From Orrella marina (GTDB lineage: Bacteria; Pseudomonadota; Gammaproteobacteria; Burkholderiales; Burkholderiaceae_B): a stretch of 64,000 nucleotides of DNA. The stretch's first letter is position 1, and the number at the start of each line of letters is the position of its first letter. The notes beneath the pieces are model-generated. The model was not told the origin of the DNA, searched no databases, and worked only from the letters and a program-made list of their open reading frames with translations. Positions 1-64,000 of this stretch are shown here, one piece after another. The DNA lies in NCBI RefSeq assembly GCF_003058465.1, contig NZ_CP028901.1:3906001-3970000 (forward strand). Direction: 5' to 3'. Both the position numbers and the translations under genes were made by a program.

Positions 1-1845
1 GGCATTCATTTCCGGCAGCGTCAGCTGGCGATTGGCTCGGACCGCGCCATGGCAAGCCATGGTCGCTAGCAACTCGTTTCGTCGTTCGGTCAGGAGCGCA
101 CTGATTCCCACTTCGATAATGTCCTGAAGCACGCCGTGGACCAGTGATTCAAGGTCTCCCCTGGCAAGTATGGAGGGGACCGCCCGGATGATCAGAGATT
201 GTGGGCCGCCTGGCGTCATCTCGAATCCCATCTGAAGCAAGGTCTCCGAGTGAGATTGAACGGTGGCAACCTCAATCTCGGATGCCTGCATCACCAGTGG
301 CACCAGCAAGCCTTGTCGGGCAACGGACCGGGTGTCGAGCGAGGCTTTCAGGCGCTCGTATACAACGCGTTCGTGAGCGGCGTGCATATCGACCAGAATC
401 ATCCCGTCCTGTGTCTGAGCGAGGATATAAATGCCGTGGATCTGTGCGACGGCACGGCCAAGGGGCCAGACCTGGTTATCAGGCGAGTGATCATTGACAG
501 TCCCTTCAGGCACGTATTGCGTAGGGGGCTGCGCGGACTCGCGAAGAGGTTGGTGTGCGGCTTGCCAGGCACTCTCCTGTCCAGGGGTCCACGTCCCGCG
601 TTGCGCACGACTGGCATCGGGTCTGCTCGCTGCGGGGGACGGATAGGAGTGGCCTGGCGCGGCCTGAGATTGTTGCACGGGTGGCGCAAGACTTGAAGTG
701 GGCTGACCTGACAGCGGGGCAAGCGCCGGCTCATTCAGAGGTAATGAAGCTTGCTGGTGTGCCACTGGCGAAGCGACCTGATGGGTATCCGGTCCATCCG
801 GTGCCGATGCCGGGTTGCGCGTTTCTGATTCAGATCTGTCGACTCGCCCTGCTTGTTCTGCCTGCGGCTTGTTCATGCTGGCCAGCGCAGTGGTGACTGC
901 CTGCTGAACAAGTCGGTGTACCGCACCGCTGTCACGGAATCGCACCTCATGCTTGGCAGGATGCACATTCACATCGACTAGATGGGGCTCAATGTTAAGA
1001 AACAAGACGTAGGCCGGTTGCCTGTCACCGTGCAGGACGTCCGCATAGGCTGCCCTGATTGCATGAGATACGGTGCGATCCCTGACGTGTCGTCCATTGA
1101 CAAACAGGTATTGCCTGTCCGCTCTGGCCCGTGCTGCGGTCGGTCGGGTGACGACCCCGGTCAGCCGTGCAAGCGCATTGCCCGAGTCAATCTCGACTGC
1201 CTGGTTCGAAAACTCATCACCCAGCACATCCCGAACCCGCTGCATCATGGATCCGCAAGCCCAGTGCTTGAGTGGCTTGTCGTTGTGGAACACTCGAAAT
1301 GCCACGTCAGGATGCGACAACGCAATCCGGGTCAATGTCTCCATGCAGTGCGCAAGCTCGGTCGCCTCTGTACGCAGAAACTTTCTGCGGGCAGGTACAT
1401 CGTCAAACAGACCTCGAACGTCTACACATGTCCCGACGGGGCCGGAGGCTGGCTCCACCTGACCGGCTGCACTCCACTGCCAGGCGTTCTGTGAATCACC
1501 TGTTCGTGAAATCAGGGTGAGCCTGGAGACCGATGCAATCGAGGCAAGCGCCTCACCGCGAAACCCCATCGAGTAGACGTTCTCCAGATCAGACAAACTA
1601 CGGATCTTGCTGGTAGCATGCCGCTTGATAGCCAGTGGCAGCTCCTCGCTGGCTATGCCGTGCCCGTCATCAATGACTGCGATGCGCCGGATGCCACCTG
1701 CTTCCAGACGAACATCAATCGAACGGGCGAGTGCATCGACGGCGTTCTCCATCAACTCCTTGAGCACAGATGCGGGACGTTCAATCACCTCACCAGCGGC
1801 GATCTGGCTGATCAGACGGTCGTCGAGCAGGGCAATGGATTTCAT
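1..1845 (-). CDS. mutL: DNA mismatch repair protein MutL (C-terminus cut by window edge)
   Basis: MutL couples mismatch recognition by MutS to strand incision and excision. The open frame runs from the ATG at 1845 to the window edge and gives 615 residues; roughly the last 30 residues of a normal MutL lie outside. The N-terminal GHKL ATPase shows the MENAVDA helix, DDGHGI and [11 protein letters not shown] proline- and glutamine-rich linker (about residues 340-430) leads to the dimerisation domain. That domain contains [12 protein letters not shown] near residue 485, which fits the DQHA(x)2E(x)4E metal-binding motif of endonuclease-type MutL, so this protein probably nicks DNA itself as in MutH-less bacteria. 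It is the last visible gene of the AEC-tsaE-amiC-mutL series. The 227 bases to amiC hold no gene. Confidence 0.97.
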
Positions 1846-2072
1846 CAAATCAAGGCATCAACAAGAGTCAGTAACGAGCCTCTCATTATGCCTCAGAGGG
1901 AAATGCAAGGGGCGTGGGGTAGCCGGGCGCTCAAATACGCCAGCAACCGGAATTGATGTGTAAGCAATGGACTCGAGCCTCCCATCTGGTCTGTTCGGGC
2001 ATGCTCCTGAGTAGACAGGTCAGGCCAGAGCAGGCTGGATGGGGACGGCTGTTACACAGTCAGTGGATCGAG

Positions 2073-3428
2073 TCAGTCCGCCATGGCCAGGTGGGGGTTG
2101 GCGGTGTAGAAGTTCGTGATGCCCAGATGGATAGCCTGGGCGAACTTGTCTTGATGGGACGAGCTGCGCAGTAGTCTTTCTTCCTTCGGGTTGCTGATAA
2201 ACGCCGTCTCTACCAGGACAGAAGGTATGTCGGGTGCGCGAAGGACGGCAAATGCGGCCTGCTCGACTTGAGGTTTGTGCAGTCGGTATACCTTCTCCAG
2301 ATGCAGCAGTAGCGACTGGGCCACCTTCTTGGAGTCCTTGATCTGGGCCGATGTCGACATGTCGATCAGGATTGCTGCTACGTTCTTGTTGGTGGCGCCC
2401 AGATTGACGCCGCCAATCAGATCCGCTGCATTCTCTTTCTTGGCCAGCCAGCGCGCAGCCGTACTGGATGCACCCCGTTCGGACAGGACATATGCAGAAC
2501 TGCCACCGGCAGTGGGCCTGACAAACGCATCCGCGTGAATGGAAATGAAGAGGTCTGCCTTGACTCGTCTGGCCTTGTCCACCCGTACGTGCAGGGGCAC
2601 GAAATAGTCACCGTCCCGTGTGAGGTAACCACGCATGCCTGGTGTGGCGTCTACACGTGACTTGACGCGTTTTGCAATTGCGAGCACTACATCCTTCTCG
2701 TACGTGCCGCCTTTGCCGACTGCGCCAGGATCCTCTCCACCGTGACCAGCGTCAATCGCGATGGTCAGCGTTCTCTGGCGTCGGCTACGCTGGGTGCTTC
2801 GGCCAGGGGCGCTCGCCACGGGAGGGGGTGATGGTCGGGCCGCGGGTGGTGGCTCGATTGCCGGTGTTGTAGATTGTCCGAGTCCTTCAATGATCTGCGC
2901 CAGCGGATCATCGCCCTCCATGATGTCGGGTGAATCTTTGAGCAAAGCCAGAATCGGATCCTGGGCAACTGTCGGATAAAGATCCAGTACCAGCCTGTAC
3001 TGGTAATCACCGATCGGTTTGAGCGTGAAGACCTGGGGTGCGATTGGCTGACGCAGGTCGATCACGATCCGCACCACATTTGGCCGGTTCTGGCCCACCC
3101 TGAGGCTACTGATGTAGGGATCGTTGGGCTTGATGTTGTTAACCAGCTTGTCGAGTGCGGAATTCATGGTCAGACCGTCAATGTCGACCACCATCCGGTG
3201 CGGATTATCGAGTGTGAAATGCTCGGCCTTGAGCTCACTGTCGAGTTCAAGCGTGACACGTGTGTACTCTTGTGCTGGCCACGTACGAACAGCCAGCACA
3301 CTGGCCGCATGGGCCATTTTTGGAAATACTGGCAGACAAAGCAGCGCGCTTGCCGCCTGAAGCAGCTTGCGGCGACTGGCCTGGCCGGATTGTTCGGTCA
3401 CGGATTGGTTTGCAGTTTGTTTAGCCAT
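2073..3428 (-). CDS. amiC: N-acetylmuramoyl-L-alanine amidase AmiC, Tat-exported
   Basis: Periplasmic zinc amidase that cleaves the amide bond between N-acetylmuramic acid and the stem peptide to split septal peptidoglycan. Its 451 residues begin with a twin-arginine signal (SRRKLLQ near residue 19, hydrophobic stretch, then AHA). An AMIN domain follows (about 45-150) for septal targeting, then a proline-rich linker (about 190-215) and an Amidase_3 domain. Zinc ligands and catalytic residues are visible as the His in DAGHGGEDPG, the Glu in TYEKD, the His in SIHADAF and the Glu in LVETAFISN. The start overlaps the end of tsaE by 31 bases, so the two are probably translationally linked. The gene order tsaE-amiC-mutL is widely conserved in proteobacteria. 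Confidence 0.96.
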   Translation of the reverse strand: MAKQTANQSVTEQSGQASRRKLLQAASALLCLPVFPKMAHAASVLAVRTWPAQEYTRVTLELDSELKAEHFTLDNPHRMVVDIDGLTMNSALDKLVNNIKPNDPYISSLRVGQNRPNVVRIVIDLRQPIAPQVFTLKPIGDYQYRLVLDLYPTVAQDPILALLKDSPDIMEGDDPLAQIIEGLGQSTTPAIEPPPAARPSPPPVASAPGRSTQRSRRQRTLTIAIDAGHGGEDPGAVGKGGTYEKDVVLAIAKRVKSRVDATPGMRGYLTRDGDYFVPLHVRVDKARRVKADLFISIHADAFVRPTAGGSSAYVLSERGASSTAARWLAKKENAADLIGGVNLGATNKNVAAILIDMSTSAQIKDSKKVAQSLLLHLEKVYRLHKPQVEQAAFAVLRAPDIPSVLVETAFISNPKEERLLRSSSHQDKFAQAIHLGITNFYTANPHLAMAD

Positions 3429-3922
3429 CTCGTCCCTCTCGGAGTCCTTGCCTCCAGCACGGCGATCCGACCGGGGTCGTGATCATCGAGCTGGATCAGC
3501 ACATCTGCAGTGGGCAACGTGCCATCCGCTTTCTCAGGCCATTCGATCAGGACCACTGAATCGGGTTGAAAGAGATCTCGGAAACCAGCATCTGCCCATT
3601 CTCTTGGGTCGCTAAACCTATAAAAATCAATGTGATAAAAGTTTAAGCTAGAAACATTATAAGCTTCAAGTAGTGCAAATGTCGGGCTTTTGATGCGGCC
3701 AGTGACTCCGCACTGCCTCAAGAAGGCCCTGGCAAAGGTGGTTTTGCCGGCACCGAGGTCCCCGCTCAGATGGATGACTGCAGCTGCTTGATCACTCTGT
3801 ACAGGCGCGCTGGCGTGGTCTTGCAGGATGGTGCTGGCCAGTTTCTGTGCCAGTCTCTCAGTGGCGGTTTCATCCTGCAGATTCAGTTTCAGATGGTGTG
3901 TTGTCATTTTGCAACAATCCAT
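3398..3922 (-). CDS. tsaE: tRNA threonylcarbamoyladenosine biosynthesis ATPase TsaE
   Basis: TsaE is the ATPase that cycles the TsaB-TsaD complex when it makes t6A at position 37 of ANN-decoding tRNAs. The 174-residue protein carries the Walker A motif GDLGAGKTTF (about residues 54-63), KSPTFALLEAY, and the Trp-Ala-Asp-Ala-Gly region before LFQPDSVVLIEWPEKAD, all typical of the family. Two starts are possible: the ATG at 3922 and an internal ATG at 3907 (MTTHHLKLNL). Neither has a good Shine-Dalgarno sequence. It begins 13 bases after the AEC transporter stop and overlaps amiC, so it sits inside the same transcript. Confidence 0.95.
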   Translation of the reverse strand: MDCCKMTTHHLKLNLQDETATERLAQKLASTILQDHASAPVQSDQAAAVIHLSGDLGAGKTTFARAFLRQCGVTGRIKSPTFALLEAYNVSSLNFYHIDFYRFSDPREWADAGFRDLFQPDSVVLIEWPEKADGTLPTADVLIQLDDHDPGRIAVLEARTPRGTRWLNKLQTNP

Positions 3923-3935
3923 GGAAGATTTTGGG

Positions 3936-4829
3936 TCAGCGAAGCAGATTCATCCAGATCGGGATGGTGATGGCACTTGCCAGTGTTCCCGCGGAAATGA
4001 TGAGGCTCACCACGTTCCCGTTGCCGCCCATGCGAACCGCCAGCACATATGCGGTGGTGGCACAGGGTAGGGCGGCAAAGAGTACCAGCATCTGAAGGTT
4101 CAGTGCGTCAAGCCCCAGAAATACCCCCGTTGCCCAGGCGATGGCTGGCATCGCGACCAGCCTGACAAGCACCATTGAACTGATGAGCGCACCCAGATTT
4201 CGGGATGCCTGCCAGCTCAGGCTGGGTCCGATACAGAGAATGCCCAAGGCAATCGCAGAGGCACCCAGTCGCCCGAGGGTGCTGTCAATCGGCCCAGGCA
4301 GTTCGAGCCCTCCCAGATTGCCTGCGAGTCCGGCAATGGTCGACAGGAACAGCGGATTGCGGATCAGCGCACCGAGAATATTTGTTTTCTGATGCCGGGC
4401 CAGCGCATAGACCGCCAGTACGTTAACGATCGGTACCGACAGGCCGACGATCAATGCCATGATGGACTGCCCGGCAGCACCACCCAGGCCGTAGGCCAGA
4501 GCCAGCCCGAGATAGGTGTTAAACCGGAACGCGCACTGGACCGATGACGCCAGTGCAATACTGGGGGCGCGGGTGAGCCGTCCGACCAGCAGCGCCATCA
4601 GGTAGCCAGCACCGGCCAGTCCTGCAGCCGCAATCAGCATGTCACCGGCGGTTGTGGCAGTGATGGGCGCTTTGAGAATTGATTGCAACAGCAAGGCTGG
4701 AAACAGGACGTAGTAGATCAGCTTCTCGAGTTCGGTGAAGAACGCCTTGGGAAAGCCTGCTTTGTGATGCAGAGCCCATCCGAGAAGGATCAGAAGAAAG
4801 TCGGGCAGGACGAGCCAGGTGATAGACAT
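3936..4829 (-). CDS. AEC-family transporter (auxin efflux carrier type)
   Basis: A 297-residue inner membrane protein with about ten hydrophobic segments, beginning MSITWLVLPDFLLILLGW. Two halves of five helices and the conserved SVQCAFRFNTYLGLALAYGLGG region in the middle match the AEC (Mem_trans) family, whose bacterial members move small organic acids such as malate. The substrate cannot be told from sequence. It lies directly upstream of tsaE on the same strand, 13 bases away, and probably leads the transcript that continues into tsaE, amiC and mutL. This gene is the least conserved member of that series. Confidence 0.88.
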   Translation of the reverse strand: MSITWLVLPDFLLILLGWALHHKAGFPKAFFTELEKLIYYVLFPALLLQSILKAPITATTAGDMLIAAAGLAGAGYLMALLVGRLTRAPSIALASSVQCAFRFNTYLGLALAYGLGGAAGQSIMALIVGLSVPIVNVLAVYALARHQKTNILGALIRNPLFLSTIAGLAGNLGGLELPGPIDSTLGRLGASAIALGILCIGPSLSWQASRNLGALISSMVLVRLVAMPAIAWATGVFLGLDALNLQMLVLFAALPCATTAYVLAVRMGGNGNVVSLIISAGTLASAITIPIWMNLLR

Positions 4830-5201
4830 GGGGGCTTGGATAGTTCAGATGTGCAGCACAGTGGTTGTAAAGGGCTGGAGATCGGCTCAAGAAAGAAGGG
4901 TCAAAGAATGCATCTGTACGGCCTGGCACAGCAGTGAGCGTCCCAAGCAGCTGGTGACAAGGAACGGTTTGTGACATTTTTTCTCAAACCCGTTATTGTG
5001 ACGTCAGGCAGGAACGCTGTCATGAACGCTGTCTTGAGCCCTCACGGCATGGGTAAGCATGGCGCAACCTGGCTGACAATATCCAAAGTAAATCTTTCCG
5101 TAGCGTATACGTTGGGTTCGGTTTTGTCATTGCGCGGGTGTTTGATAACTATCTGCCGCTGTGTTTCATTCTGGCGGGTTTAAGTTGATTATGAGGTAAT
5201 T
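4830..5201. other. Divergent intergenic region between the AEC gene and xerD
   Basis: These 372 bases separate the leftward AEC-tsaE-amiC-mutL series from the rightward xerD. I see no convincing gene. The part from about 4970 to 5190 is visibly richer in A and T than its surroundings and should hold both promoters. I could not pick clear -35/-10 pairs. The short open frames here lack family features and coding bias. Confidence 0.6.
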
Positions 5202-6176
5202 GTGGTCCAGTCTGTGCAAGCGGGACGATCGGGTTCCTCGGTTTCTTCTGTTTCTTCTGCCGCATCGGCACCGTCTGGCGCTCCGGTTCAGTCGGAGACC
5301 ATAGGGCAGTTCATTGATTCGCTCTGGCTCGAGGATGGACTTTCCCGGAATACGCTGGATGCGTACCGGCGAGACTTGATTCTGTTTGAACAATGGCTCA
5401 CCACTGAACGCGGCCGTCAGCTTGGGCAGTCTTCGGCGCAGGATGTGCACGCCTGGATGGCACACTGGTTTGGTCAGGCGCGCGCCAGTACCGTGAACCG
5501 CCGGCTCGCGAGTCTGCGACGTTTCTTTCTCTGGGCCAGACGACGGGGCCTGATGACGCATGATCCCTGCCTTGAGGTCGTGCCTGCCAGGCAGCCACAA
5601 CGTATCCCAAAAACCCTTACAGAGGCCCAGGTTGACGTGCTGCTCGGGGCACCGCCACTCAATACCGCATACGGTTTGCGAGACCGGGCGATGCTCGAGG
5701 TTCTCTATGCGACAGGACTCAGGGTGTCAGAGTTGGTGGGGCTGAGTGTGCTGGACGTCAGTCTGAATGATGGTGTCGTGCGAGTCGTGCAAGGCAAAGG
5801 AGGCAAGGATCGACTGGTGCCGCTGGGCGCCGAGGCTGCCTTCCGGGTCGAGCGATACATGGAACAGGCCCGAATGGAACTGCTCGGGCGCAAGACGTCT
5901 TCTGCCCTGTTCCTGAGTTCGCGTGGGTGCGCCATGTCTCGTCAGGGCTTCTGGCAACTGGTGAAAAAGTATGCTGTGGTGGCGGGTGTCCAGGCACCGC
6001 TGTCGCCGCACGTGTTACGCCATGCCTTTGCAACGCATTTGCTTAACCACGGTGCGGATTTGCGGGTGGTCCAGGTGTTACTCGGGCACGCTGACATTTC
6101 AACGACCCAGATCTACACCCACGTCGCAAGGGAACGGATAAAAAATCTTCATGCCCGGCATCATCCACGAGCATGA
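5202..6176 (+). CDS. xerD: Site-specific tyrosine recombinase XerD
   Basis: XerD acts with XerC at dif to resolve chromosome dimers at division. The 324-residue protein starts at GTG 5202; GAGG at 5193-5196 serves as ribosome binding site, and the ATG at 5191 is followed at once by a stop. A 30-residue Ser/Ala-rich N-terminal tail, longer than in E. coli XerD (298 residues), precedes the SAM-like core-binding domain (about 32-120). Catalytic residues are visible: Arg174 in GLRVSEL, Lys in VQGKGGKDR, His270 and Arg273 in HVLRH, His296 in LLGHADIS and the nucleophile Tyr305 in QIYTHV. It is single and chromosomal, with no phage genes beside it, so a housekeeping XerD rather than a phage integrase. 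Confidence 0.94.
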   Translation: MVQSVQAGRSGSSVSSVSSAASAPSGAPVQSETIGQFIDSLWLEDGLSRNTLDAYRRDLILFEQWLTTERGRQLGQSSAQDVHAWMAHWFGQARASTVNRRLASLRRFFLWARRRGLMTHDPCLEVVPARQPQRIPKTLTEAQVDVLLGAPPLNTAYGLRDRAMLEVLYATGLRVSELVGLSVLDVSLNDGVVRVVQGKGGKDRLVPLGAEAAFRVERYMEQARMELLGRKTSSALFLSSRGCAMSRQGFWQLVKKYAVVAGVQAPLSPHVLRHAFATHLLNHGADLRVVQVLLGHADISTTQIYTHVARERIKNLHARHHPRA

Positions 6177-6206
6177 AGCGCGCGGTCTTGCTAAACTCTC
6201 GTTGCC

Positions 6207-6282
6207 GCCGCCGTAACTCAGGGGATAGAGTACCTTCCTCCTAAGAAGGGAGTCGCACGTTCGATTCGTGCCGGCGGCGCCA
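6207..6282 (+). tRNA. tRNA-Arg, anticodon CCT
   Basis: Full cloverleaf by eye. Acceptor GCCGCCG (6207-6213) pairs with CGGCGGC (6272-6278), followed by discriminator G and an encoded CCA (6280-6282). The D-stem ACTC pairs with GAGT. The anticodon stem CCTTC pairs with GAAGG around the loop CTCCTAA, giving anticodon CCT for AGG codons. The T-stem GCACG pairs perfectly with CGTGC around TTCGATT. It sits 30 bases after xerD. Confidence 0.97.
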
Positions 6283-6343
6283 TCCGATTTCCCCGACTTC
6301 CTCAGGAGCCTTGCCAGGTTCCTTTTTTCCTTCCGGATTCAGC

Positions 6344-7561
6344 ATGGTTTCACAAAACCAGCCACAGGCAGGGTTCAATCTGCCGCCGATCATCGTCGGT
6401 ACCTTCATCGTTTTGCTAGCCATGGGCACCCGAGCCACGTTCGGACTGTTCATGCAGCCAATGGGGCTGCACCATGGCTGGTCACGCGAAGTTTTCTCGA
6501 TGGCGTTTGCCATCCAGAACTTGACGTGGGGGCTGGGGGCAATTGTCGCGGGCATGATGGCCGACAAGTTCGGTTCGGGTCGCACGGTCGCGCTCTCGGC
6601 ACTGTTTTACGCAGCTGGCCTGATTGGTGCCAGGATGTCTGGCACGGAACTCGAGCTGTACCTGACTGCAGGTGTCCTGGTTGGTCTCGGACAGGCTGGC
6701 ACCACCTTTGCCGTGATACTCCCGGTGGTTGCCAGGAACGCACCCGTCAGCGAGCGCAGCACGGTCATGGGAATTGCGAGTGCAGGCGGCTCTCTTGGTC
6801 AGTTTCTGGTAGTTCCGACGGGTCAGTTGCTGATTGATACCTTCGAGTGGACAGGCGCGTTCTGGTGGTTCTCGCTGTTTCTGGCGTCCGCCATCCCGCT
6901 GGCCTGGTTTCTGCGCGGCAAGCCAGGTGCCATGGGTGGGGTCGAACAGTCAATGAAACAGGCCATCGGTCAGGCATTACACCATCCGAGTTTTCATTTT
7001 CTGTTCTGGAGCTACTTTGTCTGTGGCTTTCACACGGCCTTTATCACCTTGCACCTGCCAGCCTTTGTGGTGGATGCCGGACTGAACGCGTCTACAGGTG
7101 CAATCGCGATCGCGCTGATTGGCTTGTTCAACGTTTTCGGGTCATACTGGGCAGGTCGTCTGGGCGGGATATACAGCAAGAAGAACCTGCTGGCGGGCAT
7201 GTACGCGTTGCGATCTGTCGGCATGCTGTGGCTGATGTTCATGCCGCTTTCTCCCTGGGTGGTTTATGTGTTTTCCGCCTGGATGGGGGTGTTCTGGCTT
7301 GGGACTGTTCCGTTGACCCAGGGGCTGATCGGGCAGATCTACGGACTGCGCTTTGCCGCAACGCTGTCTGGCATGGTGTTTCTTGGACATCAGATCGGAA
7401 GCTTTACGGGTGTGTGGCTTGGCGGTAAGGTACAGGCTGTGACCGGCAGTTATGACGCTGTCTGGTGGATTGGCATTGCTCTGGCATTGATTGCTGGCGC
7501 GTTGTGTCTGCCAATCAGGGAGCAGCCTTTGAAAGTGCTGGCTCGCGTGCAACCCGCCTGA
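6344..7561 (+). CDS. Major facilitator superfamily transporter
   Basis: Twelve-helix MFS permease of about 405 residues. The first helix (IIVGTFIVLLAMGTRATFGLF) and GMMADKFGSGRTVALSALFYAAG, with the loop 2-3 motif D-K-x-G-x-G-R, fit the MFS group related to oxalate/formate and monocarboxylate carriers. The substrate is unknown. I chose ATG 6344 (MVSQNQPQAG). The frame is open back to a TTG at 6311, which has an AGGAG only two bases ahead and would add an odd 11-residue leader. The gene ends 11 bases before a small membrane protein gene and is probably cotranscribed with it. Confidence 0.85.
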   Translation: MVSQNQPQAGFNLPPIIVGTFIVLLAMGTRATFGLFMQPMGLHHGWSREVFSMAFAIQNLTWGLGAIVAGMMADKFGSGRTVALSALFYAAGLIGARMSGTELELYLTAGVLVGLGQAGTTFAVILPVVARNAPVSERSTVMGIASAGGSLGQFLVVPTGQLLIDTFEWTGAFWWFSLFLASAIPLAWFLRGKPGAMGGVEQSMKQAIGQALHHPSFHFLFWSYFVCGFHTAFITLHLPAFVVDAGLNASTGAIAIALIGLFNVFGSYWAGRLGGIYSKKNLLAGMYALRSVGMLWLMFMPLSPWVVYVFSAWMGVFWLGTVPLTQGLIGQIYGLRFAATLSGMVFLGHQIGSFTGVWLGGKVQAVTGSYDAVWWIGIALALIAGALCLPIREQPLKVLARVQPA

Positions 7562-7572
7562 GGGAGTTTTCT

Positions 7573-7749
7573 ATGACAAGCGGTTCTGTCTCGTCAAATG
7601 GCCATTCCGGGAACCGCTTCCGGATCATGCGTATTGCGACCTGGGCAGGACTGCTGATCCTGCTCGCCTTTGGCTTTCTGGGATACCTGACACCCGGCAT
7701 GCAGTTGAACTGGGAAACCATTGCGACGATGTGCGGGTTCCAGGCATGA
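7573..7749 (+). CDS. Small single-helix membrane protein, 58 residues, unknown function
   Basis: The ATG at 7573 has AGGGAG at 7561-7566 and codes for 58 residues: a Ser/Gly/Asn-rich basic head, one transmembrane helix (about residues 21-38, ATWAGLLILLAFGFLGYL) and a short tail ending CGFQA. The stop TGA at 7747 overlaps the ATG at 7746 of the AddB-like gene (ATGA), so the peptide gene bridges the MFS gene and the nuclease gene by close spacing and translational coupling. I recognise no family. The good ribosome binding site, the clean membrane helix and the coupling make it likely to be real. Confidence 0.72.
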   Translation: MTSGSVSSNGHSGNRFRIMRIATWAGLLILLAFGFLGYLTPGMQLNWETIATMCGFQA

Positions 7750-10451
7750 CTGGACGCGCGGGTATATCCCTGCACCTTGATGCCTTGCTGGACCTCCCCC
7801 CGGAAAACACCCTGATCCTGACGGTCAATAACCGTCTTAGCCGGTCGATGACTTCGTTGTACGCACGCAAGCGTGAGGCGGGTAGCACCGCTTTGCCGGT
7901 CATTCTTCCGTGGCGATCATGGATGACGCAATGCGCGTTTGATCTCAGCTTTGATGCGACGCAGCAGCAGGATCCGGTCCACGTGCTCGATCCCGCTGTA
8001 GCCCGGTTGCTGTGGCGCGAGGTGATTGCCCTGCGTGATGAGCAGGATGGTATGCGCGGACTGATCGATGTCGAGCAGCTCGCCACACTGGCAGGTCAGG
8101 CAGATGAACTGGTGCTGCACTGGGATGTGACAGTTGATCCTGCCTGGTCCACGCCCGAGTACGAACAGTTCCTGCAGTGGCAGCGAGCCTATGAGGAGCG
8201 TCTGGCGCAACTCAGAGCAATTGATCGCACCCGACTTGCGCTGTCCATGCAGGACTGGATAGTGCACGAACGTATTGCCCTGGCTGATCATGTGGTGTTT
8301 GCGGGATTCGCGCAACGATCGAAGGTGGTGGACAGAATGATCGTCGCGATCGGGCAGCAAGGCCGGACCGTGTATGAATATATCGCACAGGATTTGCCTC
8401 GCCAGCATCCCCCTCTCCAGATTCGCAGTCCAGGTGATGCACAACAGTGGCAGCAGGCCATTGACTGGGCCAGACGGGCGCTTGATACCCAGCCGCAGGG
8501 GCGCTTTGCAATAGTGGTGCCGGATCTGCAGTCCAAGGCTGATCATGCGCGTCGGTTGCTGGAGCGCGCGCTTGCCCCTGACCACGCTTTTAACGTTGCC
8601 GTGGCGCCGCCACTGGCGCACTGGCCGCCCGTGCGGGCGATGTTCGCCTGGCTACGGGTGACAGGTTTGCTCAGGGCGCGCGCAGCCGTACCTGTTGAGC
8701 TGGCAGGGCAGGCCATGCTGGCCGGATTGTGTGCCGGCGATATTGCCGAGCGAGGTGACCGGGCGATGATTGATGCCAGGTGGCGTCAGGCTGGGGTCAT
8801 GAATGTCAGCCTCGATGACTGGCTGCGCGCGCTGGAAGGGCTGCCCTTGCTGGGCCCGGCCTGGTCGGCCGTCTTCGATCTGTGGCAATCAGTCGAGTCC
8901 TCCAGCATTGAGCGCTGGGACCAATGGGTATCTCTGTTTCGCCAATCCATGAGTTTGGTTGGATTTCCGGGCGATCACGCCAGGACATCAACTGGTTTTC
9001 AAGCCGTTCAGGCGCTGGATGCCTTGCTCGTCAAAGTCGCAGGGTTTGACGACTTTTTTGGGGCAGTGAGCTGGCAGCAGGCGCTGTCGCAAATCGAGTC
9101 GCTCGCCCGGCAGGCTGTGTTCCAGCCCCAGCGGGATCGCAGTGCCAGGCTTGATGTGCTGGGTCTGCTGGAGTCTGAGGGAGGACAGTGGGATGGGGTC
9201 TGGGTCATGGATATGACGGATTCTGTCCTGCCGGCAGCTGTCAGTCCGAATCCGCTTTTGCCGAGACCGGCACTCAGCCAGGCGCAGGCTCCGCGTTCAA
9301 CGGCACAGCGTGAGCGGGAGTGGGCCCAAAGTATGTTTCAGACACTGTGCGCACTTGCTCCGAGCGTGACCATGAGCTGGCCTGCCCGGGATGAGCAGCA
9401 GGCGCTCAGACCCTCACCGTTCATGGCATCACTCGAACCATCTGCACCACCCGTCGAGTGCGCGCAAGCCCATGACTCCAGTCTGCATGAGTCGATTCCG
9501 CTTGAAATCTGGGAGGATGGCCAATGTCCGCCTCTGAATGCTGACGAGCTGATCCATGGCGGGGTCTCGGTCCTCGATATCCAGTCCAGAAACCCGATGT
9601 GGGCATTTGTTCGGCACCGTTTGAACACCCGCGGACTTGAACCGTACGCCAGTACGCCGCAGCGCTCGCAGCGAGGCGAATTCATGCACGCTGTCATGCG
9701 TGCAGTCTGGGAGAAGTTGCGAGATCATGACGGTCTGGTTGCACAACACAAAACGGAGGACTTCCGTTACTGGCTAGAAGAAACGGTGACCAGCCTGTCG
9801 ATGCTGATGCTGGGAGACTGGCCAAGAGCGTTGACTCCCCTTGAAGTGGCCCGGGCAATTGTGCTGGTGAATCAGTGGCTGGATGCAGAGTCGGATCGAG
9901 CCGCGTTTGAGGTGGTCGAGATGGAAAGTCCCTACCACTTGAAGCTCGGTATGCTGGAGATCAAAGTCGTGATCGACCGTCTCGATAGCGTGCCGGACAA
10001 CGCAACGAGTCGCGAAATGGGCTGGGTCTTGCTGGATTACAAGACCGGCATATCGCGTGCCGATCCTTTCAAGGACTGGGCGCGCGAGCGGCCAGTCGAC
10101 ATTCAGATGCTCGCCTACGTGCGCGCCCTCAGACTTGCAAAGGGCGAGTGGCCTGTTGCGATATGCTGGGTTCAGTTGCATCCTCGCAAACTCGAGATTG
10201 GCGGTGTGGCGAGGGATGATTATGAAGTCGTCGGAGACAATGATGCTGCCAAGGGAGTGGGCAAAGCGCTGAAGAAGCTGCCTGAAGGTCAGTGGGTGTC
10301 CACGCTGCAGGAGTGGGATGACAAGCTCGAACGCCTGGCCCGGGAGTTTCAGGACGGTGAGGCATCGAATGTCAGTCACAGTCTTGGCGACCTGAAGTAC
10401 TGCGACATCCGGCACATCCTGCGTCTTCATGAGGAGAGTGGGGATGACTGA
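7746..10451 (+). CDS. AddB-like recombination nuclease subunit (PD-(D/E)XK family)
   Basis: About 901 residues. It matches the beta/gammaproteobacterial 'probable DNA repair protein' type that pairs with a UvrD-like AddA partner in double-strand-break processing. The ATG at 7746 is preferred over GTG 7731 because it overlaps the preceding stop. The N-terminal half looks like an inactive helicase fold without a clear Walker A. The C-terminal nuclease domain (about 610-900) has the start RGEFMHAVMRAVWEKL, an Asp in KVVIDRLD and the catalytic strand WVLLDYKTG near residue 760. The cysteines that hold the iron-sulphur cluster in classical AddB are mostly missing: SRNPMWAF near 615 has Asn where Cys is usual, and only KYC (Cys886) remains at the C-terminus. 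It overlaps the next gene by 8 bases. Confidence 0.85.
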   Translation: MTGRAGISLHLDALLDLPPENTLILTVNNRLSRSMTSLYARKREAGSTALPVILPWRSWMTQCAFDLSFDATQQQDPVHVLDPAVARLLWREVIALRDEQDGMRGLIDVEQLATLAGQADELVLHWDVTVDPAWSTPEYEQFLQWQRAYEERLAQLRAIDRTRLALSMQDWIVHERIALADHVVFAGFAQRSKVVDRMIVAIGQQGRTVYEYIAQDLPRQHPPLQIRSPGDAQQWQQAIDWARRALDTQPQGRFAIVVPDLQSKADHARRLLERALAPDHAFNVAVAPPLAHWPPVRAMFAWLRVTGLLRARAAVPVELAGQAMLAGLCAGDIAERGDRAMIDARWRQAGVMNVSLDDWLRALEGLPLLGPAWSAVFDLWQSVESSSIERWDQWVSLFRQSMSLVGFPGDHARTSTGFQAVQALDALLVKVAGFDDFFGAVSWQQALSQIESLARQAVFQPQRDRSARLDVLGLLESEGGQWDGVWVMDMTDSVLPAAVSPNPLLPRPALSQAQAPRSTAQREREWAQSMFQTLCALAPSVTMSWPARDEQQALRPSPFMASLEPSAPPVECAQAHDSSLHESIPLEIWEDGQCPPLNADELIHGGVSVLDIQSRNPMWAFVRHRLNTRGLEPYASTPQRSQRGEFMHAVMRAVWEKLRDHDGLVAQHKTEDFRYWLEETVTSLSMLMLGDWPRALTPLEVARAIVLVNQWLDAESDRAAFEVVEMESPYHLKLGMLEIKVVIDRLDSVPDNATSREMGWVLLDYKTGISRADPFKDWARERPVDIQMLAYVRALRLAKGEWPVAICWVQLHPRKLEIGGVARDDYEVVGDNDAAKGVGKALKKLPEGQWVSTLQEWDDKLERLAREFQDGEASNVSHSLGDLKYCDIRHILRLHEESGDD

Positions 10452-13400
10452 GCGATTGCCAGCAGACCACCATGCCCGCACACAGGCAGTTGATCCGACT
10501 CGCAGTTTCATTGTTCAGGCACCAGCAGGTTCCGGGAAGACATCGCTCCTGACAGATCGTATTGTGGCATTGCTGGCCAGAGTCGAGCGTCCGGAACAGA
10601 TCGTGGCGATGACCTTCACTCGCAAGGCAGCGGGCGAGATGCACAACCGCGTGCTGGAAAAACTGCAGCTTGCGCTCGATGATCATCCACCGGATGCACT
10701 GAATGAAAGACAGGGCTGGTTGCTGGCCCGCGCTGCGCTTGAGCAGGATCGGCGCATGGGATGGAACCTGCTTGAGCAGCCTTCCAGGCTGCGTATTCAG
10801 ACCATTGATTCTTTTTGTGCGTCGCTCGTCAAGTCGATGCCGTGGTTCAGTGCACTCGGTGGCATGCCCAGCATCAGCGAGGATCCCCAGGAGTTGTACC
10901 GCAAAGCCGCATCAGGTGTGCTGTCGATGGCGGGCCAGGACCTGGCGGTCGACCGACTGCTGCAGCATCTCGATGTCGATGTGCCAGCGGCGATTGACGG
11001 CATTGCTTTTATGCTGGCACAGCGTGATCAGTGGTTGCCGCTGATCGGCCATATCTACGCCGAGGATGCCCTTGATCGCCTGGAAGGCTATCTTCGCGAA
11101 ACCCTTGAAAAGGAGCTGGGTGAACTGGTACAGGCGATGCCTGCCGGATGGCAGCATCAACTGGCAGAGCCCGCTCGGATGGCAGCTGCAACGCTTGCAG
11201 AAAAGGTGCCAGAGCCCGGTGACAAGCGCGAGATTGTTGCGCTGCTGGACTGGGAAGCAGGGAGCCTGACCGACGATCCTGACCAGCTGCCGCAGTGGAT
11301 TGGCCTGGCCCAGTTGTTGCTGACCAGCAGCGGTGGGCCACGCGCACGTCTGACCAAGAGTGAAGGGTGTGACCGCAATACAGCCCACAAGGATACCTTG
11401 TCGCAATGGCTTTCTGCCTGGGACGCCAAGGAAGCGCCGCGGTGGTGCAGGCAACTGCACGCGGTGCGATCCATGCCGCAGCCTCACTTCACGCCCGGGC
11501 AAGGGGGTATTCTCGCGGCCCAGGCTCGTGTGCTCATGCTTGCGGTGGCTCAACTTCAGCTGGAGTTCACTGCGCGAGCTGAAGTCGATTTCATTGAGGT
11601 GGCTCAGCGCGCGACCCAGGCGCTGGGGCATGCGGATGACCCAAGCGATCTTCTGCTCAGACTGGATCAGCAGATCTCCCATCTTCTGGTTGACGAGTTT
11701 CAGGACACCAGCAAAGCCCAGTTGGACCTGCTTGAGACATTGATTTCTGGCTGGCAGCCAGGCGATGACAGGACGCTTTTCATTGTGGGCGATCCGATGC
11801 AGTCCATTTACAGGTTCAGAAAGGCGGAGGTAGGCCTGTTTCTGCAGGTCCGTGATCTGGGAATTGGTGAAGTGGATCTGGCTTGCTTGCAACTCACAGA
11901 AAACTTCCGCTCAAGTGGCTCTATTGTGCAGTGGGTCAACGAGGTCTTCTCCCGGGTGCTGCCTGACGAAGACTCAGACGAGATGGGAGCGATTCGCTAC
12001 AGCCCCTCGGTTGCCTGGCATCCCCCGTCCGGGAAGCCGGCAGTCAGCTGGCATCTTCAGGGTGATGATGAGGCGATCGAGCAGGAAGTTCTCGAGCTTG
12101 CGAGGTCGGCCTGGGAAACCCATGCCGAGTCGGACAAGCCAGTAGCCATTCTGGTCAAAGCCCGGTCGCACCTTGGACGGGTGACGCTGGCTTTGCGCAA
12201 AGCGGGACTGCCGACCCGGGCGATTGATCTCGAGCCACTCGGGGATCGCCCTGTCGTGATGGACCTGGTTGCGCTGGCGCGCGCGATGGTGCATACGGCC
12301 GATCGCGCCTCCTGGATCGCCGTGCTCAGAGCACCGTGGTGCGGGCTGACGCTCTCCAGTCTGCATGCCTTGCTCTGGAAGCGGCCGCGCCACACCGTGG
12401 TGCAGGTGCTAGCAGACTGGATCCGGGACGAGACGTTTCAGAAACGAATGGAGCCGCAGCAGCGTCAACGTTTACGAGTTGTCGCGCCTGTCTTGCTTGA
12501 TGCTTTGCATGATGATGGTCACCAGCCATTTGCGGCACGACTGGAGTCGCTCTGGATGACGCTTGGCGGTCCAGGGCTGGTGAGTGATGCATCAGACCTT
12601 GAGGATGCCCAGGCGGTCTTTAACCTGATGGACGGTCTGGCCGAGCATAGCCATCTGGACATGGACCGGTTACAAAAGCATCTGGGCAAGCTCTTTGCAA
12701 CGCCGGTTGCGACCAGTGACCGAGCCATCGAAATCATGACCATGCACAAGGCAAAGGGGCTTGAGTTCGAGGAGGTCATTCTGATGGGGCTCGAACGGTC
12801 GCCTCGAAACGATCAAGCCCCGCTGGTGCGCATTGAGCAAGTTGGTTCACGGGTTCTCTTTGGTCCGGTTAAAGCCAGCGCACAGCAGGAACAGGACCCG
12901 ATTGCACAGTATCTTGGCAAGCGAGAGGCTGTCAGGCAGGATTTTGAGACAGATCGACTTTTGTATGTTGCGGCCACCCGCGCAAGACAGGCACTGCATC
13001 TGGTTGCACGCATCAGCATCGACAGCAAGTCAGGAGGGATCAGGAAGGTTTCCGAGAAGTCCTTGCTGGGCAAGTTGTGGGGATTTTGTCCGCAGGCGAT
13101 TCAGGATGAAGCTGTTGAGCGATTGCGGGGGCAGTCTGAAACCGGGGATGCGTCATCTTCTGGACCGGGGTGGCGTGCACCAGCGATGATCCGCAGAGCG
13201 AGCCTTCCTGAACGACTGGAAACGCACAAGGTACTGGCCCAGCATGAAAGCTATGGATTTGCAGCGTGGCCCGCGCAGGACAGTCCTGATCGTCTGATTG
13301 GCACCCTCTTGCATGCATGGTTTGCACGCTTTAGCGGGGTAAGTTCACCAGAGCTGCCAGGGCCTGGACAAGTCATGACACAACTTGCCCGCCTGGGCAT

Positions 13401-13773
13401 GCCGGTTGCATTGCGTGAGAAAGCCGCGCAACAGGTCATCAGCGGGCTTGAGGCAATGGTGTCAAGCGAGCGCGGGAAGTGGTTGCTCTCGCAGCCTCAG
13501 GCAAGGGTTGAATGGTCGCTTGTAGATCATGATGAAGTGGTGTCTGTTCTGGACCTGGCGATTGATCAGGGTAGTCACTGGCTGGTTGTTGATTACAAGA
13601 CATCCAGCCGGCATCCGGACGAAACTGAAGATATGTTCAAAGAGCGCATGATGGTGCGCTATCGGCCACAGATGCTGCGATATGTTGACCAGTTACGTGC
13701 ATTTGACGGAAGAGATGCCAAGGCTGCGCTTTACTTTCCGGTTGACGATCTCTGGGTTGAGATGAGTTTCTGA
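10444..13773 (+). CDS. AddA-like UvrD/Rep helicase-nuclease
   Basis: About 1109 residues; the large superfamily 1A helicase subunit of the AddAB-like double-strand-break repair enzyme. I chose ATG 10444, which has GAGGAG upstream and overlaps the previous gene's end, over ATG 10429. Motifs appear in order: Walker A APAGSGKT (26-33), TFTRKAAGEM, Walker B LLVDEFQDTS (about 415), VGDPMQSIYRFRKAEV, LTENFRSS, IEIMTMHKAKGLEFEEVIL and LLYVAATRARQALHLVA. The C-terminal RecB-type nuclease shows SVLDLAID, VVDYKTS (1050-1055) and the YRPQMLRYVDQL helix. This supports an exonuclease/helicase that replaces RecBCD. Its stop lies only 43 bases before the SRP RNA gene. Confidence 0.92.
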   Translation: MTERLPADHHARTQAVDPTRSFIVQAPAGSGKTSLLTDRIVALLARVERPEQIVAMTFTRKAAGEMHNRVLEKLQLALDDHPPDALNERQGWLLARAALEQDRRMGWNLLEQPSRLRIQTIDSFCASLVKSMPWFSALGGMPSISEDPQELYRKAASGVLSMAGQDLAVDRLLQHLDVDVPAAIDGIAFMLAQRDQWLPLIGHIYAEDALDRLEGYLRETLEKELGELVQAMPAGWQHQLAEPARMAAATLAEKVPEPGDKREIVALLDWEAGSLTDDPDQLPQWIGLAQLLLTSSGGPRARLTKSEGCDRNTAHKDTLSQWLSAWDAKEAPRWCRQLHAVRSMPQPHFTPGQGGILAAQARVLMLAVAQLQLEFTARAEVDFIEVAQRATQALGHADDPSDLLLRLDQQISHLLVDEFQDTSKAQLDLLETLISGWQPGDDRTLFIVGDPMQSIYRFRKAEVGLFLQVRDLGIGEVDLACLQLTENFRSSGSIVQWVNEVFSRVLPDEDSDEMGAIRYSPSVAWHPPSGKPAVSWHLQGDDEAIEQEVLELARSAWETHAESDKPVAILVKARSHLGRVTLALRKAGLPTRAIDLEPLGDRPVVMDLVALARAMVHTADRASWIAVLRAPWCGLTLSSLHALLWKRPRHTVVQVLADWIRDETFQKRMEPQQRQRLRVVAPVLLDALHDDGHQPFAARLESLWMTLGGPGLVSDASDLEDAQAVFNLMDGLAEHSHLDMDRLQKHLGKLFATPVATSDRAIEIMTMHKAKGLEFEEVILMGLERSPRNDQAPLVRIEQVGSRVLFGPVKASAQQEQDPIAQYLGKREAVRQDFETDRLLYVAATRARQALHLVARISIDSKSGGIRKVSEKSLLGKLWGFCPQAIQDEAVERLRGQSETGDASSSGPGWRAPAMIRRASLPERLETHKVLAQHESYGFAAWPAQDSPDRLIGTLLHAWFARFSGVSSPELPGPGQVMTQLARLGMPVALREKAAQQVISGLEAMVSSERGKWLLSQPQARVEWSLVDHDEVVSVLDLAIDQGSHWLVVDYKTSSRHPDETEDMFKERMMVRYRPQMLRYVDQLRAFDGRDAKAALYFPVDDLWVEMSF

Positions 13774-13776
13774 ACG

Positions 13777-13811
13777 TTGCTTGAGGCGTTTTTCTGCAAG
13801 CCTGCTAGAAT
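13777..13811 (+). promoter_or_regulatory. Probable promoter of ffs
   Basis: An extended -10 element TGCTAGAAT lies at 13803-13811, about 5 bases before the inferred 5' end of the SRP RNA. Possible -35 sequences are TTGCTT (13777) or TTGAGG (13781), both at longer than ideal spacing. An extended -10 makes a weak -35 tolerable. The position relative to the RNA start is the main support. Confidence 0.5.
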
Positions 13812-13815
13812 TCGG

Positions 13816-13916
13816 GGTGGCGGGCCCCTCCGCATGGTTCAGCGGTGAACCTGGTCAGGTCGGGAACGAAGCAGCCATAGCCGTGCCGAATCAGTGCCGG
13901 AGTCAGGCTCGCCATC
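13816..13916 (+). ncRNA. ffs: Signal recognition particle RNA, small bacterial type (4.5S)
   Basis: The RNA scaffold of the signal recognition particle; binds Ffh and directs membrane proteins to FtsY. The conserved domain IV core is visible as ACCTGGTCAGGTCGGGAACG and AAGCAGCC (13849-13876), followed by the return strand TAGCC. The terminal strands GGTGGCGGG (13816-13824) and CTCGCCATC (13908-13916) pair to close the hairpin. The tetraloop region reads GGGAACGAAGCAGCC, where GGAA is the expected GNRA loop. Ends are inferred from pairing and may be off by a few bases. Location directly upstream of dnaX is the usual one in Burkholderiales. Confidence 0.93.
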
Positions 13917-13945
13917 TATGCTGCTGTCAGCCAAGTGAAGGCCAT

Positions 13946-16200
13946 ATGAGTTATCTGGTACTAGCCCGCAAGTGGCGACCACGCGATTTTGAAAGTCTGG
14001 TGGGCCAGGATCATGTGGTTCGCGCCTTGACACACGCGCTCACGACCCAGCGACTCCATCACGCCTGGCTTTTTACCGGCACTCGCGGTGTTGGCAAAAC
14101 GACCCTGTCCCGTATCCTTGCCAAATCCCTGAACTGCGAAGCAGGTATTACGGCGCATCCGTGTGGCAAATGTGCTGCGTGTACGCAGATCGATGCCGGA
14201 CGGTTCGTGGACTATGTCGAACTCGATGCGGCCTCCAACCGGGGCGTTGATGAAATGACGCAGTTGCTCGAGCAGGCGGTTTATGCGCCGACGGCTGCGC
14301 GATTCAAGGTCTACATGATCGACGAGGTTCACATGCTTTCGGGGCATGCGTTTAACGCCATGCTCAAGACCCTGGAAGAACCTCCGCCCCACGTAAAGTT
14401 CATTCTTGCGACCACAGATCCCCAGAAAATTCCACCAACCGTCCTGAGTCGCTGTCTGCAGTTCAATCTCAAGCAGATGGCGCCGGAGTCAATTGCATCG
14501 CACCTGGCCTGGGTCCTCGAGCAGGAGAATGTCCGGTTCGAGTCACTCGCGCTCAGACTGATCGGTCAATCTGCATCAGGATCCATGCGGGATGCCCTGT
14601 CGCTGACGGATCAGGCGATTGCCTTTAGCTCGGGTGACCTGACGCTCGAGTCGGTTCGCAGCATGCTGGGTTCGGTTGATCAGACGCTACTGGTGCAGCT
14701 GTTGCAATCCCTTTATCAGTGCGACGCACCTCAGGTCCTTGAGGTGACCAGACGATTGTCCGAGCGGGGACTGTCCTTGCGAGCGGCACTGGCTGACCTG
14801 GCTATTCTGCTATCCAGAATTGCAATCACCCAGCGTGTTGGAACCTGCGAGCTCGAAGACGAGACGGTGCGTGATGCGGTGCAGCATCTTGCAAACGAGA
14901 TGCCCGCCGATCTGGTACAGCTTTTTTACACCGTTTGCGTTCACAGTCGACAGGAACTGGCCCAGGCACCGGACGAGTTTGCCGGTTTTGTGATGATCTG
15001 TCTGCGGATGCTGGGTTTTGTGGATTCGCTGGTCGACCCACAAAAAAAAAGTGCGCCACTGAAGACAAGCCAGCCAGTCGAGTCGAGTAAGCCGACCGGG
15101 TTGGCAAGCACAGCGGAGAATACTGAGCGATTATCGGCTCCGGCATCAGGGTCGACCGTGCTTGAGACGCCAGACTCCTCAACGACCCCGGCAGATCCAA
15201 CCCCAAGCCTCGTAGCAGCGACTCCAGTTCATCCAGTCCCTCCATCCGACGCCAGTGAACAGGAGAAGTCCGCAGAGGATTTCGTGGGGGTTGCGATTCG
15301 AGAGGCGAAAGATACGCAGCTTTTCCGTCAGGACGCCCCGGCGCCAGGAAAATCAAATGATCAGGCCAGACTGAGTTCCGGAGCGGGACTGACAGATCCC
15401 TCTGATTTGCAGTCGGGGGTGAACCTGTGCGGCAGGAAGTGCCTGCGACCGGCGCACCGGCGACATATTCAACATATTCGGATGATCAGGCAGATGCACC
15501 ACCACCGGTCGCACCGCCTGATGATGCTCGATATGATGAGGTGTTGCCACCTGAGCCTGATGATAATGGTGAGGACAGTCTGCTTCCGTGGGAAGATGCC
15601 CCGCAGGTGAGTTTCGAGAGTCTCCCGACATCCGGTGCTGCGCCAGTCGATCAGCGTGCTGCCGGATTGTCTGCCCTGAGCGATGATGGCGACCCGCGTG
15701 ACCGTCGTGCGCAGCAATCGCAGGAAGTGTTTGTTGAGCCGGAAGTCCCCGAGTTGTCTGAATCATCCGGCCCGTCCGGTGAACAGGGGTTTCCGTCATT
15801 ACAATCTGTTGTGCGGGAATGGTCGACGCTGGCAGCAGGTCTTTCAGTCTCCGGGATGGCTCGCCAGCTGGCGATGCAGTCGGTATGTGTCAGTGCGAAT
15901 GAACAGTGTCTGACCCTGCTTGTGCAAGCGGGAGCAATTGCCAGAGGATCTCACGTTCAGCGGCTCGAAAGTGCGGTTCAGAAGAAACTGGGCAAACCGG
16001 TTCGACTGGAGATCACTGTTGGTGAACTGGGGTCGGCCCAGACTGCTCAGCAGATCGCTGATCTGGAGACCGAGCGGCGTCTTGAAGAGGCTCGTCAGCA
16101 ACTGGAAACTGATCCTTTTGTACAGACACTGATGCAGGAAATGGGTGCACAAATCGTTCCGGGGTCCGTTCGCCCCGCAGGATCAGGTGCCAGTGTGTAA
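13946..16200 (+). CDS. dnaX: DNA polymerase III tau/gamma subunit, with an apparent -1 frame break
   Basis: Clamp-loader ATPase; the full-length tau form also ties the polymerase cores and DnaB together. Start ATG 13946 (MSYLVLARKWRP). Seen in order: Walker A GTRGVGKT (45-52), a four-Cys zinc module near 65-80, IDEVHML, and sensor region LATTDPQKIP. After about residue 370 comes a low-complexity Ser/Thr/Pro linker. The frame used up to about 15418 continues only to a stop at 15610 with unlikely residues. The sensible C-terminal part (SFESLPTSG, then the alpha-binding domain ending at 16200) is in the -1 frame, open from 15406. Adding one G to the run at 15415-15419 restores one 751-residue protein, a normal tau length. 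A nine-A run at 15042 is a separate candidate slippage site for gamma. It is followed by ybaB and recR, as usual. Confidence 0.9.
15041..15090 (+). promoter_or_regulatory. Candidate slippage site for the gamma form of DnaX (run of nine A)
   Basis: The in-frame codons CAA AAA AAA AGT contain nine consecutive A at 15042-15050, just after the clamp-loader domain III and at the start of the linker (residue 366). A shift to -1 meets TAA at 15088, and a shift to +1 meets TGA at 15060. Either way the product would be a gamma-like protein of about 370-380 residues. Thermus dnaX uses a nine-A run for transcriptional slippage, and E. coli uses A AAA AAG for ribosomal frameshifting. That it operates here is inference. 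Confidence 0.55.
15413..15457 (+). other. Site of the dnaX frame break: G5 run followed by a hairpin
   Basis: Codons TCG GGG GTG (15413-15421) contain G5 at 15415-15419. Reading must move to -1 here or a base must be added to enter the downstream tau frame. Seven bases later, GTGCG (15427-15431) and GCAGG (15432-15436) can pair with CGCAC (15453-15457) and CCTGC (15442-15446), leaving a six-base bulge and a five-base loop. The layout resembles a -1 recoding signal, but a missing G in the assembly is the simpler explanation. Confidence 0.5.
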
Positions 16201-16250
16201 TGTCCGTCCCGTCGTAACCGGGTGCAGTTTAACGAAAGGAAATCTACAGC

Positions 16251-16577
16251 ATGATGAAAGGACAAATGGCTGGCCTGATGCGTCAGGCCCAGCAAATGCA
16301 GGAGAATATGAAAAAGGCTCAGGAAGCGCTGGCCGACATCACCGTTGAAGGTGCGTCCGGTGGCAGCCTGGTCAAAGTGACAATGACTTGTCGTCACGAT
16401 GTGCGCCGAGTCGAGATCGATCCGAGTCTGCTTGCCGATGACAAGGACATGCTCGAAGACCTCGTCGCGGCTGCTTTTAACGATGCACTGCGCAAGGCTG
16501 AAGAAACATCGCAGGAGAAAATGGCGTCTGTCACGGCAGGTCTGCCATTGCCACCGGGTATGAAGCTGCCGTTCTGA
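16251..16577 (+). CDS. ybaB: YbaB/EbfC family nucleoid-associated protein
   Basis: A 108-residue DNA-binding dimer. The N-terminus [30 protein letters not shown] is the typical Met/Gln-rich helix, followed by the beta strands with [21 protein letters not shown] and a basic C-terminus ending [19 protein letters not shown] (16236-16243) precedes the ATG. It lies between dnaX and recR, separated from recR by one base, as in most proteobacteria, and is presumably cotranscribed with both. Confidence 0.96.
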
Positions 16578-16578
16578 T

Positions 16579-17187
16579 ATGGACGCCCCGATGTCTGAAC
16601 CAGGGCCACTGACGGATCTGGTCAAGGCTTTGCGAGCGCTGCCTGGCGTTGGCGTTCGCACGGCGAGACGAATGGCTTATCACCTGCTGCAGAATGATCC
16701 ACAAGCTGCCCGTGCCTTGAGCCGGGCGCTGTCAGATGCGATTGAAGGTCTGGTGCACTGTGAGCGATGTAACGGGTTTAGCCAGACGCCCATCTGCGTG
16801 GTCTGCTCTGACTCCGGGCGGGACCAGAGCCTTCTCTGTATTGTGGAGACACCCTCTGACCAGAACTCGATTGAAGCCACCCATAACTACCTTGGGCTTT
16901 ATTACATCCTGATGGGCCGCATCGCGCCGCTAGAGGGTGTTGGCGCGCAGGAGCTCAATCTTAAGCGCCTGCTTGATCGCGTCAGCGACGGGCGTGTTGA
17001 AGAGGTGATTCTGGCCACCAATTTCACTTCAGAAGGTGAAACCACGGCACACTATCTGGGTGAGGCTCTGCGAGCCAGAGGCCTGAAAGTCAGCCGGCTT
17101 GCTCGCGGCGTGCCAGCCGGGAGTGAACTTGAGTATGTCGATGCTGGTACTGTTGCCTGGGCGATGATGGAAAGAAAGCCTGCCTGA
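16579..17187 (+). CDS. recR: Recombination mediator RecR
   Basis: RecR works with RecF and RecO to load RecA on gapped DNA. The 202-residue protein, near the usual length of about 200, shows a helix-hairpin-helix region ([18 protein letters not shown]), a C4 zinc finger ([16 protein letters not shown], about residues 58-73) and a Toprim domain beginning [10 protein letters not shown], with the Walker-like GxG-containing strand [13 protein letters not shown] further on. The first ATG (16579) lies one base after the ybaB stop; a second at 16591 (MSEPGPL) would also fit. Confidence 0.96.
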
Positions 17188-17496
17188 CTCAGGTTGACAG
17201 GTGATTTGGCGGCCTGTCTTTAAATAAAGATATACTTTACTTTTGGAGTGCGAGAGCACCTCGGCGAATTCCAGGTCTGAACAGGACGTCAAGACATTGC
17301 CGTCACCTCGCGTGTCGCGTTAAGGTGACTTGGATCAAAGGTTGTTTTTGCGGCCAGGCGTAAAGTGAACTGAGGTCCTGGATACTGGTTCCGGGATGTG
17401 ATCTCTGCATTCCTTCAACTTCATGTTCTGATCACTCAGCCTGATAATCTTTTATCACGCGATAAAGTCAATCGGCTACTTTCGGAGTATTCACAC
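17188..17496. other. Intergenic region recR to DASS transporter with inverted repeats
   Basis: These 309 bases hold no gene. An AT-rich patch with TTTAAATAAAGATATACTTT (17219-17238) is the likely promoter area; TTGACA at 17194 is a possible -35 but its spacing is poor. GTCACCT (17302) and AGGTGAC (17323) form a 7-base inverted repeat with a GC-rich interior. TTTATC-ACGC-GATAAA (17451-17466) is a perfect 6-base inverted repeat 30 bases before the transporter ATG and could be an operator. No regulator gene is adjacent. Confidence 0.45.
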
Positions 17497-18971
17497 ATGG
17501 CAGTCACCCTGGAACCTGTCAAGCCTGTCCCTGCACTGGTGGCCGTGGCCATCACGCTTGTCATCTGGTTTGTGATTCCTGTCCCGGAGGGGGTTGCGCC
17601 AAATGCCTGGCGCTTGCTGGCGCTGTTTGTCGGGACTATTGCGGCCATCATTGGCAAGGCACTGCCGATTGGCGCGGTTTCGATTGTGGCCATTGCGCTG
17701 GTTGCCCTGACCCAGGTAACCAATCCGGGCAATCCCAAAGCGGCTCTGGCGGACGCGCTGAGCGGGTTCTCAAACGACCTGATCTGGCTGATCGGTATCT
17801 CGATCATGATCTCCTACAGTCTGAACAAGACCGGACTGGGTGCGAGAATCGGGTATTACCTGATTTCGCTTTTTGGTAAGCGCACACTGGGCATCGCGTA
17901 TGCGCTCGCGGTGACCGAGACAATTCTGGCGCCAGTCACGCCTAGCAACACGGCTCGTGGGGGTGGAATTATCCACCCCATCATGCGCTCCATTGCCGAC
18001 AGCTTCGGTTCGAAGCCCGAACGCGGCTCCACAGAAAAGATTGGCCGCTATCTTGCTCTGGTCAATTACAACATCAACCCGGTCACGTCGGCGATGTTCA
18101 TCACGGCAACCGCACCGAACCCGTTGATTGTCACGCTGATCTATCAGGGTACCGATCCGTCTTTTCAGATGTCCTGGATGATGTGGGCAGTTGCGGCCTT
18201 TGTTCCGGCAGTCGTTTCTCTGATACTTGTTCCGCTTGTGATCTACGTGATCTATGCCCCGAGATCAAAAAAACGCCAGATGCACCAGAGTTTGCCAGGG
18301 AGCGGTTGCGTGATCTTGGCCCGCTGTCTTTCCCGGAAAAAATCACCCTCGGTGTGTTTGGGCTGCTGCTGTTCATGTGGGCTGGCGTACCAGCGATGAT
18401 CCTGGGTGGCACGTATGCGATCAGTCCGACCACAGCCGCTTTCGTCGGACTGGCGATTCTGCTTGTCACAGGTGTTCTGCAGTGGGACGATGTATTGAAA
18501 AACAAGGGGGCATGGGATACGGTCATATGGTTCTCTGCGCTTGTGATGATGGCGAGTTTTCTGGGCAAACTCGGTCTGGTGTCGTGGCTTGCCCTGGCAG
18601 TGGGCAGTGGCATTGACAGCATGGGCATCAGCTGGGTCTCTGGTACACTGATCCTGGCTCTGGTCTATGTCTACTCTCATTATTTCTTTGCTAGTACTAC
18701 CGCGCACATCACTGCGATGTTCGCGGCTTTCTTTGCGGCCGGCATTGCGCTGGGGGCTCCGCCGATGTTGCTGGGCCTGATTCTGGCGTACTCGTCATCG
18801 CTGATGATGTCGCTGACACACTACGGTACTGGCACGGCACCGATCATTTTTGGGTCCGGATACACCACGCTGGGTGAATGGTGGAAAACCGGCTTTATTG
18901 TCAGTGTCGTCAACCTCACTGTCTGGATTTTGCTTGGCGGGGCCTGGTGGAAAGTGCTGGGTTACTGGTGA
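17497..18971 (+). pseudogene. DASS (SLC13) family anion:sodium/di-tricarboxylate transporter, frame broken once
   Basis: A membrane carrier for dicarboxylates or related anions. The start ATG 17497 (MAVTLEPVKP) has CGGAG upstream. The first part carries PIGAVSIVAIALVALTQ, the substrate/cation motif ETILAPVTPSNTARGGGIIHPI and NYNINPVTSAMFITATAPNP. After VIYVIYA the frame fails at the four-C run 18257-18260. Adding one C gives APEIKKTPDAPEF in register with the downstream frame, which carries the second half (SHYFFASTTAHITAMFAAF, TGTAPIIFGSGY) to the stop at 18971. The repaired protein would have 491 residues, normal for the family. Nothing else is damaged, so a sequencing indel is more likely than a true pseudogene. 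Confidence 0.85.
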
Positions 18972-19063
18972 CGTCTATTGCGTGTGCCAGGTCGGCGCGC
19001 TGTTGACCCGGGTCAGGTGACCCTCTACGCTGATGTTTTCTGATGAACGGAGGGGACCTCAAA

Positions 19064-19831
19064 ATGAGAACATTAGTCGACTTGAGCAACAAGAACATCA
19101 TGATTACCGGGGCTGGCCAGGGGATTGGTCTGGCCGCGGCCGGGTTGATGCGAGATCTTGGGGCAAATCTGACCTTGGTCGAAATTGGTGACAAAGGGGT
19201 TGCGCTGCTCAAGGAGCAATTTCCAGACGCGTTGATTGCCCAGGGTAGTGTGACGGATCGTGATTTCGTGGAACTGGCAGTTTCGCAATCTGTCAAGGAG
19301 TTCGGTGGCATTCATGGGTTGATGAATAATGCCGGAATCACCCGCACCGCGATGATCGAAAAAATGACCGCACAGCAATGGCAGGAAGTCGTTGATGTGA
19401 ACATGACCGGTGTATTTAACTGCCTGCAGGCAGTAGGTATTCAGATGATTGCGAGCTCCAAGGCGGGAGAGGCCCGTCCGGGAGCGATCGTGAATATTTC
19501 ATCCGATGCAGGGCGACGTGGTTCAATGGGCCAGATTAACTATGCGGCGGCGAAGTCCGGCGTGCTGGGCATGACCATGACTGCGGCCAAGGAGTGGGGG
19601 CGCTACGGCATCCGGGTTAACAGTGTCTGCTTCGGTGTGGTCGAAACCCAGATGACCGAGGTCATTCGTGGCGAGAAATTCCGTGACAAATATTTGAGCG
19701 CGGTACCGATGGGGGCGTTCCTGTCACCTGAGCAGGCTGTTCAGTCAGTCGCCTTTCTTTTGTCGGGTGCTGCGGAGTTCATTACGGGTCAGCATCTGTC
19801 CATCAATGGTGGCTCGCACATGGGTTTTTGA
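19064..19831 (+). CDS. Short-chain dehydrogenase/reductase (FabG-like)
   Basis: A 255-residue NAD(P)-dependent oxidoreductase. ATG 19064 (MRTLVDLSNK) is chosen because GGAGGGG lies 8-14 bases upstream; the frame is open to an ATG at 19043. Classical SDR features: cofactor loop TGAGQGIG, acidic residue after strand 2 (LVEIGD), LMNNAGITR, catalytic Ser in NISSDAGRRG, then YAAAK (Tyr and Lys) and the C-terminal GQHLSINGGSHMGF. The acidic strand-2 residue suggests NAD preference. The substrate is unknown. It lies 92 bases after the DASS transporter on the same strand, so a shared role with an imported hydroxy acid is possible but unproven. Confidence 0.9.
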   Translation: MRTLVDLSNKNIMITGAGQGIGLAAAGLMRDLGANLTLVEIGDKGVALLKEQFPDALIAQGSVTDRDFVELAVSQSVKEFGGIHGLMNNAGITRTAMIEKMTAQQWQEVVDVNMTGVFNCLQAVGIQMIASSKAGEARPGAIVNISSDAGRRGSMGQINYAAAKSGVLGMTMTAAKEWGRYGIRVNSVCFGVVETQMTEVIRGEKFRDKYLSAVPMGAFLSPEQAVQSVAFLLSGAAEFITGQHLSINGGSHMGF

Positions 19832-20046
19832 GCCGCGGCTTCCTGACGGTTTACTTTTGAATCGGCATTCAGGCAATGTACCAACGTGCTGCCTGAGCGC
19901 CGGCGCCCACCCGGTTCAGTGACCGGGGTCGCTCTGTCTGCGGCTTCCTGTTCATGTTTGAGACAGGGCACGAACACCCGCAAGCCTCGCCTTCACGGGC
20001 ACTCTGGTAACACCAGCTAATACGGTGACTGGCCAAGGCCTGAGGG

Positions 20047-20993
20047 TTAGCCTTGCATTAGCTTGTCGAGGTCAATGGAGTCCTTCACAAACACTCGAAT
20101 GCCTTCTGACAGTTTCTCTGTTGCCATGGCATCTTCATTCAGAAGGAACCGAAACTGTGCTTCGTTCAGCGTGACCGCCTGCGGTTTGTTTTGGCGCGCG
20201 TAGTCAGATGTCAAGCGTGGTGCAAGGGCATCTGTCCTGGATGCCAGGTCACTCAGCAATTCAGGGCTGATCGTCAACAGATCACATCCGGCGAGTGCCA
20301 GAATCTGCCCGGTGTTTCTGAAGCTTGCCCCATGATTTCGGTGGATATGCCGTGGGATTTGAAATAGGCATAAATCCGCGACACAGATTGCACGCCCGGG
20401 TCATTTTCCCCTGAATTGGCCTGCTCATCCCAGGCTTGGCCGGCGGCTTTCTTGTGCCAGTCGTAAATTCTGCCGACAAACGGCGAAATAAGGGTCGCGC
20501 TTGCCTGTGCTGCAGCGATGGCCTGCACCAGAGAAAACAGCAGGGTGAGGTTGCATGAGATCCCTTCGGCCTGCAGGATTCGTGCTGCCTCGATGCCTTC
20601 CCATGTCGATGCAATCTTGATCAGTACACGCGAGCGCTGGATCCCGCGAGACTCATAACGCTTGATCAGACTGCGTGCACGCTCGACGGTCGCTGCTGTG
20701 TCGAACGATAGTCTGGCATCTACTTCTGTGGATACTCTGCCCGGCACGATCTTGAGGATCTCGATCCCAAATGAAACCAGAAGCTCGTCTGTCAAGTCTG
20801 TGATCGAGAGAGATCCGCGATGCCTGAGGCATTCCTTGAGTAGTGGTTCATAGGCTGGCAGTTTGGCGGCTTTCAGAATCAGGGACGGATTGGTGGTGGC
20901 GTCCGTCGGCTGAAACTGTTTCATGCCTTCAAAGTCACCTGTGTCGGCCACAACTGTTGTGTGACGCTTCAGAGTTTCGAGCAAATTATCCAT
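20047..20993 (-). pseudogene. tal: Transaldolase, frame broken once near the C-terminal third
   Basis: Pentose phosphate enzyme that moves a dihydroxyacetone unit via a Schiff base. Read leftward from ATG 20993: [33 protein letters not shown], the Asp/Glu-rich EVDARLSFD, the Schiff-base Lys in [11 protein letters not shown] and [11 protein letters not shown], all TalB-type. After STEIMG the frame fails at the four-C run 20328-20331 (G4 on the coding strand). Adding one base gives [20 protein letters not shown] in register with the second frame, ending at 20047. The repaired length is 315 residues, equal to normal TalB. Because only one base is missing and all key residues are intact, an assembly indel is likely. 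It is divergent from carA with only about 48 bases between starts. Confidence 0.9.
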
Positions 20994-21041
20994 CGGCGGT
21001 TATACTTACAAGGTTTGAATGTTGAAATTGATACCGGGGTC

Positions 21042-22205
21042 ATGAGCGTGCTGCCATCCATATTTCCCGGAGATGCCGACCGGCAGTCTCCAGCAATTCT
21101 AGCCTTGGCAGACGGAACCATCTTTCAGGGCCGATCAATCGGCGCGGATGGACACACCGTAGCCGAGGTTGTCTTTAATACAGCCATGACAGGCTATCAG
21201 GAAATTCTGACGGATCCGAGTTACAGCGGTCAGATCGTCACACTGACGTATCCCCACATCGGAAACACGGGTGTGAACAAGGAAGACATCGAGTCCGCAA
21301 AGATACATGCGGCCGGTCTGGTTATTCGTGACTGCTCGCTGCGTGTATCCAATTTTCGGGCAACAGAATCACTGCCAGAATACCTGAAGTCACAGTCTAT
21401 TGTTGCCATCGCGGGAGTCGATACCCGACAACTCACCCGCATTTTGCGAGAGAAAGGTGCCCAGGGCGGGTGCATTCTGGTCGGAGAGGATGCTGAACGA
21501 GCGCTTGCGCTTGCGCGGGAGTTTCCCGGCATGGCCGGCCAGGATCTTGCCAGGGTGGTCACCGCGTCGAGTACTGCCGAGTGGGCCGAATCGGTCTGGC
21601 AACTCGGAGCCGGATATGCTCAAGGCAAGACAGATGGGCCTCATGTCGTCGCGTACGATTTCGGGGTGAAATACAACATCCTGCGCCTGCTGTCCGAGCG
21701 AGGTTGTCGTATCACCGTGGTACCGGCTCAGACCACCGCCGAGCAGGTGCTGGCGCTCAATCCGGATGGCGTATTTTTGTCCAATGGTCCTGGTGATCCG
21801 GATCCGTGTGATTACGCCATTGCAGCCACCAGAACATTCCTGGAAAGAAAACTGCCAGTTTTTGGAATCTGCCTTGGCCATCAGATAATGGGCCTGGCAC
21901 TCGGTGCCAGGACCGTGAAGATGAAAACCGGCCATCACGGTTCCAACCATCCTGTGCAGGATCTGGCTTCGGGCAGGGTTTTCATCACGGCGCAGAACCA
22001 CGGTTTTGCGGTGGATGCCGAGAGCCTTCCAGCTAACGCCCGGGTCACACATGTGTCCCTGTTCGATGGCACGCTGCAAGGCTTCGAGCTGACAGACCGG
22101 CCAGCGTTCTGCTTCCAGGGCCACCCAGAGGCCAGTCCGGGTCCGCACGACATCCTCGTGCTGTTTGACAAGTTCATGGGCCTGATGGCCAACCCGTCAA
22201 AGTAA
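21042..22205 (+). CDS. carA: Carbamoyl-phosphate synthase small (glutaminase) subunit
   Basis: CarA hydrolyses glutamine and passes ammonia to CarB for carbamoyl phosphate, used in arginine and pyrimidine synthesis. I start at ATG 21042 ([20 protein letters not shown]), giving 387 residues; the frame is open upstream to 20961, but that would overlap tal. Seen: the N-terminal domain with [17 protein letters not shown] and [21 protein letters not shown], then a class I glutamine amidotransferase domain with catalytic Cys277 in FGICLGHQ and the His/Glu pair in [11 protein letters not shown]. carB follows 8 bases later. Confidence 0.96.
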
Positions 22206-22213
22206 GAGACATC

Positions 22214-25453
<3,240 letters not shown>

Positions 25454-25480
25454 TGGCGCACGATTCAGCCTGATGGAATA

Positions 25481-25515
25481 AGAGTGGGCCCTCTACGGGC
25501 CCACTCTGTTTTTTT
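25481..25515 (+). terminator. Rho-independent terminator after carB
   Basis: A perfect 11-base stem, AGAGTGGGCCC (25481-25491) with GGGCCCACTCT (25497-25507), around the loop TCTAC, then one G and seven T (25509-25515). This ends the carAB transcript and separates it from the genes to the right. Confidence 0.95.
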
Positions 25516-25642
25516 CGTTCAGAAGGCGAAACATTCGCTACGAGTCAGGTGCAGGCAGACGCTCGAAATGATGAACGCCCCGAATTGACGATGGGTCATT
25601 CGCTTGTGGCCTGAGGGTGCTCTTGGAAAGAGGAGAATGGCA

Positions 25643-26437
25643 ATGGCGGTCTTTATTACGGGTGCGAGCAGCGGTATTGGAAGGGCGCTTGCCCTTGAAT
25701 ATGCCTTGCAAGGGCATACGCTCGGGCTGGTCGCGCGGCGAGGAGATCGTCTCGGTGAGATGGTTGCCCGACTGCCTGGAAGTGGTCACAAAGCCTACCC
25801 GGTTGATGTGACTGACAGATCCGCCCTGCACGCAGCTGCTCGCCAGTTTATTGACGAGGTGGGGCAGGTTGACATCGTCATTGCCAGTGCAGGGGTCAGT
25901 GCCGGAACGTTGACTGAGACGGGAGAGGATTTTGAGATCTTCCGGGATATCTTCATGATTAACGTCATGGCGATGATGGCTACTTTTGAGCCGTTTATCC
26001 CGGTCATGAAATCACACAAATGTGGCACATTGGTAGGGATTGCCAGTGTTGCAGGCGTGCGTGGTTTGCCAGGGGCGGGTGCGTACAGCGCTTCAAAATC
26101 TGCCGTCAAGACCTATTGCGAGAGCCTGCGGGTCGAGTTGGCTGGCACTGGCGTGGATGTGGTGACTGTCGCGCCTGGATATGTGGAGTCAGAAATGACC
26201 GCGCACAACCCGTATTCCATGCCATTTCTTCTGTCGGCCGATGAGTTTGCAAAACGCTGTGCACGCGCGATCGGTAACAGGAAGCGCTATGCAGTCATTC
26301 CCTGGCAGATGGCGATTGTGTCACGCCTGATGGCTGTTTTGCCGGACTGGGTTTATGATCGCCTGGCGAGAAACGCACCGCGTAAGCCTCGCTTGTCAGC
26401 TGCAGTCAAGAACTTCTCGGATAAAGTCAGGAAATGA
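25643..26437 (+). CDS. Short-chain dehydrogenase/reductase, membrane-associated type
   Basis: About 264 residues. Three ATGs compete (25604, 25637, 25643); AGGAG at 25631-25635 is best placed for 25643 (MAVFITGASSGIG). SDR features: TGASSGIGRAL, Arg-rich strand-2 end (VARRGDRL, suggesting NADPH), IVIASAGVSAG, catalytic Ser in GIASVAGVRGLPG and YSASKSAV. The C-terminal part (PWQMAIVSRLMAVLPDWVYDRLAR) is hydrophobic and basic, as in SDRs that act on lipids or sit on the membrane. It is the first gene of the block lying between carB and greA. The substrate is unknown. Confidence 0.88.
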   Translation: MAVFITGASSGIGRALALEYALQGHTLGLVARRGDRLGEMVARLPGSGHKAYPVDVTDRSALHAAARQFIDEVGQVDIVIASAGVSAGTLTETGEDFEIFRDIFMINVMAMMATFEPFIPVMKSHKCGTLVGIASVAGVRGLPGAGAYSASKSAVKTYCESLRVELAGTGVDVVTVAPGYVESEMTAHNPYSMPFLLSADEFAKRCARAIGNRKRYAVIPWQMAIVSRLMAVLPDWVYDRLARNAPRKPRLSAAVKNFSDKVRK

Positions 26438-26498
26438 GGCTGGGAATCTCACGAGCGTCTTGCTATGGTTGCCAGAGATCGCAGGAACTTCCGTCAGG

Positions 26499-27149
26499 TC
26501 AGACTGTGACGTCGTGGCCAGACTGCTGGGACAGGTGACCGACGTCGCCCCACTGTATCACCTGCCATTGATCGTTTTCAATGCTAATCCGGTTGATACT
26601 GGCGTTCAACAACTTGGCGCGCTGCGGATCCTGCAGTGAAATGCCACTAGCCTGTCTCCAGATGATGTCCATTGCGCCGCCGTGTGTCACAACCGCAATT
26701 CTCTGATTGATGTGCTTCCTGGCAAGATCATTGAGCGAAGTCACTACCCGGTCTTGAAATTCCCGCAGCGTTTCTGCGCCTTCGATCATGCCGTCGGGAT
26801 CCCGTGACGCCCAGATCTTTGCAGCATCCGGGTTGTGATCGTGCAGACGGTCAAACGGCAGGCCTTCCAGTACCCCGTAGCGTCGCTCCCTCACGCCTTG
26901 AACAAGGGCCATGCCAATGCCGAGAGCTTCGTCGAGCAAGACGGCCGTCTCTCGCGCACGTGTCAGGTCGCTACTGTAAAGCGCATCAAGAACATGCTCT
27001 TGCTTCTGTTGCAAGTGTGCAAGGTGGCGGCCAAGCGCTGTAGCCTGGGCACGTCCGTTGTCGTTTAACGCCACGTCATGCCAGCCTTGTACGCGTCGCT
27101 CCACGTTCCAGGGTGTCTCGCCGTGCCGGATGATCAGAATTTCAGTCAT
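26499..27149 (-). CDS. Histidine phosphatase family protein (phosphoglycerate-mutase-like)
   Basis: A 216-residue member of the histidine phosphatase superfamily. It begins MTEILIIRHGETPWNVERRVQGWHDVALNDNG with the phospho-acceptor His in RHGE, shows SSDLTRARETA and ERRYGVLEG with the catalytic acid, and has the second catalytic His in VVTHGGAMD. Members called GpmB often are phosphatases for metabolites such as nucleotides, sugar phosphates or alpha-ribazole phosphate rather than mutases; which applies here is unclear. It is convergent with the SDR gene and downstream of the TetR gene on the same strand, separated by 128 bases and a hairpin. Confidence 0.9.
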   Translation of the reverse strand: MTEILIIRHGETPWNVERRVQGWHDVALNDNGRAQATALGRHLAHLQQKQEHVLDALYSSDLTRARETAVLLDEALGIGMALVQGVRERRYGVLEGLPFDRLHDHNPDAAKIWASRDPDGMIEGAETLREFQDRVVTSLNDLARKHINQRIAVVTHGGAMDIIWRQASGISLQDPQRAKLLNASINRISIENDQWQVIQWGDVGHLSQQSGHDVTV

Positions 27150-27229
27150 ATCGATATTGTAGCTTTAATGCGACCATTTCTTCTCAACTCCTGTTAATTG
27201 AGTCGAAAAATGGAAACTGTTGGTGGTGT

Positions 27230-27257
27230 GTCCTTCCGGTCATGCTTCCGGAAGGAC
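27230..27257. terminator. Hairpin between the TetR gene and the phosphatase gene
   Basis: GTCCTTCCGG (27230-27239) pairs perfectly with CCGGAAGGAC (27248-27257) across an 8-base loop. It lies 20 bases beyond the TetR stop on its coding strand, where a terminator is expected. There is no T run directly after it on either strand, so termination is only suggested. Confidence 0.45.
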
Positions 27258-27277
27258 TGTGACAGGATGCTGGTAGG

Positions 27278-27940
27278 TCAAGTTTCTTTTTTTAGCACAG
27301 TGCGCAAGACCGCGTCGGTCACAAAATCCTCCCACTGAGCAAAGGCACTGTCTGCTTCGAGTCGTTCGCCGAGAAACTCGGATAGCGTGAACCGGTTTGA
27401 CTGGTAAAAGTAGCCAAGCGAGGAAATCATCAGGTACACATCGCGCGCCCTGATCTCTGGTCGAAACAGCCCTTGTTGCTGGCCCTGCCGGATGACGGTA
27501 TCGATCGCACCGACTGCGATGATCGAATACCGCTGTGTGGACCGTGCCTTGCTGACGTGCTTCCCGCGTTGCAAGTTCTCACTGTTAAGAATAGTCACAA
27601 ATTCAGGGTGATCCCGGAAATAGTGAATGATGAAGTGGATCATGCGCTTCAGGCTGGCCAGGGGATCATCCGGAATGATCTCGATCTGACACTCTGCCAC
27701 GTTGAACCTGCGATAGATCTCTTCGAGAACAGCAACAAACAGGCCTTCCTTGTTACCGAAATAGTAGTAGATCATCCTGTCATGGGAGTTGGCCGCTTTG
27801 GATATCTTGTCAACACTGCCGCCCGCCAAGCCATACTTGGCGAATACGTCGACTGCGGCCTGTAGTATTCGGTCGCGAGTGGACACCTTCTCGCTCGCAG
27901 AGGAGGAAGGGTTGTTCACTGTGCTGGCTGTGCGTCCCAT
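27278..27940 (-). CDS. TetR/AcrR family transcriptional regulator
   Basis: A 220-residue repressor-type protein. The N-terminal helix-turn-helix covers about residues 23-70: ILQAAVDVFAKYGLAGGSVDKISKAAN, then the recognition region DRMIYYYFGNKEGLFVAVL. The C-terminal ligand-binding part (RRFNVAECQIEIIPDDPLASLKRMIHFI and on) resembles the RutR-like C-terminal type and probably binds a small aromatic or nucleobase-like ligand, but this is uncertain. It starts 6 bases after the stop of the ferredoxin reductase gene on the same strand and is therefore in one transcript with it. The ligand and targets are not known. Confidence 0.9.
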   Translation of the reverse strand: MGRTASTVNNPSSSASEKVSTRDRILQAAVDVFAKYGLAGGSVDKISKAANSHDRMIYYYFGNKEGLFVAVLEEIYRRFNVAECQIEIIPDDPLASLKRMIHFIIHYFRDHPEFVTILNSENLQRGKHVSKARSTQRYSIIAVGAIDTVIRQGQQQGLFRPEIRARDVYLMISSLGYFYQSNRFTLSEFLGERLEADSAFAQWEDFVTDAVLRTVLKKET

Positions 27941-27946
27941 AGGCGT

Positions 27947-28720
27947 CTATTGTTCAACGAAAGCGCGTTCAATCACGAAGTCACCCGGCCTGGACGTGTT
28001 GCCTTCCTTGAACCCGCGTTGCTCGAGCATCTCTTTCAAGTCACGCAGCATTGCCGGGCTGCCGCAAATCATGGCTCGATCGATCTCGGGGTCAAACGCC
28101 GGGATCCCGAGGTCCTGGAACAGCTTGCCGTTTTCGATCAGGTCAGTGATCCGTCCCTGATTGTGAAATGGTTCCCGGGTGACGGTCGGATAATACAGCA
28201 GGTGTTCCTGAATCATTTCTCCCAGCAACTCGTGCTGTGGTAGCTCTTCTGTCAGGTACTGATGATAGGCCAGTTCAGCAACTTCGCGAACGCTGTGCAC
28301 CAGTACAACCTGTTCGTACTTCTCAAAAGTGGCCGGATCACGGATGATGCTCAGAAAGGGTGCCAGACCGGTTCCCGAACTCAGCAGGTACAGCCGTTTG
28401 CCTGGAAGCAGGTAATCGATCAGGAGCGTTCCAGTTGGCTTGCGACCGACGATGATTTCGTCTCCGGGCTGAATGTGCTGCAGACGTGAGGTCAGCGGAC
28501 CATCCTGAACCTTGATGCTCAGAAACTCGAGATGTTCTTCGTAATTTGCACTGACAATACTGTACGCTCTCAGAAGCGGCTTGCCATTGACCTGAAGGCC
28601 TATCATTGTGAAATGGCCGTTGCTGAATCGCAGTGAAGCGTCGCGAGTAGTTGTAAAAGAAAACAGCTTGTCAGTCCAGTGATGGACGGTCAAAACCTTC
28701 TCGTGATTAAAAGCGCTCAT
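27947..28720 (-). CDS. fpr: Ferredoxin-NADP reductase
   Basis: A 257-residue FAD enzyme that exchanges electrons between NADPH and ferredoxin or flavodoxin. N-terminal FAD-binding barrel: RFSNGHFTMIGL, then RAYSIVSANYEEHLEFLSIKV (the RxYS/T motif for FAD) and GPLTSRLQHIQPGDEIIVGRKPTGTLL. The NADP-binding lobe shows LSSGTGLAPFLSIIRDP, LVHSVREVAELAY and MICGSPAMLRDL. The C-terminus ends GDFVIERAFVEQ, close to bacterial subclass I FNRs, which end in a short aromatic or hydrophobic tail. It heads the fpr-tetR transcript. Confidence 0.94.
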   Translation of the reverse strand: MSAFNHEKVLTVHHWTDKLFSFTTTRDASLRFSNGHFTMIGLQVNGKPLLRAYSIVSANYEEHLEFLSIKVQDGPLTSRLQHIQPGDEIIVGRKPTGTLLIDYLLPGKRLYLLSSGTGLAPFLSIIRDPATFEKYEQVVLVHSVREVAELAYHQYLTEELPQHELLGEMIQEHLLYYPTVTREPFHNQGRITDLIENGKLFQDLGIPAFDPEIDRAMICGSPAMLRDLKEMLEQRGFKEGNTSRPGDFVIERAFVEQ

Positions 28721-29518
28721 TGGTTATCCATGTCTGATCCCCGTAAAGAGGGGCTTCAAGAGTTTGAAAATTTTTATAAATCAAGGGCCGTGTGACCGGA
28801 GTCTGTTCTCAATGAACCGGTCGGCAAATGTTGATATGTCCTGAATTGTATTTCAGCGATCGCTAAACGTTTTGTGGAACAACTCATCACAGGCATAAAC
28901 ATATTTCCTGGTAAAAGACGTAGCATGCTTGCGTTCACAGACTCGGGGCGGTCAGTGCTCTGTGAATTGCGCCATTCGGGGTGCAAATGCATTTGCTCGA
29001 CACTGTTAAGCCTGTGACCCGTATCATCGCCCAATAAAAGGCAAACCCAGCTGGATGTGCTTGGCTTCTCTTGATGAAGCGCAAGCGCTTTCGTGATCCA
29101 CGGCGTGACAGTTTGCCTCACAGGAGGCTGGTCAGTGCGTGCTGTCGCATGGTGCGGCGCCCAGGCGGTGTTGATGCTTTGCGGCTAACGATGGACCTGG
29201 CGCTCCAGGCCTGTGGGCAGTCTCCATCTGAAACAGGTCTGCACAGATTTTTATACGGGTCATCCGAAATATTCATCTCGTCCACCAGCAGCGAGCGATG
29301 ACTTGAAACCGGCAAGCCCTGAGTGTTTGACGCCGGAAACGGGTCGCCACTGGACGGACTTGCTATTTGTCGCAGTTTTGACCACAATAGAGTCACTCGA
29401 TTGTCGTGTGCGATTCTACATACGCGAGATTTGATGCTGGACGACTGGCAGTTAAATGCACGTCAGGACCGGTTCACCGTTCGATTGCATTAATTGTCTG
29501 AAAGTTCAACTCAATTAG
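28721..29518. other. Long intergenic region between fpr and the greA leader
   Basis: About 800 bases without a credible gene. The left 60 bases are AT-rich (AATTTTTATAAATCAAGG near 28768) and should contain the leftward fpr promoter. CCCC(28741)-GTAAAGA-GGGG makes a short hairpin there. The open frames on both strands (for example 28774-29121 minus and 29071-29301 plus) show no family signature or sensible composition. The right part, to 29518, should hold the greA promoter; TTGATG (29432) with TTAAAT (29453) is one weak candidate pair with spacing of 15. Confidence 0.5.
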
Positions 29519-29522
29519 TTGG

Positions 29523-29556
29523 CCCCGGTTCATTTTGACGACCGGGGTTTTGTTTT
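29523..29556 (+). terminator. Terminator-like hairpin in the greA leader
   Basis: CCCCGGT (29523-29529) pairs with ACCGGGG (29541-29547) around an 11-base loop, followed directly by TTTTGTTTT (29548-29556). It lies 35 bases before the greA start codon, on the coding strand, so transcripts must read through it to express greA. It could act as an attenuator, or it could end a transcript coming from the left. Confidence 0.7.
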
Positions 29557-29590
29557 GGATTTCAGGATTTGGTTTTTAGGATTTTTTGCC

Positions 29591-30067
29591 ATGTCAGCCA
29601 TACCTATTACCGCCAGCGGTGCGGAACGTTTGCGTGAAGAACTACATCGTTTGAAGCATGTGGAGCGTCCAGCCGTGATCGATGCGATCGCCGAGGCTCG
29701 GGCCCAGGGCGATCTGTCGGAGAACGCGGAATACGATGCGGCCCGGGAGCGTCAAGGCTTTGTGGAGGCGCGGATCAGTGAGCTCGAGGGGGCTTTATCC
29801 AATGCCCAGATCATCGAGCCATCGGAGCTCAATGCGGATGGAGCCGTTGTGTTTGGTGCTACGGTCGAAATCGAAGACCTTGATACCGAGGTCAGAGTGA
29901 CCTATCAGATCGTGGGTGACCTTGAGGCTGATATTCGAAAGAACATGATTTCTGTCTCGAGTCCAGTTGCCAGGGCACTGATCGGTCGCAGGGCGGGTGA
30001 CGTTGCAGAGGTTCAAACGCCTTCTGGAGTGAAAGAGTACGAGATCGTCGGCCTGAGCTATAAGTGA
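29591..30067 (+). CDS. greA: Transcription elongation factor GreA
   Basis: GreA rescues backtracked RNA polymerase by stimulating transcript cleavage through the secondary channel. The ATG at 29591 ([18 protein letters not shown]) gives 158 residues, the expected length; the frame is open upstream to 29519 but that leader covers the hairpin and looks non-coding. The N-terminal coiled coil bears the conserved acidic tip region [20 protein letters not shown] with Asp41 and Glu44-type residues. The C-terminal FKBP-like domain shows [29 protein letters not shown] and the ending [13 protein letters not shown]. In related genomes greA commonly follows carB; here 4 kb lie between. Confidence 0.96.
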
Positions 30068-30103
30068 TCAGTTCATCTGCGTTTCATGGGGATGCTTGAA
30101 AGT

Positions 30104-30130
30104 GAGCTCAGAGAGGAAATCTCTGAGCTC
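30104..30130. terminator. Perfect hairpin between convergent greA and yhbY
   Basis: GAGCTCAGAGA (30104-30114) and TCTCTGAGCTC (30120-30130) form an 11-base perfect stem around the loop GGAAA. It sits between the 3' ends of two converging genes, 37 bases after the greA stop. No T run follows on either strand, so it is a hairpin that may protect or end both transcripts rather than a textbook terminator. Confidence 0.55.
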
Positions 30131-30195
30131 TGACGAATGTCATGAGGGCAACGCAAACGGAGCGAAGGCCTCGTCAGTGCTGGCAGTGAACTGTC

Positions 30196-30759
30196 TCAGC
30201 CCCTGCGTCTAGCGCCGGATCGAAGGCTTAGCGCACTTTTACGGATCGTCCTTGAGGCGGTCTTTTTTACGCTACGGCCGACACGACTAGTTGGCCGCGG
30301 GGTTCTTTCAGAAGAAAAAACCCGGACTTCTTCTGCTTCCTGCGTCTTGCGAGGACGTCTTCCGGCTGCTGTTTTTTTGAGAACAATGCCTTGTGCTGCC
30401 AGTTTCTTGGGTGTGTGCGGACCTTCTTTTTTGCGTTTCTCGGCCCTGGCCGGTTCACCTGCCTCTACTGCGTAGCGTTGCTGCGGTCCAACTCGGTATA
30501 CGATTAGCGTTTTGCCAAGATGGTGAACGGCTTCACATGCGAGCTCGGCGCAGATCCTGGCAAGCATTTCTTCACGCTCGTCGCGTTCCTGACCGGACGC
30601 GCGAATCTTGATGAGCTCGTGTGCCTTTAGCGCGAGATCGATTTCCTTGAGAACGGGTAAGGTCAGTCCCTGATCGCCGATCAGGACAACAGGGCGAAGA
30701 GGGTGGGCAGCAGCACGGAGTTCTCGTCGTGCCCGGCTTGTTAGCGTGGTGATATTCAT
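30196..30759 (-). CDS. yhbY: YhbY-like RNA-binding protein (CRM domain) with long basic tail
   Basis: CRM-domain protein associated with pre-50S ribosomes in the family. I start at ATG 30759 (MNITTLTSRARRELRAAAHPL); the frame is open to 30822 but would run into rlmE. The CRM domain (about residues 1-97) shows RPVVLIGDQGLTLPVLKEIDLAL, LIKIRASGQERDEREEML, and the GKTLIVYR strand. E. coli YhbY ends there at 97 residues. This protein goes on for about 90 residues rich in Lys, Arg, Ser and Thr (KRKKEG, KKTAAGRRPRK, RKSALSLRSGARRRG), a disordered RNA-binding extension. It is divergent from rlmE with 16 bases between starts. Confidence 0.92.
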   Translation of the reverse strand: MNITTLTSRARRELRAAAHPLRPVVLIGDQGLTLPVLKEIDLALKAHELIKIRASGQERDEREEMLARICAELACEAVHHLGKTLIVYRVGPQQRYAVEAGEPARAEKRKKEGPHTPKKLAAQGIVLKKTAAGRRPRKTQEAEEVRVFSSERTPRPTSRVGRSVKKTASRTIRKSALSLRSGARRRG

Positions 30760-30775
30760 GGATGAATTGTAAGGG

Positions 30776-31426
30776 ATGGCAAAGAAAAAGTTCTCAAAAG
30801 AATGGGTCATGCAGCATATCAATGATCCTTATGTCAAGATGGCGCAACAGAAAGGCTATCGGGCACGTGCTGCATTCAAGTTGCTTGAGATCCTGGATCA
30901 GGAAAAGCTGATGCGTCCGGGGGACCTGGTGGTGGATCTGGGTTCGACACCCGGCAGCTGGTCCCAGGTCGCACGCGAGCGCCTGTCAGGGAAGGGCGAC
31001 CAGATTCGCGGCGCGATCATCGCACTGGATATTCTGCCGATGGAGCCTGTTCCGGGTGTGCAGTTCATTCAAGGTGATTTTCGCGAGGACGAGGTGCTTG
31101 AGCAGCTAGCCAGAGAAGTGGGTGAGCGACAGGTTGACCTTGTTATTTCCGATATGGCCCCCAACTTGACGGGGGTGGCCAGTGCAGACTCGGCAAGAAT
31201 TCAGCATGTATGCGAACTGGCAGCTGATTTCGCTGTCTCACATTTGAAGTCCGATGGTGCGCTGATCATGAAAGCGTTTCATGGAAGCGGATTCTCTCAG
31301 ACAGTCGAAGATCTCAAGCGTCGTTTCAAGCGTGTGGTCGAACGCAAGCCCAAGGCGTCCCGGGATAAATCGTCCGAGACGTTCATCGTGGCGAGAGGTT
31401 TGAAAGATGGTGTCGGTCCGGTTTAG
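30776..31426 (+). CDS. rlmE: 23S rRNA 2'-O-ribose U2552 methyltransferase RlmE
   Basis: Methylates the 2'-OH of U2552 in the ribosomal A-loop using S-adenosylmethionine; heat-shock gene ftsJ/rrmJ in E. coli. The 216 residues begin [39 protein letters not shown], the usual N-terminus. Rossmann motif I is [15 protein letters not shown]. The catalytic K-D-K-E set is visible as Lys in AAFKLLE, Asp in [12 protein letters not shown], Lys in [10 protein letters not shown] and Glu in KSSETFIVA. It is followed by ftsH 130 bases later, a conserved pairing. Confidence 0.96.
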
Positions 31427-31556
31427 TTGGGCCGACGAGATGGTTGATCGGCAATTAATCTTGCCAAAGCGGGTAGAATGAAGTATCAAAAAGTTAGACT
31501 TGAAAATTCCTGGCCATTTGGCGTCAGGCTGGGCGTGTTGAGCAGGAGATAGGAAC

Positions 31557-33452
31557 GTGAACAATTCGTTCTCAAAAATAGCCGTGTGGATGGTGATAGC
31601 GCTTGTGCTTTTCACCGTCTTCAAGCAGTTCGATGGGCGCCCGGCAGCTCAGCAGACAGTGAGTTACACCCAGTTTATGCAGGATGCCCAGTCGGGCATG
31701 ATCCGCAAGGTTGACGTTCAGGGAGATGTGCTGCATGTCACTCCCGAGAGCGGTGCGCCTTACACGATTACCTCTCCGGGTGACCTGTGGATGGTGTCGG
31801 ATCTGATGAAAGCGGGCGTACAGGTTTCGGGTTCGGCGCGTGAAGAACCATCTTTACTGATGAGCATCTTTGTGTCCTGGTTCCCCATGTTGCTGCTGAT
31901 TGCGGTGTGGATCTTTTTCATGCGGCAGATGCAGGGTGGCGGTAAAGGCGGTGCTTTCAGCTTCGGAAAGTCGCGTGCCCGCATGCTTGACGAAAGCACG
32001 AATTCGATCACTTTTGCTGACGTGGCCGGTTGCGATGAGGCCAAGGAAGACGTCCAGGAACTGGTTGATTTCTTGCGCGATCCGACCAAATTCCAGAAGC
32101 TCGGTGGCCACATTCCGCGTGGTGTGCTGATGGTTGGCTCTCCGGGTACGGGTAAGACGCTGCTGGCTAAAGCCATCGCTGGCGAGGCAAAGGTGCCGTT
32201 CTTTAGTATCTCGGGTTCAGATTTTGTCGAGATGTTTGTTGGCGTGGGTGCTGCTCGCGTACGCGACATGTTCGAAAACGCCAAGAAGCACGCGCCTTGC
32301 ATCATTTTTATTGACGAAATCGATGCGGTGGGTCGTCAGCGTGGAGCCGGACTCGGTGGCGGTAACGATGAGCGTGAACAGACACTGAACCAGATGCTGG
32401 TCGAGATGGACGGCTTCGAATCAGGTCAGGGCGTGATTGTGATCGCTGCAACCAACCGTCCCGATGTGCTTGACCCTGCTTTGTTGCGTCCAGGTCGTTT
32501 TGACCGTCAGGTGGTGGTGCCGCTGCCAGATATCCGTGGTCGCGAGCAAATTCTCAAGGTTCATATGCGCAAGGTTCCGATCGCTCAGAACGTGGAAGCG
32601 ATGGTGCTCGCGCGAGGAACACCCGGTTTCTCGGGTGCCGATCTGGCAAACCTGGTCAATGAGGCAGCGTTGTTTGCTGCCCGTCGAAGCGGTCGTCTGG
32701 TTGATATGTCGGACTTCGAACGCGCCAAAGACAAGATCATCATGGGCGCTGAACGTCGCTCGATCGTTATGCCTGAAGAGGAGCGTCGTAACACTGCCTA
32801 CCACGAGTCGGGGCATGCCATTGTTGCGCATCTGATGCCCAAGACAGATCCGGTACACAAGGTCACCATTATTCCTCGCGGACGGGCGTTAGGCGTGACT
32901 ATGCAATTGCCTGAATCGGATCGTTACAGCATGGACAAGATCCGTCTGCTCTCCATGATCGCAGTGCTTTTTGGTGGCAGGATTGCAGAAGAAATCTTCA
33001 TGAACCAGATGACAACTGGTGCATCGAACGACTTTGAGCGTGCGACGGCAATCGCCCGTGACATTGTGACTCGATACGGTATGACCGAAGAGCTCGGTCC
33101 AATGGTGTATGCCGAGAATGAAGGAGAAGTCTTTCTGGGTCGCAGCGTGACCAAGACGACTCACGTTTCTGAGGCAACCATGCAAAAAGTGGATGCTGAG
33201 ATTCGCCGGATTATTGACGAACAGTACAACGTGGCCCGTCGGATTCTCGAAGAGAATCGCGAAAAGGTGGAAGCGATGGCCAAGGCGTTGCTCGAATGGG
33301 AAACCATTGACTCCGACCAGATCGGCGACATCATGGAAGGCCGTCCTCCGAGACCGCCCAAAGAGCCGGCTCAGACCGTGGACTCATCCAGCAATGTGCC
33401 TCCACCGGCTCCCAAGCCTTCAAGCGGTGAGAATCCTGCCGAGGCTGTCTGA
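31557..33452 (+). CDS. ftsH: ATP-dependent zinc metalloprotease FtsH
   Basis: Membrane AAA+ protease that degrades regulatory and damaged membrane proteins. GTG start at 31557 with AGGAGA a few bases before; 631 residues. Two transmembrane helices (about 7-24 and 101-121) flank a periplasmic domain. The AAA module has Walker [10 protein letters not shown], Walker [11 protein letters not shown], and the pore loop FVEMFVG; the second region of homology is [20 protein letters not shown]. The zinc site HESGH is at 416-420 and the third ligand lies in the Asp of [12 protein letters not shown]. The C-terminal tail is proline-rich. folP and glmM follow closely. Confidence 0.97.
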
Positions 33453-33466
33453 CCGGAACACACTGC

Positions 33467-34318
33467 ATGAGTCGTATTGTCTGGCGATGTGGCCGCTTCG
33501 ATCTTGAACTGGATCGGGTGGTCGTGATGGGGGTGCTCAATGTCACCCCCGATTCTTTTTCTGATGGTGGACAGCACGGTGCTGTCGAGGCAGCCATTGA
33601 GCATGCGCTCAATTTGATCGAGCAGGGTGCGGACATCATCGACATCGGCGGTGAGTCGACCCGACCCGGTGCGCAACCCGTATCGGTCGAGCAAGAGCTT
33701 GCTCGCGTACTCCCCGTTGTGGAGGCTCTGCGAGATTCGAACATTCCCATTTCAGTTGACACCTGCAAGCCGGCGGTCATGCGCGCGGTGCTCGAAGCAG
33801 GCGCAGACATCATTAACGACATTTCCGGCTTCAGGCAAGCGTCTGCGCGGGAGATCGTTGCAGCTCATCCCCGGTGTGGCGTGTGCGTGATGCACATGCA
33901 GGGCGAGCCTCGTACTATGCAACAATCACCACATTACGATGATGTGACCCGGGATGTGGTTCGTTCCTTGCAGGATTCTGCACGTGCGCTGGAGTCGCTC
34001 GGCATTGCAAGTGATCGCATTTCACTGGATCCAGGGTTTGGGTTCGGAAAATCAGTCGCGCACAATTACGACCTGATGCGAGATCTGGAACAACTGGTGG
34101 ATCTGGGGTATCCGGTGTTGATCGGGGTGTCGAGAAAGTCCATGATTGGGGCAGTGACGGGGCGTCCGGTCGATCAGCGACTGGCGGGTAGCCTGGCTGC
34201 TGCGCTTGCTGCAGTTGCCAGAGGTGCGCAGATTATCCGGGTGCACGACGTGCAACAGACGATTGATGCGATCAGGGTATGGGAAGCGATTGAGAAGGGT
34301 ATCGGGGAAACGAGATGA
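33467..34318 (+). CDS. folP: Dihydropteroate synthase
   Basis: Condenses 6-hydroxymethyl-7,8-dihydropterin pyrophosphate with p-aminobenzoate in folate synthesis; sulphonamide target. The TIM-barrel protein of 283 residues shows [16 protein letters not shown] near the start, [74 protein letters not shown] and the final IIRVHDV. These are all pterin or pABA contact regions. Starts 14 bases after ftsH and overlaps glmM by 4 bases (ATGA). Confidence 0.97.
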
Positions 34319-35649
34319 GTCGAAAGTATTTTGGGACGGACGGGGTGCGAGGCACAGTTGGCAGCGACGTGATCAATCCGCAGTTTGCGCTTCGCCTGGG
34401 TTACGCGGCGGGAAAGGTGCTTTGTCGTTCTTACAAGGGCGAAGGCAGACCAGCGGTACTGATCGGCAAGGACACCCGAATAAGCGGGTACATGCTTGAA
34501 TCCTCCCTGGAGGCCGGGTTTGCCTCGGCGGGCGTCGATGTGTTGCTTGCTGGCCCGATTCCCACGCCAGCTGTCGCCTACCTGACTCGCGCATGGCGCT
34601 TGTCCGCAGGTGTCGTGATCAGTGCATCGCATAATCCCTACCAGGACAATGGCATCAAGTTCTTTTCTTCAAAAGGAACCAAACTGCCAGATTCATTCGA
34701 ACTCAGTATCGAGGCTGCGCTTGAGGAGCCGATGCAGTGCGTATCGTCCGATAAGCTGGGACGGGCACGCCGTATTCCTGATGCATCCGGACGGTATATC
34801 GAGTTTTGTAAAGGTACTTTTGGGTCCGATCTTGATTTGAATGGACTCAAGCTGGTTGTGGATGCTGCTCATGGAGCCGCCTACCATATTGCCCCACACG
34901 TATTCGAAGAGCTGGGTGCATCCGTGCATGCCATCGGAGTCGAACCGGATGGATTCAATATCAATCGCGATGTTGGTGCCATGCACCCGGAAAGGCTGGT
35001 AAAGGAAGTACGAGAAAAAGGGGCCCACTACGGTATTGCGCTTGATGGCGATGCAGACCGGGTTCAGATGGTGGACGCTTCCGGCCGTGTATATAACGGC
35101 GACGAACTGCTCTTTGCAATGGTCAGAGAGCGGGCCATGCGACAGCCGGTGGCGGGTGTGGTTGGCACACTCATGAGCAACCTCGGTCTGGAACTTTCCC
35201 TTAAAACCATGGACATCCCGTTTGAGCGTGCGGCCGTTGGCGATCGCTATGTGATGGAGAAGCTTGGCGAGCGTGGTTGGTTGTACGGTGGAGAAAGTTC
35301 TGGTCACCTGCTGTGTCTGGATGCGCACTCCACTGGCGATGGAATCATTGCCAGTTTGCAGGTGCTTGCAGCGTTATGCCGCTATCAGTCAGATCTGTCG
35401 GACTGGGTATCTGATCTCACCATGTTGCCCCAGGTTTTGATCAATGTTCCGATTCAGCCAGGGCTGGACTGGAAGTCCCACGCAGGCTTGAGGCAGGCAA
35501 CGGCTGATGTAGAACAGCGTCTCGGTGCTAATGGAAGAGTGCTGATCAGGGCCTCGGGTACGGAGCCCAAGTTGCGTCTGATGGTCGAAGCCGTTGATGA
35601 TGGAATGGCCCATCGCTGTGCGCGGGAACTCGCGGACAGTCTGGCGTAA
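34315..35649 (+). CDS. glmM: Phosphoglucosamine mutase GlmM
   Basis: Converts glucosamine-6-phosphate to glucosamine-1-phosphate for UDP-GlcNAc and so peptidoglycan and LPS. The 444-residue protein begins [16 protein letters not shown], has the phosphoserine loop [16 protein letters not shown] (active Ser near residue 105), the metal loop [11 protein letters not shown], the sugar loop [13 protein letters not shown] and the phosphate-binding end [15 protein letters not shown]. It is translationally coupled to folP through an ATGA overlap. In many Burkholderiales the pst-pho genes come next; here an OlsB-like gene does. Confidence 0.97.
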
Positions 35650-35728
35650 CCTTTTGTCTGTTTGCTGACATCGCGTTGGCGGACGGGTATTTCTCCCGGA
35701 TGTTGCACAAGCCGTATCAGGCAGTTGA

Positions 35729-35757
35729 CTGTCATGGAGATGTAACGGCTTTGTAAA
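35729..35757 (+). promoter_or_regulatory. Candidate PhoB binding site (phased Pho-box repeats)
   Basis: Three 7-base repeats lie exactly 11 bases apart with 4-base spacers: CTGTCAT (35729-35735), ATGTAAC (35740-35746) and TTGTAAA (35751-35757). A weak fourth, GTGACAC, is in phase at 35762. The first is a perfect copy of the consensus half-site. The element ends 53 bases before the start of the OlsB-like gene and points the right way. No convincing -10 is visible downstream. Confidence 0.65.
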
Positions 35758-35810
35758 GAGGGTGACACGAGCATCGTCCACACTTCGTTCATTGAACGAG
35801 TGAGGACCGT

Positions 35811-36605
35811 ATGCTTGAACTTGTAAACAGTCGTGCCAGCATCTTTACCCTGCCTTCTGCAGCGCAACGCAAACGCCACGGAGGGGAGCGGCCTGGTGAT
35901 CTGGTGGTAGGTCTGGCCCAGTCTGACCGTGAGCTCGATGCGATCGGACGGTTGAGATATAACGTCTTTTCTTCAGAGTATGGGGCGTCGTTGAATCAAT
36001 CCGGTCTCGACAGGGACACGTTTGACGTGTGGTGCGACCATTTGATGGTGAAGGACTTGTTATCAGATGAGGTTGTGGGGACGTACCGGATCTTGACGCC
36101 CCATCAAGCCAAACGTGCGGGTGGTTACTACAGCGAGCAGGAGTTTGACCTGTCTGGACTTGGCATCGTAAAGGGCCACCTAGTCGAGTTCGGCCGTGCC
36201 TGCATCCATGAGCAGTATCGAAATGGCGCGGTGTTGATGATGCTCTGGTCCGGGCTGGCGGAAATTCTGAAACAGGGACGTTACGAGCACGTTTTTGGGT
36301 GTGCGAGCGTGAGTTTGCGAGATGACGGTGTCAGTGCTGCACAAGTCTGGCGCAGTGTTCGTGAACATCTTGGTGGTGCAGATGAAGAACCGGTGGTTGT
36401 GCCCCATCATCGCTATCCGGTGGAGCAGATTGATGACGACTTGCCGGGTGTTATTCCTGCTCTGCTGAGCGGCTATCTGAAACTGGGTGCGCGGGTGTGT
36501 GGTCAGCCTGCCTGGGATCCTGATTTCAATACAGCAGACTTTCCAATGCTGCTATCAGTCAGCCAGATGGGTGTGCGCTATCGCAAGCACTTCGGATTCG
36601 AGTGA
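35811..36605 (+). CDS. OlsB-like GNAT N-acyltransferase (ornithine lipid type)
   Basis: A 264-residue protein of the OlsB/hemolysin-like acyltransferase group. OlsB attaches a 3-hydroxyacyl chain from acyl carrier protein to ornithine to give lyso-ornithine lipid, a phosphorus-free membrane lipid. Family regions seen: AIGRLRYNVFSSEYGA, FDVWCDHLMVKD, VGTYRILTP, GGYYSEQEFDLSGL, VEFGRACIHEQYRNGAVLMMLW, FGCASVSL and the late PALLSGYLKLGARVCGQPAWDPDFNTADF. GAGGA lies just before the ATG. The upstream Pho-box-like repeats fit phosphate-starvation induction of ornithine lipid synthesis, as known in Sinorhizobium. The partner OlsA is not in the window. It converges with ppx. Confidence 0.82.
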   Translation: MLELVNSRASIFTLPSAAQRKRHGGERPGDLVVGLAQSDRELDAIGRLRYNVFSSEYGASLNQSGLDRDTFDVWCDHLMVKDLLSDEVVGTYRILTPHQAKRAGGYYSEQEFDLSGLGIVKGHLVEFGRACIHEQYRNGAVLMMLWSGLAEILKQGRYEHVFGCASVSLRDDGVSAAQVWRSVREHLGGADEEPVVVPHHRYPVEQIDDDLPGVIPALLSGYLKLGARVCGQPAWDPDFNTADFPMLLSVSQMGVRYRKHFGFE

Positions 36606-36646
36606 CGCGCTTTGCCACGGGAATGTGGGGCGCCAGGGTGTGGTGG

Positions 36647-38134
36647 TCAAACCGGAATCAGTTGAAACTGAAATCCAACTTTATCCCATTCGTCCTCCTC
36701 GCCGTGCAGAGAATAATCTGTCAAGGGGTGCTCATCCAGCCAGGTCTTGTCGACTTTGGTGACAATGGATGTGTTGCTGACGCTCACGGATAAGGCGAGT
36801 CGGTTCAACTCTTCGCGCCTACGGCACAAAAGCACGGCCAGGCGCAGTGCGAGGATGGCGACCCATTGGTCGCGGGTCCGGACCTGAGGTTGAACCTTCG
36901 AGAGTTTGCCGGTATGAGCCATCACAAGCATGGCCAGCAGACCCTGATCGACCCTGGAAAATCCTGGCATGTCCGCATTGGTCAGAATGTAGGCGCCATG
37001 CTTGTGGTAACCCGCCTGGGCGATGGACATTCCTGCCTCATGCAGATCACAAGCCCAGCTCAGACAGTGGCGCAGCTCACTTTGCGCGGGCAGATCAGGG
37101 AACAGACTGTCGAACAGGCTCAGGGCTGTTTGTTTCACCCTTGCAGCTTGTCGACTATCAACGTGATACCGCTTCATGAACACTTTGACAGTTTCGTCAC
37201 GACGGTCATGGAGACCTTCGCGTCCAGCCAGATCGACGAGTACGCCGAGCCTGAGGGCTCCGTCACCCGTCTTCATGTCATCGATACCGAGCTCTTCAAA
37301 GAACGCACTCATGATGGCCAGGCCACCTGGGAGCACGTCCGAGCGTTCAAGCTTGATGCCAGGCAGTTCCTGCGCAATGACCTTACCTGCCTTGACCAGC
37401 TTTTGTCGCAGTTTGGCGAGTCCATCGCGCGTGATGCCATCTGTGGACATGCCACCTTCTGTCAGGATTGCAAACAGTGCTTTGGCGGTACCGGAGGACC
37501 CAAAACTCTGCTGCCAGCCAAGCTTTCGGTATGGCTTGGTGATGACCTCTATTTCTCGACGTGCAGCCGTGATCGCCATACGCATGGTCTGATCATCAAT
37601 ATAACCATCCGGAAAGAAACGTCGACTGTAGCTGACGCAACCCATGTAGAGTGAAGTCATCAGCAGGGGTTCGTCATGCTTGCCAATAACCACTTCGGTA
37701 GATCCCCCGCCAATGTCAATCACCAGTCTGCGATGGTCGGAAAGGGGGAGCGTGTGACTCACGCCTGCATAGATCAGTCGCGCTTCCTCGCGCCCCGCAA
37801 TGACCTCGATCGGAAATCCGAGTGCGGCTTCTGCGCGCGGGAGAAACTCAGGTGTGTTGCGGGCGACCCTGAAAGTGTTGGTGGCAACCGCACGCACTCT
37901 GTCTGGATGAAAGCTGCGCAGTCGTTCACCAAATCGTTCGAGGACGGCAACTGCCCGTTGAATGGCGTCTTCGCTCAGAATCTTGTTCTGGTCGAGACCG
38001 GCTGCCAGACGCACCGTCTCCTTCATGCGGTCGATCTGGTAAATCTGTCGAACCCCGTGCTCTTCGTGCACGCGCCCGATTGATAGCCTGAAACTGTTGG
38101 AACCAATATCTACGGCGGCCAGAAGGTGTTCCAT
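36647..38134 (-). CDS. ppx: Exopolyphosphatase / guanosine pentaphosphate phosphatase (Ppx/GppA)
   Basis: Releases phosphate from the ends of polyphosphate chains; some family members also hydrolyse pppGpp. ATG 38134 (MEHLLAAVDIGSNSF) is preferred over TTG 38152; about 495 residues. The ASKHA ATPase fold shows AVDIGSNSFRLSIGR, ATNTFRVARN, VIAGREEARLIYAGV with the catalytic Glu, LVIDIGGGSTEVVIG and SFGSSGTAKAL. The C-terminal HD-like domain carries RHCLSWACDLHEAGMSI and MLVMAHTGKL. It is divergent from ppk, forming a polyphosphate breakdown/synthesis pair. Confidence 0.94.
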   Translation of the reverse strand: MEHLLAAVDIGSNSFRLSIGRVHEEHGVRQIYQIDRMKETVRLAAGLDQNKILSEDAIQRAVAVLERFGERLRSFHPDRVRAVATNTFRVARNTPEFLPRAEAALGFPIEVIAGREEARLIYAGVSHTLPLSDHRRLVIDIGGGSTEVVIGKHDEPLLMTSLYMGCVSYSRRFFPDGYIDDQTMRMAITAARREIEVITKPYRKLGWQQSFGSSGTAKALFAILTEGGMSTDGITRDGLAKLRQKLVKAGKVIAQELPGIKLERSDVLPGGLAIMSAFFEELGIDDMKTGDGALRLGVLVDLAGREGLHDRRDETVKVFMKRYHVDSRQAARVKQTALSLFDSLFPDLPAQSELRHCLSWACDLHEAGMSIAQAGYHKHGAYILTNADMPGFSRVDQGLLAMLVMAHTGKLSKVQPQVRTRDQWVAILALRLAVLLCRRREELNRLALSVSVSNTSIVTKVDKTWLDEHPLTDYSLHGEEDEWDKVGFQFQLIPV

Positions 38135-38278
38135 AAGAACCCCGGTATTCAAGATGAGCCGATTATAGATGCATCAGATGACGTCCTGCTGGCGCACTTG
38201 GTGAGAATCAGGCAGAGGTGGCTTGAACACCGCATGCTGACTGTCCATGTCGCAGGATTTCGGGTAAAAGGAATGTAA

Positions 38279-40420
38279 TTGAATGATGGTTTTAATATGG
38301 TCTCAAACTCCCGCAAAACAGCCTCCCAGCAAGCCCGCAAGATGGCGCAGATGCCAGTGACTTCAGTCGAGTTCCTCAATCGCGAACTCTCGTTGCTTCA
38401 GTTCAACGAGCGGGTGCTGGCCATGGCACATGATCCGGGCACCCCCTTGCTGGAGCGATTGCGTTACCTGTGTATCGTGGGCTCCAATCTGGATGAGTTC
38501 TTTGAGATTCGAGTCTCGAGCCTCAAGGAGCAGATGCGATTGCACCCCACGATGAGGGGGCCCGACGGGTTGACTGCCGGGCAGGCGTTCGATCTGGTTC
38601 AGAAAGATGTGCACTCGCTGGTTGCGCGTCTGTACGGGCTTTTCAACGAAGAAGTTTTGCCGAATCTCAGAAAGGAAGGGGTTTATCTTCACCACGCTCA
38701 CGAGTGGGATGAAACCCAGCGGGAGTGGGCGCACGATCTGTTTGTGCGAGACATGATGCCACTGCTCACGCCAATCGGACTCGACCCGGCTCATCCGTTT
38801 CCTCGGGTCTATAACAAAAGCCTGAACTTCCTTGTGCCGTTGTCTGGTGAAGATGCTTTTGGCCGCAAGGCGAGCGTTGCGGTCGTGCAAGCCCCTCGGG
38901 CATTGCCCAGGGTGGTGAGAATGCCGCCTGAGATCTCCGGATTGCCTCACGGTTTTATTTTGTTGACATCGTTGATCCGGGCGTTTGCGGGTGAGTTGTT
39001 TCCTGGTATGACTTCCCGGGGTGTCTATCAATGGCGGGTCACCCGTAACAGTGATCTGTTTGTCGATGAAGAAGAAGTGACCAATCTGCGACTTGCCCTT
39101 CAGGGCGAGCTTTCGCAGAGAAACTTTGGCTCTGCCGTCAGACTCGAGATCGACCAAGGTACACCTCCCGAGATTGAGGGACTGTTGCACGAAGAATTTG
39201 GCTTGAAGCAGGAAGATACCTATCGCGTGTCAGGCCCGGCAAACTTTGCGCGTCTGATGCAGATTTGTCAGGAGGTTGATCGACCTGATTTGCTTTTTCC
39301 CGATAGTCGCGGGGCCATTCCCAAGGCATTTTCAGGACTCACGGTCCGGGACGGCGCGATCTTTGATTTGTTGACCAGGGGTGATCAACTTTTGCACCAC
39401 CCGTATCAGTCGTTCCGGCCAGTGATTGATTTGCTGACAGCCGCCGCGCGTGATCCGAATGTCGTCGCGATCAAGCAGACGATCTATCGGACGGGTGAGG
39501 ACTCAGAGTTGATGCAGCTTTTGATCGCAGCAGCCAGGGCCGGCAAAGAGGTCACGGTCATTGTGGAGTTGATGGCCCGGTTTGACGAACAGACTAATAT
39601 CAACTGGGCGGCGCGTCTGGAGGAGGTCGGTGCGCATGTGTCATATGGTGTTGTCGGGCACAAGACACATGCCAAGATGTTGCTGGTGCTGCGAAGAGAG
39701 AAGGGTGGCATCAAGCGGTATGGCCATCTTGGAACGGGTAACTATCATTCGAGGACAGCTCGGCTGTATACCGATTTTGGACTGATGACTGCGAATCCCG
39801 CCATGTGTGAAGACATGGACAAGGTGTTTGCCCAGTTGACAGGTCTCGGGGCGCGACGCGAGCTGAGTCTTCTGCTTCAGTCGCCGTTCAACATGCACGG
39901 ATCGATTGTGGATATGATTCGCGCCGAAGCTGATGCCGCCAGGGCCGGAAAGCGTGCGTCCATCAAGGCCAAGATGAACTCTTTGCTCGAACCTCAGGTC
40001 ATCTCCGAGCTTTATCGTGCCAGTCAGGCAGGTGTAAAGATTGACCTTATTGTGCGGGGCGCATGTGCCTTGCGCTCCGGGGTTCCCGGTCTGTCCGAGA
40101 ACATTCGGGTGCGATCGATCATTGGAAGGTTTCTGGAGCACTCCAGAGTGTTTTATTTCTACGCGGGAGGTAAGGAGCGCGTCTACCTTTCCTCTGCAGA
40201 CTGGATGGACCGAAACTTCTTCAGACGAGTCGAACTGGCATTTCCAGTCCTCAACCCTGCTTTGAAGAAGCGCGTGATCAACGAGGCCTTCACGCTAGCC
40301 TTGCGTGACAACGTTCGCGCCTGGGTGCAGCAAAGTGATGGAACTTACAGCAAGGTACGAAGTCGGCGTGAACCGCACGTGATGCAGGACCAGCTCGTGA
40401 CCTTGTTGCAGGATAAATAA
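38279..40420 (+). CDS. ppk1: Polyphosphate kinase Ppk1
   Basis: Membrane-associated enzyme that polymerises the gamma-phosphate of ATP into polyphosphate. The TTG at 38279 has AAGGA 7 bases before it; ATGs at 38297 and 38342 are alternatives, the last starting nearest the usual N-terminus. The head domain shows FLNRELSLLQFNERVLAMA and CIVGSNLDEFFEIRV; the catalytic part shows HPYQSFRPVIDLLTAAARDP, KQTIYRTGEDSELMQLLIAAARAGKEVTVIVELMARFDEQTNI, VVGHKTHAKMLLV (phospho-acceptor His about residue 464), LGTGNYHSRTARLYTDFGL, GACALRSGVPGLSENI and FLEHSRVFYF. Length of about 713 is typical. No clear Pho box lies between ppx and ppk. Confidence 0.95.
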   Translation: MNDGFNMVSNSRKTASQQARKMAQMPVTSVEFLNRELSLLQFNERVLAMAHDPGTPLLERLRYLCIVGSNLDEFFEIRVSSLKEQMRLHPTMRGPDGLTAGQAFDLVQKDVHSLVARLYGLFNEEVLPNLRKEGVYLHHAHEWDETQREWAHDLFVRDMMPLLTPIGLDPAHPFPRVYNKSLNFLVPLSGEDAFGRKASVAVVQAPRALPRVVRMPPEISGLPHGFILLTSLIRAFAGELFPGMTSRGVYQWRVTRNSDLFVDEEEVTNLRLALQGELSQRNFGSAVRLEIDQGTPPEIEGLLHEEFGLKQEDTYRVSGPANFARLMQICQEVDRPDLLFPDSRGAIPKAFSGLTVRDGAIFDLLTRGDQLLHHPYQSFRPVIDLLTAAARDPNVVAIKQTIYRTGEDSELMQLLIAAARAGKEVTVIVELMARFDEQTNINWAARLEEVGAHVSYGVVGHKTHAKMLLVLRREKGGIKRYGHLGTGNYHSRTARLYTDFGLMTANPAMCEDMDKVFAQLTGLGARRELSLLLQSPFNMHGSIVDMIRAEADAARAGKRASIKAKMNSLLEPQVISELYRASQAGVKIDLIVRGACALRSGVPGLSENIRVRSIIGRFLEHSRVFYFYAGGKERVYLSSADWMDRNFFRRVELAFPVLNPALKKRVINEAFTLALRDNVRAWVQQSDGTYSKVRSRREPHVMQDQLVTLLQDK

Positions 40421-40566
40421 GCCGGTCAGGTTCTTGTGAAGTCATGTGGTGATTGTTGGATTTTGGCGACATAGTTGGAGGCTGTCGTGCATAATTCAAG
40501 GTGATACGGGATTAGTGACGCGCTCTGTCGGGCAAGTTTTCTGTTTTCTGCTATGATTCACGTCTT

Positions 40567-40643
40567 CGGGGCGTAGCGCAGCCTGGTAGCGCATCTGCTT
40601 TGGGAGCAGAGGGTCGTGAGTTCGAATCCCACCGCCCCGACCA
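40567..40643 (+). tRNA. tRNA-Pro, anticodon TGG
   Basis: Acceptor CGGGGCG (40567-40573) pairs with CGCCCCG (40633-40639), then discriminator A and encoded CCA. D-stem GCGC pairs with GCGC. Anticodon stem TCTGC pairs with GCAGA around loop TTTGGGA, giving TGG. The T-stem GTGAG (40616-40620) against CCCAC (40628-40632) has one A-C mismatch where related tRNAs have G-C. Otherwise normal. Confidence 0.96.
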
Positions 40644-40978
40644 AATAATTCAAAGGGTTACAGTATAGAAGCTGTAGCCCTTTGTGCTTTCAGGGGTGTA
40701 TGGAGGCAAAGCAGGGGCAAACTAGGATTTTTTCTGACCCTCAAACTGACGGCGCGTCTCTTCGCAGTAAACGGGATGACCACTCAATGTAGTCAGTGAC
40801 ACCACTTTCACCTGCACTGAGTCAGGTTTAACTTCATTTCCGTCTGGAATTATCGTGTTTAATCACCTAAGCGACGCTCGTCGATTCCAACGGCGCGTCG
40901 AAGTAGAGAAGAAGGCTGGACAGGGTTCCCGCGTGCTCGTCCAGATGCATGCAGGAACCCTCACCTACAATTTCCTGT
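40644..40978. other. Region between tRNA-Pro and the ABC module, with a hairpin
   Basis: CAAAGGG-T-TACAG (40651-40663) pairs with CTGTA-G-CCCTTTG (40672-40684), a 12-pair stem with one mismatch around 8 bases, probably the end of the tRNA transcript although the following T-tract is weak. The rest, to 40978, shows no gene. The segment GGGTTCC at 40925 and GGAACCC at 40954 form an inverted repeat just past the stop of the leftward solute-binding protein gene and may be its terminator. tRNA-Pro genes are common integration sites, but no integrase or repeated tRNA end is seen here. Confidence 0.5.
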
Positions 40979-42034
40979 TCAGTTACTGATCTCTCGGTTG
41001 AACCGCTGAATATACTCGGCTCGTCTAGGGTTCAATGTTTCCCAGTCAACACCGTTCATGTTCTCGACATCCTCCATGCTGGTGGCGTACATCTCGAGCT
41101 CAGGGCTAAATGTGGCTTTGGTGCTGGTGGGAACGAGCATGTATGGTGCGGCCGCCATCTGATTCTGAACTGCCGGGCTAATCGCTTCATTGATGTAGGC
41201 CGCAGCGAGATCCACATTTCTCGAGTTTTTCGGAATATGCATGGTGCTCTTGATGTGAACCCATCCTGTATCGGGTTTTGCTAGGGCAACCGGAACGCCT
41301 TTGCTTTGTAGGTCACCAACGTTATTGTTGTAGTGGATCGAGATGTCAATTTCGTCCTGCTGAAACAAACTGGCGAGTGCGCCAGGGTTGGCGGCCACCG
41401 CACCGACGTTGGGTAGAAGCCGCTTCACAAACTCGAATGCTGGCTCCATGTTTGATTCGCTTCCACCGTTTAGTCTCGCCATTTCGACCATCCAGGCTGT
41501 CATCAATGTGGATCCCATCCCAGCCAGGCCGACACGCCCCTTGTACTCGGGTTTGAGAAGATCGTTCCAGGAGGTGGGTGGCTCTTTGAGTTTCTCTGTG
41601 TTGTAGGCAATGCCGATGATCTGTCCAGACACAAACACACCGGTGCCTCGTGGGTCGATGAATTTCTCTGGAATGTCGTTGAGATTTGGGAGCTTGTCAG
41701 TCGGGATTGTCGCGAAGATGTCGTGTTCCAGTGCGGCAAGATAAGGACCTTCATCCAGAATGATGACGTCATATGGCGGATTATTACGGGCAGCAACAAG
41801 CTTTGAAACGGTATCGACCGCCAACGACGCGACCAGGTTGGTGGAACCACCGGTCGCTTTGGTATAGGCGGGAACGAGAATGCTCCTGTGCGCAGTTTCC
41901 CAGGCACCCGGGAACGTTGTCGCAGAAATTGTTGCCGGCTGTGCGAAAGCGAATTTACCGGGTAGTCCTATCGATACGATCCCTGCCGATGAAAGCTTCA
42001 GAAAATCTCGTCGATTAAATGTATTTCGGTTCAT
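40979..42034 (-). CDS. ABC transporter substrate-binding protein, polyamine (PotD-like) type, Tat-exported
   Basis: A 351-residue periplasmic binding protein. The N-terminus MNRNTFNRRDFLKLSSAGIV carries a twin-arginine signal (RRDFLK) and cleavage near AFAQ, so it is probably exported folded. Mature features such as DVIILDEGPYLAALEHD, GIAYNTEKLKEPPTSWNDLLKPEYKGRVGL, NPGALASLFQQDEIDISIHYNNN and the helix AAAYINEAISPAVQNQMA are those of the PotD/AfuA-like group. The ligand is unknown; key polyamine-binding residues cannot be assigned by eye. It is divergent from the ATPase and permease genes to the right, with 248 bases between starts. Confidence 0.9.
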   Translation of the reverse strand: MNRNTFNRRDFLKLSSAGIVSIGLPGKFAFAQPATISATTFPGAWETAHRSILVPAYTKATGGSTNLVASLAVDTVSKLVAARNNPPYDVIILDEGPYLAALEHDIFATIPTDKLPNLNDIPEKFIDPRGTGVFVSGQIIGIAYNTEKLKEPPTSWNDLLKPEYKGRVGLAGMGSTLMTAWMVEMARLNGGSESNMEPAFEFVKRLLPNVGAVAANPGALASLFQQDEIDISIHYNNNVGDLQSKGVPVALAKPDTGWVHIKSTMHIPKNSRNVDLAAAYINEAISPAVQNQMAAAPYMLVPTSTKATFSPELEMYATSMEDVENMNGVDWETLNPRRAEYIQRFNREISN

Positions 42035-42282
42035 GAACGACTCCGTTTAAAGAATTGAGTTGGAGTGACTGGCTGCACTCGTCACGTGTGTTTCATGCAA
42101 AAGTCGTGCCAACTCCACCCGCTGACATTGATTCCGGATTGAACATGTCTACCTTGGCTTTATGTGGTGGCCGATTCTGACTGTGGGTCGCCACATCCTC
42201 GGATCCGAGACAGGACCGGTAAATAGCGGGAAGGTGGCACACCATTTGCTTTGGACTGATCTGTGAGTTCTCAGAACATGAA

Positions 42283-43413
42283 ATGGAATCCCGGATGTCT
42301 AAACTAGGCCAACAGTCTTTGAGCGGTGTCTCGGTCGAACTTGAAAGCGTGCTGCACCGCTATGGTGAGTCGATTGCTGTGGATCGCGTTGATTTGCAAA
42401 TCAACCCTGGAGAGCTGGTCGCTCTGCTTGGGCCGAGCGGTTGCGGCAAGACGACTCTTCTGAGAATTGTTGCTGGTCTGATTACGCAGACAGGTGGCAC
42501 CGTCAGGATCGGTGGACAGCAAGTTGACAGGCTTGCACCAAACGAGCGAGGTGCGGGCATTGTGTTTCAGAGCTATGCACTATTTCCGCACATGACCGTT
42601 GAAAAGAACGTTGGCTATGGGCTACGAGCCAGAGGAGCTTCGGAGCGCGAGGTCAATCAAACGGTGCATGAAATGCTCGAAATGGTGCAAATGGATGCTT
42701 ATGCTCGGCGCTACCCAAGAGAGCTGTCAGGCGGTCAGCAACAGCGGGTGGCGCTTGCACGCACACTTGCAGTGCATCCTCGTGTGCTACTGCTGGATGA
42801 GCCATTTGCGGCGTTAGACAAAAATCTGCGTCTCGACATGCAAATCGAAATTCGTCGAATCCAGCGAGAACTGGGTATCACCACCTTGATCGTGACGCAT
42901 GATCAGGATGAGGCTATGTCGATGGCTGACAGGATCGCGGTCATGAATGCCGGGGTACTTGAACAATTTGATTCGCCGGAGGCTGTCTACGACCGGCCAG
43001 CGACCCGGTTTGTGGCGGGCTTTGTTGGCACCGCCAACATGATTGAGGGTCTGCTTGTTCCACGCGCCGACGGGATGTACGAGTTTCAGGAAAGTGAAGG
43101 ACAAGCCCGGCTGGCCATTCGTCACCCTGGCCCCTGCTCGCGTCCAGGGTCAGTGTTGTTTGCTGCACGGCCGGAACATCTGGCGATCGAGCCCGTTGAA
43201 GCGGGCGGTGTCTACCGCGTGGATGGTCTGATGGCCAGGGTCGAGATGGTTTTGCCACTTGGACCCTCTCTGGTGTATGAACTGTCCAGACAGGACGCGC
43301 CCGGTATCAAGGTCGTTGTTCCCCGTACACATGGCGTTCCAAGAATCGCGGTTGGCGACCAGGTCGTCGCACGGGTTCGAGACGGTTCTCCCGTTAGTGT
43401 CTTCGCCGATTGA
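42283..43413 (+). CDS. ABC transporter ATP-binding protein (PotA-like, with TOBE domain)
   Basis: A 376-residue ATPase that powers the importer encoded by the next two genes. Start ATG 42283; ATG 42295 (MSKLGQQSL) is equally possible, with a GGAA before it. Walker A LGPSGCGKTT, Q-loop VFQSYALFPHMTV, signature ELSGGQQQRVALARTLA, Walker B VLLLDEPFAALD and switch His in IVTHDQDEAMSMADRIAVM are all intact. The C-terminal TOBE-like region (about 285-370) carries FAARPEHLAIEPVEAGG and MVLPLGPSLVYEL, as in PotA/FbpC/MalK-type subunits. It ends 8 bases before the preferred start of the first permease. Confidence 0.95.
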   Translation: MESRMSKLGQQSLSGVSVELESVLHRYGESIAVDRVDLQINPGELVALLGPSGCGKTTLLRIVAGLITQTGGTVRIGGQQVDRLAPNERGAGIVFQSYALFPHMTVEKNVGYGLRARGASEREVNQTVHEMLEMVQMDAYARRYPRELSGGQQQRVALARTLAVHPRVLLLDEPFAALDKNLRLDMQIEIRRIQRELGITTLIVTHDQDEAMSMADRIAVMNAGVLEQFDSPEAVYDRPATRFVAGFVGTANMIEGLLVPRADGMYEFQESEGQARLAIRHPGPCSRPGSVLFAARPEHLAIEPVEAGGVYRVDGLMARVEMVLPLGPSLVYELSRQDAPGIKVVVPRTHGVPRIAVGDQVVARVRDGSPVSVFAD

Positions 43414-43421
43414 GGGACATC

Positions 43422-44303
43422 ATGGCTACCTTATCCACTGATACTGATCGACCAGCACATGCAATACGTCTGGATGCACCGGTTTCATTCATTATCCCAC
43501 TCGCTCTTTTTTTTGTGGTTTTCGTGATTGCCCCGTTTGTATTGCTGACTTTTGTCAGCCTTCACAATGACAATTCGCTGGATGTAATGGGAATCGGTCA
43601 GTACATCGCTTTCTTTAGCGATGGTTTCAACCTCTCTGTTCTCGGCAATACGCTTCTGCTCGGCTTGAAGGTCACTTTGCTGACGATCCTGATCGGTTAC
43701 CCGCTTGCCTACGCCTATGTCAGCGCTCCCCGACGTTTTCAGGGGTTGTTGATGTTGATGATCTTGTTGCCGCTGCTCACGAGTTCGGTGGTCAGGACGT
43801 TTGCATGGGTCGTGATTCTTGGTCGTCAGGGGATCATTAACACGTCTCTCATGGACCTGGGGATTATTACGGAACCACTACGACTGCTCTACACACCGGG
43901 TGCAGTGACCGTGGCACTGGCGCAGATCGAGCTTCCCCTAATGGTGCTCCCGCTGATCACTGCTTTGATGAGTGTCGATTCCAACCTACGGCAAGCCTCA
44001 CTGGCGCTAGGGGCAGGGCACTGGAGAACCTTCATGCAGGTCACTATTCCGCTATCTGTGCCAGGCTTGCTGGCAGGTAGTCTGCTGGTGTTCGCATCCT
44101 CGGTCAGTGCATTTGTCACCCAGACGCTGGTGGGCGGTGGGCAACAGATATTTATGCCGTTCTATATCTATCAGCAGGCGATTCAGGCGAATCAATATCC
44201 ATTTGCTGCTGCCATTGCCGTGGTGCTGCTGATCTCCGTGATGGCGATTGTCGTTCTGGTCAATTCATTTGGTCGTCGTAGCAAGGGGTTCGTTAATGGT
44301 TGA
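43422..44303 (+). CDS. ABC transporter permease, PotB-like
   Basis: Inner-membrane subunit of about 293 residues with six transmembrane helices. ATG 43422 (MATLSTDTDRP) follows GAGGGAC that overlaps the previous stop; a TTG at 43410 is also in frame. The EAA loop that docks on the ATPase is visible as DSNLRQASLALGAGHWRTFMQVTIPLSVPGLLAG (about residues 184-217). It overlaps the next permease by 8 bases. Substrate specificity rests with the binding protein and is unknown. Confidence 0.93.
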   Translation: MATLSTDTDRPAHAIRLDAPVSFIIPLALFFVVFVIAPFVLLTFVSLHNDNSLDVMGIGQYIAFFSDGFNLSVLGNTLLLGLKVTLLTILIGYPLAYAYVSAPRRFQGLLMLMILLPLLTSSVVRTFAWVVILGRQGIINTSLMDLGIITEPLRLLYTPGAVTVALAQIELPLMVLPLITALMSVDSNLRQASLALGAGHWRTFMQVTIPLSVPGLLAGSLLVFASSVSAFVTQTLVGGGQQIFMPFYIYQQAIQANQYPFAAAIAVVLLISVMAIVVLVNSFGRRSKGFVNG

Positions 44304-45147
44304 CATTACAAGCACACAATCCAGAGTTGCCACAGGTTCATGGGTATCTTGCTTTGAGCGGCATTCGTTTGTGTGGGTATTTGGCATACTGGCGGTATTT
44401 TCGCTCGTCTTATTGCTGGCGCCCACTGTCGTGGTCATCGTGGCATCTTTCACGAGTTCGTACTCTCTCCGATTCCCACCTCCCGGATATTCCACGCGCT
44501 GGTATGAGGCGCTGTGGACGCAATCTCCTGAGATCCTGAATGCGATTGTGCTATCCCTGAAGGTGGCTTCCATCTCAACTGGTATATCGATCGTTCTTGC
44601 TGTTGCAGCCACGTTGGCCCTAGCGCGTCGCCGCGAGCAGTGGGCCAGAGCGGTGGAAGCCATGTTTCTCTCTCCGCTGATGCTTCCAACGCTCGCGCTT
44701 GGTCTTGCACTACTGATGCTGTTCAATCTGGCCGGATTCGGGCTGTCATTCTGGACACTTATCATCGGTCACGTCGCTATTACCGCACCGTATATTGTGA
44801 GAACAACTTCGGCGAGTCTGGTCCAGTTGGACAAATCGCTCCTTGAGAGCGCGCGTAGTCTTGGCGCGAGCAGCGGCTTCACATTCCGGACCGTGACTTT
44901 GCCGTTGATCCTGCCTGGGATTGCCGCCGGCGCGTTCATCGCATTCATGTACTCGTTTGACAACGTAGCGGTCTCGCTGTTTCTCTCGGACGCTCGCAGC
45001 GAGGTTCTCCCGATTCGTATGTGGCACATCATTGAGTCAAACCTGGATGTGCGCGCAGCGGCCGTTTCCGGTGTCCTGATCGGTGCCACGGTGGTCCTAA
45101 TGTTGGTGATGGAGCGTCTGATCGGCGTTTCACGCCATATTCGATGA
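44296..45147 (+). CDS. ABC transporter permease, PotC-like
   Basis: Second permease, about 283 residues, six helices. ATG 44296 (MVDITSTQS) lies within the end of the previous gene and has AAGGGG before it; the frame extends to 44248 but that start would overlap more. The EAA motif reads ESARSLGASSGFTFRTVTLPLILPGIAAG. Together with the PotA-like ATPase, the PotB-like permease and the divergent binding protein it completes one importer. The amidohydrolase gene begins 21 bases later. Confidence 0.93.
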   Translation: MVDITSTQSRVATGSWVSCFERHSFVWVFGILAVFSLVLLLAPTVVVIVASFTSSYSLRFPPPGYSTRWYEALWTQSPEILNAIVLSLKVASISTGISIVLAVAATLALARRREQWARAVEAMFLSPLMLPTLALGLALLMLFNLAGFGLSFWTLIIGHVAITAPYIVRTTSASLVQLDKSLLESARSLGASSGFTFRTVTLPLILPGIAAGAFIAFMYSFDNVAVSLFLSDARSEVLPIRMWHIIESNLDVRAAAVSGVLIGATVVLMLVMERLIGVSRHIR

Positions 45148-45167
45148 GAGTTTCTGGAGAGTGACAT

Positions 45168-46718
45168 ATGACGAAATCAAACCGGACAACCCTGCTGCGA
45201 GGCGCGAGAGTGCTGCAGGGAAAAGGGCTTGTTGATGAGGGGGGGCGGCACGATGTGCTGATTCGTGGTGACCGGATTGAAAGCATTGTTCCAGCCGGTT
45301 CTTCCGTGATGGCAGACGAGGTGGTGGATTTGGAGGGACATATCCTTTGCCCTGGGCTTATCAATGGTCATCAGCATTCGCATGAGCATTTTCAGCGTGG
45401 TCGCTCAGAAAACCTGCCGCTGGAACTCTGGATGAATCTGGTGAGAACCCGTACACCGGTTACGTTGACTCCACAGCAGATCTATCTGCGCACGATGATC
45501 GGTGCGATCGAGTCGATCCGCAGTGGATGTACGACGCTGGTTGACGATCTCGCCGTGGGGCCAGCGCTGGACGAGGAAAGACTCGATGCGGTGCTTCAAG
45601 CATACGAAGATTCAGGGGTGCGTGCCCTGGTAGGCTTCTCCATGATGGACAAGCCGGTCGTCGACAGTTTTCCGTTCGTGGAGGATGCCTTTGATGCAGA
45701 ACTCCTGAGCGAACTGCGTTCGGCCCGACGCCCTGCAAGTGATGACTATCTCGATCTCATCACACGTCGGGTCAAGGCTGGCCATCATCCAAAGGAGTCA
45801 AGAGTTGCGTTGTTGCTGGCACCATCAGCGCCACAACGTTGTTCGCAGGACTTTCTGCTTCGAATTCGCCAGATGGCCGATGAATACGATCTTCCCGTGA
45901 TCACACACGTCCAGGAAACCCGACTTCAAGTCGTGACAGGCGAGTTGCTATACGGTATGCCCATGGTGGAGTATCTGGCAAGCATTGGGTTTCTGAAGCC
46001 TTCGACCAGCCTCATACATGCCGTCTGGCTGAATCCGCGAGAGATCGATCTGCTTGCCGAGCATGGCGCGACAGCACAGCATAACCCCTGGAGCAACTTG
46101 CTGCTTGGCTCCGGAATACAGCCTGTCCGTGAGCTGCTGAAGGCTGGCGTCAATGTCAGTCTTGGTTCGGATGGTTCATGTTCGACCGTGACCTCAAACA
46201 TGCTCAATGTTCTGGGCACTGCAGCAGGGATATCCAAGTTGCGAGGACACGATCCTGGTCGATGGCTTTCGGCCCGGGAAGCACTTGTTGCAGCCACTCA
46301 GGGAGGGGCCAAAGCATTGGGATTTGGTGATTCGCTTGGTGTGATTGAACCCGGTGCTCGGGCAGATCTGTTCGCTTGTAGGATTGACACGATTGCATTC
46401 ACACCGCTCTCTAACCCGATCAGGCAGCTCGTCTACGCTGAGCGGGGAGCGGGTGTTGCGTTCTCGATGGTTGATGGCCGCATCGTCATGCATGCCGGTC
46501 GTCTGGCACAGATCAATGAGGCAAAGATTCTTTCCGAGATTGAGCGAGAGTATCAGCTGCTTGTGAGCCAGTTTGATCAAGCAGAGCACGAAATGCGGCC
46601 CGTTCTCAATGCGGTCGAGAAGATATACAAGCGCTCGCTAAGATGCACGATTGGGCCGGATACGTTCCCGGCGAGAGTCGATACAACAGATGACTCGCGT
46701 TATCTGGGTCTTGAATGA
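45168..46718 (+). CDS. Amidohydrolase of the TRZ/ATZ (cytosine/guanine deaminase-like) group
   Basis: A 516-residue metal-dependent hydrolase that should act on a C-N bond in a ring compound. The first metal motif is HQHSHEHF (about residues 67-74) after ILCPGLING, the H-x-H signature. Next come the central His in VITHVQETR, the His in SLIHAVWLNPREIDLLAEHGA, the HNPWSNLLLGSG loop, and the catalytic Asp in VSLGSDGSCSTVTSNML, then GAKALGFGDSLGVIEPGARADLF. This is the layout of the family that includes 8-oxoguanine deaminase, melamine deaminase and atrazine chlorohydrolase. The substrate is unknown. It is in the same transcript as the ABC importer, which suggests the importer brings in its substrate. 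Confidence 0.9.
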   Translation: MTKSNRTTLLRGARVLQGKGLVDEGGRHDVLIRGDRIESIVPAGSSVMADEVVDLEGHILCPGLINGHQHSHEHFQRGRSENLPLELWMNLVRTRTPVTLTPQQIYLRTMIGAIESIRSGCTTLVDDLAVGPALDEERLDAVLQAYEDSGVRALVGFSMMDKPVVDSFPFVEDAFDAELLSELRSARRPASDDYLDLITRRVKAGHHPKESRVALLLAPSAPQRCSQDFLLRIRQMADEYDLPVITHVQETRLQVVTGELLYGMPMVEYLASIGFLKPSTSLIHAVWLNPREIDLLAEHGATAQHNPWSNLLLGSGIQPVRELLKAGVNVSLGSDGSCSTVTSNMLNVLGTAAGISKLRGHDPGRWLSAREALVAATQGGAKALGFGDSLGVIEPGARADLFACRIDTIAFTPLSNPIRQLVYAERGAGVAFSMVDGRIVMHAGRLAQINEAKILSEIEREYQLLVSQFDQAEHEMRPVLNAVEKIYKRSLRCTIGPDTFPARVDTTDDSRYLGLE

Positions 46719-46804
46719 GCATGCGTCGATGTCAAGCTTCAACGTGAAGCCCGGACTCTCTAAAGTGACGCGTGCTCTTAGGGTCCTGTGGGTTGGAGGA
46801 CATA

Positions 46805-47728
46805 ATGGATCGTCGTAACTTTCTCGGGTATGCCGGGAGTCGGCCACAGATCCTGTGGTCAGGTCAAAGCAAGATTGCCGTGAACTTCGTGGTCAACCTG
46901 GAGGAAGGTGCGGAGTTGAGCCTTGCCGATGGTGATTCTGCCAACGAGCCCGGACATGAAGTGCAAAGCAAGATTGTCGATCATCCGGATTTGTGTCGGG
47001 AGTCCAGCTTCGAGTTTGGCAGCCGGGTTGGATACTGGCGGGTGATGCAGGAGTTTGAACGCCGGTCTGTCAGGGCAACACTGAATGTCTGTGGTCGATT
47101 TGCGCAACGTTGTCCCGAGATCTTGCGCGACGCAGTGGGGCGCGGGCATGACTTGTGCGGTCATGGCTGGCTATGGAAGTCACCTGCCGGCATGGATCAG
47201 GCGAGCGAGCGTGACTGGATGGTGGCAACGTTGAACGCAATCGAGAGCGCCTGTGGGGCTCGGCCGCTGGGCTGGCATTGCAAATCAAGTGCCACGCCCA
47301 GAACTGTCGATCTGACGCGTGAGCTAGGACTGCTCTACAGTAGTGACGCGTACAACGATGAACTACCGTACTCGGTTCGGACTCAATCGGGCCCGCTACT
47401 GATTGTTCCCTACCAGTTCGATACCAACGACATGCGGTTCTTTGGCGAGGCACCGGCTTTTGTACGAGCGCAGGATTTTTCAGGGTACGTGATCGATTCA
47501 CTGGCGCGACTCAAGTACGAAGCGCAGCACTATGGCCGGTCCTCCATGATCACGATTGGTCTGCATACTCGGATTATTGGTCGATCTGCCCGGATTCAAG
47601 CTTTGACACAGATTCTGGATTATCTGGCGGATGAGTCGGTGTTCTGGCTCGCAACCCGCAGCGACATTGCCAGGCGATGGCAGAGTGCGTTTCCTCCCGG
47701 TCACTCGCCAGGGCATGAGGGTGCGTGA
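46805..47728 (+). CDS. PuuE-type polysaccharide deacetylase family protein (allantoinase homologue)
   Basis: About 307 residues from ATG 46805, which has GGAGGA 3-8 bases ahead. The NodB-fold motifs are of the PuuE kind: VNLEEGAELSLADGD replaces the classical TFDDG, GHDLCGHGWLWKSP replaces H-(S/T)-x-x-H, and ARPLGWHCKSSATPRTVDL and LLYSSDAYNDELPY follow. PuuE is a metal-independent allantoinase in bacterial ureide breakdown. The strand usually reading GRxGPNTR is different here (CKSSATPRT), so the substrate may not be allantoin. It lies 86 bases after the amidohydrolase and probably performs a second hydrolysis in the same pathway. Confidence 0.85.
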   Translation: MDRRNFLGYAGSRPQILWSGQSKIAVNFVVNLEEGAELSLADGDSANEPGHEVQSKIVDHPDLCRESSFEFGSRVGYWRVMQEFERRSVRATLNVCGRFAQRCPEILRDAVGRGHDLCGHGWLWKSPAGMDQASERDWMVATLNAIESACGARPLGWHCKSSATPRTVDLTRELGLLYSSDAYNDELPYSVRTQSGPLLIVPYQFDTNDMRFFGEAPAFVRAQDFSGYVIDSLARLKYEAQHYGRSSMITIGLHTRIIGRSARIQALTQILDYLADESVFWLATRSDIARRWQSAFPPGHSPGHEGA

Positions 47729-47832
47729 GCGATTCTGAACGCCCCATCCACGCTGATCTGCAGTGATCCCTGTTCAGCTGCCGTTATCTCCGTAAAATGG
47801 GTGGGTCCAAATTTGATTTAGAAGGGATCGCC

Positions 47833-48534
47833 ATGGAATCGATAGGGATGTTTTCCCATTTGATCGTCCTGGGTCTGGTGATGATGCTGCCGTTGTCCAA
47901 CCCGCTGACATCCATGTCCTTGCTGCTGGCTCTGGGCAAGGACCTCTCGCACTTCGAGCGTGCACGGCAGGTTCGCCAGGCAGCGATATATGTTGTCGCG
48001 ATCATGTTGGTGACCTATTACGCCGGGACATTCATTCTCTCTGCGTTTTCGATCTCACTGCCTGGAATGCGAATTGCGGGTGGTCTGATTGTTGCCTATA
48101 TCGGGTTCCGGATGCTCTTTCCCTCAGTGTCTGTTGCCGAGATTCCAGAAGCGAATAGCGCAATGGATTCAGTTGAAGGCAAGACAGTTCCCAATCTGGC
48201 TTTTGTGCCTCTGGCAATGCCAGGAACTGCGGGACCCGGCACGATGGCCATGATCATGAGCGCGGCCTCGAAGGTTCACTCGGTCGAGTCGATTTACCCC
48301 GGGTGGATGTTGATGGTCGTACCCATCATCATTGCGCTGCTACTGGGGCTGCTTTTCTATGTATGTCTGGGTTCTGCTGACCGGATTGTGGCGCTGATTG
48401 GTCAGGACGGCGTGGAAGCAATCTCACGAATTATGGGATTTCTGCTCGTCTGCATGGCCGTGCAGTTCGTCATTGACGGTGTGATTGCAGTGATCCATGA
48501 CCCTCACGGATTCGCACAAGCCAAAGGGGCTTAG
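47833..48534 (+). CDS. MarC family integral membrane protein
   Basis: A 233-residue inner membrane protein with six predicted helices in two repeats. ATG 47833 (MESIGMFSHLIVLGLVMMLPLSNPL) is chosen over the frame opening at 47797. The P-x-x-NP-type motif LPLSNPLTSMSLLLAL and the second-half FVPLAMPGTAGPGTMAMIM match the MarC/YchE/YhgN group. Despite the name, a role in multiple antibiotic resistance is not established and the function is unknown. It stands alone, 104 bases from the preceding module and 187 bases before the diguanylate cyclase. Confidence 0.92.
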   Translation: MESIGMFSHLIVLGLVMMLPLSNPLTSMSLLLALGKDLSHFERARQVRQAAIYVVAIMLVTYYAGTFILSAFSISLPGMRIAGGLIVAYIGFRMLFPSVSVAEIPEANSAMDSVEGKTVPNLAFVPLAMPGTAGPGTMAMIMSAASKVHSVESIYPGWMLMVVPIIIALLLGLLFYVCLGSADRIVALIGQDGVEAISRIMGFLLVCMAVQFVIDGVIAVIHDPHGFAQAKGA

Positions 48535-48721
48535 CCATCACTCGTCGAGATAATGCCGGTGTTTTGTGTTTGCATTAACGTATACTTATGTAAAGGCTAC
48601 GTATTCACTAGTTGATGACAGACACGCGCTTCTTGCTGCAGAGAGCATTCAGTTGTAATCAGGCCGACACGGTACGTTCACACGCATCGGCTGTCAGCCA
48701 GCTATCTCACGCCTGAGGCAA

Positions 48722-51700
48722 ATGAACAAACTCGAGACGCAACGACAGAAGCTTGCCCTCTATCCAGTCTTGGTGGCGGCCGTGCTCCTGATTCTGCTGA
48801 TCGCGTACTGGGCGCATCTGTTTGCGTCCTACGACACGATGCGCAGTCAGGTTCGACATGACACGCTGCGCCTTGCCAGTCAGACAGCGCACGCTCTGTC
48901 CTTGCAGGCCAACACACTATTTCGCAAGCTGGATTATTTCTCGCTTCAACTCACCGAAGCGTGGCTGTCGGATAATCCGGCATTCTTTGACCGGTCTGTT
49001 CGGGTTGCCATGCGAACGCTGCCTCAGGATGCGCTCGTTCAGATTGCTGTTGCTGATGCGCAAGGTGAAGTGGTCTATTCGCAACTAACGGATGGTCCGG
49101 TCCAACTTGACCGCCAGCGTCCGGTGAACATTGCAGACCGAGAGCATTTTCAGGTTCACCTGGGTGGCGATGAAAGCACCTTTTACATTAGCGAACCGAT
49201 ACTGGGGCGCATCTCGAATACCTGGACAGTCCAGTTCACCCGTGGCTTATGGAAGGATGGCGTGTTTGGCGGCGTGCTGGTCCTGGCTGTTTCGGCCAGC
49301 CACCTTTCAGCCGCACTGGCGTCCACGTTCCCGGATGAGGATGATGTTGCGCTGATCGTGCGTAGCGACGGTACCTATATCGCCAGGTCGCGTGAGCTTG
49401 AGGGCGTGTTCGGAACACGATTACCACCGGATAGACCTTTCCTGACGGATCCCGAATCCCGGGAAGGTGCGTATGAAGTGGTGGCCGCTGTCGATGGCGT
49501 TAAACGTCTGTACGCCTGGTGGCGTGGTCAGGATTATCCGTTTGTACTGGCCGTCGGTTACGGAACTGACAAGTCACTGGATGTGACTGAGCAGGCGATC
49601 AGCGAGAGTATCGAACAAAATGCAATTGGCAGCGCAACACTCGTTCTGGCGATCGGGATTGTGTTGTGGATGTGGATTCAGCGAAGTCGTCAGACGGCGA
49701 GCCTGAAGGAAGCAGAGTTGCGGCTCAAACTCGCTTTGTCAGGGGGACGGCTTGCAGCCTGGGACTGGCAGGTCACGGACGACGAACTCACTGTCGATGG
49801 TGCCTGGGCGGTGATGTTCGGGTTTGATAATGCATCCAGAGTGAAGTCCTCCAGGGACTGGATGGACCGTCTGCATCCGGAGGACAGGAGCAGGGCTGTC
49901 GCCTCACTGCATTTTAGTCTGGCGGATCCGGCCGGGTTGTATGACGCCGAATATCGTGTCATCGGGGACGACGGATCGACCGTCTGGATCTCTGACCGGG
50001 GCGAGGTGGTTGAACGGGATGAGCAAGGCAGTCCTGTCCGGATGGTGGGTGTCAAACAGGACATTACCCAGCGCAAGAATGCCCAGCAAGCCGAAGAGTC
50101 GATCCGTCATCAACTCAGTAAACTGGTGGCGGAAATACCGGGGGCGGTCATCCAGTTCAGGCGCGACCCGCAGGGTCAGTTCAGCTTTCCGTTTGCCAGT
50201 CCCGCTATCAGGCAAATCTATGGTGTCTCGCCTGATCAGGTGGTCATGACGGCTGATGAGGTTTTCAAGGCCATCCATCCTCTGGACGTGGCACGTGTCA
50301 GGGACTCCATCGAAGAATCGGCCAGGACGCTTTATGAATGGCACACCGAATACCGGGTGGTGCGGCCAGATGGACAGGTGCGATGGATCTCGGGACATTC
50401 GAGACCGGAGCGACTCGAAGACGGGTCGGTGATCTGGCACGGCTATCTCCAGGACGTCACAACAGATCGGGAAGTGGCAGAAGCACTCAAAGCCAACGAA
50501 GCGCATTTGCGATTTACGCTGCAAGCGGTGCATGACGGTTTGTGGTCCTACGATCATGATGCGGATGTGGCGACCTGGGATGAGCGGATCCGGGAGTTGC
50601 TTGGTCATGTGGGAGCCCGCTGGCAGCAACCAGCACTTGACGATCTATTGACGATTATTCATCCGCAGGATGTAGAGAGACTGTCCAGAGAAGCGGTGGA
50701 ACTGTTCTCCAGGCATAGTCATGATGTGATCTGGATGGATTTCAGATTGCAGACACTCGATCAGCGCTGGCTCTGGGTGCAGGCCAGGGGGCGGGTCGTC
50801 GAGTGGAACGATGATGGTTCACCCCGCAAGACTGTCGGCATATTGAGCGATATCTCCGAGCGCGTCGCCGGGGAGCAGTTGCGTCAGGCGCTCCTGAATC
50901 GAAGCCCTGCCGCAATCGCACTTATAAATCACCGCCGTGAAGTGATTGAGACCAACGAGCAGTTCAAGGCGTTGTTTCTCCCGCAAGAAGTGAGCATTAC
51001 CGGGCTTGATTTGCGTTCGCTGCATATTGACGACGATCATGAGCGCATGATGGCACAGGCTTACGTACAACTGGGCGAAAGCAAAGCCTTGCGGATGGAT
51101 TTTCCGTTGCGTGATGTCGAGGGAACCATCCGCTGGTTCGACATGCACGGCGTCTTGCAGGATACGTCAGATCCACATAGTCCGATCATCTGGACCATGA
51201 CCGACATTACGGCACGCCATGCTGCCGATCAGGCGTTGAGTACAGAGCGACAGCGTCTCAGAATGCTGTTGCAACGGTTTCCTGGCGGGGTGTTGATCGA
51301 GGATGCGGACGAGCGCATCGTGTTTGCGAATGAGCGCTGGTGTGATCTGATGGGCTTGAGCATTTCTCCTCAAAGTATGGTCGGTCTTTCGCACGAAGGG
51401 CTTGAGGATCTGATCGGGTCTGATCGGGCTCAGTGGCATCACGAGAGTCTTCGTGTTGCACGACGGGGCGAGAACAACACCATCGAGGTCAACGATGGCA
51501 ATGGCAGTTTTATGGAGCTGGAGCATCTGGAAATTGCCAAGGACGAGCAACACACGAATCTCGGAACCGTGTGGTTCGTCTGGGACATCACCGAACGTAA
51601 GCAGCACGAGAACAGGCTTAACCAGTTGGCAATGACCGATCCGCTGACCGGACTGGCCAATCGCCGCAGTTTCATGCAAGCACTGACTCGCCATGTGCAG

Positions 51701-52129
51701 ACCCTTGGCAAGGATGGACATGCCAGCCGCGGGGTGATTCTGATGCTTGATATCGATCATTTCAAGAAAGTCAACGATACTTACGGGCATGCGGACGGAG
51801 ACCAGGTGCTCAAGCACCTCGCCTCGACGTTCAAAGCGCAGATCCGGGCGCATGATCTGGCTGGCAGGCTAGGGGGCGAGGAATTCGCGATCTTGCTTAC
51901 GGCGGTTGACGAGGCAGACGGCAGGCTGGTTGCCGAGCGGATCCGTCAAGCGGTTCAGGTTTCACAAGTGGTGACAAGCAATGCAGTTATTCGCATCACG
52001 ATTAGTATCGGACTGGCTGTTGTGACTGCTGAGAGTCCGGACGAGTTGTTAAAGCGTGCCGACAAGGCGCTCTACAAGGCCAAGCAGTTGGGCCGTAACC
52101 GTGTATGCGACTGGGAAAGCGAGGTCTGA
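48722..52129 (+). CDS. Membrane diguanylate cyclase with periplasmic sensor and five PAS domains
   Basis: A 1135-residue signalling enzyme that should make cyclic di-GMP. One helix (about 15-35) leads to a periplasmic Cache-like sensor domain (about 45-285, with YFSLQLTEAW and REHFQVHLGGDESTFYIS) and a second helix (about 303-320). Cytoplasmic PAS domains follow: about 330-455, 465-590, 595-715, 720-840 and 845-975, several ending in the PAC signature (GVKQDITQRK, GYLQDVTTDR, GILSDISERV, WTMTDITARH, WFVWDITERK). The GGDEF domain begins MTDPLTGLANRRSF; the active site is GGEEF (1051-1055) and an inhibitory I-site RAHD starts at 1042, five residues before. There is no EAL domain. GAGG lies before ATG 48722. 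Confidence 0.94.
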   Translation: MNKLETQRQKLALYPVLVAAVLLILLIAYWAHLFASYDTMRSQVRHDTLRLASQTAHALSLQANTLFRKLDYFSLQLTEAWLSDNPAFFDRSVRVAMRTLPQDALVQIAVADAQGEVVYSQLTDGPVQLDRQRPVNIADREHFQVHLGGDESTFYISEPILGRISNTWTVQFTRGLWKDGVFGGVLVLAVSASHLSAALASTFPDEDDVALIVRSDGTYIARSRELEGVFGTRLPPDRPFLTDPESREGAYEVVAAVDGVKRLYAWWRGQDYPFVLAVGYGTDKSLDVTEQAISESIEQNAIGSATLVLAIGIVLWMWIQRSRQTASLKEAELRLKLALSGGRLAAWDWQVTDDELTVDGAWAVMFGFDNASRVKSSRDWMDRLHPEDRSRAVASLHFSLADPAGLYDAEYRVIGDDGSTVWISDRGEVVERDEQGSPVRMVGVKQDITQRKNAQQAEESIRHQLSKLVAEIPGAVIQFRRDPQGQFSFPFASPAIRQIYGVSPDQVVMTADEVFKAIHPLDVARVRDSIEESARTLYEWHTEYRVVRPDGQVRWISGHSRPERLEDGSVIWHGYLQDVTTDREVAEALKANEAHLRFTLQAVHDGLWSYDHDADVATWDERIRELLGHVGARWQQPALDDLLTIIHPQDVERLSREAVELFSRHSHDVIWMDFRLQTLDQRWLWVQARGRVVEWNDDGSPRKTVGILSDISERVAGEQLRQALLNRSPAAIALINHRREVIETNEQFKALFLPQEVSITGLDLRSLHIDDDHERMMAQAYVQLGESKALRMDFPLRDVEGTIRWFDMHGVLQDTSDPHSPIIWTMTDITARHAADQALSTERQRLRMLLQRFPGGVLIEDADERIVFANERWCDLMGLSISPQSMVGLSHEGLEDLIGSDRAQWHHESLRVARRGENNTIEVNDGNGSFMELEHLEIAKDEQHTNLGTVWFVWDITERKQHENRLNQLAMTDPLTGLANRRSFMQALTRHVQTLGKDGHASRGVILMLDIDHFKKVNDTYGHADGDQVLKHLASTFKAQIRAHDLAGRLGGEEFAILLTAVDEADGRLVAERIRQAVQVSQVVTSNAVIRITISIGLAVVTAESPDELLKRADKALYKAKQLGRNRVCDWESEV

Positions 52130-52422
52130 CTGGGCATGAGTTCGCTGATGTGTTCTGCAAATAGCGAAATCAATCCTGACATCCATCCCGACCTCCCGGA
52201 GAATTTGCATGGAACTCGCGTCCCGATGTCTTCTCTAAAAGTTACCTGACTACTACCCTGGCGTCGCCTCGCTTGCCTGTCTTTGGACGAGATCACGGTA
52301 CGTGGCATGCCAGGCTAAACACTGTGTGACCGAACAGGCAAAGAGAGCAGGTTTAGCGCACCAGATGCGAGTGGTCAGACTCTCTGGTATCTGTTCGATT
52401 GATTGATTTTAAGGAGAATTCC

Positions 52423-52830
52423 ATGAAGCGAATATCATTCCGAACCGTCCTGACCGGTAGTGCAGCAGCGACGATCATCGCCTTCAGTTCAGGCGTCATG
52501 GCGCAGTACCAGGGCCCCAGTGCATCAGAGAGTCGCGCCGCAAGCCGCTCTCCCGCCGCCCAGGAGACGGTCCGCACCGTCCAGTGGGTTAAAGACACCG
52601 GGCGCGATGATCAGAAGGTACTTTTGCGGGGGCGTGTGGTCAATCGTATCGGGGACGATAACTACACCTTTGCTGACGAATCTGGTGAGTTACGGGTGGA
52701 GATCGATGATGATGTCTTTGGCGCTCAGTCGGTAGACGAGAACACTCTGGTCGAAATATGGGGCGAAATCGATTTTGATGACGGGCGTCTGAAAGAAATC
52801 GAGGTCAAGTCCTTGCGCGTACTCCGTTAG
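52423..52830 (+). CDS. Periplasmic OB-fold (BOF, YgiW/YdeI-like) stress protein
   Basis: A 135-residue exported protein. ATG 52423 has AAGGAG 7-12 bases upstream. A Sec signal peptide (MKRISFRTVLTGSAAATIIAFSSG, cleavage near VMAQ) leads to a Ser/Ala/Gln-rich spacer and one OB-fold: VKDTGRDDQKVLLRGRVVNRIGDDNYTFADESGELRVEID, ending LVEIWGEIDFDDGRLKEIEVKSLRVLR. This is the bacterial OB-fold family, whose members YgiW and YdeI help in stress or cationic peptide resistance. It stands alone behind the diguanylate cyclase with 293 bases between; no operon partner is apparent. Confidence 0.92.
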   Translation: MKRISFRTVLTGSAAATIIAFSSGVMAQYQGPSASESRAASRSPAAQETVRTVQWVKDTGRDDQKVLLRGRVVNRIGDDNYTFADESGELRVEIDDDVFGAQSVDENTLVEIWGEIDFDDGRLKEIEVKSLRVLR

Positions 52831-52967
52831 CAAGGATGATCAATGCTGACATGCCCTGTCGCCGTACAAGTCTGTGCGCTGTGCAAGCCCCGGAAGTTCG
52901 CTATGATCAGACTTGACGATAGCAGGTTGTCTTTATTTAAAGAGCACTGGATGAGAAAAATTTGCCG

Positions 52968-54008
52968 ATGAAACGGGTGCTGGTGGTTCGCAATGACAAG
53001 ATTGGCGACTTCATGCTTGCCTGGCCAGCCATGGCCTTGCTTGCGCAGTCAGGGCAGTGCGAGATATCAGTGCTGGTTCCCGAGTACACGGCTGATTTGG
53101 CCAGAATGTGCCCCTGGGTATCACACGTTGTGATTGATCCTGGGCCTAAAGCGCCTTTGGCCAGGCAGCAGGAAATGGTCGATGCGCTCAAGGCGCTGAA
53201 TCTGGATGCTGCCATTGCACTGTTTTCGAACTGGCGCAATGGTGTCACGCTCAGACATGCCCAGATCCCGTATCGTCTGGCGCCTGCGACCAAGCTGGCA
53301 CAGTTTCTCTACACGCATCGTCTGGTTCAGCGTCGTTCGCGCTCGCTCAAACCAGAGTGGGAGTACAACCTGGAGCTGGCCACCAGATTTTTGCAGGATC
53401 ACGAGTTGCCGCTCAGATCGCTTCGTCCCCCGTATATGAAGGTGGCGTTTGATGAGCGCAGCGCAGCCCGTCAGCAGATTGCCGATCAGCTGGGGTTCTC
53501 CATGCAGGATCGATGGATGGTCGTGCATGCAGGTTCTGGAGGTTCGGCCGTCAATCTGTCCATAGCCCAGTATGAGGTACTGGTTGCTGAAATCTCGTTC
53601 AAGCTGCCTGGCTGGCAGATTCTTCTGTCTGCCGGACCGCAAGAGCAGGCGGCCGTTGGCGGTCTGAACAGCGCTTTGCTTGCCCGCCACGTCCCCGTAT
53701 CCGTGCTGCCTTCGGATCAGGGGCTCAGAGGGCTGGTGCTGGCTTTGTCCAACGCCGACTGTTTTATATCTGGATCCACAGGCCCACTACATATTGCCGG
53801 TGCGCTCGATGTGCCGACAGTGGGTTTTTTCCCTGCGCGTCGTTCAGGAACGGCACTGCGCTGGCAGCCACTCAACTCCCGGGGACGTCATTTTTCGGTT
53901 CAGGCGGAACAGGACAAAGGCCCTGACTCGTTCGCCGGTCTGGATATGCCGTCTGTTGCGCAGAACATCGTTCAGTGGCTCAGCGCCGTTCCTGCTTCAC
54001 CGAAATGA
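52968..54008 (+). CDS. Glycosyltransferase family 9 (heptosyltransferase-like)
   Basis: About 346 residues; ATG 52968 (MKRVLVVRNDKIGDFMLAWPAM) is preferred over TTG 52962. N-terminal VRNDKIGDFMLAWPA and the C-terminal CFISGSTGPLHIAGALDVPTVGFF, which binds the nucleotide sugar, are typical of GT9 enzymes such as WaaC, WaaF and WaaQ that add heptose to the LPS inner core. VHAGSGGSAVNLSIAQY is the middle phosphate-contact motif. The exact acceptor is uncertain. It converges with a GT2 gene with similar likely role, stop to stop 32 bases apart. Confidence 0.9.
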   Translation: MKRVLVVRNDKIGDFMLAWPAMALLAQSGQCEISVLVPEYTADLARMCPWVSHVVIDPGPKAPLARQQEMVDALKALNLDAAIALFSNWRNGVTLRHAQIPYRLAPATKLAQFLYTHRLVQRRSRSLKPEWEYNLELATRFLQDHELPLRSLRPPYMKVAFDERSAARQQIADQLGFSMQDRWMVVHAGSGGSAVNLSIAQYEVLVAEISFKLPGWQILLSAGPQEQAAVGGLNSALLARHVPVSVLPSDQGLRGLVLALSNADCFISGSTGPLHIAGALDVPTVGFFPARRSGTALRWQPLNSRGRHFSVQAEQDKGPDSFAGLDMPSVAQNIVQWLSAVPASPK

Positions 54009-54040
54009 CTACTGACAGAGCGTTCGGACGGTTCAGCCTG

Positions 54041-54910
54041 TCAGTGCGGTTTGCCTGGCTTTGCCGAGCCTGGTTTCTCTGAGTCTGGTTGTTGGCAAAT
54101 CCATAAATCGGCGTATTTTGCGAATGTGGAATGCGAAGAGAGTAGCGCCAGGAGCAGTCCTTGCCTGCCGTCCAGGAAGCCAGCCTTGAAGACGTACATT
54201 TTCAGGAAACATCCGAGCGCATGGATCACGCCCTGTCCCAGGCTCGCCTTCTTGCCATGCGATGCCCGCTGTTGCGCCCACAGGCTGGCATACTGTGCAG
54301 ACTTGACCAGATAGTGCTGCAGATCCCGGTAGGTATAGTGCAGCAGGTTTCCATCCAGTTTGATGATGGTCGCATTCGCTGGTTTCATAACATGCTCATG
54401 CACAGTGTCATCCGAATATTGTGTAGCGTCAGTCTGGTAGAGTCGCACCACCCAGTCCGGGTGCCACCCGCTATGCCGGATGAACCGTCCGAACACCCAG
54501 GAAAGCCGGTTGACACTGAACAGGCGCGGGCCAGATGGACTCGTCTGGTTTGTGTCGGAATCATTCGTGCTGTGTTCATGGATGACTTGGCGGATAGATG
54601 CAGCAAGCGCCGGAGTGACGCGCTCATCTGCGTCAATCCAGAACACCCACTTCGCCTGGATATGTTCCTGCGCGGTCCGGCGCTGCAGACCAAACCCCCG
54701 CCAGGCGTTGTGCTCAAAAAACCGAACCTTCGGGAAACGATGGGCGATCTCGGCTGTGTTGTCCTCGCTACCCGAATCCACAATCACGATCTCGTCGGCA
54801 AGATCCTGGCAGCTCTCCAGGCAGGCAGCCAGATTGGAGGCTTCGTTCCTGACGATCATGGCGATCGCAAGTAAGGGTTGTTGTGTGTGGCGGGTGGGTT
54901 CGCTGTTCAT
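54041..54910 (-). CDS. Glycosyltransferase family 2 (WaaE/KdtX-like, LPS core)
   Basis: A 289-residue cytosolic GT-A enzyme. LLAIAMIVRNEASNLAACLES, DEIVIVDSGSEDNTAEIA and the metal-binding WVFWIDADERVTPAL give the GT2 nucleotide-sugar site. The middle RHSGWHPDWVVRLY, DTVHEHVM and the histidine-rich NLLHYTYRDLQHYLVKSAQYASLWAQQ and the C-terminal FLKMYVFKAGFLDGRQGLLLALLSSHSTFAKYA match the WaaE/KdtX group, which adds a beta-glucose to heptose I in the LPS core. Placement beside a heptosyltransferase-like gene supports a role in LPS core. Confidence 0.9.
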   Translation of the reverse strand: MNSEPTRHTQQPLLAIAMIVRNEASNLAACLESCQDLADEIVIVDSGSEDNTAEIAHRFPKVRFFEHNAWRGFGLQRRTAQEHIQAKWVFWIDADERVTPALAASIRQVIHEHSTNDSDTNQTSPSGPRLFSVNRLSWVFGRFIRHSGWHPDWVVRLYQTDATQYSDDTVHEHVMKPANATIIKLDGNLLHYTYRDLQHYLVKSAQYASLWAQQRASHGKKASLGQGVIHALGCFLKMYVFKAGFLDGRQGLLLALLSSHSTFAKYADLWICQQPDSEKPGSAKPGKPH

Positions 54911-55226
54911 GTGCGCATTTTAATGGGCACATGGCCATGACGCTCTGCTTCGCGTGACCCGTGACGTGTTCTTTTCGTATCAGTTTTGCTTGATGGAAAG
55001 ATTACCAGAGTGGGTGGACGCGCCTGATGCGGCTGGCGACACGAACCGGAAGGGGGCTCATTGCTTTCGTTGTCATGCAAATGTCACAAGAATTCAAGCG
55101 GATTTGTATAAACTTCTACTTTTATCGAAATGTCGAAGAGAGGTCGTGGCGATCACTATTCATCGTCCGGACTGAATCGAATCTGGCAAGGCATACCCGA
55201 TCATGAATCGAAACGGAGGTTCCAGG
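54911..55226. other. Upstream region of the ArsJ operon with Pho-box-like and palindromic elements
   Basis: These 316 bases hold no gene, in particular no arsR. TTGTCAT (55070-55076) and ATGTCAC (55081-55087) are separated by GCAA, matching the 7-4-7 Pho-box layout at 11 of 14 positions. TATAAA at 55107-55112, preceded by TG, is a fair -10. An imperfect inverted repeat from CTTCTAC (55113) to GTCGAAG (55132-55138) follows immediately and could bind a repressor. The remaining left part towards the GT2 gene shows nothing recognisable. Confidence 0.55.
55070..55112 (+). promoter_or_regulatory. Candidate Pho-box promoter of the gapdh-arsJ operon
   Basis: Half-sites TTGTCAT at 55070-55076 and ATGTCAC at 55081-55087 are spaced by 4 bases; a third 11-base phase (55092-55098) is degenerate. 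The -10 TATAAA starts at 55107, about 115 bases before the GAPDH start codon. The pattern matches known PhoB sites; control by PhoB is inference from sequence alone. Confidence 0.5.
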
Positions 55227-56276
55227 ATGCGCGTAGGAATAAATGGTATGGGACGAATCGGACGGCTCGCATTGCGGGCCGCTCTCGGTGGTGTGAACCG
55301 TCCTGCTGAGGATCCACGGTTGACGCAGCGTCTGGATGTCGTCCATGTCAACGAGATCAAGGGCGGTGCCGAGGCAGTCGCTCATCTGCTTGAGTTCGAC
55401 ACGACTCAAGGTCGCTGGCGTGAAGACATCCACGCCCCGCAACCAGATCTGATTGAACTCGGAGGGCGACACATTGGTTATTCATCCTTTGCCCATCCCT
55501 CCCGGATTCCGTGGGGCGACCTTGGGGTCGATCTGGTGCTGGAGTGCACCGGGAAGTTCCTGTCCCCGGAAGATCTGCAGGGGCACCTGGATCGAGGTGC
55601 AAAGCAGGTCATCGTTGCCGCCCCGGTCAAGACAGGAAGCGTTCTGAACATCGTGTACGGCGTCAATCACGATTTGTATCAGCCGGGCCATGACAGGATC
55701 GTGACGGCTGCTTCGTGCACCACCAACTGCCTCGCGCCCGTGGTCAAGGTGCTTCACGACTCGATCGGGATTCGTCACGGGCAGATCACGACCATTCATG
55801 ATCCGACCAATACCAATGTGGTGGTCGATGCATTGCACAAGGATCTGCGCAGAGCACGTAGTGCCATGCAGAGCCTGTCACCGACCACGACCGGGAGCGC
55901 GACGGCTATTGCCTTGATTTATCCCGATCTCAAAGGAAAACTCAACGGACATGCGGTCCGTGCCCCTGTACTGAACGCTTCGCTCACGGACTGTGTCTTC
56001 GAGATGCGCAGGGATGTCACGGTCGAGGAGGTCAACGCACTGTTTATGAGCGCGTCCAGAGAAGGGGCGCTTGCCGGCATTCTGGGCTATGAGCAGCGGC
56101 CACTGGTCAGCGCAGACTACGCTGGCGACACCCGGAGTTCGATTGTGGACGCCCTGTCCACCATGGTCACGGACGGCACCCTGCTCAAGGTCTATGCCTG
56201 GTATGACAACGAGATGGGATTCTCCTGCAGAATGGTCGACCTGGCAGGCTATATCCGCGAGCAGGGCCTGTCATGA
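55227..56276 (+). CDS. ArsJ-associated glyceraldehyde-3-phosphate dehydrogenase
   Basis: A 349-residue type I GAPDH. In ArsJ operons this enzyme uses arsenate in place of phosphate and makes 1-arseno-3-phosphoglycerate, which ArsJ expels. ATG 55227 ([20 protein letters not shown]) is preferred over ATG 55203. NAD-binding [35 protein letters not shown], catalytic Cys164 in [22 protein letters not shown] with an insertion typical of this subgroup rather than the glycolytic HSYT, and [15 protein letters not shown] are visible. It overlaps arsJ by 4 bases (ATGA). The glycolytic gap gene is not in this window. Confidence 0.9.
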
Positions 56277-57532
56277 GCCAGTCCGAGCTTGGGCCAGACC
56301 GCGGCGCGGTCCGGCAGTATGCGGTCGTGACGGGTGCCTACTGGGGATTCACCTTGACGGACGGCGCGTTGCGCATGCTGGTTTTGTTGCATTTCTACCA
56401 GCTTGGCTATTCTCCGTTCACGCTGGCCTTTCTGTTCCTGTTGTACGAGTTTGCCGGGGTGCTGGCAAACTTGATTGGTGGCTGGCTGGCGACCCGGTAC
56501 GGCATCACACGCATGCTCAAGATTGGCCTGTCTTTGCAGATTGCCGGCTTTCTATGTCTGTCCGCGCTGTCGCCTCAGTGGTCAGTGACGCTTTCAGTTG
56601 TTTGGGTGGTGATGTCACAAGGCATCTGCGGTGTGGCCAAAGACCTGACCAAGACAGCCTCCAAATCAGCAATCAAGATCACGGCCAGTCAGGCACAAGG
56701 TCAGCTGTTTCGCTGGGTAGCGTGGTTTACGGGCAGCAAGAACGCCATGAAGGGAATTGGGTTCTTTCTGGGTGGATTGCTGCTCCAGGTGCTCGGGTTT
56801 TCTGGTGCGTTATGGGCGATGGCTGCAGGACTGCTTGTCGTGCTGGCTGGCGTGATCTGGCAACTGCCGCCGTTGATGGGGCGCAGCAAGGCTTCATCGA
56901 CTGCCCGTGAACTGTTTGCCAAGAATCGCGCCATCAATCTGCTTGCTGCTGCCAGGGTGTTCCTGTTTGGCGCAAGAGATGTCTGGTTTGTGGTCGGTGT
57001 GCCGGTATTCTTGTATGCATCTGGCTGGACATTCACCATGGTCGGTGCCTTTCTTGCTGTCTGGACGATCGGATACGGAATGGTGCAGGCTGTTGCACCG
57101 CAGTTGGTGCGGCGTAGTCAGGACGGCCTGTCAGCAGAAGTGCCAGCTGCCAGGCTCTGGTCGGGCTTGCTGGCCATTGTGCCGATCGCACTTGCAGTCC
57201 TGGTCAGTCAGAACGTTGCACATCTTGAGTGGTGGGTGGTGGCGGGTCTCGGAATATTCGGGTTTGCGTTTGCAGTCAATTCGTCGGTGCATTCCTATCT
57301 GATTCTTGCGTATGCGGGTTCAGAGAAGGCCGCTGAAGATGTGGGGTTCTACTACGCTGCCAACGCAGCAGGACGACTGATGGGGACGCTGTTATCCGGT
57401 CTGCTCTATCAGTGGGGCGGACTGGTCCTGTCGCTATCGGGGTCAGCCATCATGCTTTGTCTGTGCTGGCTTATCACCTTGATGCTTCCGGTGCGGGCGC
57501 AGTCCGGATCCTCGCAGAGTGTCGCGCGTTAG
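56273..57532 (+). CDS. arsJ: Organoarsenical efflux MFS transporter ArsJ
   Basis: A 419-residue MFS permease with twelve helices that exports 1-arseno-3-phosphoglycerate, which then breaks down to arsenate outside. Signature parts are [77 protein letters not shown] and [21 protein letters not shown]; the KD-TK-SKSA-KI helix is diagnostic of ArsJ. The ATGA overlap couples it to the GAPDH gene. arsR, arsC and acr3 or arsB, often found nearby in other genomes, are absent from the window. Confidence 0.95.
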
Positions 57533-57535
57533 ATG

Positions 57536-57568
57536 GGCCGGATGGGCGCAAAGTGAGCCCATCCGGCC
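57536..57568. terminator. Perfect 12-base hairpin between convergent arsJ and the ABC operon
   Basis: GGCCGGATGGGC (57536-57547) and GCCCATCCGGCC (57557-57568) pair fully around a 9-base loop, 3 bases after the arsJ stop and 38 before the end of the oppD-like gene. No T run follows on either strand. It probably ends or protects both converging transcripts. Confidence 0.6.
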
Positions 57569-57606
57569 TGTCGTGCTGCTTGGTACGTACTGGTAGTGCG
57601 GCATTT

Positions 57607-58611
57607 TCAGACGGCTGCTGTGGTTGCCTCTGATACCGATTCGATGCGGATGCAGCGTGCCCGGTGAGTGTCATCGATCCAGGTTTCCTGCGGATCAATC
57701 TGACGACATTGTTCAGTTGCCCTGGGACAGCGAGGAGCAAACGAACAGCCCTCTGGCAGGTTAGCCAGATCGGGAGGGGATCCGGCGATCGTTTCAAGTC
57801 GTTCGCCTTTGGCGAACCCGCCATGCGATGCGCTCCTGAGCAATGCCTGGGTATAGGGGTGCGCCGGATGCCGGATGATCTCCCGAACCGGGCCTTCCTC
57901 TACGATTCGTCCCGCATACATTACGGCGATTCGGTCAGCTACTTCGACCGCCGCGCCGATGTCATGGGTCACAAAGATGACCGACAGGCCGAGCTCACGC
58001 TGGAGTTCCCGTAACAGCAGCAAGATCTGGATCTGGACAGTCGCGTCAAGTGCAGTTGTGGGCTCGTCCGCAAGCAGAAGCTTGGGTCGGCTCGCAAGCG
58101 CTAGCGAGATCATGGCGCGTTGGCGCATGCCCCCGGACATCTCGTGCGGATAAGCATTGAGTCGGCGTTGCGGACTCGGGATCCGGACCCGTTCGAACAG
58201 ATCCAGTGCCCGCTGAAGGGCTTCTTCACGGGTTACGTTGTCATGGCGGCGAATGGCTTCGGTGATCTGCTCGCCGACTGTGTAAACGGGATCCAGTGCC
58301 AGCAAAGGCTCCTGGAAGATCATTGACACCTTGCTGCCACGAAAGTCAGCCAGCGCCTTGCCCGAGAGCGTCATGACATCCTGCCCGTCCACCAGGATGC
58401 GTCCTTGCATCTGCGTGCGCCGCGGCGGGTGCAGCTTGAGGACCGATCGCAATGTGACACTTTTACCAGAACCTGACTCACCGATCAGTGCGATGACTTC
58501 GCCACGCTTGACGCTGAGGTTGACGCCGTCAACGGCTTTGACTGGCTTCTTGCCCGCATTGAAAGTGATGTTCAGGTTTTCGATCTTGATGAAGGCGAGA
58601 TCCGTTGTCAT
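57607..58611 (-). CDS. Peptide-type ABC transporter ATP-binding protein (OppD/DppD-like)
   Basis: A 334-residue ATPase, last gene of the importer operon. Walker A IGESGSGKSVTLR, Q-loop IFQEPLLALDPVYTVGEQI, signature EMSGGMRQRAMISLALA, Walker B LLLADEPTTALD and switch VTHDIGAAVEVADRIAVMYAGR are intact. The C-terminal oligopeptide/dipeptide region shows HPYTQALLRSA, AGSPPDLANLPEGCSFAPRCPRATEQC with the four-Cys pattern usual for the family. Starts 4 bases inside the end of the OppF-like gene (ATGA). Confidence 0.94.
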   Translation of the reverse strand: MTTDLAFIKIENLNITFNAGKKPVKAVDGVNLSVKRGEVIALIGESGSGKSVTLRSVLKLHPPRRTQMQGRILVDGQDVMTLSGKALADFRGSKVSMIFQEPLLALDPVYTVGEQITEAIRRHDNVTREEALQRALDLFERVRIPSPQRRLNAYPHEMSGGMRQRAMISLALASRPKLLLADEPTTALDATVQIQILLLLRELQRELGLSVIFVTHDIGAAVEVADRIAVMYAGRIVEEGPVREIIRHPAHPYTQALLRSASHGGFAKGERLETIAGSPPDLANLPEGCSFAPRCPRATEQCRQIDPQETWIDDTHRARCIRIESVSEATTAAV

Positions 58612-59654
58612 GCTGGCTCCTTGATGCGTTCAGGTTTGCGTTTATGCACGAAATCACTATCGGGTTCGTACATCAGACACGCAACAGACTGGCGGTTCTT
58701 ATGCATTCGCAGTTCGGGCTGCGCCTGCTGGCAGGCGGGCTGGGCGTGGATGCAGCGCGTATGAAAGCGACACCCGGCTGGCGGGTTGATCGGATTTGGT
58801 GGGTCGCCAGTGAGTGGTGGCTCCTCAGTCCGGTTATCTGGATCCAGTGACGGGATAGACGACAGCAGAGCGTTGGTATACGGATGCATTGGCGACTCGA
58901 ACATCGTTTCGCAATCACCGATCTCGATGATCTGGCCGAGATACATCACCATGACCCGGTCAGAGATGTACCGCACGACATTGAGGTCATGACTGATGAA
59001 GACGTAGGTCAGCCCAAACTCTTCCTTCAGGTCCAGCAGCAAGTTAAGGACCTGCGCTTCAACCGACTTGTCCAGCGCTGATACTGCTTCATCGAGCACG
59101 ATCAGTCGCGGTTGCAAGGCCAGCGCCCGGGCAATATTGACCCGCTGACGCTGACCGCCTGACAGTTCGTGCGTATAGCGTGCCGCAAACCGTCTGGGTT
59201 CGAGGCCGACGCGCGCGAGCAGGTCATGGGCTCGCTGGATGGATTCCTTGCGGCCGACACCATGGACCTGGGGTGCAAATGCGATCGAGTCTTCAATGGT
59301 GAGACGCGGATTAAGAGACGCATAGCTGTCCTGAAACACCATCTGCGCCTGACGTCTGAATGTTTTAAGGTTCAGGTCACGTCCGACTGTCAGACCATCG
59401 AACACAATGTCCCCCCGGTCCCGGTCGATCAGGTTCATCAGCAGTCTGGCTGTGGTGGATTTGCCGCAGCCCGATTCACCCACTACGCCAAGCGTTTCGC
59501 CCTTGAGGACATCGAATGACACATCATCGACCGCTCTGACAGCGCCGGTTGGACGCCCCAGAAAATCTTTGTTGAGCGCAAAGTGCTTGACCAGGTTCTT
59601 GACGTGCAGCAGTGGCTGTCCTGGTCCACCATAATCCGGATGTTTTGGTTTCAT
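58608..59654 (-). CDS. Peptide-type ABC transporter ATP-binding protein (OppF/DppF-like)
   Basis: A 348-residue ATPase, partner of the OppD-like protein. Walker [17 protein letters not shown]-loop [19 protein letters not shown], signature [17 protein letters not shown], Walker [18 protein letters not shown] and [23 protein letters not shown] are present. The end shows [12 protein letters not shown], then [19 protein letters not shown] with the cysteine pattern. The Walker B reads DEAVSALD rather than DEPTSALD, seen in some family members. It lies 2 bases after the permease gene. In this operon the F-type subunit precedes the D-type one. Confidence 0.94.
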
Positions 59655-59656
59655 GA

Positions 59657-60556
59657 TCAGTCCTTGATTTCCATGGCGCTTCTGAGCCCGTCAGACAGCA
59701 GATTGAAGGCGATTGAGGTGATGAAGATCATCACGCCGGGCAGTGCAGCGATCCATGGCTGTACGTAGATGGCCGTGCGCAACGTGTTGAGCATCAGGCC
59801 CCACTCCGGCTCTGGCGGTTTGACACCAAGCCCAAGGAAGCTCAGTCCTGATGCGAGAATCATGGACACTGCGATCAGACTGGTGGAATATACGAAGATA
59901 GGTCCGAGTACATTGCCCAGCACGTGGACCCGCACAATCGTCATGGCGTTGGCACCAGACGCTCTGGCTGCCTCCACAAAGTCGCGACTTCGGATCTGCG
60001 TGGTTACGCTTTCTGCCACCCGCGCAATCGGTGCGATGAACACCAGCGTGAGCGAGATCAGTGAGTTGGTGATGCCTGCCCCGAGTACGCCCGAGAGTGC
60101 GATGGCCAGCAGCACCGACGGGAACGCGTAGAACACATCGATCGTGCGCATGATGAGGCTGTTGATCCAGCCACCGGCGTAGCCTGCAATGATGCCGATC
60201 ACTGACCCGATCACGAATGCGAAGATTACCGGGGTGATTCCCATGAAAAGCGACAGTCGTGCCCCCACGATGAGTCGTGACAGCATGTCGCGACCCAGTT
60301 CGTCTGTGCCCAGTGGGTGACCTTCAAAGCCGATCGGCTTGAGGCGTTTCATGATCGAGCTCTGATACGGATCATCAGGAGCTAGCCAGGGGCCAAATAT
60401 GCCCATGGTGATCAGCGCCAGAATCACCAGAGCGGCACCCATAGCGACCGGGTCGCGCAGAAGTCGTTTGACGACGTTTTCCCAGTAGCCGGCAGATCGT
60501 TCGAAGACCAGCTCGGGAACCTTGGACGGATTGACCGTCACACTGAGTGAGTTCAT
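59657..60556 (-). CDS. Peptide-type ABC transporter permease (DppC-like)
   Basis: A 299-residue inner membrane subunit with an N-terminal OppC_N segment (RLLRDPVAMGAALVILALITMGIFGPWLAPDDPYQ) followed by HPLGTDELGRDMLSRLIVGARLSL and six helices overall. The ATPase-docking loop is VEAARASGANAMTIVRVHVLGNVLGPIFV, and the end has LSFLGLGVKPPEPEWGLML, typical of DppC. 23 bases separate it from the DppB-like gene. Confidence 0.94.
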   Translation of the reverse strand: MNSLSVTVNPSKVPELVFERSAGYWENVVKRLLRDPVAMGAALVILALITMGIFGPWLAPDDPYQSSIMKRLKPIGFEGHPLGTDELGRDMLSRLIVGARLSLFMGITPVIFAFVIGSVIGIIAGYAGGWINSLIMRTIDVFYAFPSVLLAIALSGVLGAGITNSLISLTLVFIAPIARVAESVTTQIRSRDFVEAARASGANAMTIVRVHVLGNVLGPIFVYSTSLIAVSMILASGLSFLGLGVKPPEPEWGLMLNTLRTAIYVQPWIAALPGVMIFITSIAFNLLSDGLRSAMEIKD

Positions 60557-60579
60557 TTCAGTTTCTCCGTGAATCTGGG

Positions 60580-61533
60580 TCAGGTACGCGCGATGCGCGG
60601 ATCAAGAATGCTCTGCATGGTGTCCACGATTAGGTTCAGCACAACGAAGAACGTTGCGAGCACCAGAATCGTTCCCTGGAGCAGAGGCAGATCACGCTGG
60701 AAGATGGCTGAATTGAGCAGCAGGCCTGTTCCCGGCCAGGAGAACACGGTCTCGATGAGGATGGAGCCTCCCAGCAGATAGCCGAGTTGCAAGCCCATCA
60801 CGGCCAGTGCGGTGGGAGCTGCGTTCTTGACGACGTGCCAGAAGATACCCAGATCTGTCAGTCCTTTGGCGCGCAGACCAACAATGAATTCCTGGTTCAG
60901 GATTTCAGCGACCAGTGCGCGAACGGTGCGGGCGATGATTCCCATGGGGATCACGCTCATGGTGATGGCGGGCAGGATGATGTGTTGGATGTGTACCCAG
61001 TTCCATTGCCAGTCGCTTGATCCGCCTGGACCCGCACCACTGGGTGGCAGCCACATCAGGGTGGAGCTGAAGATGATCACGAGAACCATACCCAGCCAGT
61101 AGTGTGGAACACTCACACCTAGAACCGAAGTAGCCGAGGCGGCTTTGTCGATCCATGAGTTCTGGAAGTAGCCCGCTACAAACCCGAACAGACAGCCGAG
61201 CACAAAGCCGATCAGGGTTGCGACCCATGCCAGTCGCAAGGTGTTGACCACGGCCGTCATCACTTCCTGTGTGACTGGGCGTCCGGTAGCGATCGAGGTT
61301 CCCAGGTCTCCTTGCAATGCTCGTCCGATCCAGGAGATGAACTGTTCATACAGGGGGCGATCGAAACCGTAGAGCTGGCGCAACTGGTTTTGCAACTCAA
61401 CAGACGCGTCGGCAGGCAGGATAGAAACCAGGGGGTCACCGGGTGACAGGTGAACCAGCGCAAAGCAGACCAGTGCGACACCGAGCATGATGGGCACGGT
61501 GTAGATGATTCTTCTGATCAGGAAATTCAGCAT
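60580..61533 (-). CDS. Peptide-type ABC transporter permease (DppB-like)
   Basis: A 317-residue inner membrane subunit beginning MLNFLIRRIIYTVPIMLGVALVCFALVHLSPGDP, with LRQLYGFDRPLYEQFISWIGRALQGDLGTS, then LVAEILNQEFIVGLRAKGLTDLGIFWHVVKNAAPTALAVMGLQLGYLLGGSILIETVFSWPGTG, both hallmarks of DppB. Six helices. It is separated from the binding-protein gene upstream by 107 bases that contain three consecutive hairpins, which probably set its expression below that of the binding protein. Confidence 0.95.
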   Translation of the reverse strand: MLNFLIRRIIYTVPIMLGVALVCFALVHLSPGDPLVSILPADASVELQNQLRQLYGFDRPLYEQFISWIGRALQGDLGTSIATGRPVTQEVMTAVVNTLRLAWVATLIGFVLGCLFGFVAGYFQNSWIDKAASATSVLGVSVPHYWLGMVLVIIFSSTLMWLPPSGAGPGGSSDWQWNWVHIQHIILPAITMSVIPMGIIARTVRALVAEILNQEFIVGLRAKGLTDLGIFWHVVKNAAPTALAVMGLQLGYLLGGSILIETVFSWPGTGLLLNSAIFQRDLPLLQGTILVLATFFVVLNLIVDTMQSILDPRIART

Positions 61534-61560
61534 GGGGTACCTCGAATTGACAAGTCAGGC

Positions 61561-61632
61561 AGGACCATGACGTCCTGCAGAGCCCTGACGGGCAAGTGCC
61601 CGCCAGGGCGGACAGGGCGAGTGCCCTGTTCC
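61561..61632 (-). promoter_or_regulatory. Three consecutive hairpins between binding-protein and permease genes
   Basis: AGGAC (61561) pairs with GTCCT (61572-61576). CCCTG-A-CGGGC (61583-61593) pairs with GCCCG-C-CAGGG (61598-61608) around AAGT. GGACAGGGC (61610-61618) pairs with GCCCTGTTCC (61623-61632) around GAGT with one bulge. They follow the stop of the binding-protein gene on the minus strand. Such elements commonly stabilise the upstream mRNA part after processing; the role here is inferred. Confidence 0.6.
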
Positions 61633-61640
61633 GGTCACTA

Positions 61641-63317
61641 CTACTGCATCGACATTGGTGCGATATCGATGAACCAGCTCTTGGGCTGGACTACACCTTG
61701 CACTTTCGGGCTCATGACGCGAGGTCCAGTGTCGTGTGCAATCCAGACAAAGGGGGCTTCCTCGACGATCTTGGCGTGTAGCTTGGCCAGTGCCGCGTCA
61801 CGGGCCTCGTCCTCGAAGGTCGTCCGGGCGTTGGCGATCAGTTCGTCAAGCTCCGGGCTGGTGAAGTAGCCCCAGTTATTCGACACTGGAGGCAAGGCAC
61901 CACTACTGGAAAAACGTACCATTGCAAAGAATGGATCCATGGCCGCGAAGCTCACGTTGGTGGCCGTGGCACCGTTGGCCGACGGATCCTTGGCACCTTT
62001 GCGCCAGTTGGTAAAGAGGGTGTTCCATTCGATGACATCGAACTCGATGTCGATGAAGCACTCCTTCAGGGACTGCTGGACGTATTCGTTCATGGGCAGA
62101 GGCTGCATCTGACCTGAACCGGATGCCGAGATCTGTACCTTGGTCTTCATCGGTTTGTCCGCCGAGTAGCCAGCTTCCTGCATCAGTTTCTTGGCGGCGT
62201 CCGGGTCGTAACGGATGTCAAACGTCGGATTACCCCACCATGGGTGTCCGGGCGGTACCGTTCCTTTGGGGATGCCCATCTGTCCGCCGAGCAGTGTCTT
62301 CAGCCCTTCGCGATCCACGCACAGATTGGCTGCGTGCCTGACACGCTTGTCGTTCCAGGGTGAGCCTTCGACAAACGACAGTTGCCAGGGCCAGACGTGT
62401 GGCTGGGGGTTGCTGTAGATCTTGAACCCGCGTGATTCCATTTGCGGAATGGCGTCTGGGGAGGGGGCCTCGATCCAGTCGACCTGCCCGGAGAGCAGCG
62501 CAGCTGTTCTCGCGTTGGCTTCAGGCATCGGGATCATGATCACCCGGTCAAGGGTGGGCGTGCGCTTGGGGTCCCAGTAATCCTTGTTGGCGACAACCTC
62601 CAGGCGTTCACGCGGGACAAAACGATCCATTTTGAATGGGCCTGTTCCGGATGCATCTGAGGCAAAAGCGATCCAGGCCTGCTTGGCACGTTCGGATGGG
62701 TCGGTCACATTAGCGGGTACCGCGTCGTACTTGGCCTGCCAGTGCGTCGGTGATGCCATGAACAGATTGGTCAGGTTGATCGGCAGGAACGAGTCTGGTT
62801 CACTCGTGGTGAGTTCAACAGTGAAGTCATCAATCTTGCGCGCACTGCGTAGTGTGGGCATGCGCGAAGCAGTGACACCCACCTGACTTGCATCAAAATG
62901 TGGTGCGTTCTGGTCCAGCACTTTCTGTACGTTCCAGACGACCGCATCGGCGTTGAACGGCGATCCATCGTGGAATTTAATGCCGTCGCGCAATTTGAAG
63001 ATCCACTTGGTCTGATCCTGCGGATCAACTTGCCAGGAGGTCGCCAGGCCCGGAATCAGTACACTCGGGTTGTCGTAACTCGACAGATCCCAGTGAGTCA
63101 GCGCGTCGTACATCGGGATGCCGCTAAACCGGTTGCCTTCAAAGCCTTGATCGGGCTGACCCAGTGTGCGGGGAATGTCTGCTGCAGTCATGCCGATACG
63201 CAGTACTTTCTCCTGTGCGGCGACCGGGCCCGCCGTAACGGCCATGAGTGCGGCGCAAATCGCAGCCAGTCGCAGTGGTCCGAATGTGCGGCGGTGAGTG
63301 GGTGATGTCGATTTCAT
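61641..63317 (-). CDS. Peptide-type ABC transporter substrate-binding protein (DppA/OppA-like)
   Basis: A 558-residue periplasmic protein of solute-binding family 5. A Sec signal peptide (MKSTSPTHRRTFGPLRLAAICAALMAVTAG, cleavage near VAAQ) leads into EKVLRIGMTAADIPRTLGQPDQG, YDALTHWDLSSYD, PGLATSWQVDPQDQTKWIFKLRDGIKFHDGSPFNADAVVWNV (the SBP_bac_5 signature) and NLCVDREGLKTLLGGQMGIPKGTVPPGHPWWG. The ligand may be a peptide, an amide or another small molecule. It is the first gene of the operon and divergent from a hydantoin-racemase-like gene, suggesting a hydantoin- or N-carbamoyl-amino-acid-related ligand, but this is not shown. Confidence 0.93.
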   Translation of the reverse strand: MKSTSPTHRRTFGPLRLAAICAALMAVTAGPVAAQEKVLRIGMTAADIPRTLGQPDQGFEGNRFSGIPMYDALTHWDLSSYDNPSVLIPGLATSWQVDPQDQTKWIFKLRDGIKFHDGSPFNADAVVWNVQKVLDQNAPHFDASQVGVTASRMPTLRSARKIDDFTVELTTSEPDSFLPINLTNLFMASPTHWQAKYDAVPANVTDPSERAKQAWIAFASDASGTGPFKMDRFVPRERLEVVANKDYWDPKRTPTLDRVIMIPMPEANARTAALLSGQVDWIEAPSPDAIPQMESRGFKIYSNPQPHVWPWQLSFVEGSPWNDKRVRHAANLCVDREGLKTLLGGQMGIPKGTVPPGHPWWGNPTFDIRYDPDAAKKLMQEAGYSADKPMKTKVQISASGSGQMQPLPMNEYVQQSLKECFIDIEFDVIEWNTLFTNWRKGAKDPSANGATATNVSFAAMDPFFAMVRFSSSGALPPVSNNWGYFTSPELDELIANARTTFEDEARDAALAKLHAKIVEEAPFVWIAHDTGPRVMSPKVQGVVQPKSWFIDIAPMSMQ

Positions 63318-63504
63318 GAGCTCTCCAGATTGATTGGATGGAACAGATTGCAGAGGCTGGGCAGGCTTGCATTCACCTCTTTACGCTTCACCAGGGTTGA
63401 TGCATAGTGCAGCCTGCATGAATAAATCCCCCGTGGCGTTTGCGATGCAGCAAGAACCGTGCCAATGACCGGAGTGCCCCTGACCTTTCTGACTGGAGTC
63501 CAAC

Positions 63505-64000
63505 TTGAAATTGCTTGTCATTAACCCCAACACATCGGTCGAAATGACCCACTCGATTGATGTCGCTGCACGCGCGATTGCTGCGGCAGGTACCGAGATC
63601 CGGACAGTGTCCGGCGCGTTCGGACCGCTATCAATCGAAGGACATTTTGATGAGGTGATTGCTGCGGCAGCCGTGGTTGAACAAGTACGTGATGCCCGGG
63701 ACTGGTCACCCGATGGCATCGTGATCGCGTGTTTCGGTGACCCGGGCCTTGATGGTGCGCGCGAGGCGAGTGATGCACCGGTTCTGGGCATTGCCGAGGC
63801 AGCGTTTCATGCGGCAAGCATGGTCGCTACAGGATTCTCGGTTGTGACGACGATGTCGCGAACCTGCATCATTGCCGAACATCTGGTCCAGCGTTACGGT
63901 TTTGGACGTGCCTGCCGTGGCATTCACGGAACCGACATTCCAGTGCTGGAGCTGGAAGACTGCAATGGCGAGACTTTTGAACAGATGGTGCAGGTGGCCG
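63505..64000 (+). CDS. Asp/Glu/hydantoin racemase family protein (C-terminus cut by window edge)
   Basis: TTG start at 63505 (MKLLVINPNTSVEMT) with TGGAG about 7 bases ahead; 165 residues are visible before the window ends. The N-terminus LLVINPNTSVEMTHSI, then EGHFDEVIAAAAVVEQV and the first catalytic Cys in GIVIACFGDPGLDGAREASDAPVLGIAEAAFHAA, place it with hydantoin/allantoin racemases (HyuE/HpxA-like). The second catalytic Cys would lie beyond the edge. It is divergent from the peptide-type ABC operon with 187 bases between starts, so the two probably share control and substrate class. Confidence 0.9.
   Translation, partial: MKLLVINPNTSVEMTHSIDVAARAIAAAGTEIRTVSGAFGPLSIEGHFDEVIAAAAVVEQVRDARDWSPDGIVIACFGDPGLDGAREASDAPVLGIAEAAFHAASMVATGFSVVTTMSRTCIIAEHLVQRYGFGRACRGIHGTDIPVLELEDCNGETFEQMVQVA

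Follow-up and report, generated by a model that had tools for sequence, protein, structure and literature searches.

A precisely phased Pho box and a candidate ArsR operator precede the gapdh-arsJ arsenate export operon in part of the Burkholderiales

Arsenate enters cells via phosphate transporters, and the danger that it poses is set by the ratio of arsenate to phosphate. In the ArsJ system, a glyceraldehyde-3-phosphate dehydrogenase (GAPDH) makes 1-arseno-3-phosphoglycerate and ArsJ exports that product (as quoted in PMC5930303); in PMC9601151 the case is made that free arsenate is what ArsJ exports. The ArsJ/GAPDH operons of P. aeruginosa DK2, Halomonas GFAJ-1 and V. cholerae (the var operon) are made up of the same two gene families as the locus described here, and in V. 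cholerae the var operon, which includes a gene for ArsR, is induced by arsenate (PMC9601151). No PhoB site is described for these systems in the portions consulted of PMC5930303 and PMC9601151, whereas at our locus a Pho box is present and arsR is unlinked. The locus lies in a 64-kb stretch of the one-contig, 4.23-Mb genome of Orrella marina (positions 3,906,001-3,970,000); we refer to this whole stretch as the window, and feature coordinates are given within it.

Arsenic and phosphate regulation have been seen to meet in other settings. In Halomonas sp. HAL1, PhoB binds the Pho box of aioBA at low phosphate, as judged by one-hybrid and gel shift assays (PMC4563254). However, aioBA encodes arsenite oxidase rather than an arsenate exporter, the HAL1 box is antisense and lies at -21 to -3 of aioB, and, unlike the window with its candidate, no ArsR operator is described at the same promoter in the portion consulted of that paper (PMC4563254). 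In Agrobacterium tumefaciens 5A, ArsR1 controls pstS1/phoB1 (PMC7965956, PMC7533571), so that ArsR and the phosphate system meet transcriptionally, as is predicted for the window; the direction differs, however, in that phosphate genes are the targets of an arsenic regulator in A. tumefaciens, whereas in the window the predicted target of the phosphate regulator is an arsenic exporter. Cyanobacterial pstS/sphX-gap3-MFS arsenic clusters have been linked with phosphate limitation (PMC9846622, PMC4284471), and in phosphate-limited Nodularia the ArsJ-associated GAPDH was up by log2 1.57 and 2.41 and ArsJ by 0.29 and 1.20 (PMC9846622). In contrast to the window, the authors of the Nodularia study found no Pho box, arsR is linked and its transcript fell, and the organism belongs to another phylum (PMC9846622). 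Crocosphaera arsB is induced by phosphate starvation (cited in PMC4284471), and arsenic-phosphate islands have already been described (PMC3834237, PMC3954881). As a general idea, then, the induction of arsenic efflux by phosphate starvation is not new (PMC4284471).

The first gene of the operon in the window encodes an ArsJ-associated GAPDH (gapdh, 55227..56276, forward strand; NF033735, 520.2 bits against a cut-off of 450). Its open reading frame opens at 55203, but the ATG at 55227, which is preceded by GGAGG, is the likelier start. The second gene, arsJ, encodes an MFS efflux permease (56273..57532, forward strand; NF033734, 531.9 bits against a cut-off of 400); its 5' end overlaps the gapdh stop by four bases, and it is the single arsJ above the NF033734 cut-off in the genome. 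With ArsJ above its cut-off and an adjoining ArsJ-type GAPDH, gapdh-arsJ belongs to the ArsJ/GAPDH arsenate-export operon family and is predicted to serve in export. Read by eye, the flanking open reading frames encode a glycosyltransferase-like protein upstream of gapdh and divergent from it (54041-54910, reverse strand) and an oligopeptide-type ABC transporter ATPase downstream of arsJ and convergent with it (57607-58611, reverse strand). An earlier reading of the same DNA from its sequence alone (hereafter the sequence-only reading) had noted that there is no arsR nearby, and a search of the window with PF01022 agreed, returning no match. All six matches in the 4.23-Mb genome lie outside the window, and gapdh-arsJ is thus not linked to an arsR within these 64 kb.

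Escherichia coli-type Pho promoters such as those of pstS and phoU have two 7-bp repeats separated by a 4-bp spacer, a -10 element ten nt downstream and no -35 element. When phosphate runs short, PhoB binds direct repeats of this kind and recruits RNA polymerase. Upstream of gapdh, the forward strand of the window carries a Pho box, TTGTCAT-GCAA-ATGTCAC (55070..55087), in which two predicted PhoB half-sites, TTGTCAT at 55070-55076 and ATGTCAC at 55081-55087, flank the spacer GCAA with an 11-bp period. The box agrees with the consensus at 13 of 14 positions and has the arrangement of a Pho regulon site, that is, two 7-bp direct repeats with a 4-bp spacer upstream of a gene. This box and a TATAAA at 55107-55112 upstream of gapdh-arsJ had been picked out in the sequence-only reading, and the positions of both were verified. 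The window differs from E. coli-type Pho promoters in that its target is an arsenate exporter, that an ArsR-type element is interlocked with the promoter and that the box sits one repeat higher. Taken as a lone 18-mer, the box is no more than moderately surprising: the window has two matches to YTGTCAY-N4-YTGTCAY with at most one mismatch (the second being inside gapdh on the minus strand) against a chance mean of 0.40, and at least two matches were seen in 9 of 100 shuffles. Genome-wide there are 28 such matches, compared with 14 for the reversed control pattern. The box in the window stands above chance because it is kept at the same promoter in relatives.

The comparison set comprised 87 loci: 80 named loci, which are the best 80 of 581 arsJ loci by ArsJ similarity, six same-genus operons and the window. 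L070 (no GAPDH in the stretch) and L081, L113, L136 and L140 (GAPDH cut) were dropped, giving 82 readable gapdh starts, and removal of near-copies gave 77 upstreams, mostly from Burkholderiales; L007, which is the window itself, was left out. When the 200 nt before gapdh were scored, a Pho box of at least 12/14 was found in 49 of the 77 upstreams, a set that includes related genomes and is to that extent not independent, compared with 2/77 on the reverse strand and a mean of 0.58 (maximum 3) in 100 dinucleotide shuffles. At a threshold of at least 13/14 the count was 31/77, with none on the reverse strand and a shuffle mean of 0.03 (maximum 1). It follows from the 49/77 as opposed to 2/77 that the site is conserved before the orthologous gene. 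Half-site spacers other than 4 nt (range 0-11) gave 0-5 of 77 upstreams at 12 or above. A motif-free scan for 5-mers repeated at a fixed distance of 6-24 nt returned TGTCA at 11 nt as the commonest (15/77), and TGTCAT was the most enriched 6-mer in the 77 upstreams. All six of the same-genus operons scored (L147-L152) have boxes of 13-14/14.

The distribution of the box was narrower when the sampling was widened. Among the named loci, those of Thauera and Zoogloea scored 9-11 and two alphaproteobacterial loci scored 10 and 8. In a class-wide draw, 77 of 370 genomes exceeded the cut-off, 72 loci were fetched and 42 gapdh upstreams could be scored; a Pho box was found before gapdh in only eight of the 42 (reverse strand 0/42), and before arsR in 3 of 17 arsR-first operons. 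A draw from the family comprised 229 genomes, 23 of which passed the cut-off, and yielded 19 loci beyond those already included, of which 16 were scorable. Seven of the 16 bore a box, nine of the 16 being copies of named loci, and among the seven new loci only two did so. Since the box is absent from most of the class-wide loci and most of the new family-draw loci, we regard it as a lineage trait of part of the Burkholderiales that is not universal to arsJ.

In 38 of the 49 box-bearing loci a -10 hexamer (at least 4/6) begins exactly 10 nt past the box. Lining up these promoters also brought to light, just 3' of the box, an inverted repeat that had no place in the sequence-only reading. In the window it reads TTCTAC-TTTT-ATCGAA (55114..55129, forward strand), resembles an ArsR operator and agrees with TTCRAY-N4-RTYGAA at 11/12 positions, the one departure being in the arm TTCTAC. 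Matches of at least 11/12 were found in 38 of the 77 orthologous upstreams (mean of 50 shuffles 0.64, maximum 4), a score that is partly circular since the consensus was derived from these same 77 loci; the presence of the repeat before arsR-acr3 is independent of this. By chance a mean of 1.74 such matches is expected in the window, so that a lone match there is not surprising and the argument rests on position and phasing. As a non-circular test, 51 upstreams were aligned on the repeat alone, and TGTCA-N6-TGTCA emerged at fixed positions. Of the 37 loci with both elements (box at least 12, repeat at least 10), 28 have 15 or 16 nt between the end of the box and the repeat, and in the relatives the -10 and the inverted repeat overlap by one base, which closes the former and opens the latter. 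No sigma-70-type -35/-10 pair was found at the gapdh-arsJ promoter, which fits an activator-dependent promoter but is no proof of one. We conclude that the conserved, precisely phased two-element promoter before gapdh-arsJ is real.

Because the inverted repeat is also found ahead of the arsR(-arsC)-acr3 operons in the genus, it is probably an operator at which an ArsR acts in trans. Before these operons it scores at least 11/12 in five of seven relatives (G001, G003, G005, G006 and G008) and 10/12 in the remaining pair (G002 and G007) and in the O. marina genome itself, where it also scores 9/12 before a second ars-type arsR and 10/12 before a third, more distant one. Within the strain, then, the window repeat stands at 11/12 and the best candidate operator before arsR-acr3 at 10/12. 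A wider set of acr3 loci gave at least 11/12 in 11 of 30. The acr3-adjacent ArsR of O. marina, used as a query, has matches in eight of nine genomes of the genus. The same-genus gapdh-arsJ operons that were scored have no adjoining arsR in the stretches seen and keep the repeat at 10-12/12. On the simplest reading one ArsR may serve two promoters, those of arsR-acr3 and gapdh-arsJ, and for the latter it is likely that ArsR acts in trans in addition to PhoB.

Arsenite makes ArsR leave its operator. We propose that gapdh-arsJ belongs to the Pho regulon and that its composite promoter joins PhoB activation to ArsR repression, and we consider this reading fairly likely to be correct. Upon phosphate starvation, phosphorylated PhoB would occupy the direct repeats at 55070-55087 and bring in RNA polymerase, the promoter having no good -35 of its own. 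While the cell is arsenic-free, an ArsR that arsenite can dislodge, made from an unlinked gene, would sit on the inverted repeat, covering the -10 and the start region, and block the promoter; the best candidate is the product of the arsR beside acr3 near 3.046 Mb. Output would be maximal in cells that are short of phosphate and contain arsenic, an AND-type logic. What the computation shows is that the two elements are conserved, that they keep their spacing and their phase with one another, that a PhoB gene is present and that there are sister Pho regulon promoters; from this we infer that PhoB and ArsR bind, which way they regulate, that the logic is of the AND type and which ArsR is at work. 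A broader proposal, to which we would give about an even chance, is that GAPDH-ArsJ arsenate export is a core phosphate-starvation response in Burkholderiales, with a two-input PhoB-activator/ArsR-repressor promoter at fixed phasing that would fire only at low phosphate with arsenic present, and that lineages without the ArsR input keep PhoB alone and so would arm export before arsenate arrives.

A promoter that reads both phosphate and arsenic would directly answer the problem posed by the arsenate/phosphate ratio. If the proposal is true, the Pho regulon gains an arsenic exporter in a large group of bacteria from fresh water and soil, arsenic efflux is to be predicted in low-phosphate waters, and arsenic biosensors that use ArsR with promoters of this kind would be phosphate-dependent. 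PhoB control had been put forward in the sequence-only reading as an idea not known to be described for ArsJ. This stands in so far as our literature search, which covered subscription journals little and is weak evidence of absence, turned up no account of PhoB acting at arsJ, or of a Pho box there, in proteobacteria, but the wider notion of phosphate starvation inducing arsenic efflux was already known. The nature of the exported compound also bears on the matter. Exporting 1-arseno-3-phosphoglycerate would cost one phosphate ester per arsenate, which is odd for a starvation gene, and starvation control would then be paradoxical because each arsenate spends a phosphate; with export of free arsenate (PMC9601151) there would be no paradox.

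A potential explanation that would not need to invoke ArsR is that PhoB alone controls gapdh-arsJ and starvation pre-arms export, as the sequence-only reading had it; the inverted repeat would then be a relic. The window indeed has no arsR, the repeat arm TTCTAC is off consensus, and eight of the 24 upstreams without arsR within 4 kb (L073, L076, L080, L086, L119, L135, L138 and L145) have a box of at least 12 and no repeat above 9/12 within the next 45 nt. With the O. marina ArsR as query, no match was found in the genomes of five of these eight (L076, L080, L086, L119 and L138), and a match was found in those of L073, L135 and L145. PF01022 found matches in all seven genomes tried; the proteins read (excluding L298 and L305) were mostly BigR-like or other regulators, one in the genome of L086 (L299) was an unclassified ArsR-family protein, and the two in Zwartia vadi (L080) were by eye BigR-like and LuxR-like. 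Several of these genomes are draft MAGs, so that absence of ArsR from them is provisional; that of Zwartia vadi is from an isolate. Some relatives therefore look PhoB-only, and the pre-arming idea suits best those without the inverted repeat. For the window, however, PhoB acting alone seems to us rather unlikely, as its repeat is still 11/12 in the family position relative to the -10, the same-genus operons hold theirs at 10-12/12, and two or more ars-type arsR genes are present in the genome. The sequence-only reading had also tied the PhoB site to the missing arsR. This link did not hold, since a box of at least 12 is equally frequent in upstreams with arsR within 4 kb (33/53) and in those without (16/24), and PhoB control as a substitute for an absent arsR was rejected on these counts.

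The window promoter is atypical among its relatives. Its -10 region (55107..55114, forward strand) can be read as TATAAA at 55107-55112 or as TAAACT at 55109-55114; the latter is in the family's register, its final T (55114) being the opening base of the inverted repeat. These begin 19 nt and 21 nt beyond the box, respectively, and not at the approximately 10 nt of Pho regulon promoters. From box end to inverted repeat there are 26 nt instead of the usual 15-16, and 26 is 15 + 11. Half-sites counted back from the repeat (15 nt and then 11-bp steps) are ATTCAAG (2/7), ATGTCAC (6/7) and TTGTCAT (7/7). ATTCAAG (55092..55098, forward strand) may be a degenerate third half-site, weak by sequence, at the place of the relatives' -10-proximal one. 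It thus appears that the good half-site pair has been displaced one 11-bp repeat upstream and the proximal half-site has decayed, with the 11-bp register retained. The 26-nt distance between box end and repeat recurs in two relatives, L129 and L132, but these are not exact parallels as a -10-like hexamer is readable near their box. Because the good pair sits one repeat higher, the strength of PhoB control would be less certain in the window strain than in the relatives; PhoB may still work there via a tandem array, or more weakly.

The same spacing could be taken to mean that ArsR acts alone in trans, the strain's Pho box being a non-working remnant that has slipped one repeat from the -10. 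A distance of 19-21 nt in place of 10 and a decayed proximal half-site are what such a remnant might look like. Against this, the remaining half-sites score 13/14 and are in 11-bp register with the -10 and the repeat (26 = 15 + 11), L129 and L132 share the 26 nt, and a neutral relic would be expected to decay further. We therefore consider ArsR acting alone to be improbable, and the composite promoter to be the better description.

PhoB itself is present in the genome (TIGR02154, 365.7 bits against a cut-off of 296.2). Boxes like that of gapdh-arsJ precede the strain's own genes for a PstS-like protein, PhoU, PPK2 and a phosphonate-binding protein; the PstS-like protein scores 135.6, below the NCBIfam cut-off of 206.6, and is above the cut-off for Pfam PBP_like_2. 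Related OmpR-family regulators recognise similar direct repeats. The genome has 20 matches to the PhoB model, 19 of them below the cut-off, and another member of the OmpR family might bind the TGTCA repeats instead of PhoB. This is very improbable, given that boxes of the same kind, with the 10-nt distance to the -10 seen in the relatives, are read before the strain's own pstS, phoU and PPK2.

Among acr3 upstreams from the same taxonomic family, a box of at least 12 was found in 1 of 30 (23 distinct; reverse strand 1/30), compared with 45 of 68 for arsJ under the same 1500-nt treatment (reverse strand 5/68). The box therefore goes with arsJ and not with arsenic promoters at large, and the 1/30 led us to reject the Pho box as a general trait of the family's ars promoters. 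That the box is a chance match, with the operon constitutive or transcribed from an unrecognised promoter, is barely credible: about 0.4 boxes with at most one mismatch are expected per 64 kb, but conservation at the orthologous promoter, fixed spacing and the acr3 controls led us to reject a chance origin. Taken together, PhoB control as advanced in the sequence-only reading is upheld as likely at the level of the family (boxes in 49/77, the 10-nt -10 geometry, acr3 at 1/30, PhoB present), whereas in the window strain, with its atypical 19-nt spacing, it is probable but we are less sure of it. As a separate observation, single arsR-acr3 promoters of the genus do bear a Pho box (L279, 14/14).

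A predicted PhoB site matching the consensus at all 14 positions, TTGTCATACATTTGTCAC, was found upstream of the arsR-arsC-acr3 operon in one relative of Orrella marina within the genus (locus L279 of genome G002), with only 4 nt separating this Pho box from the ArsR-type inverted repeat that lies downstream of it. Weaker Pho boxes, each scoring 11/14, were seen close to the ArsR-type repeat of the corresponding operons in four further relatives (G001, G005, G007 and G008). Phosphate control may therefore also reach the core ars operons of the genus. In the O. marina genome itself, Pho boxes with a single mismatch precede the genes for a calcineurin-like phosphoesterase and a PPK2 polyphosphate kinase (L043 and L052), and both genes are likely to be additional members of the Pho regulon.

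Among the loci drawn from the taxonomic family, eight genomes (L317–L324) had identical scores and sites before acr3, as would be expected of a mobile arsenic cluster. The O. marina genome carries a tightly packed gene cluster (L164, G000:C1:2139000-2152000) that, to judge by eye from the translations, combines arsR and a gene for an ACR3-like transporter with multiple arsC-like genes and with arsH-like and copper-type genes.

Immediately past arsJ, and convergent with it, is a complete oligopeptide-type ABC transporter set (window 57607-63317, minus strand; open reading frames read by eye) comprising two ATPases, two permeases and one binding protein. Six arsJ-bearing MAGs publicly titled Bordetella parapertussis (L090, L096, L097, L102, L129 and L138) fall among freshwater betaproteobacterial arsJ loci, and the title looks to be a mislabelling.
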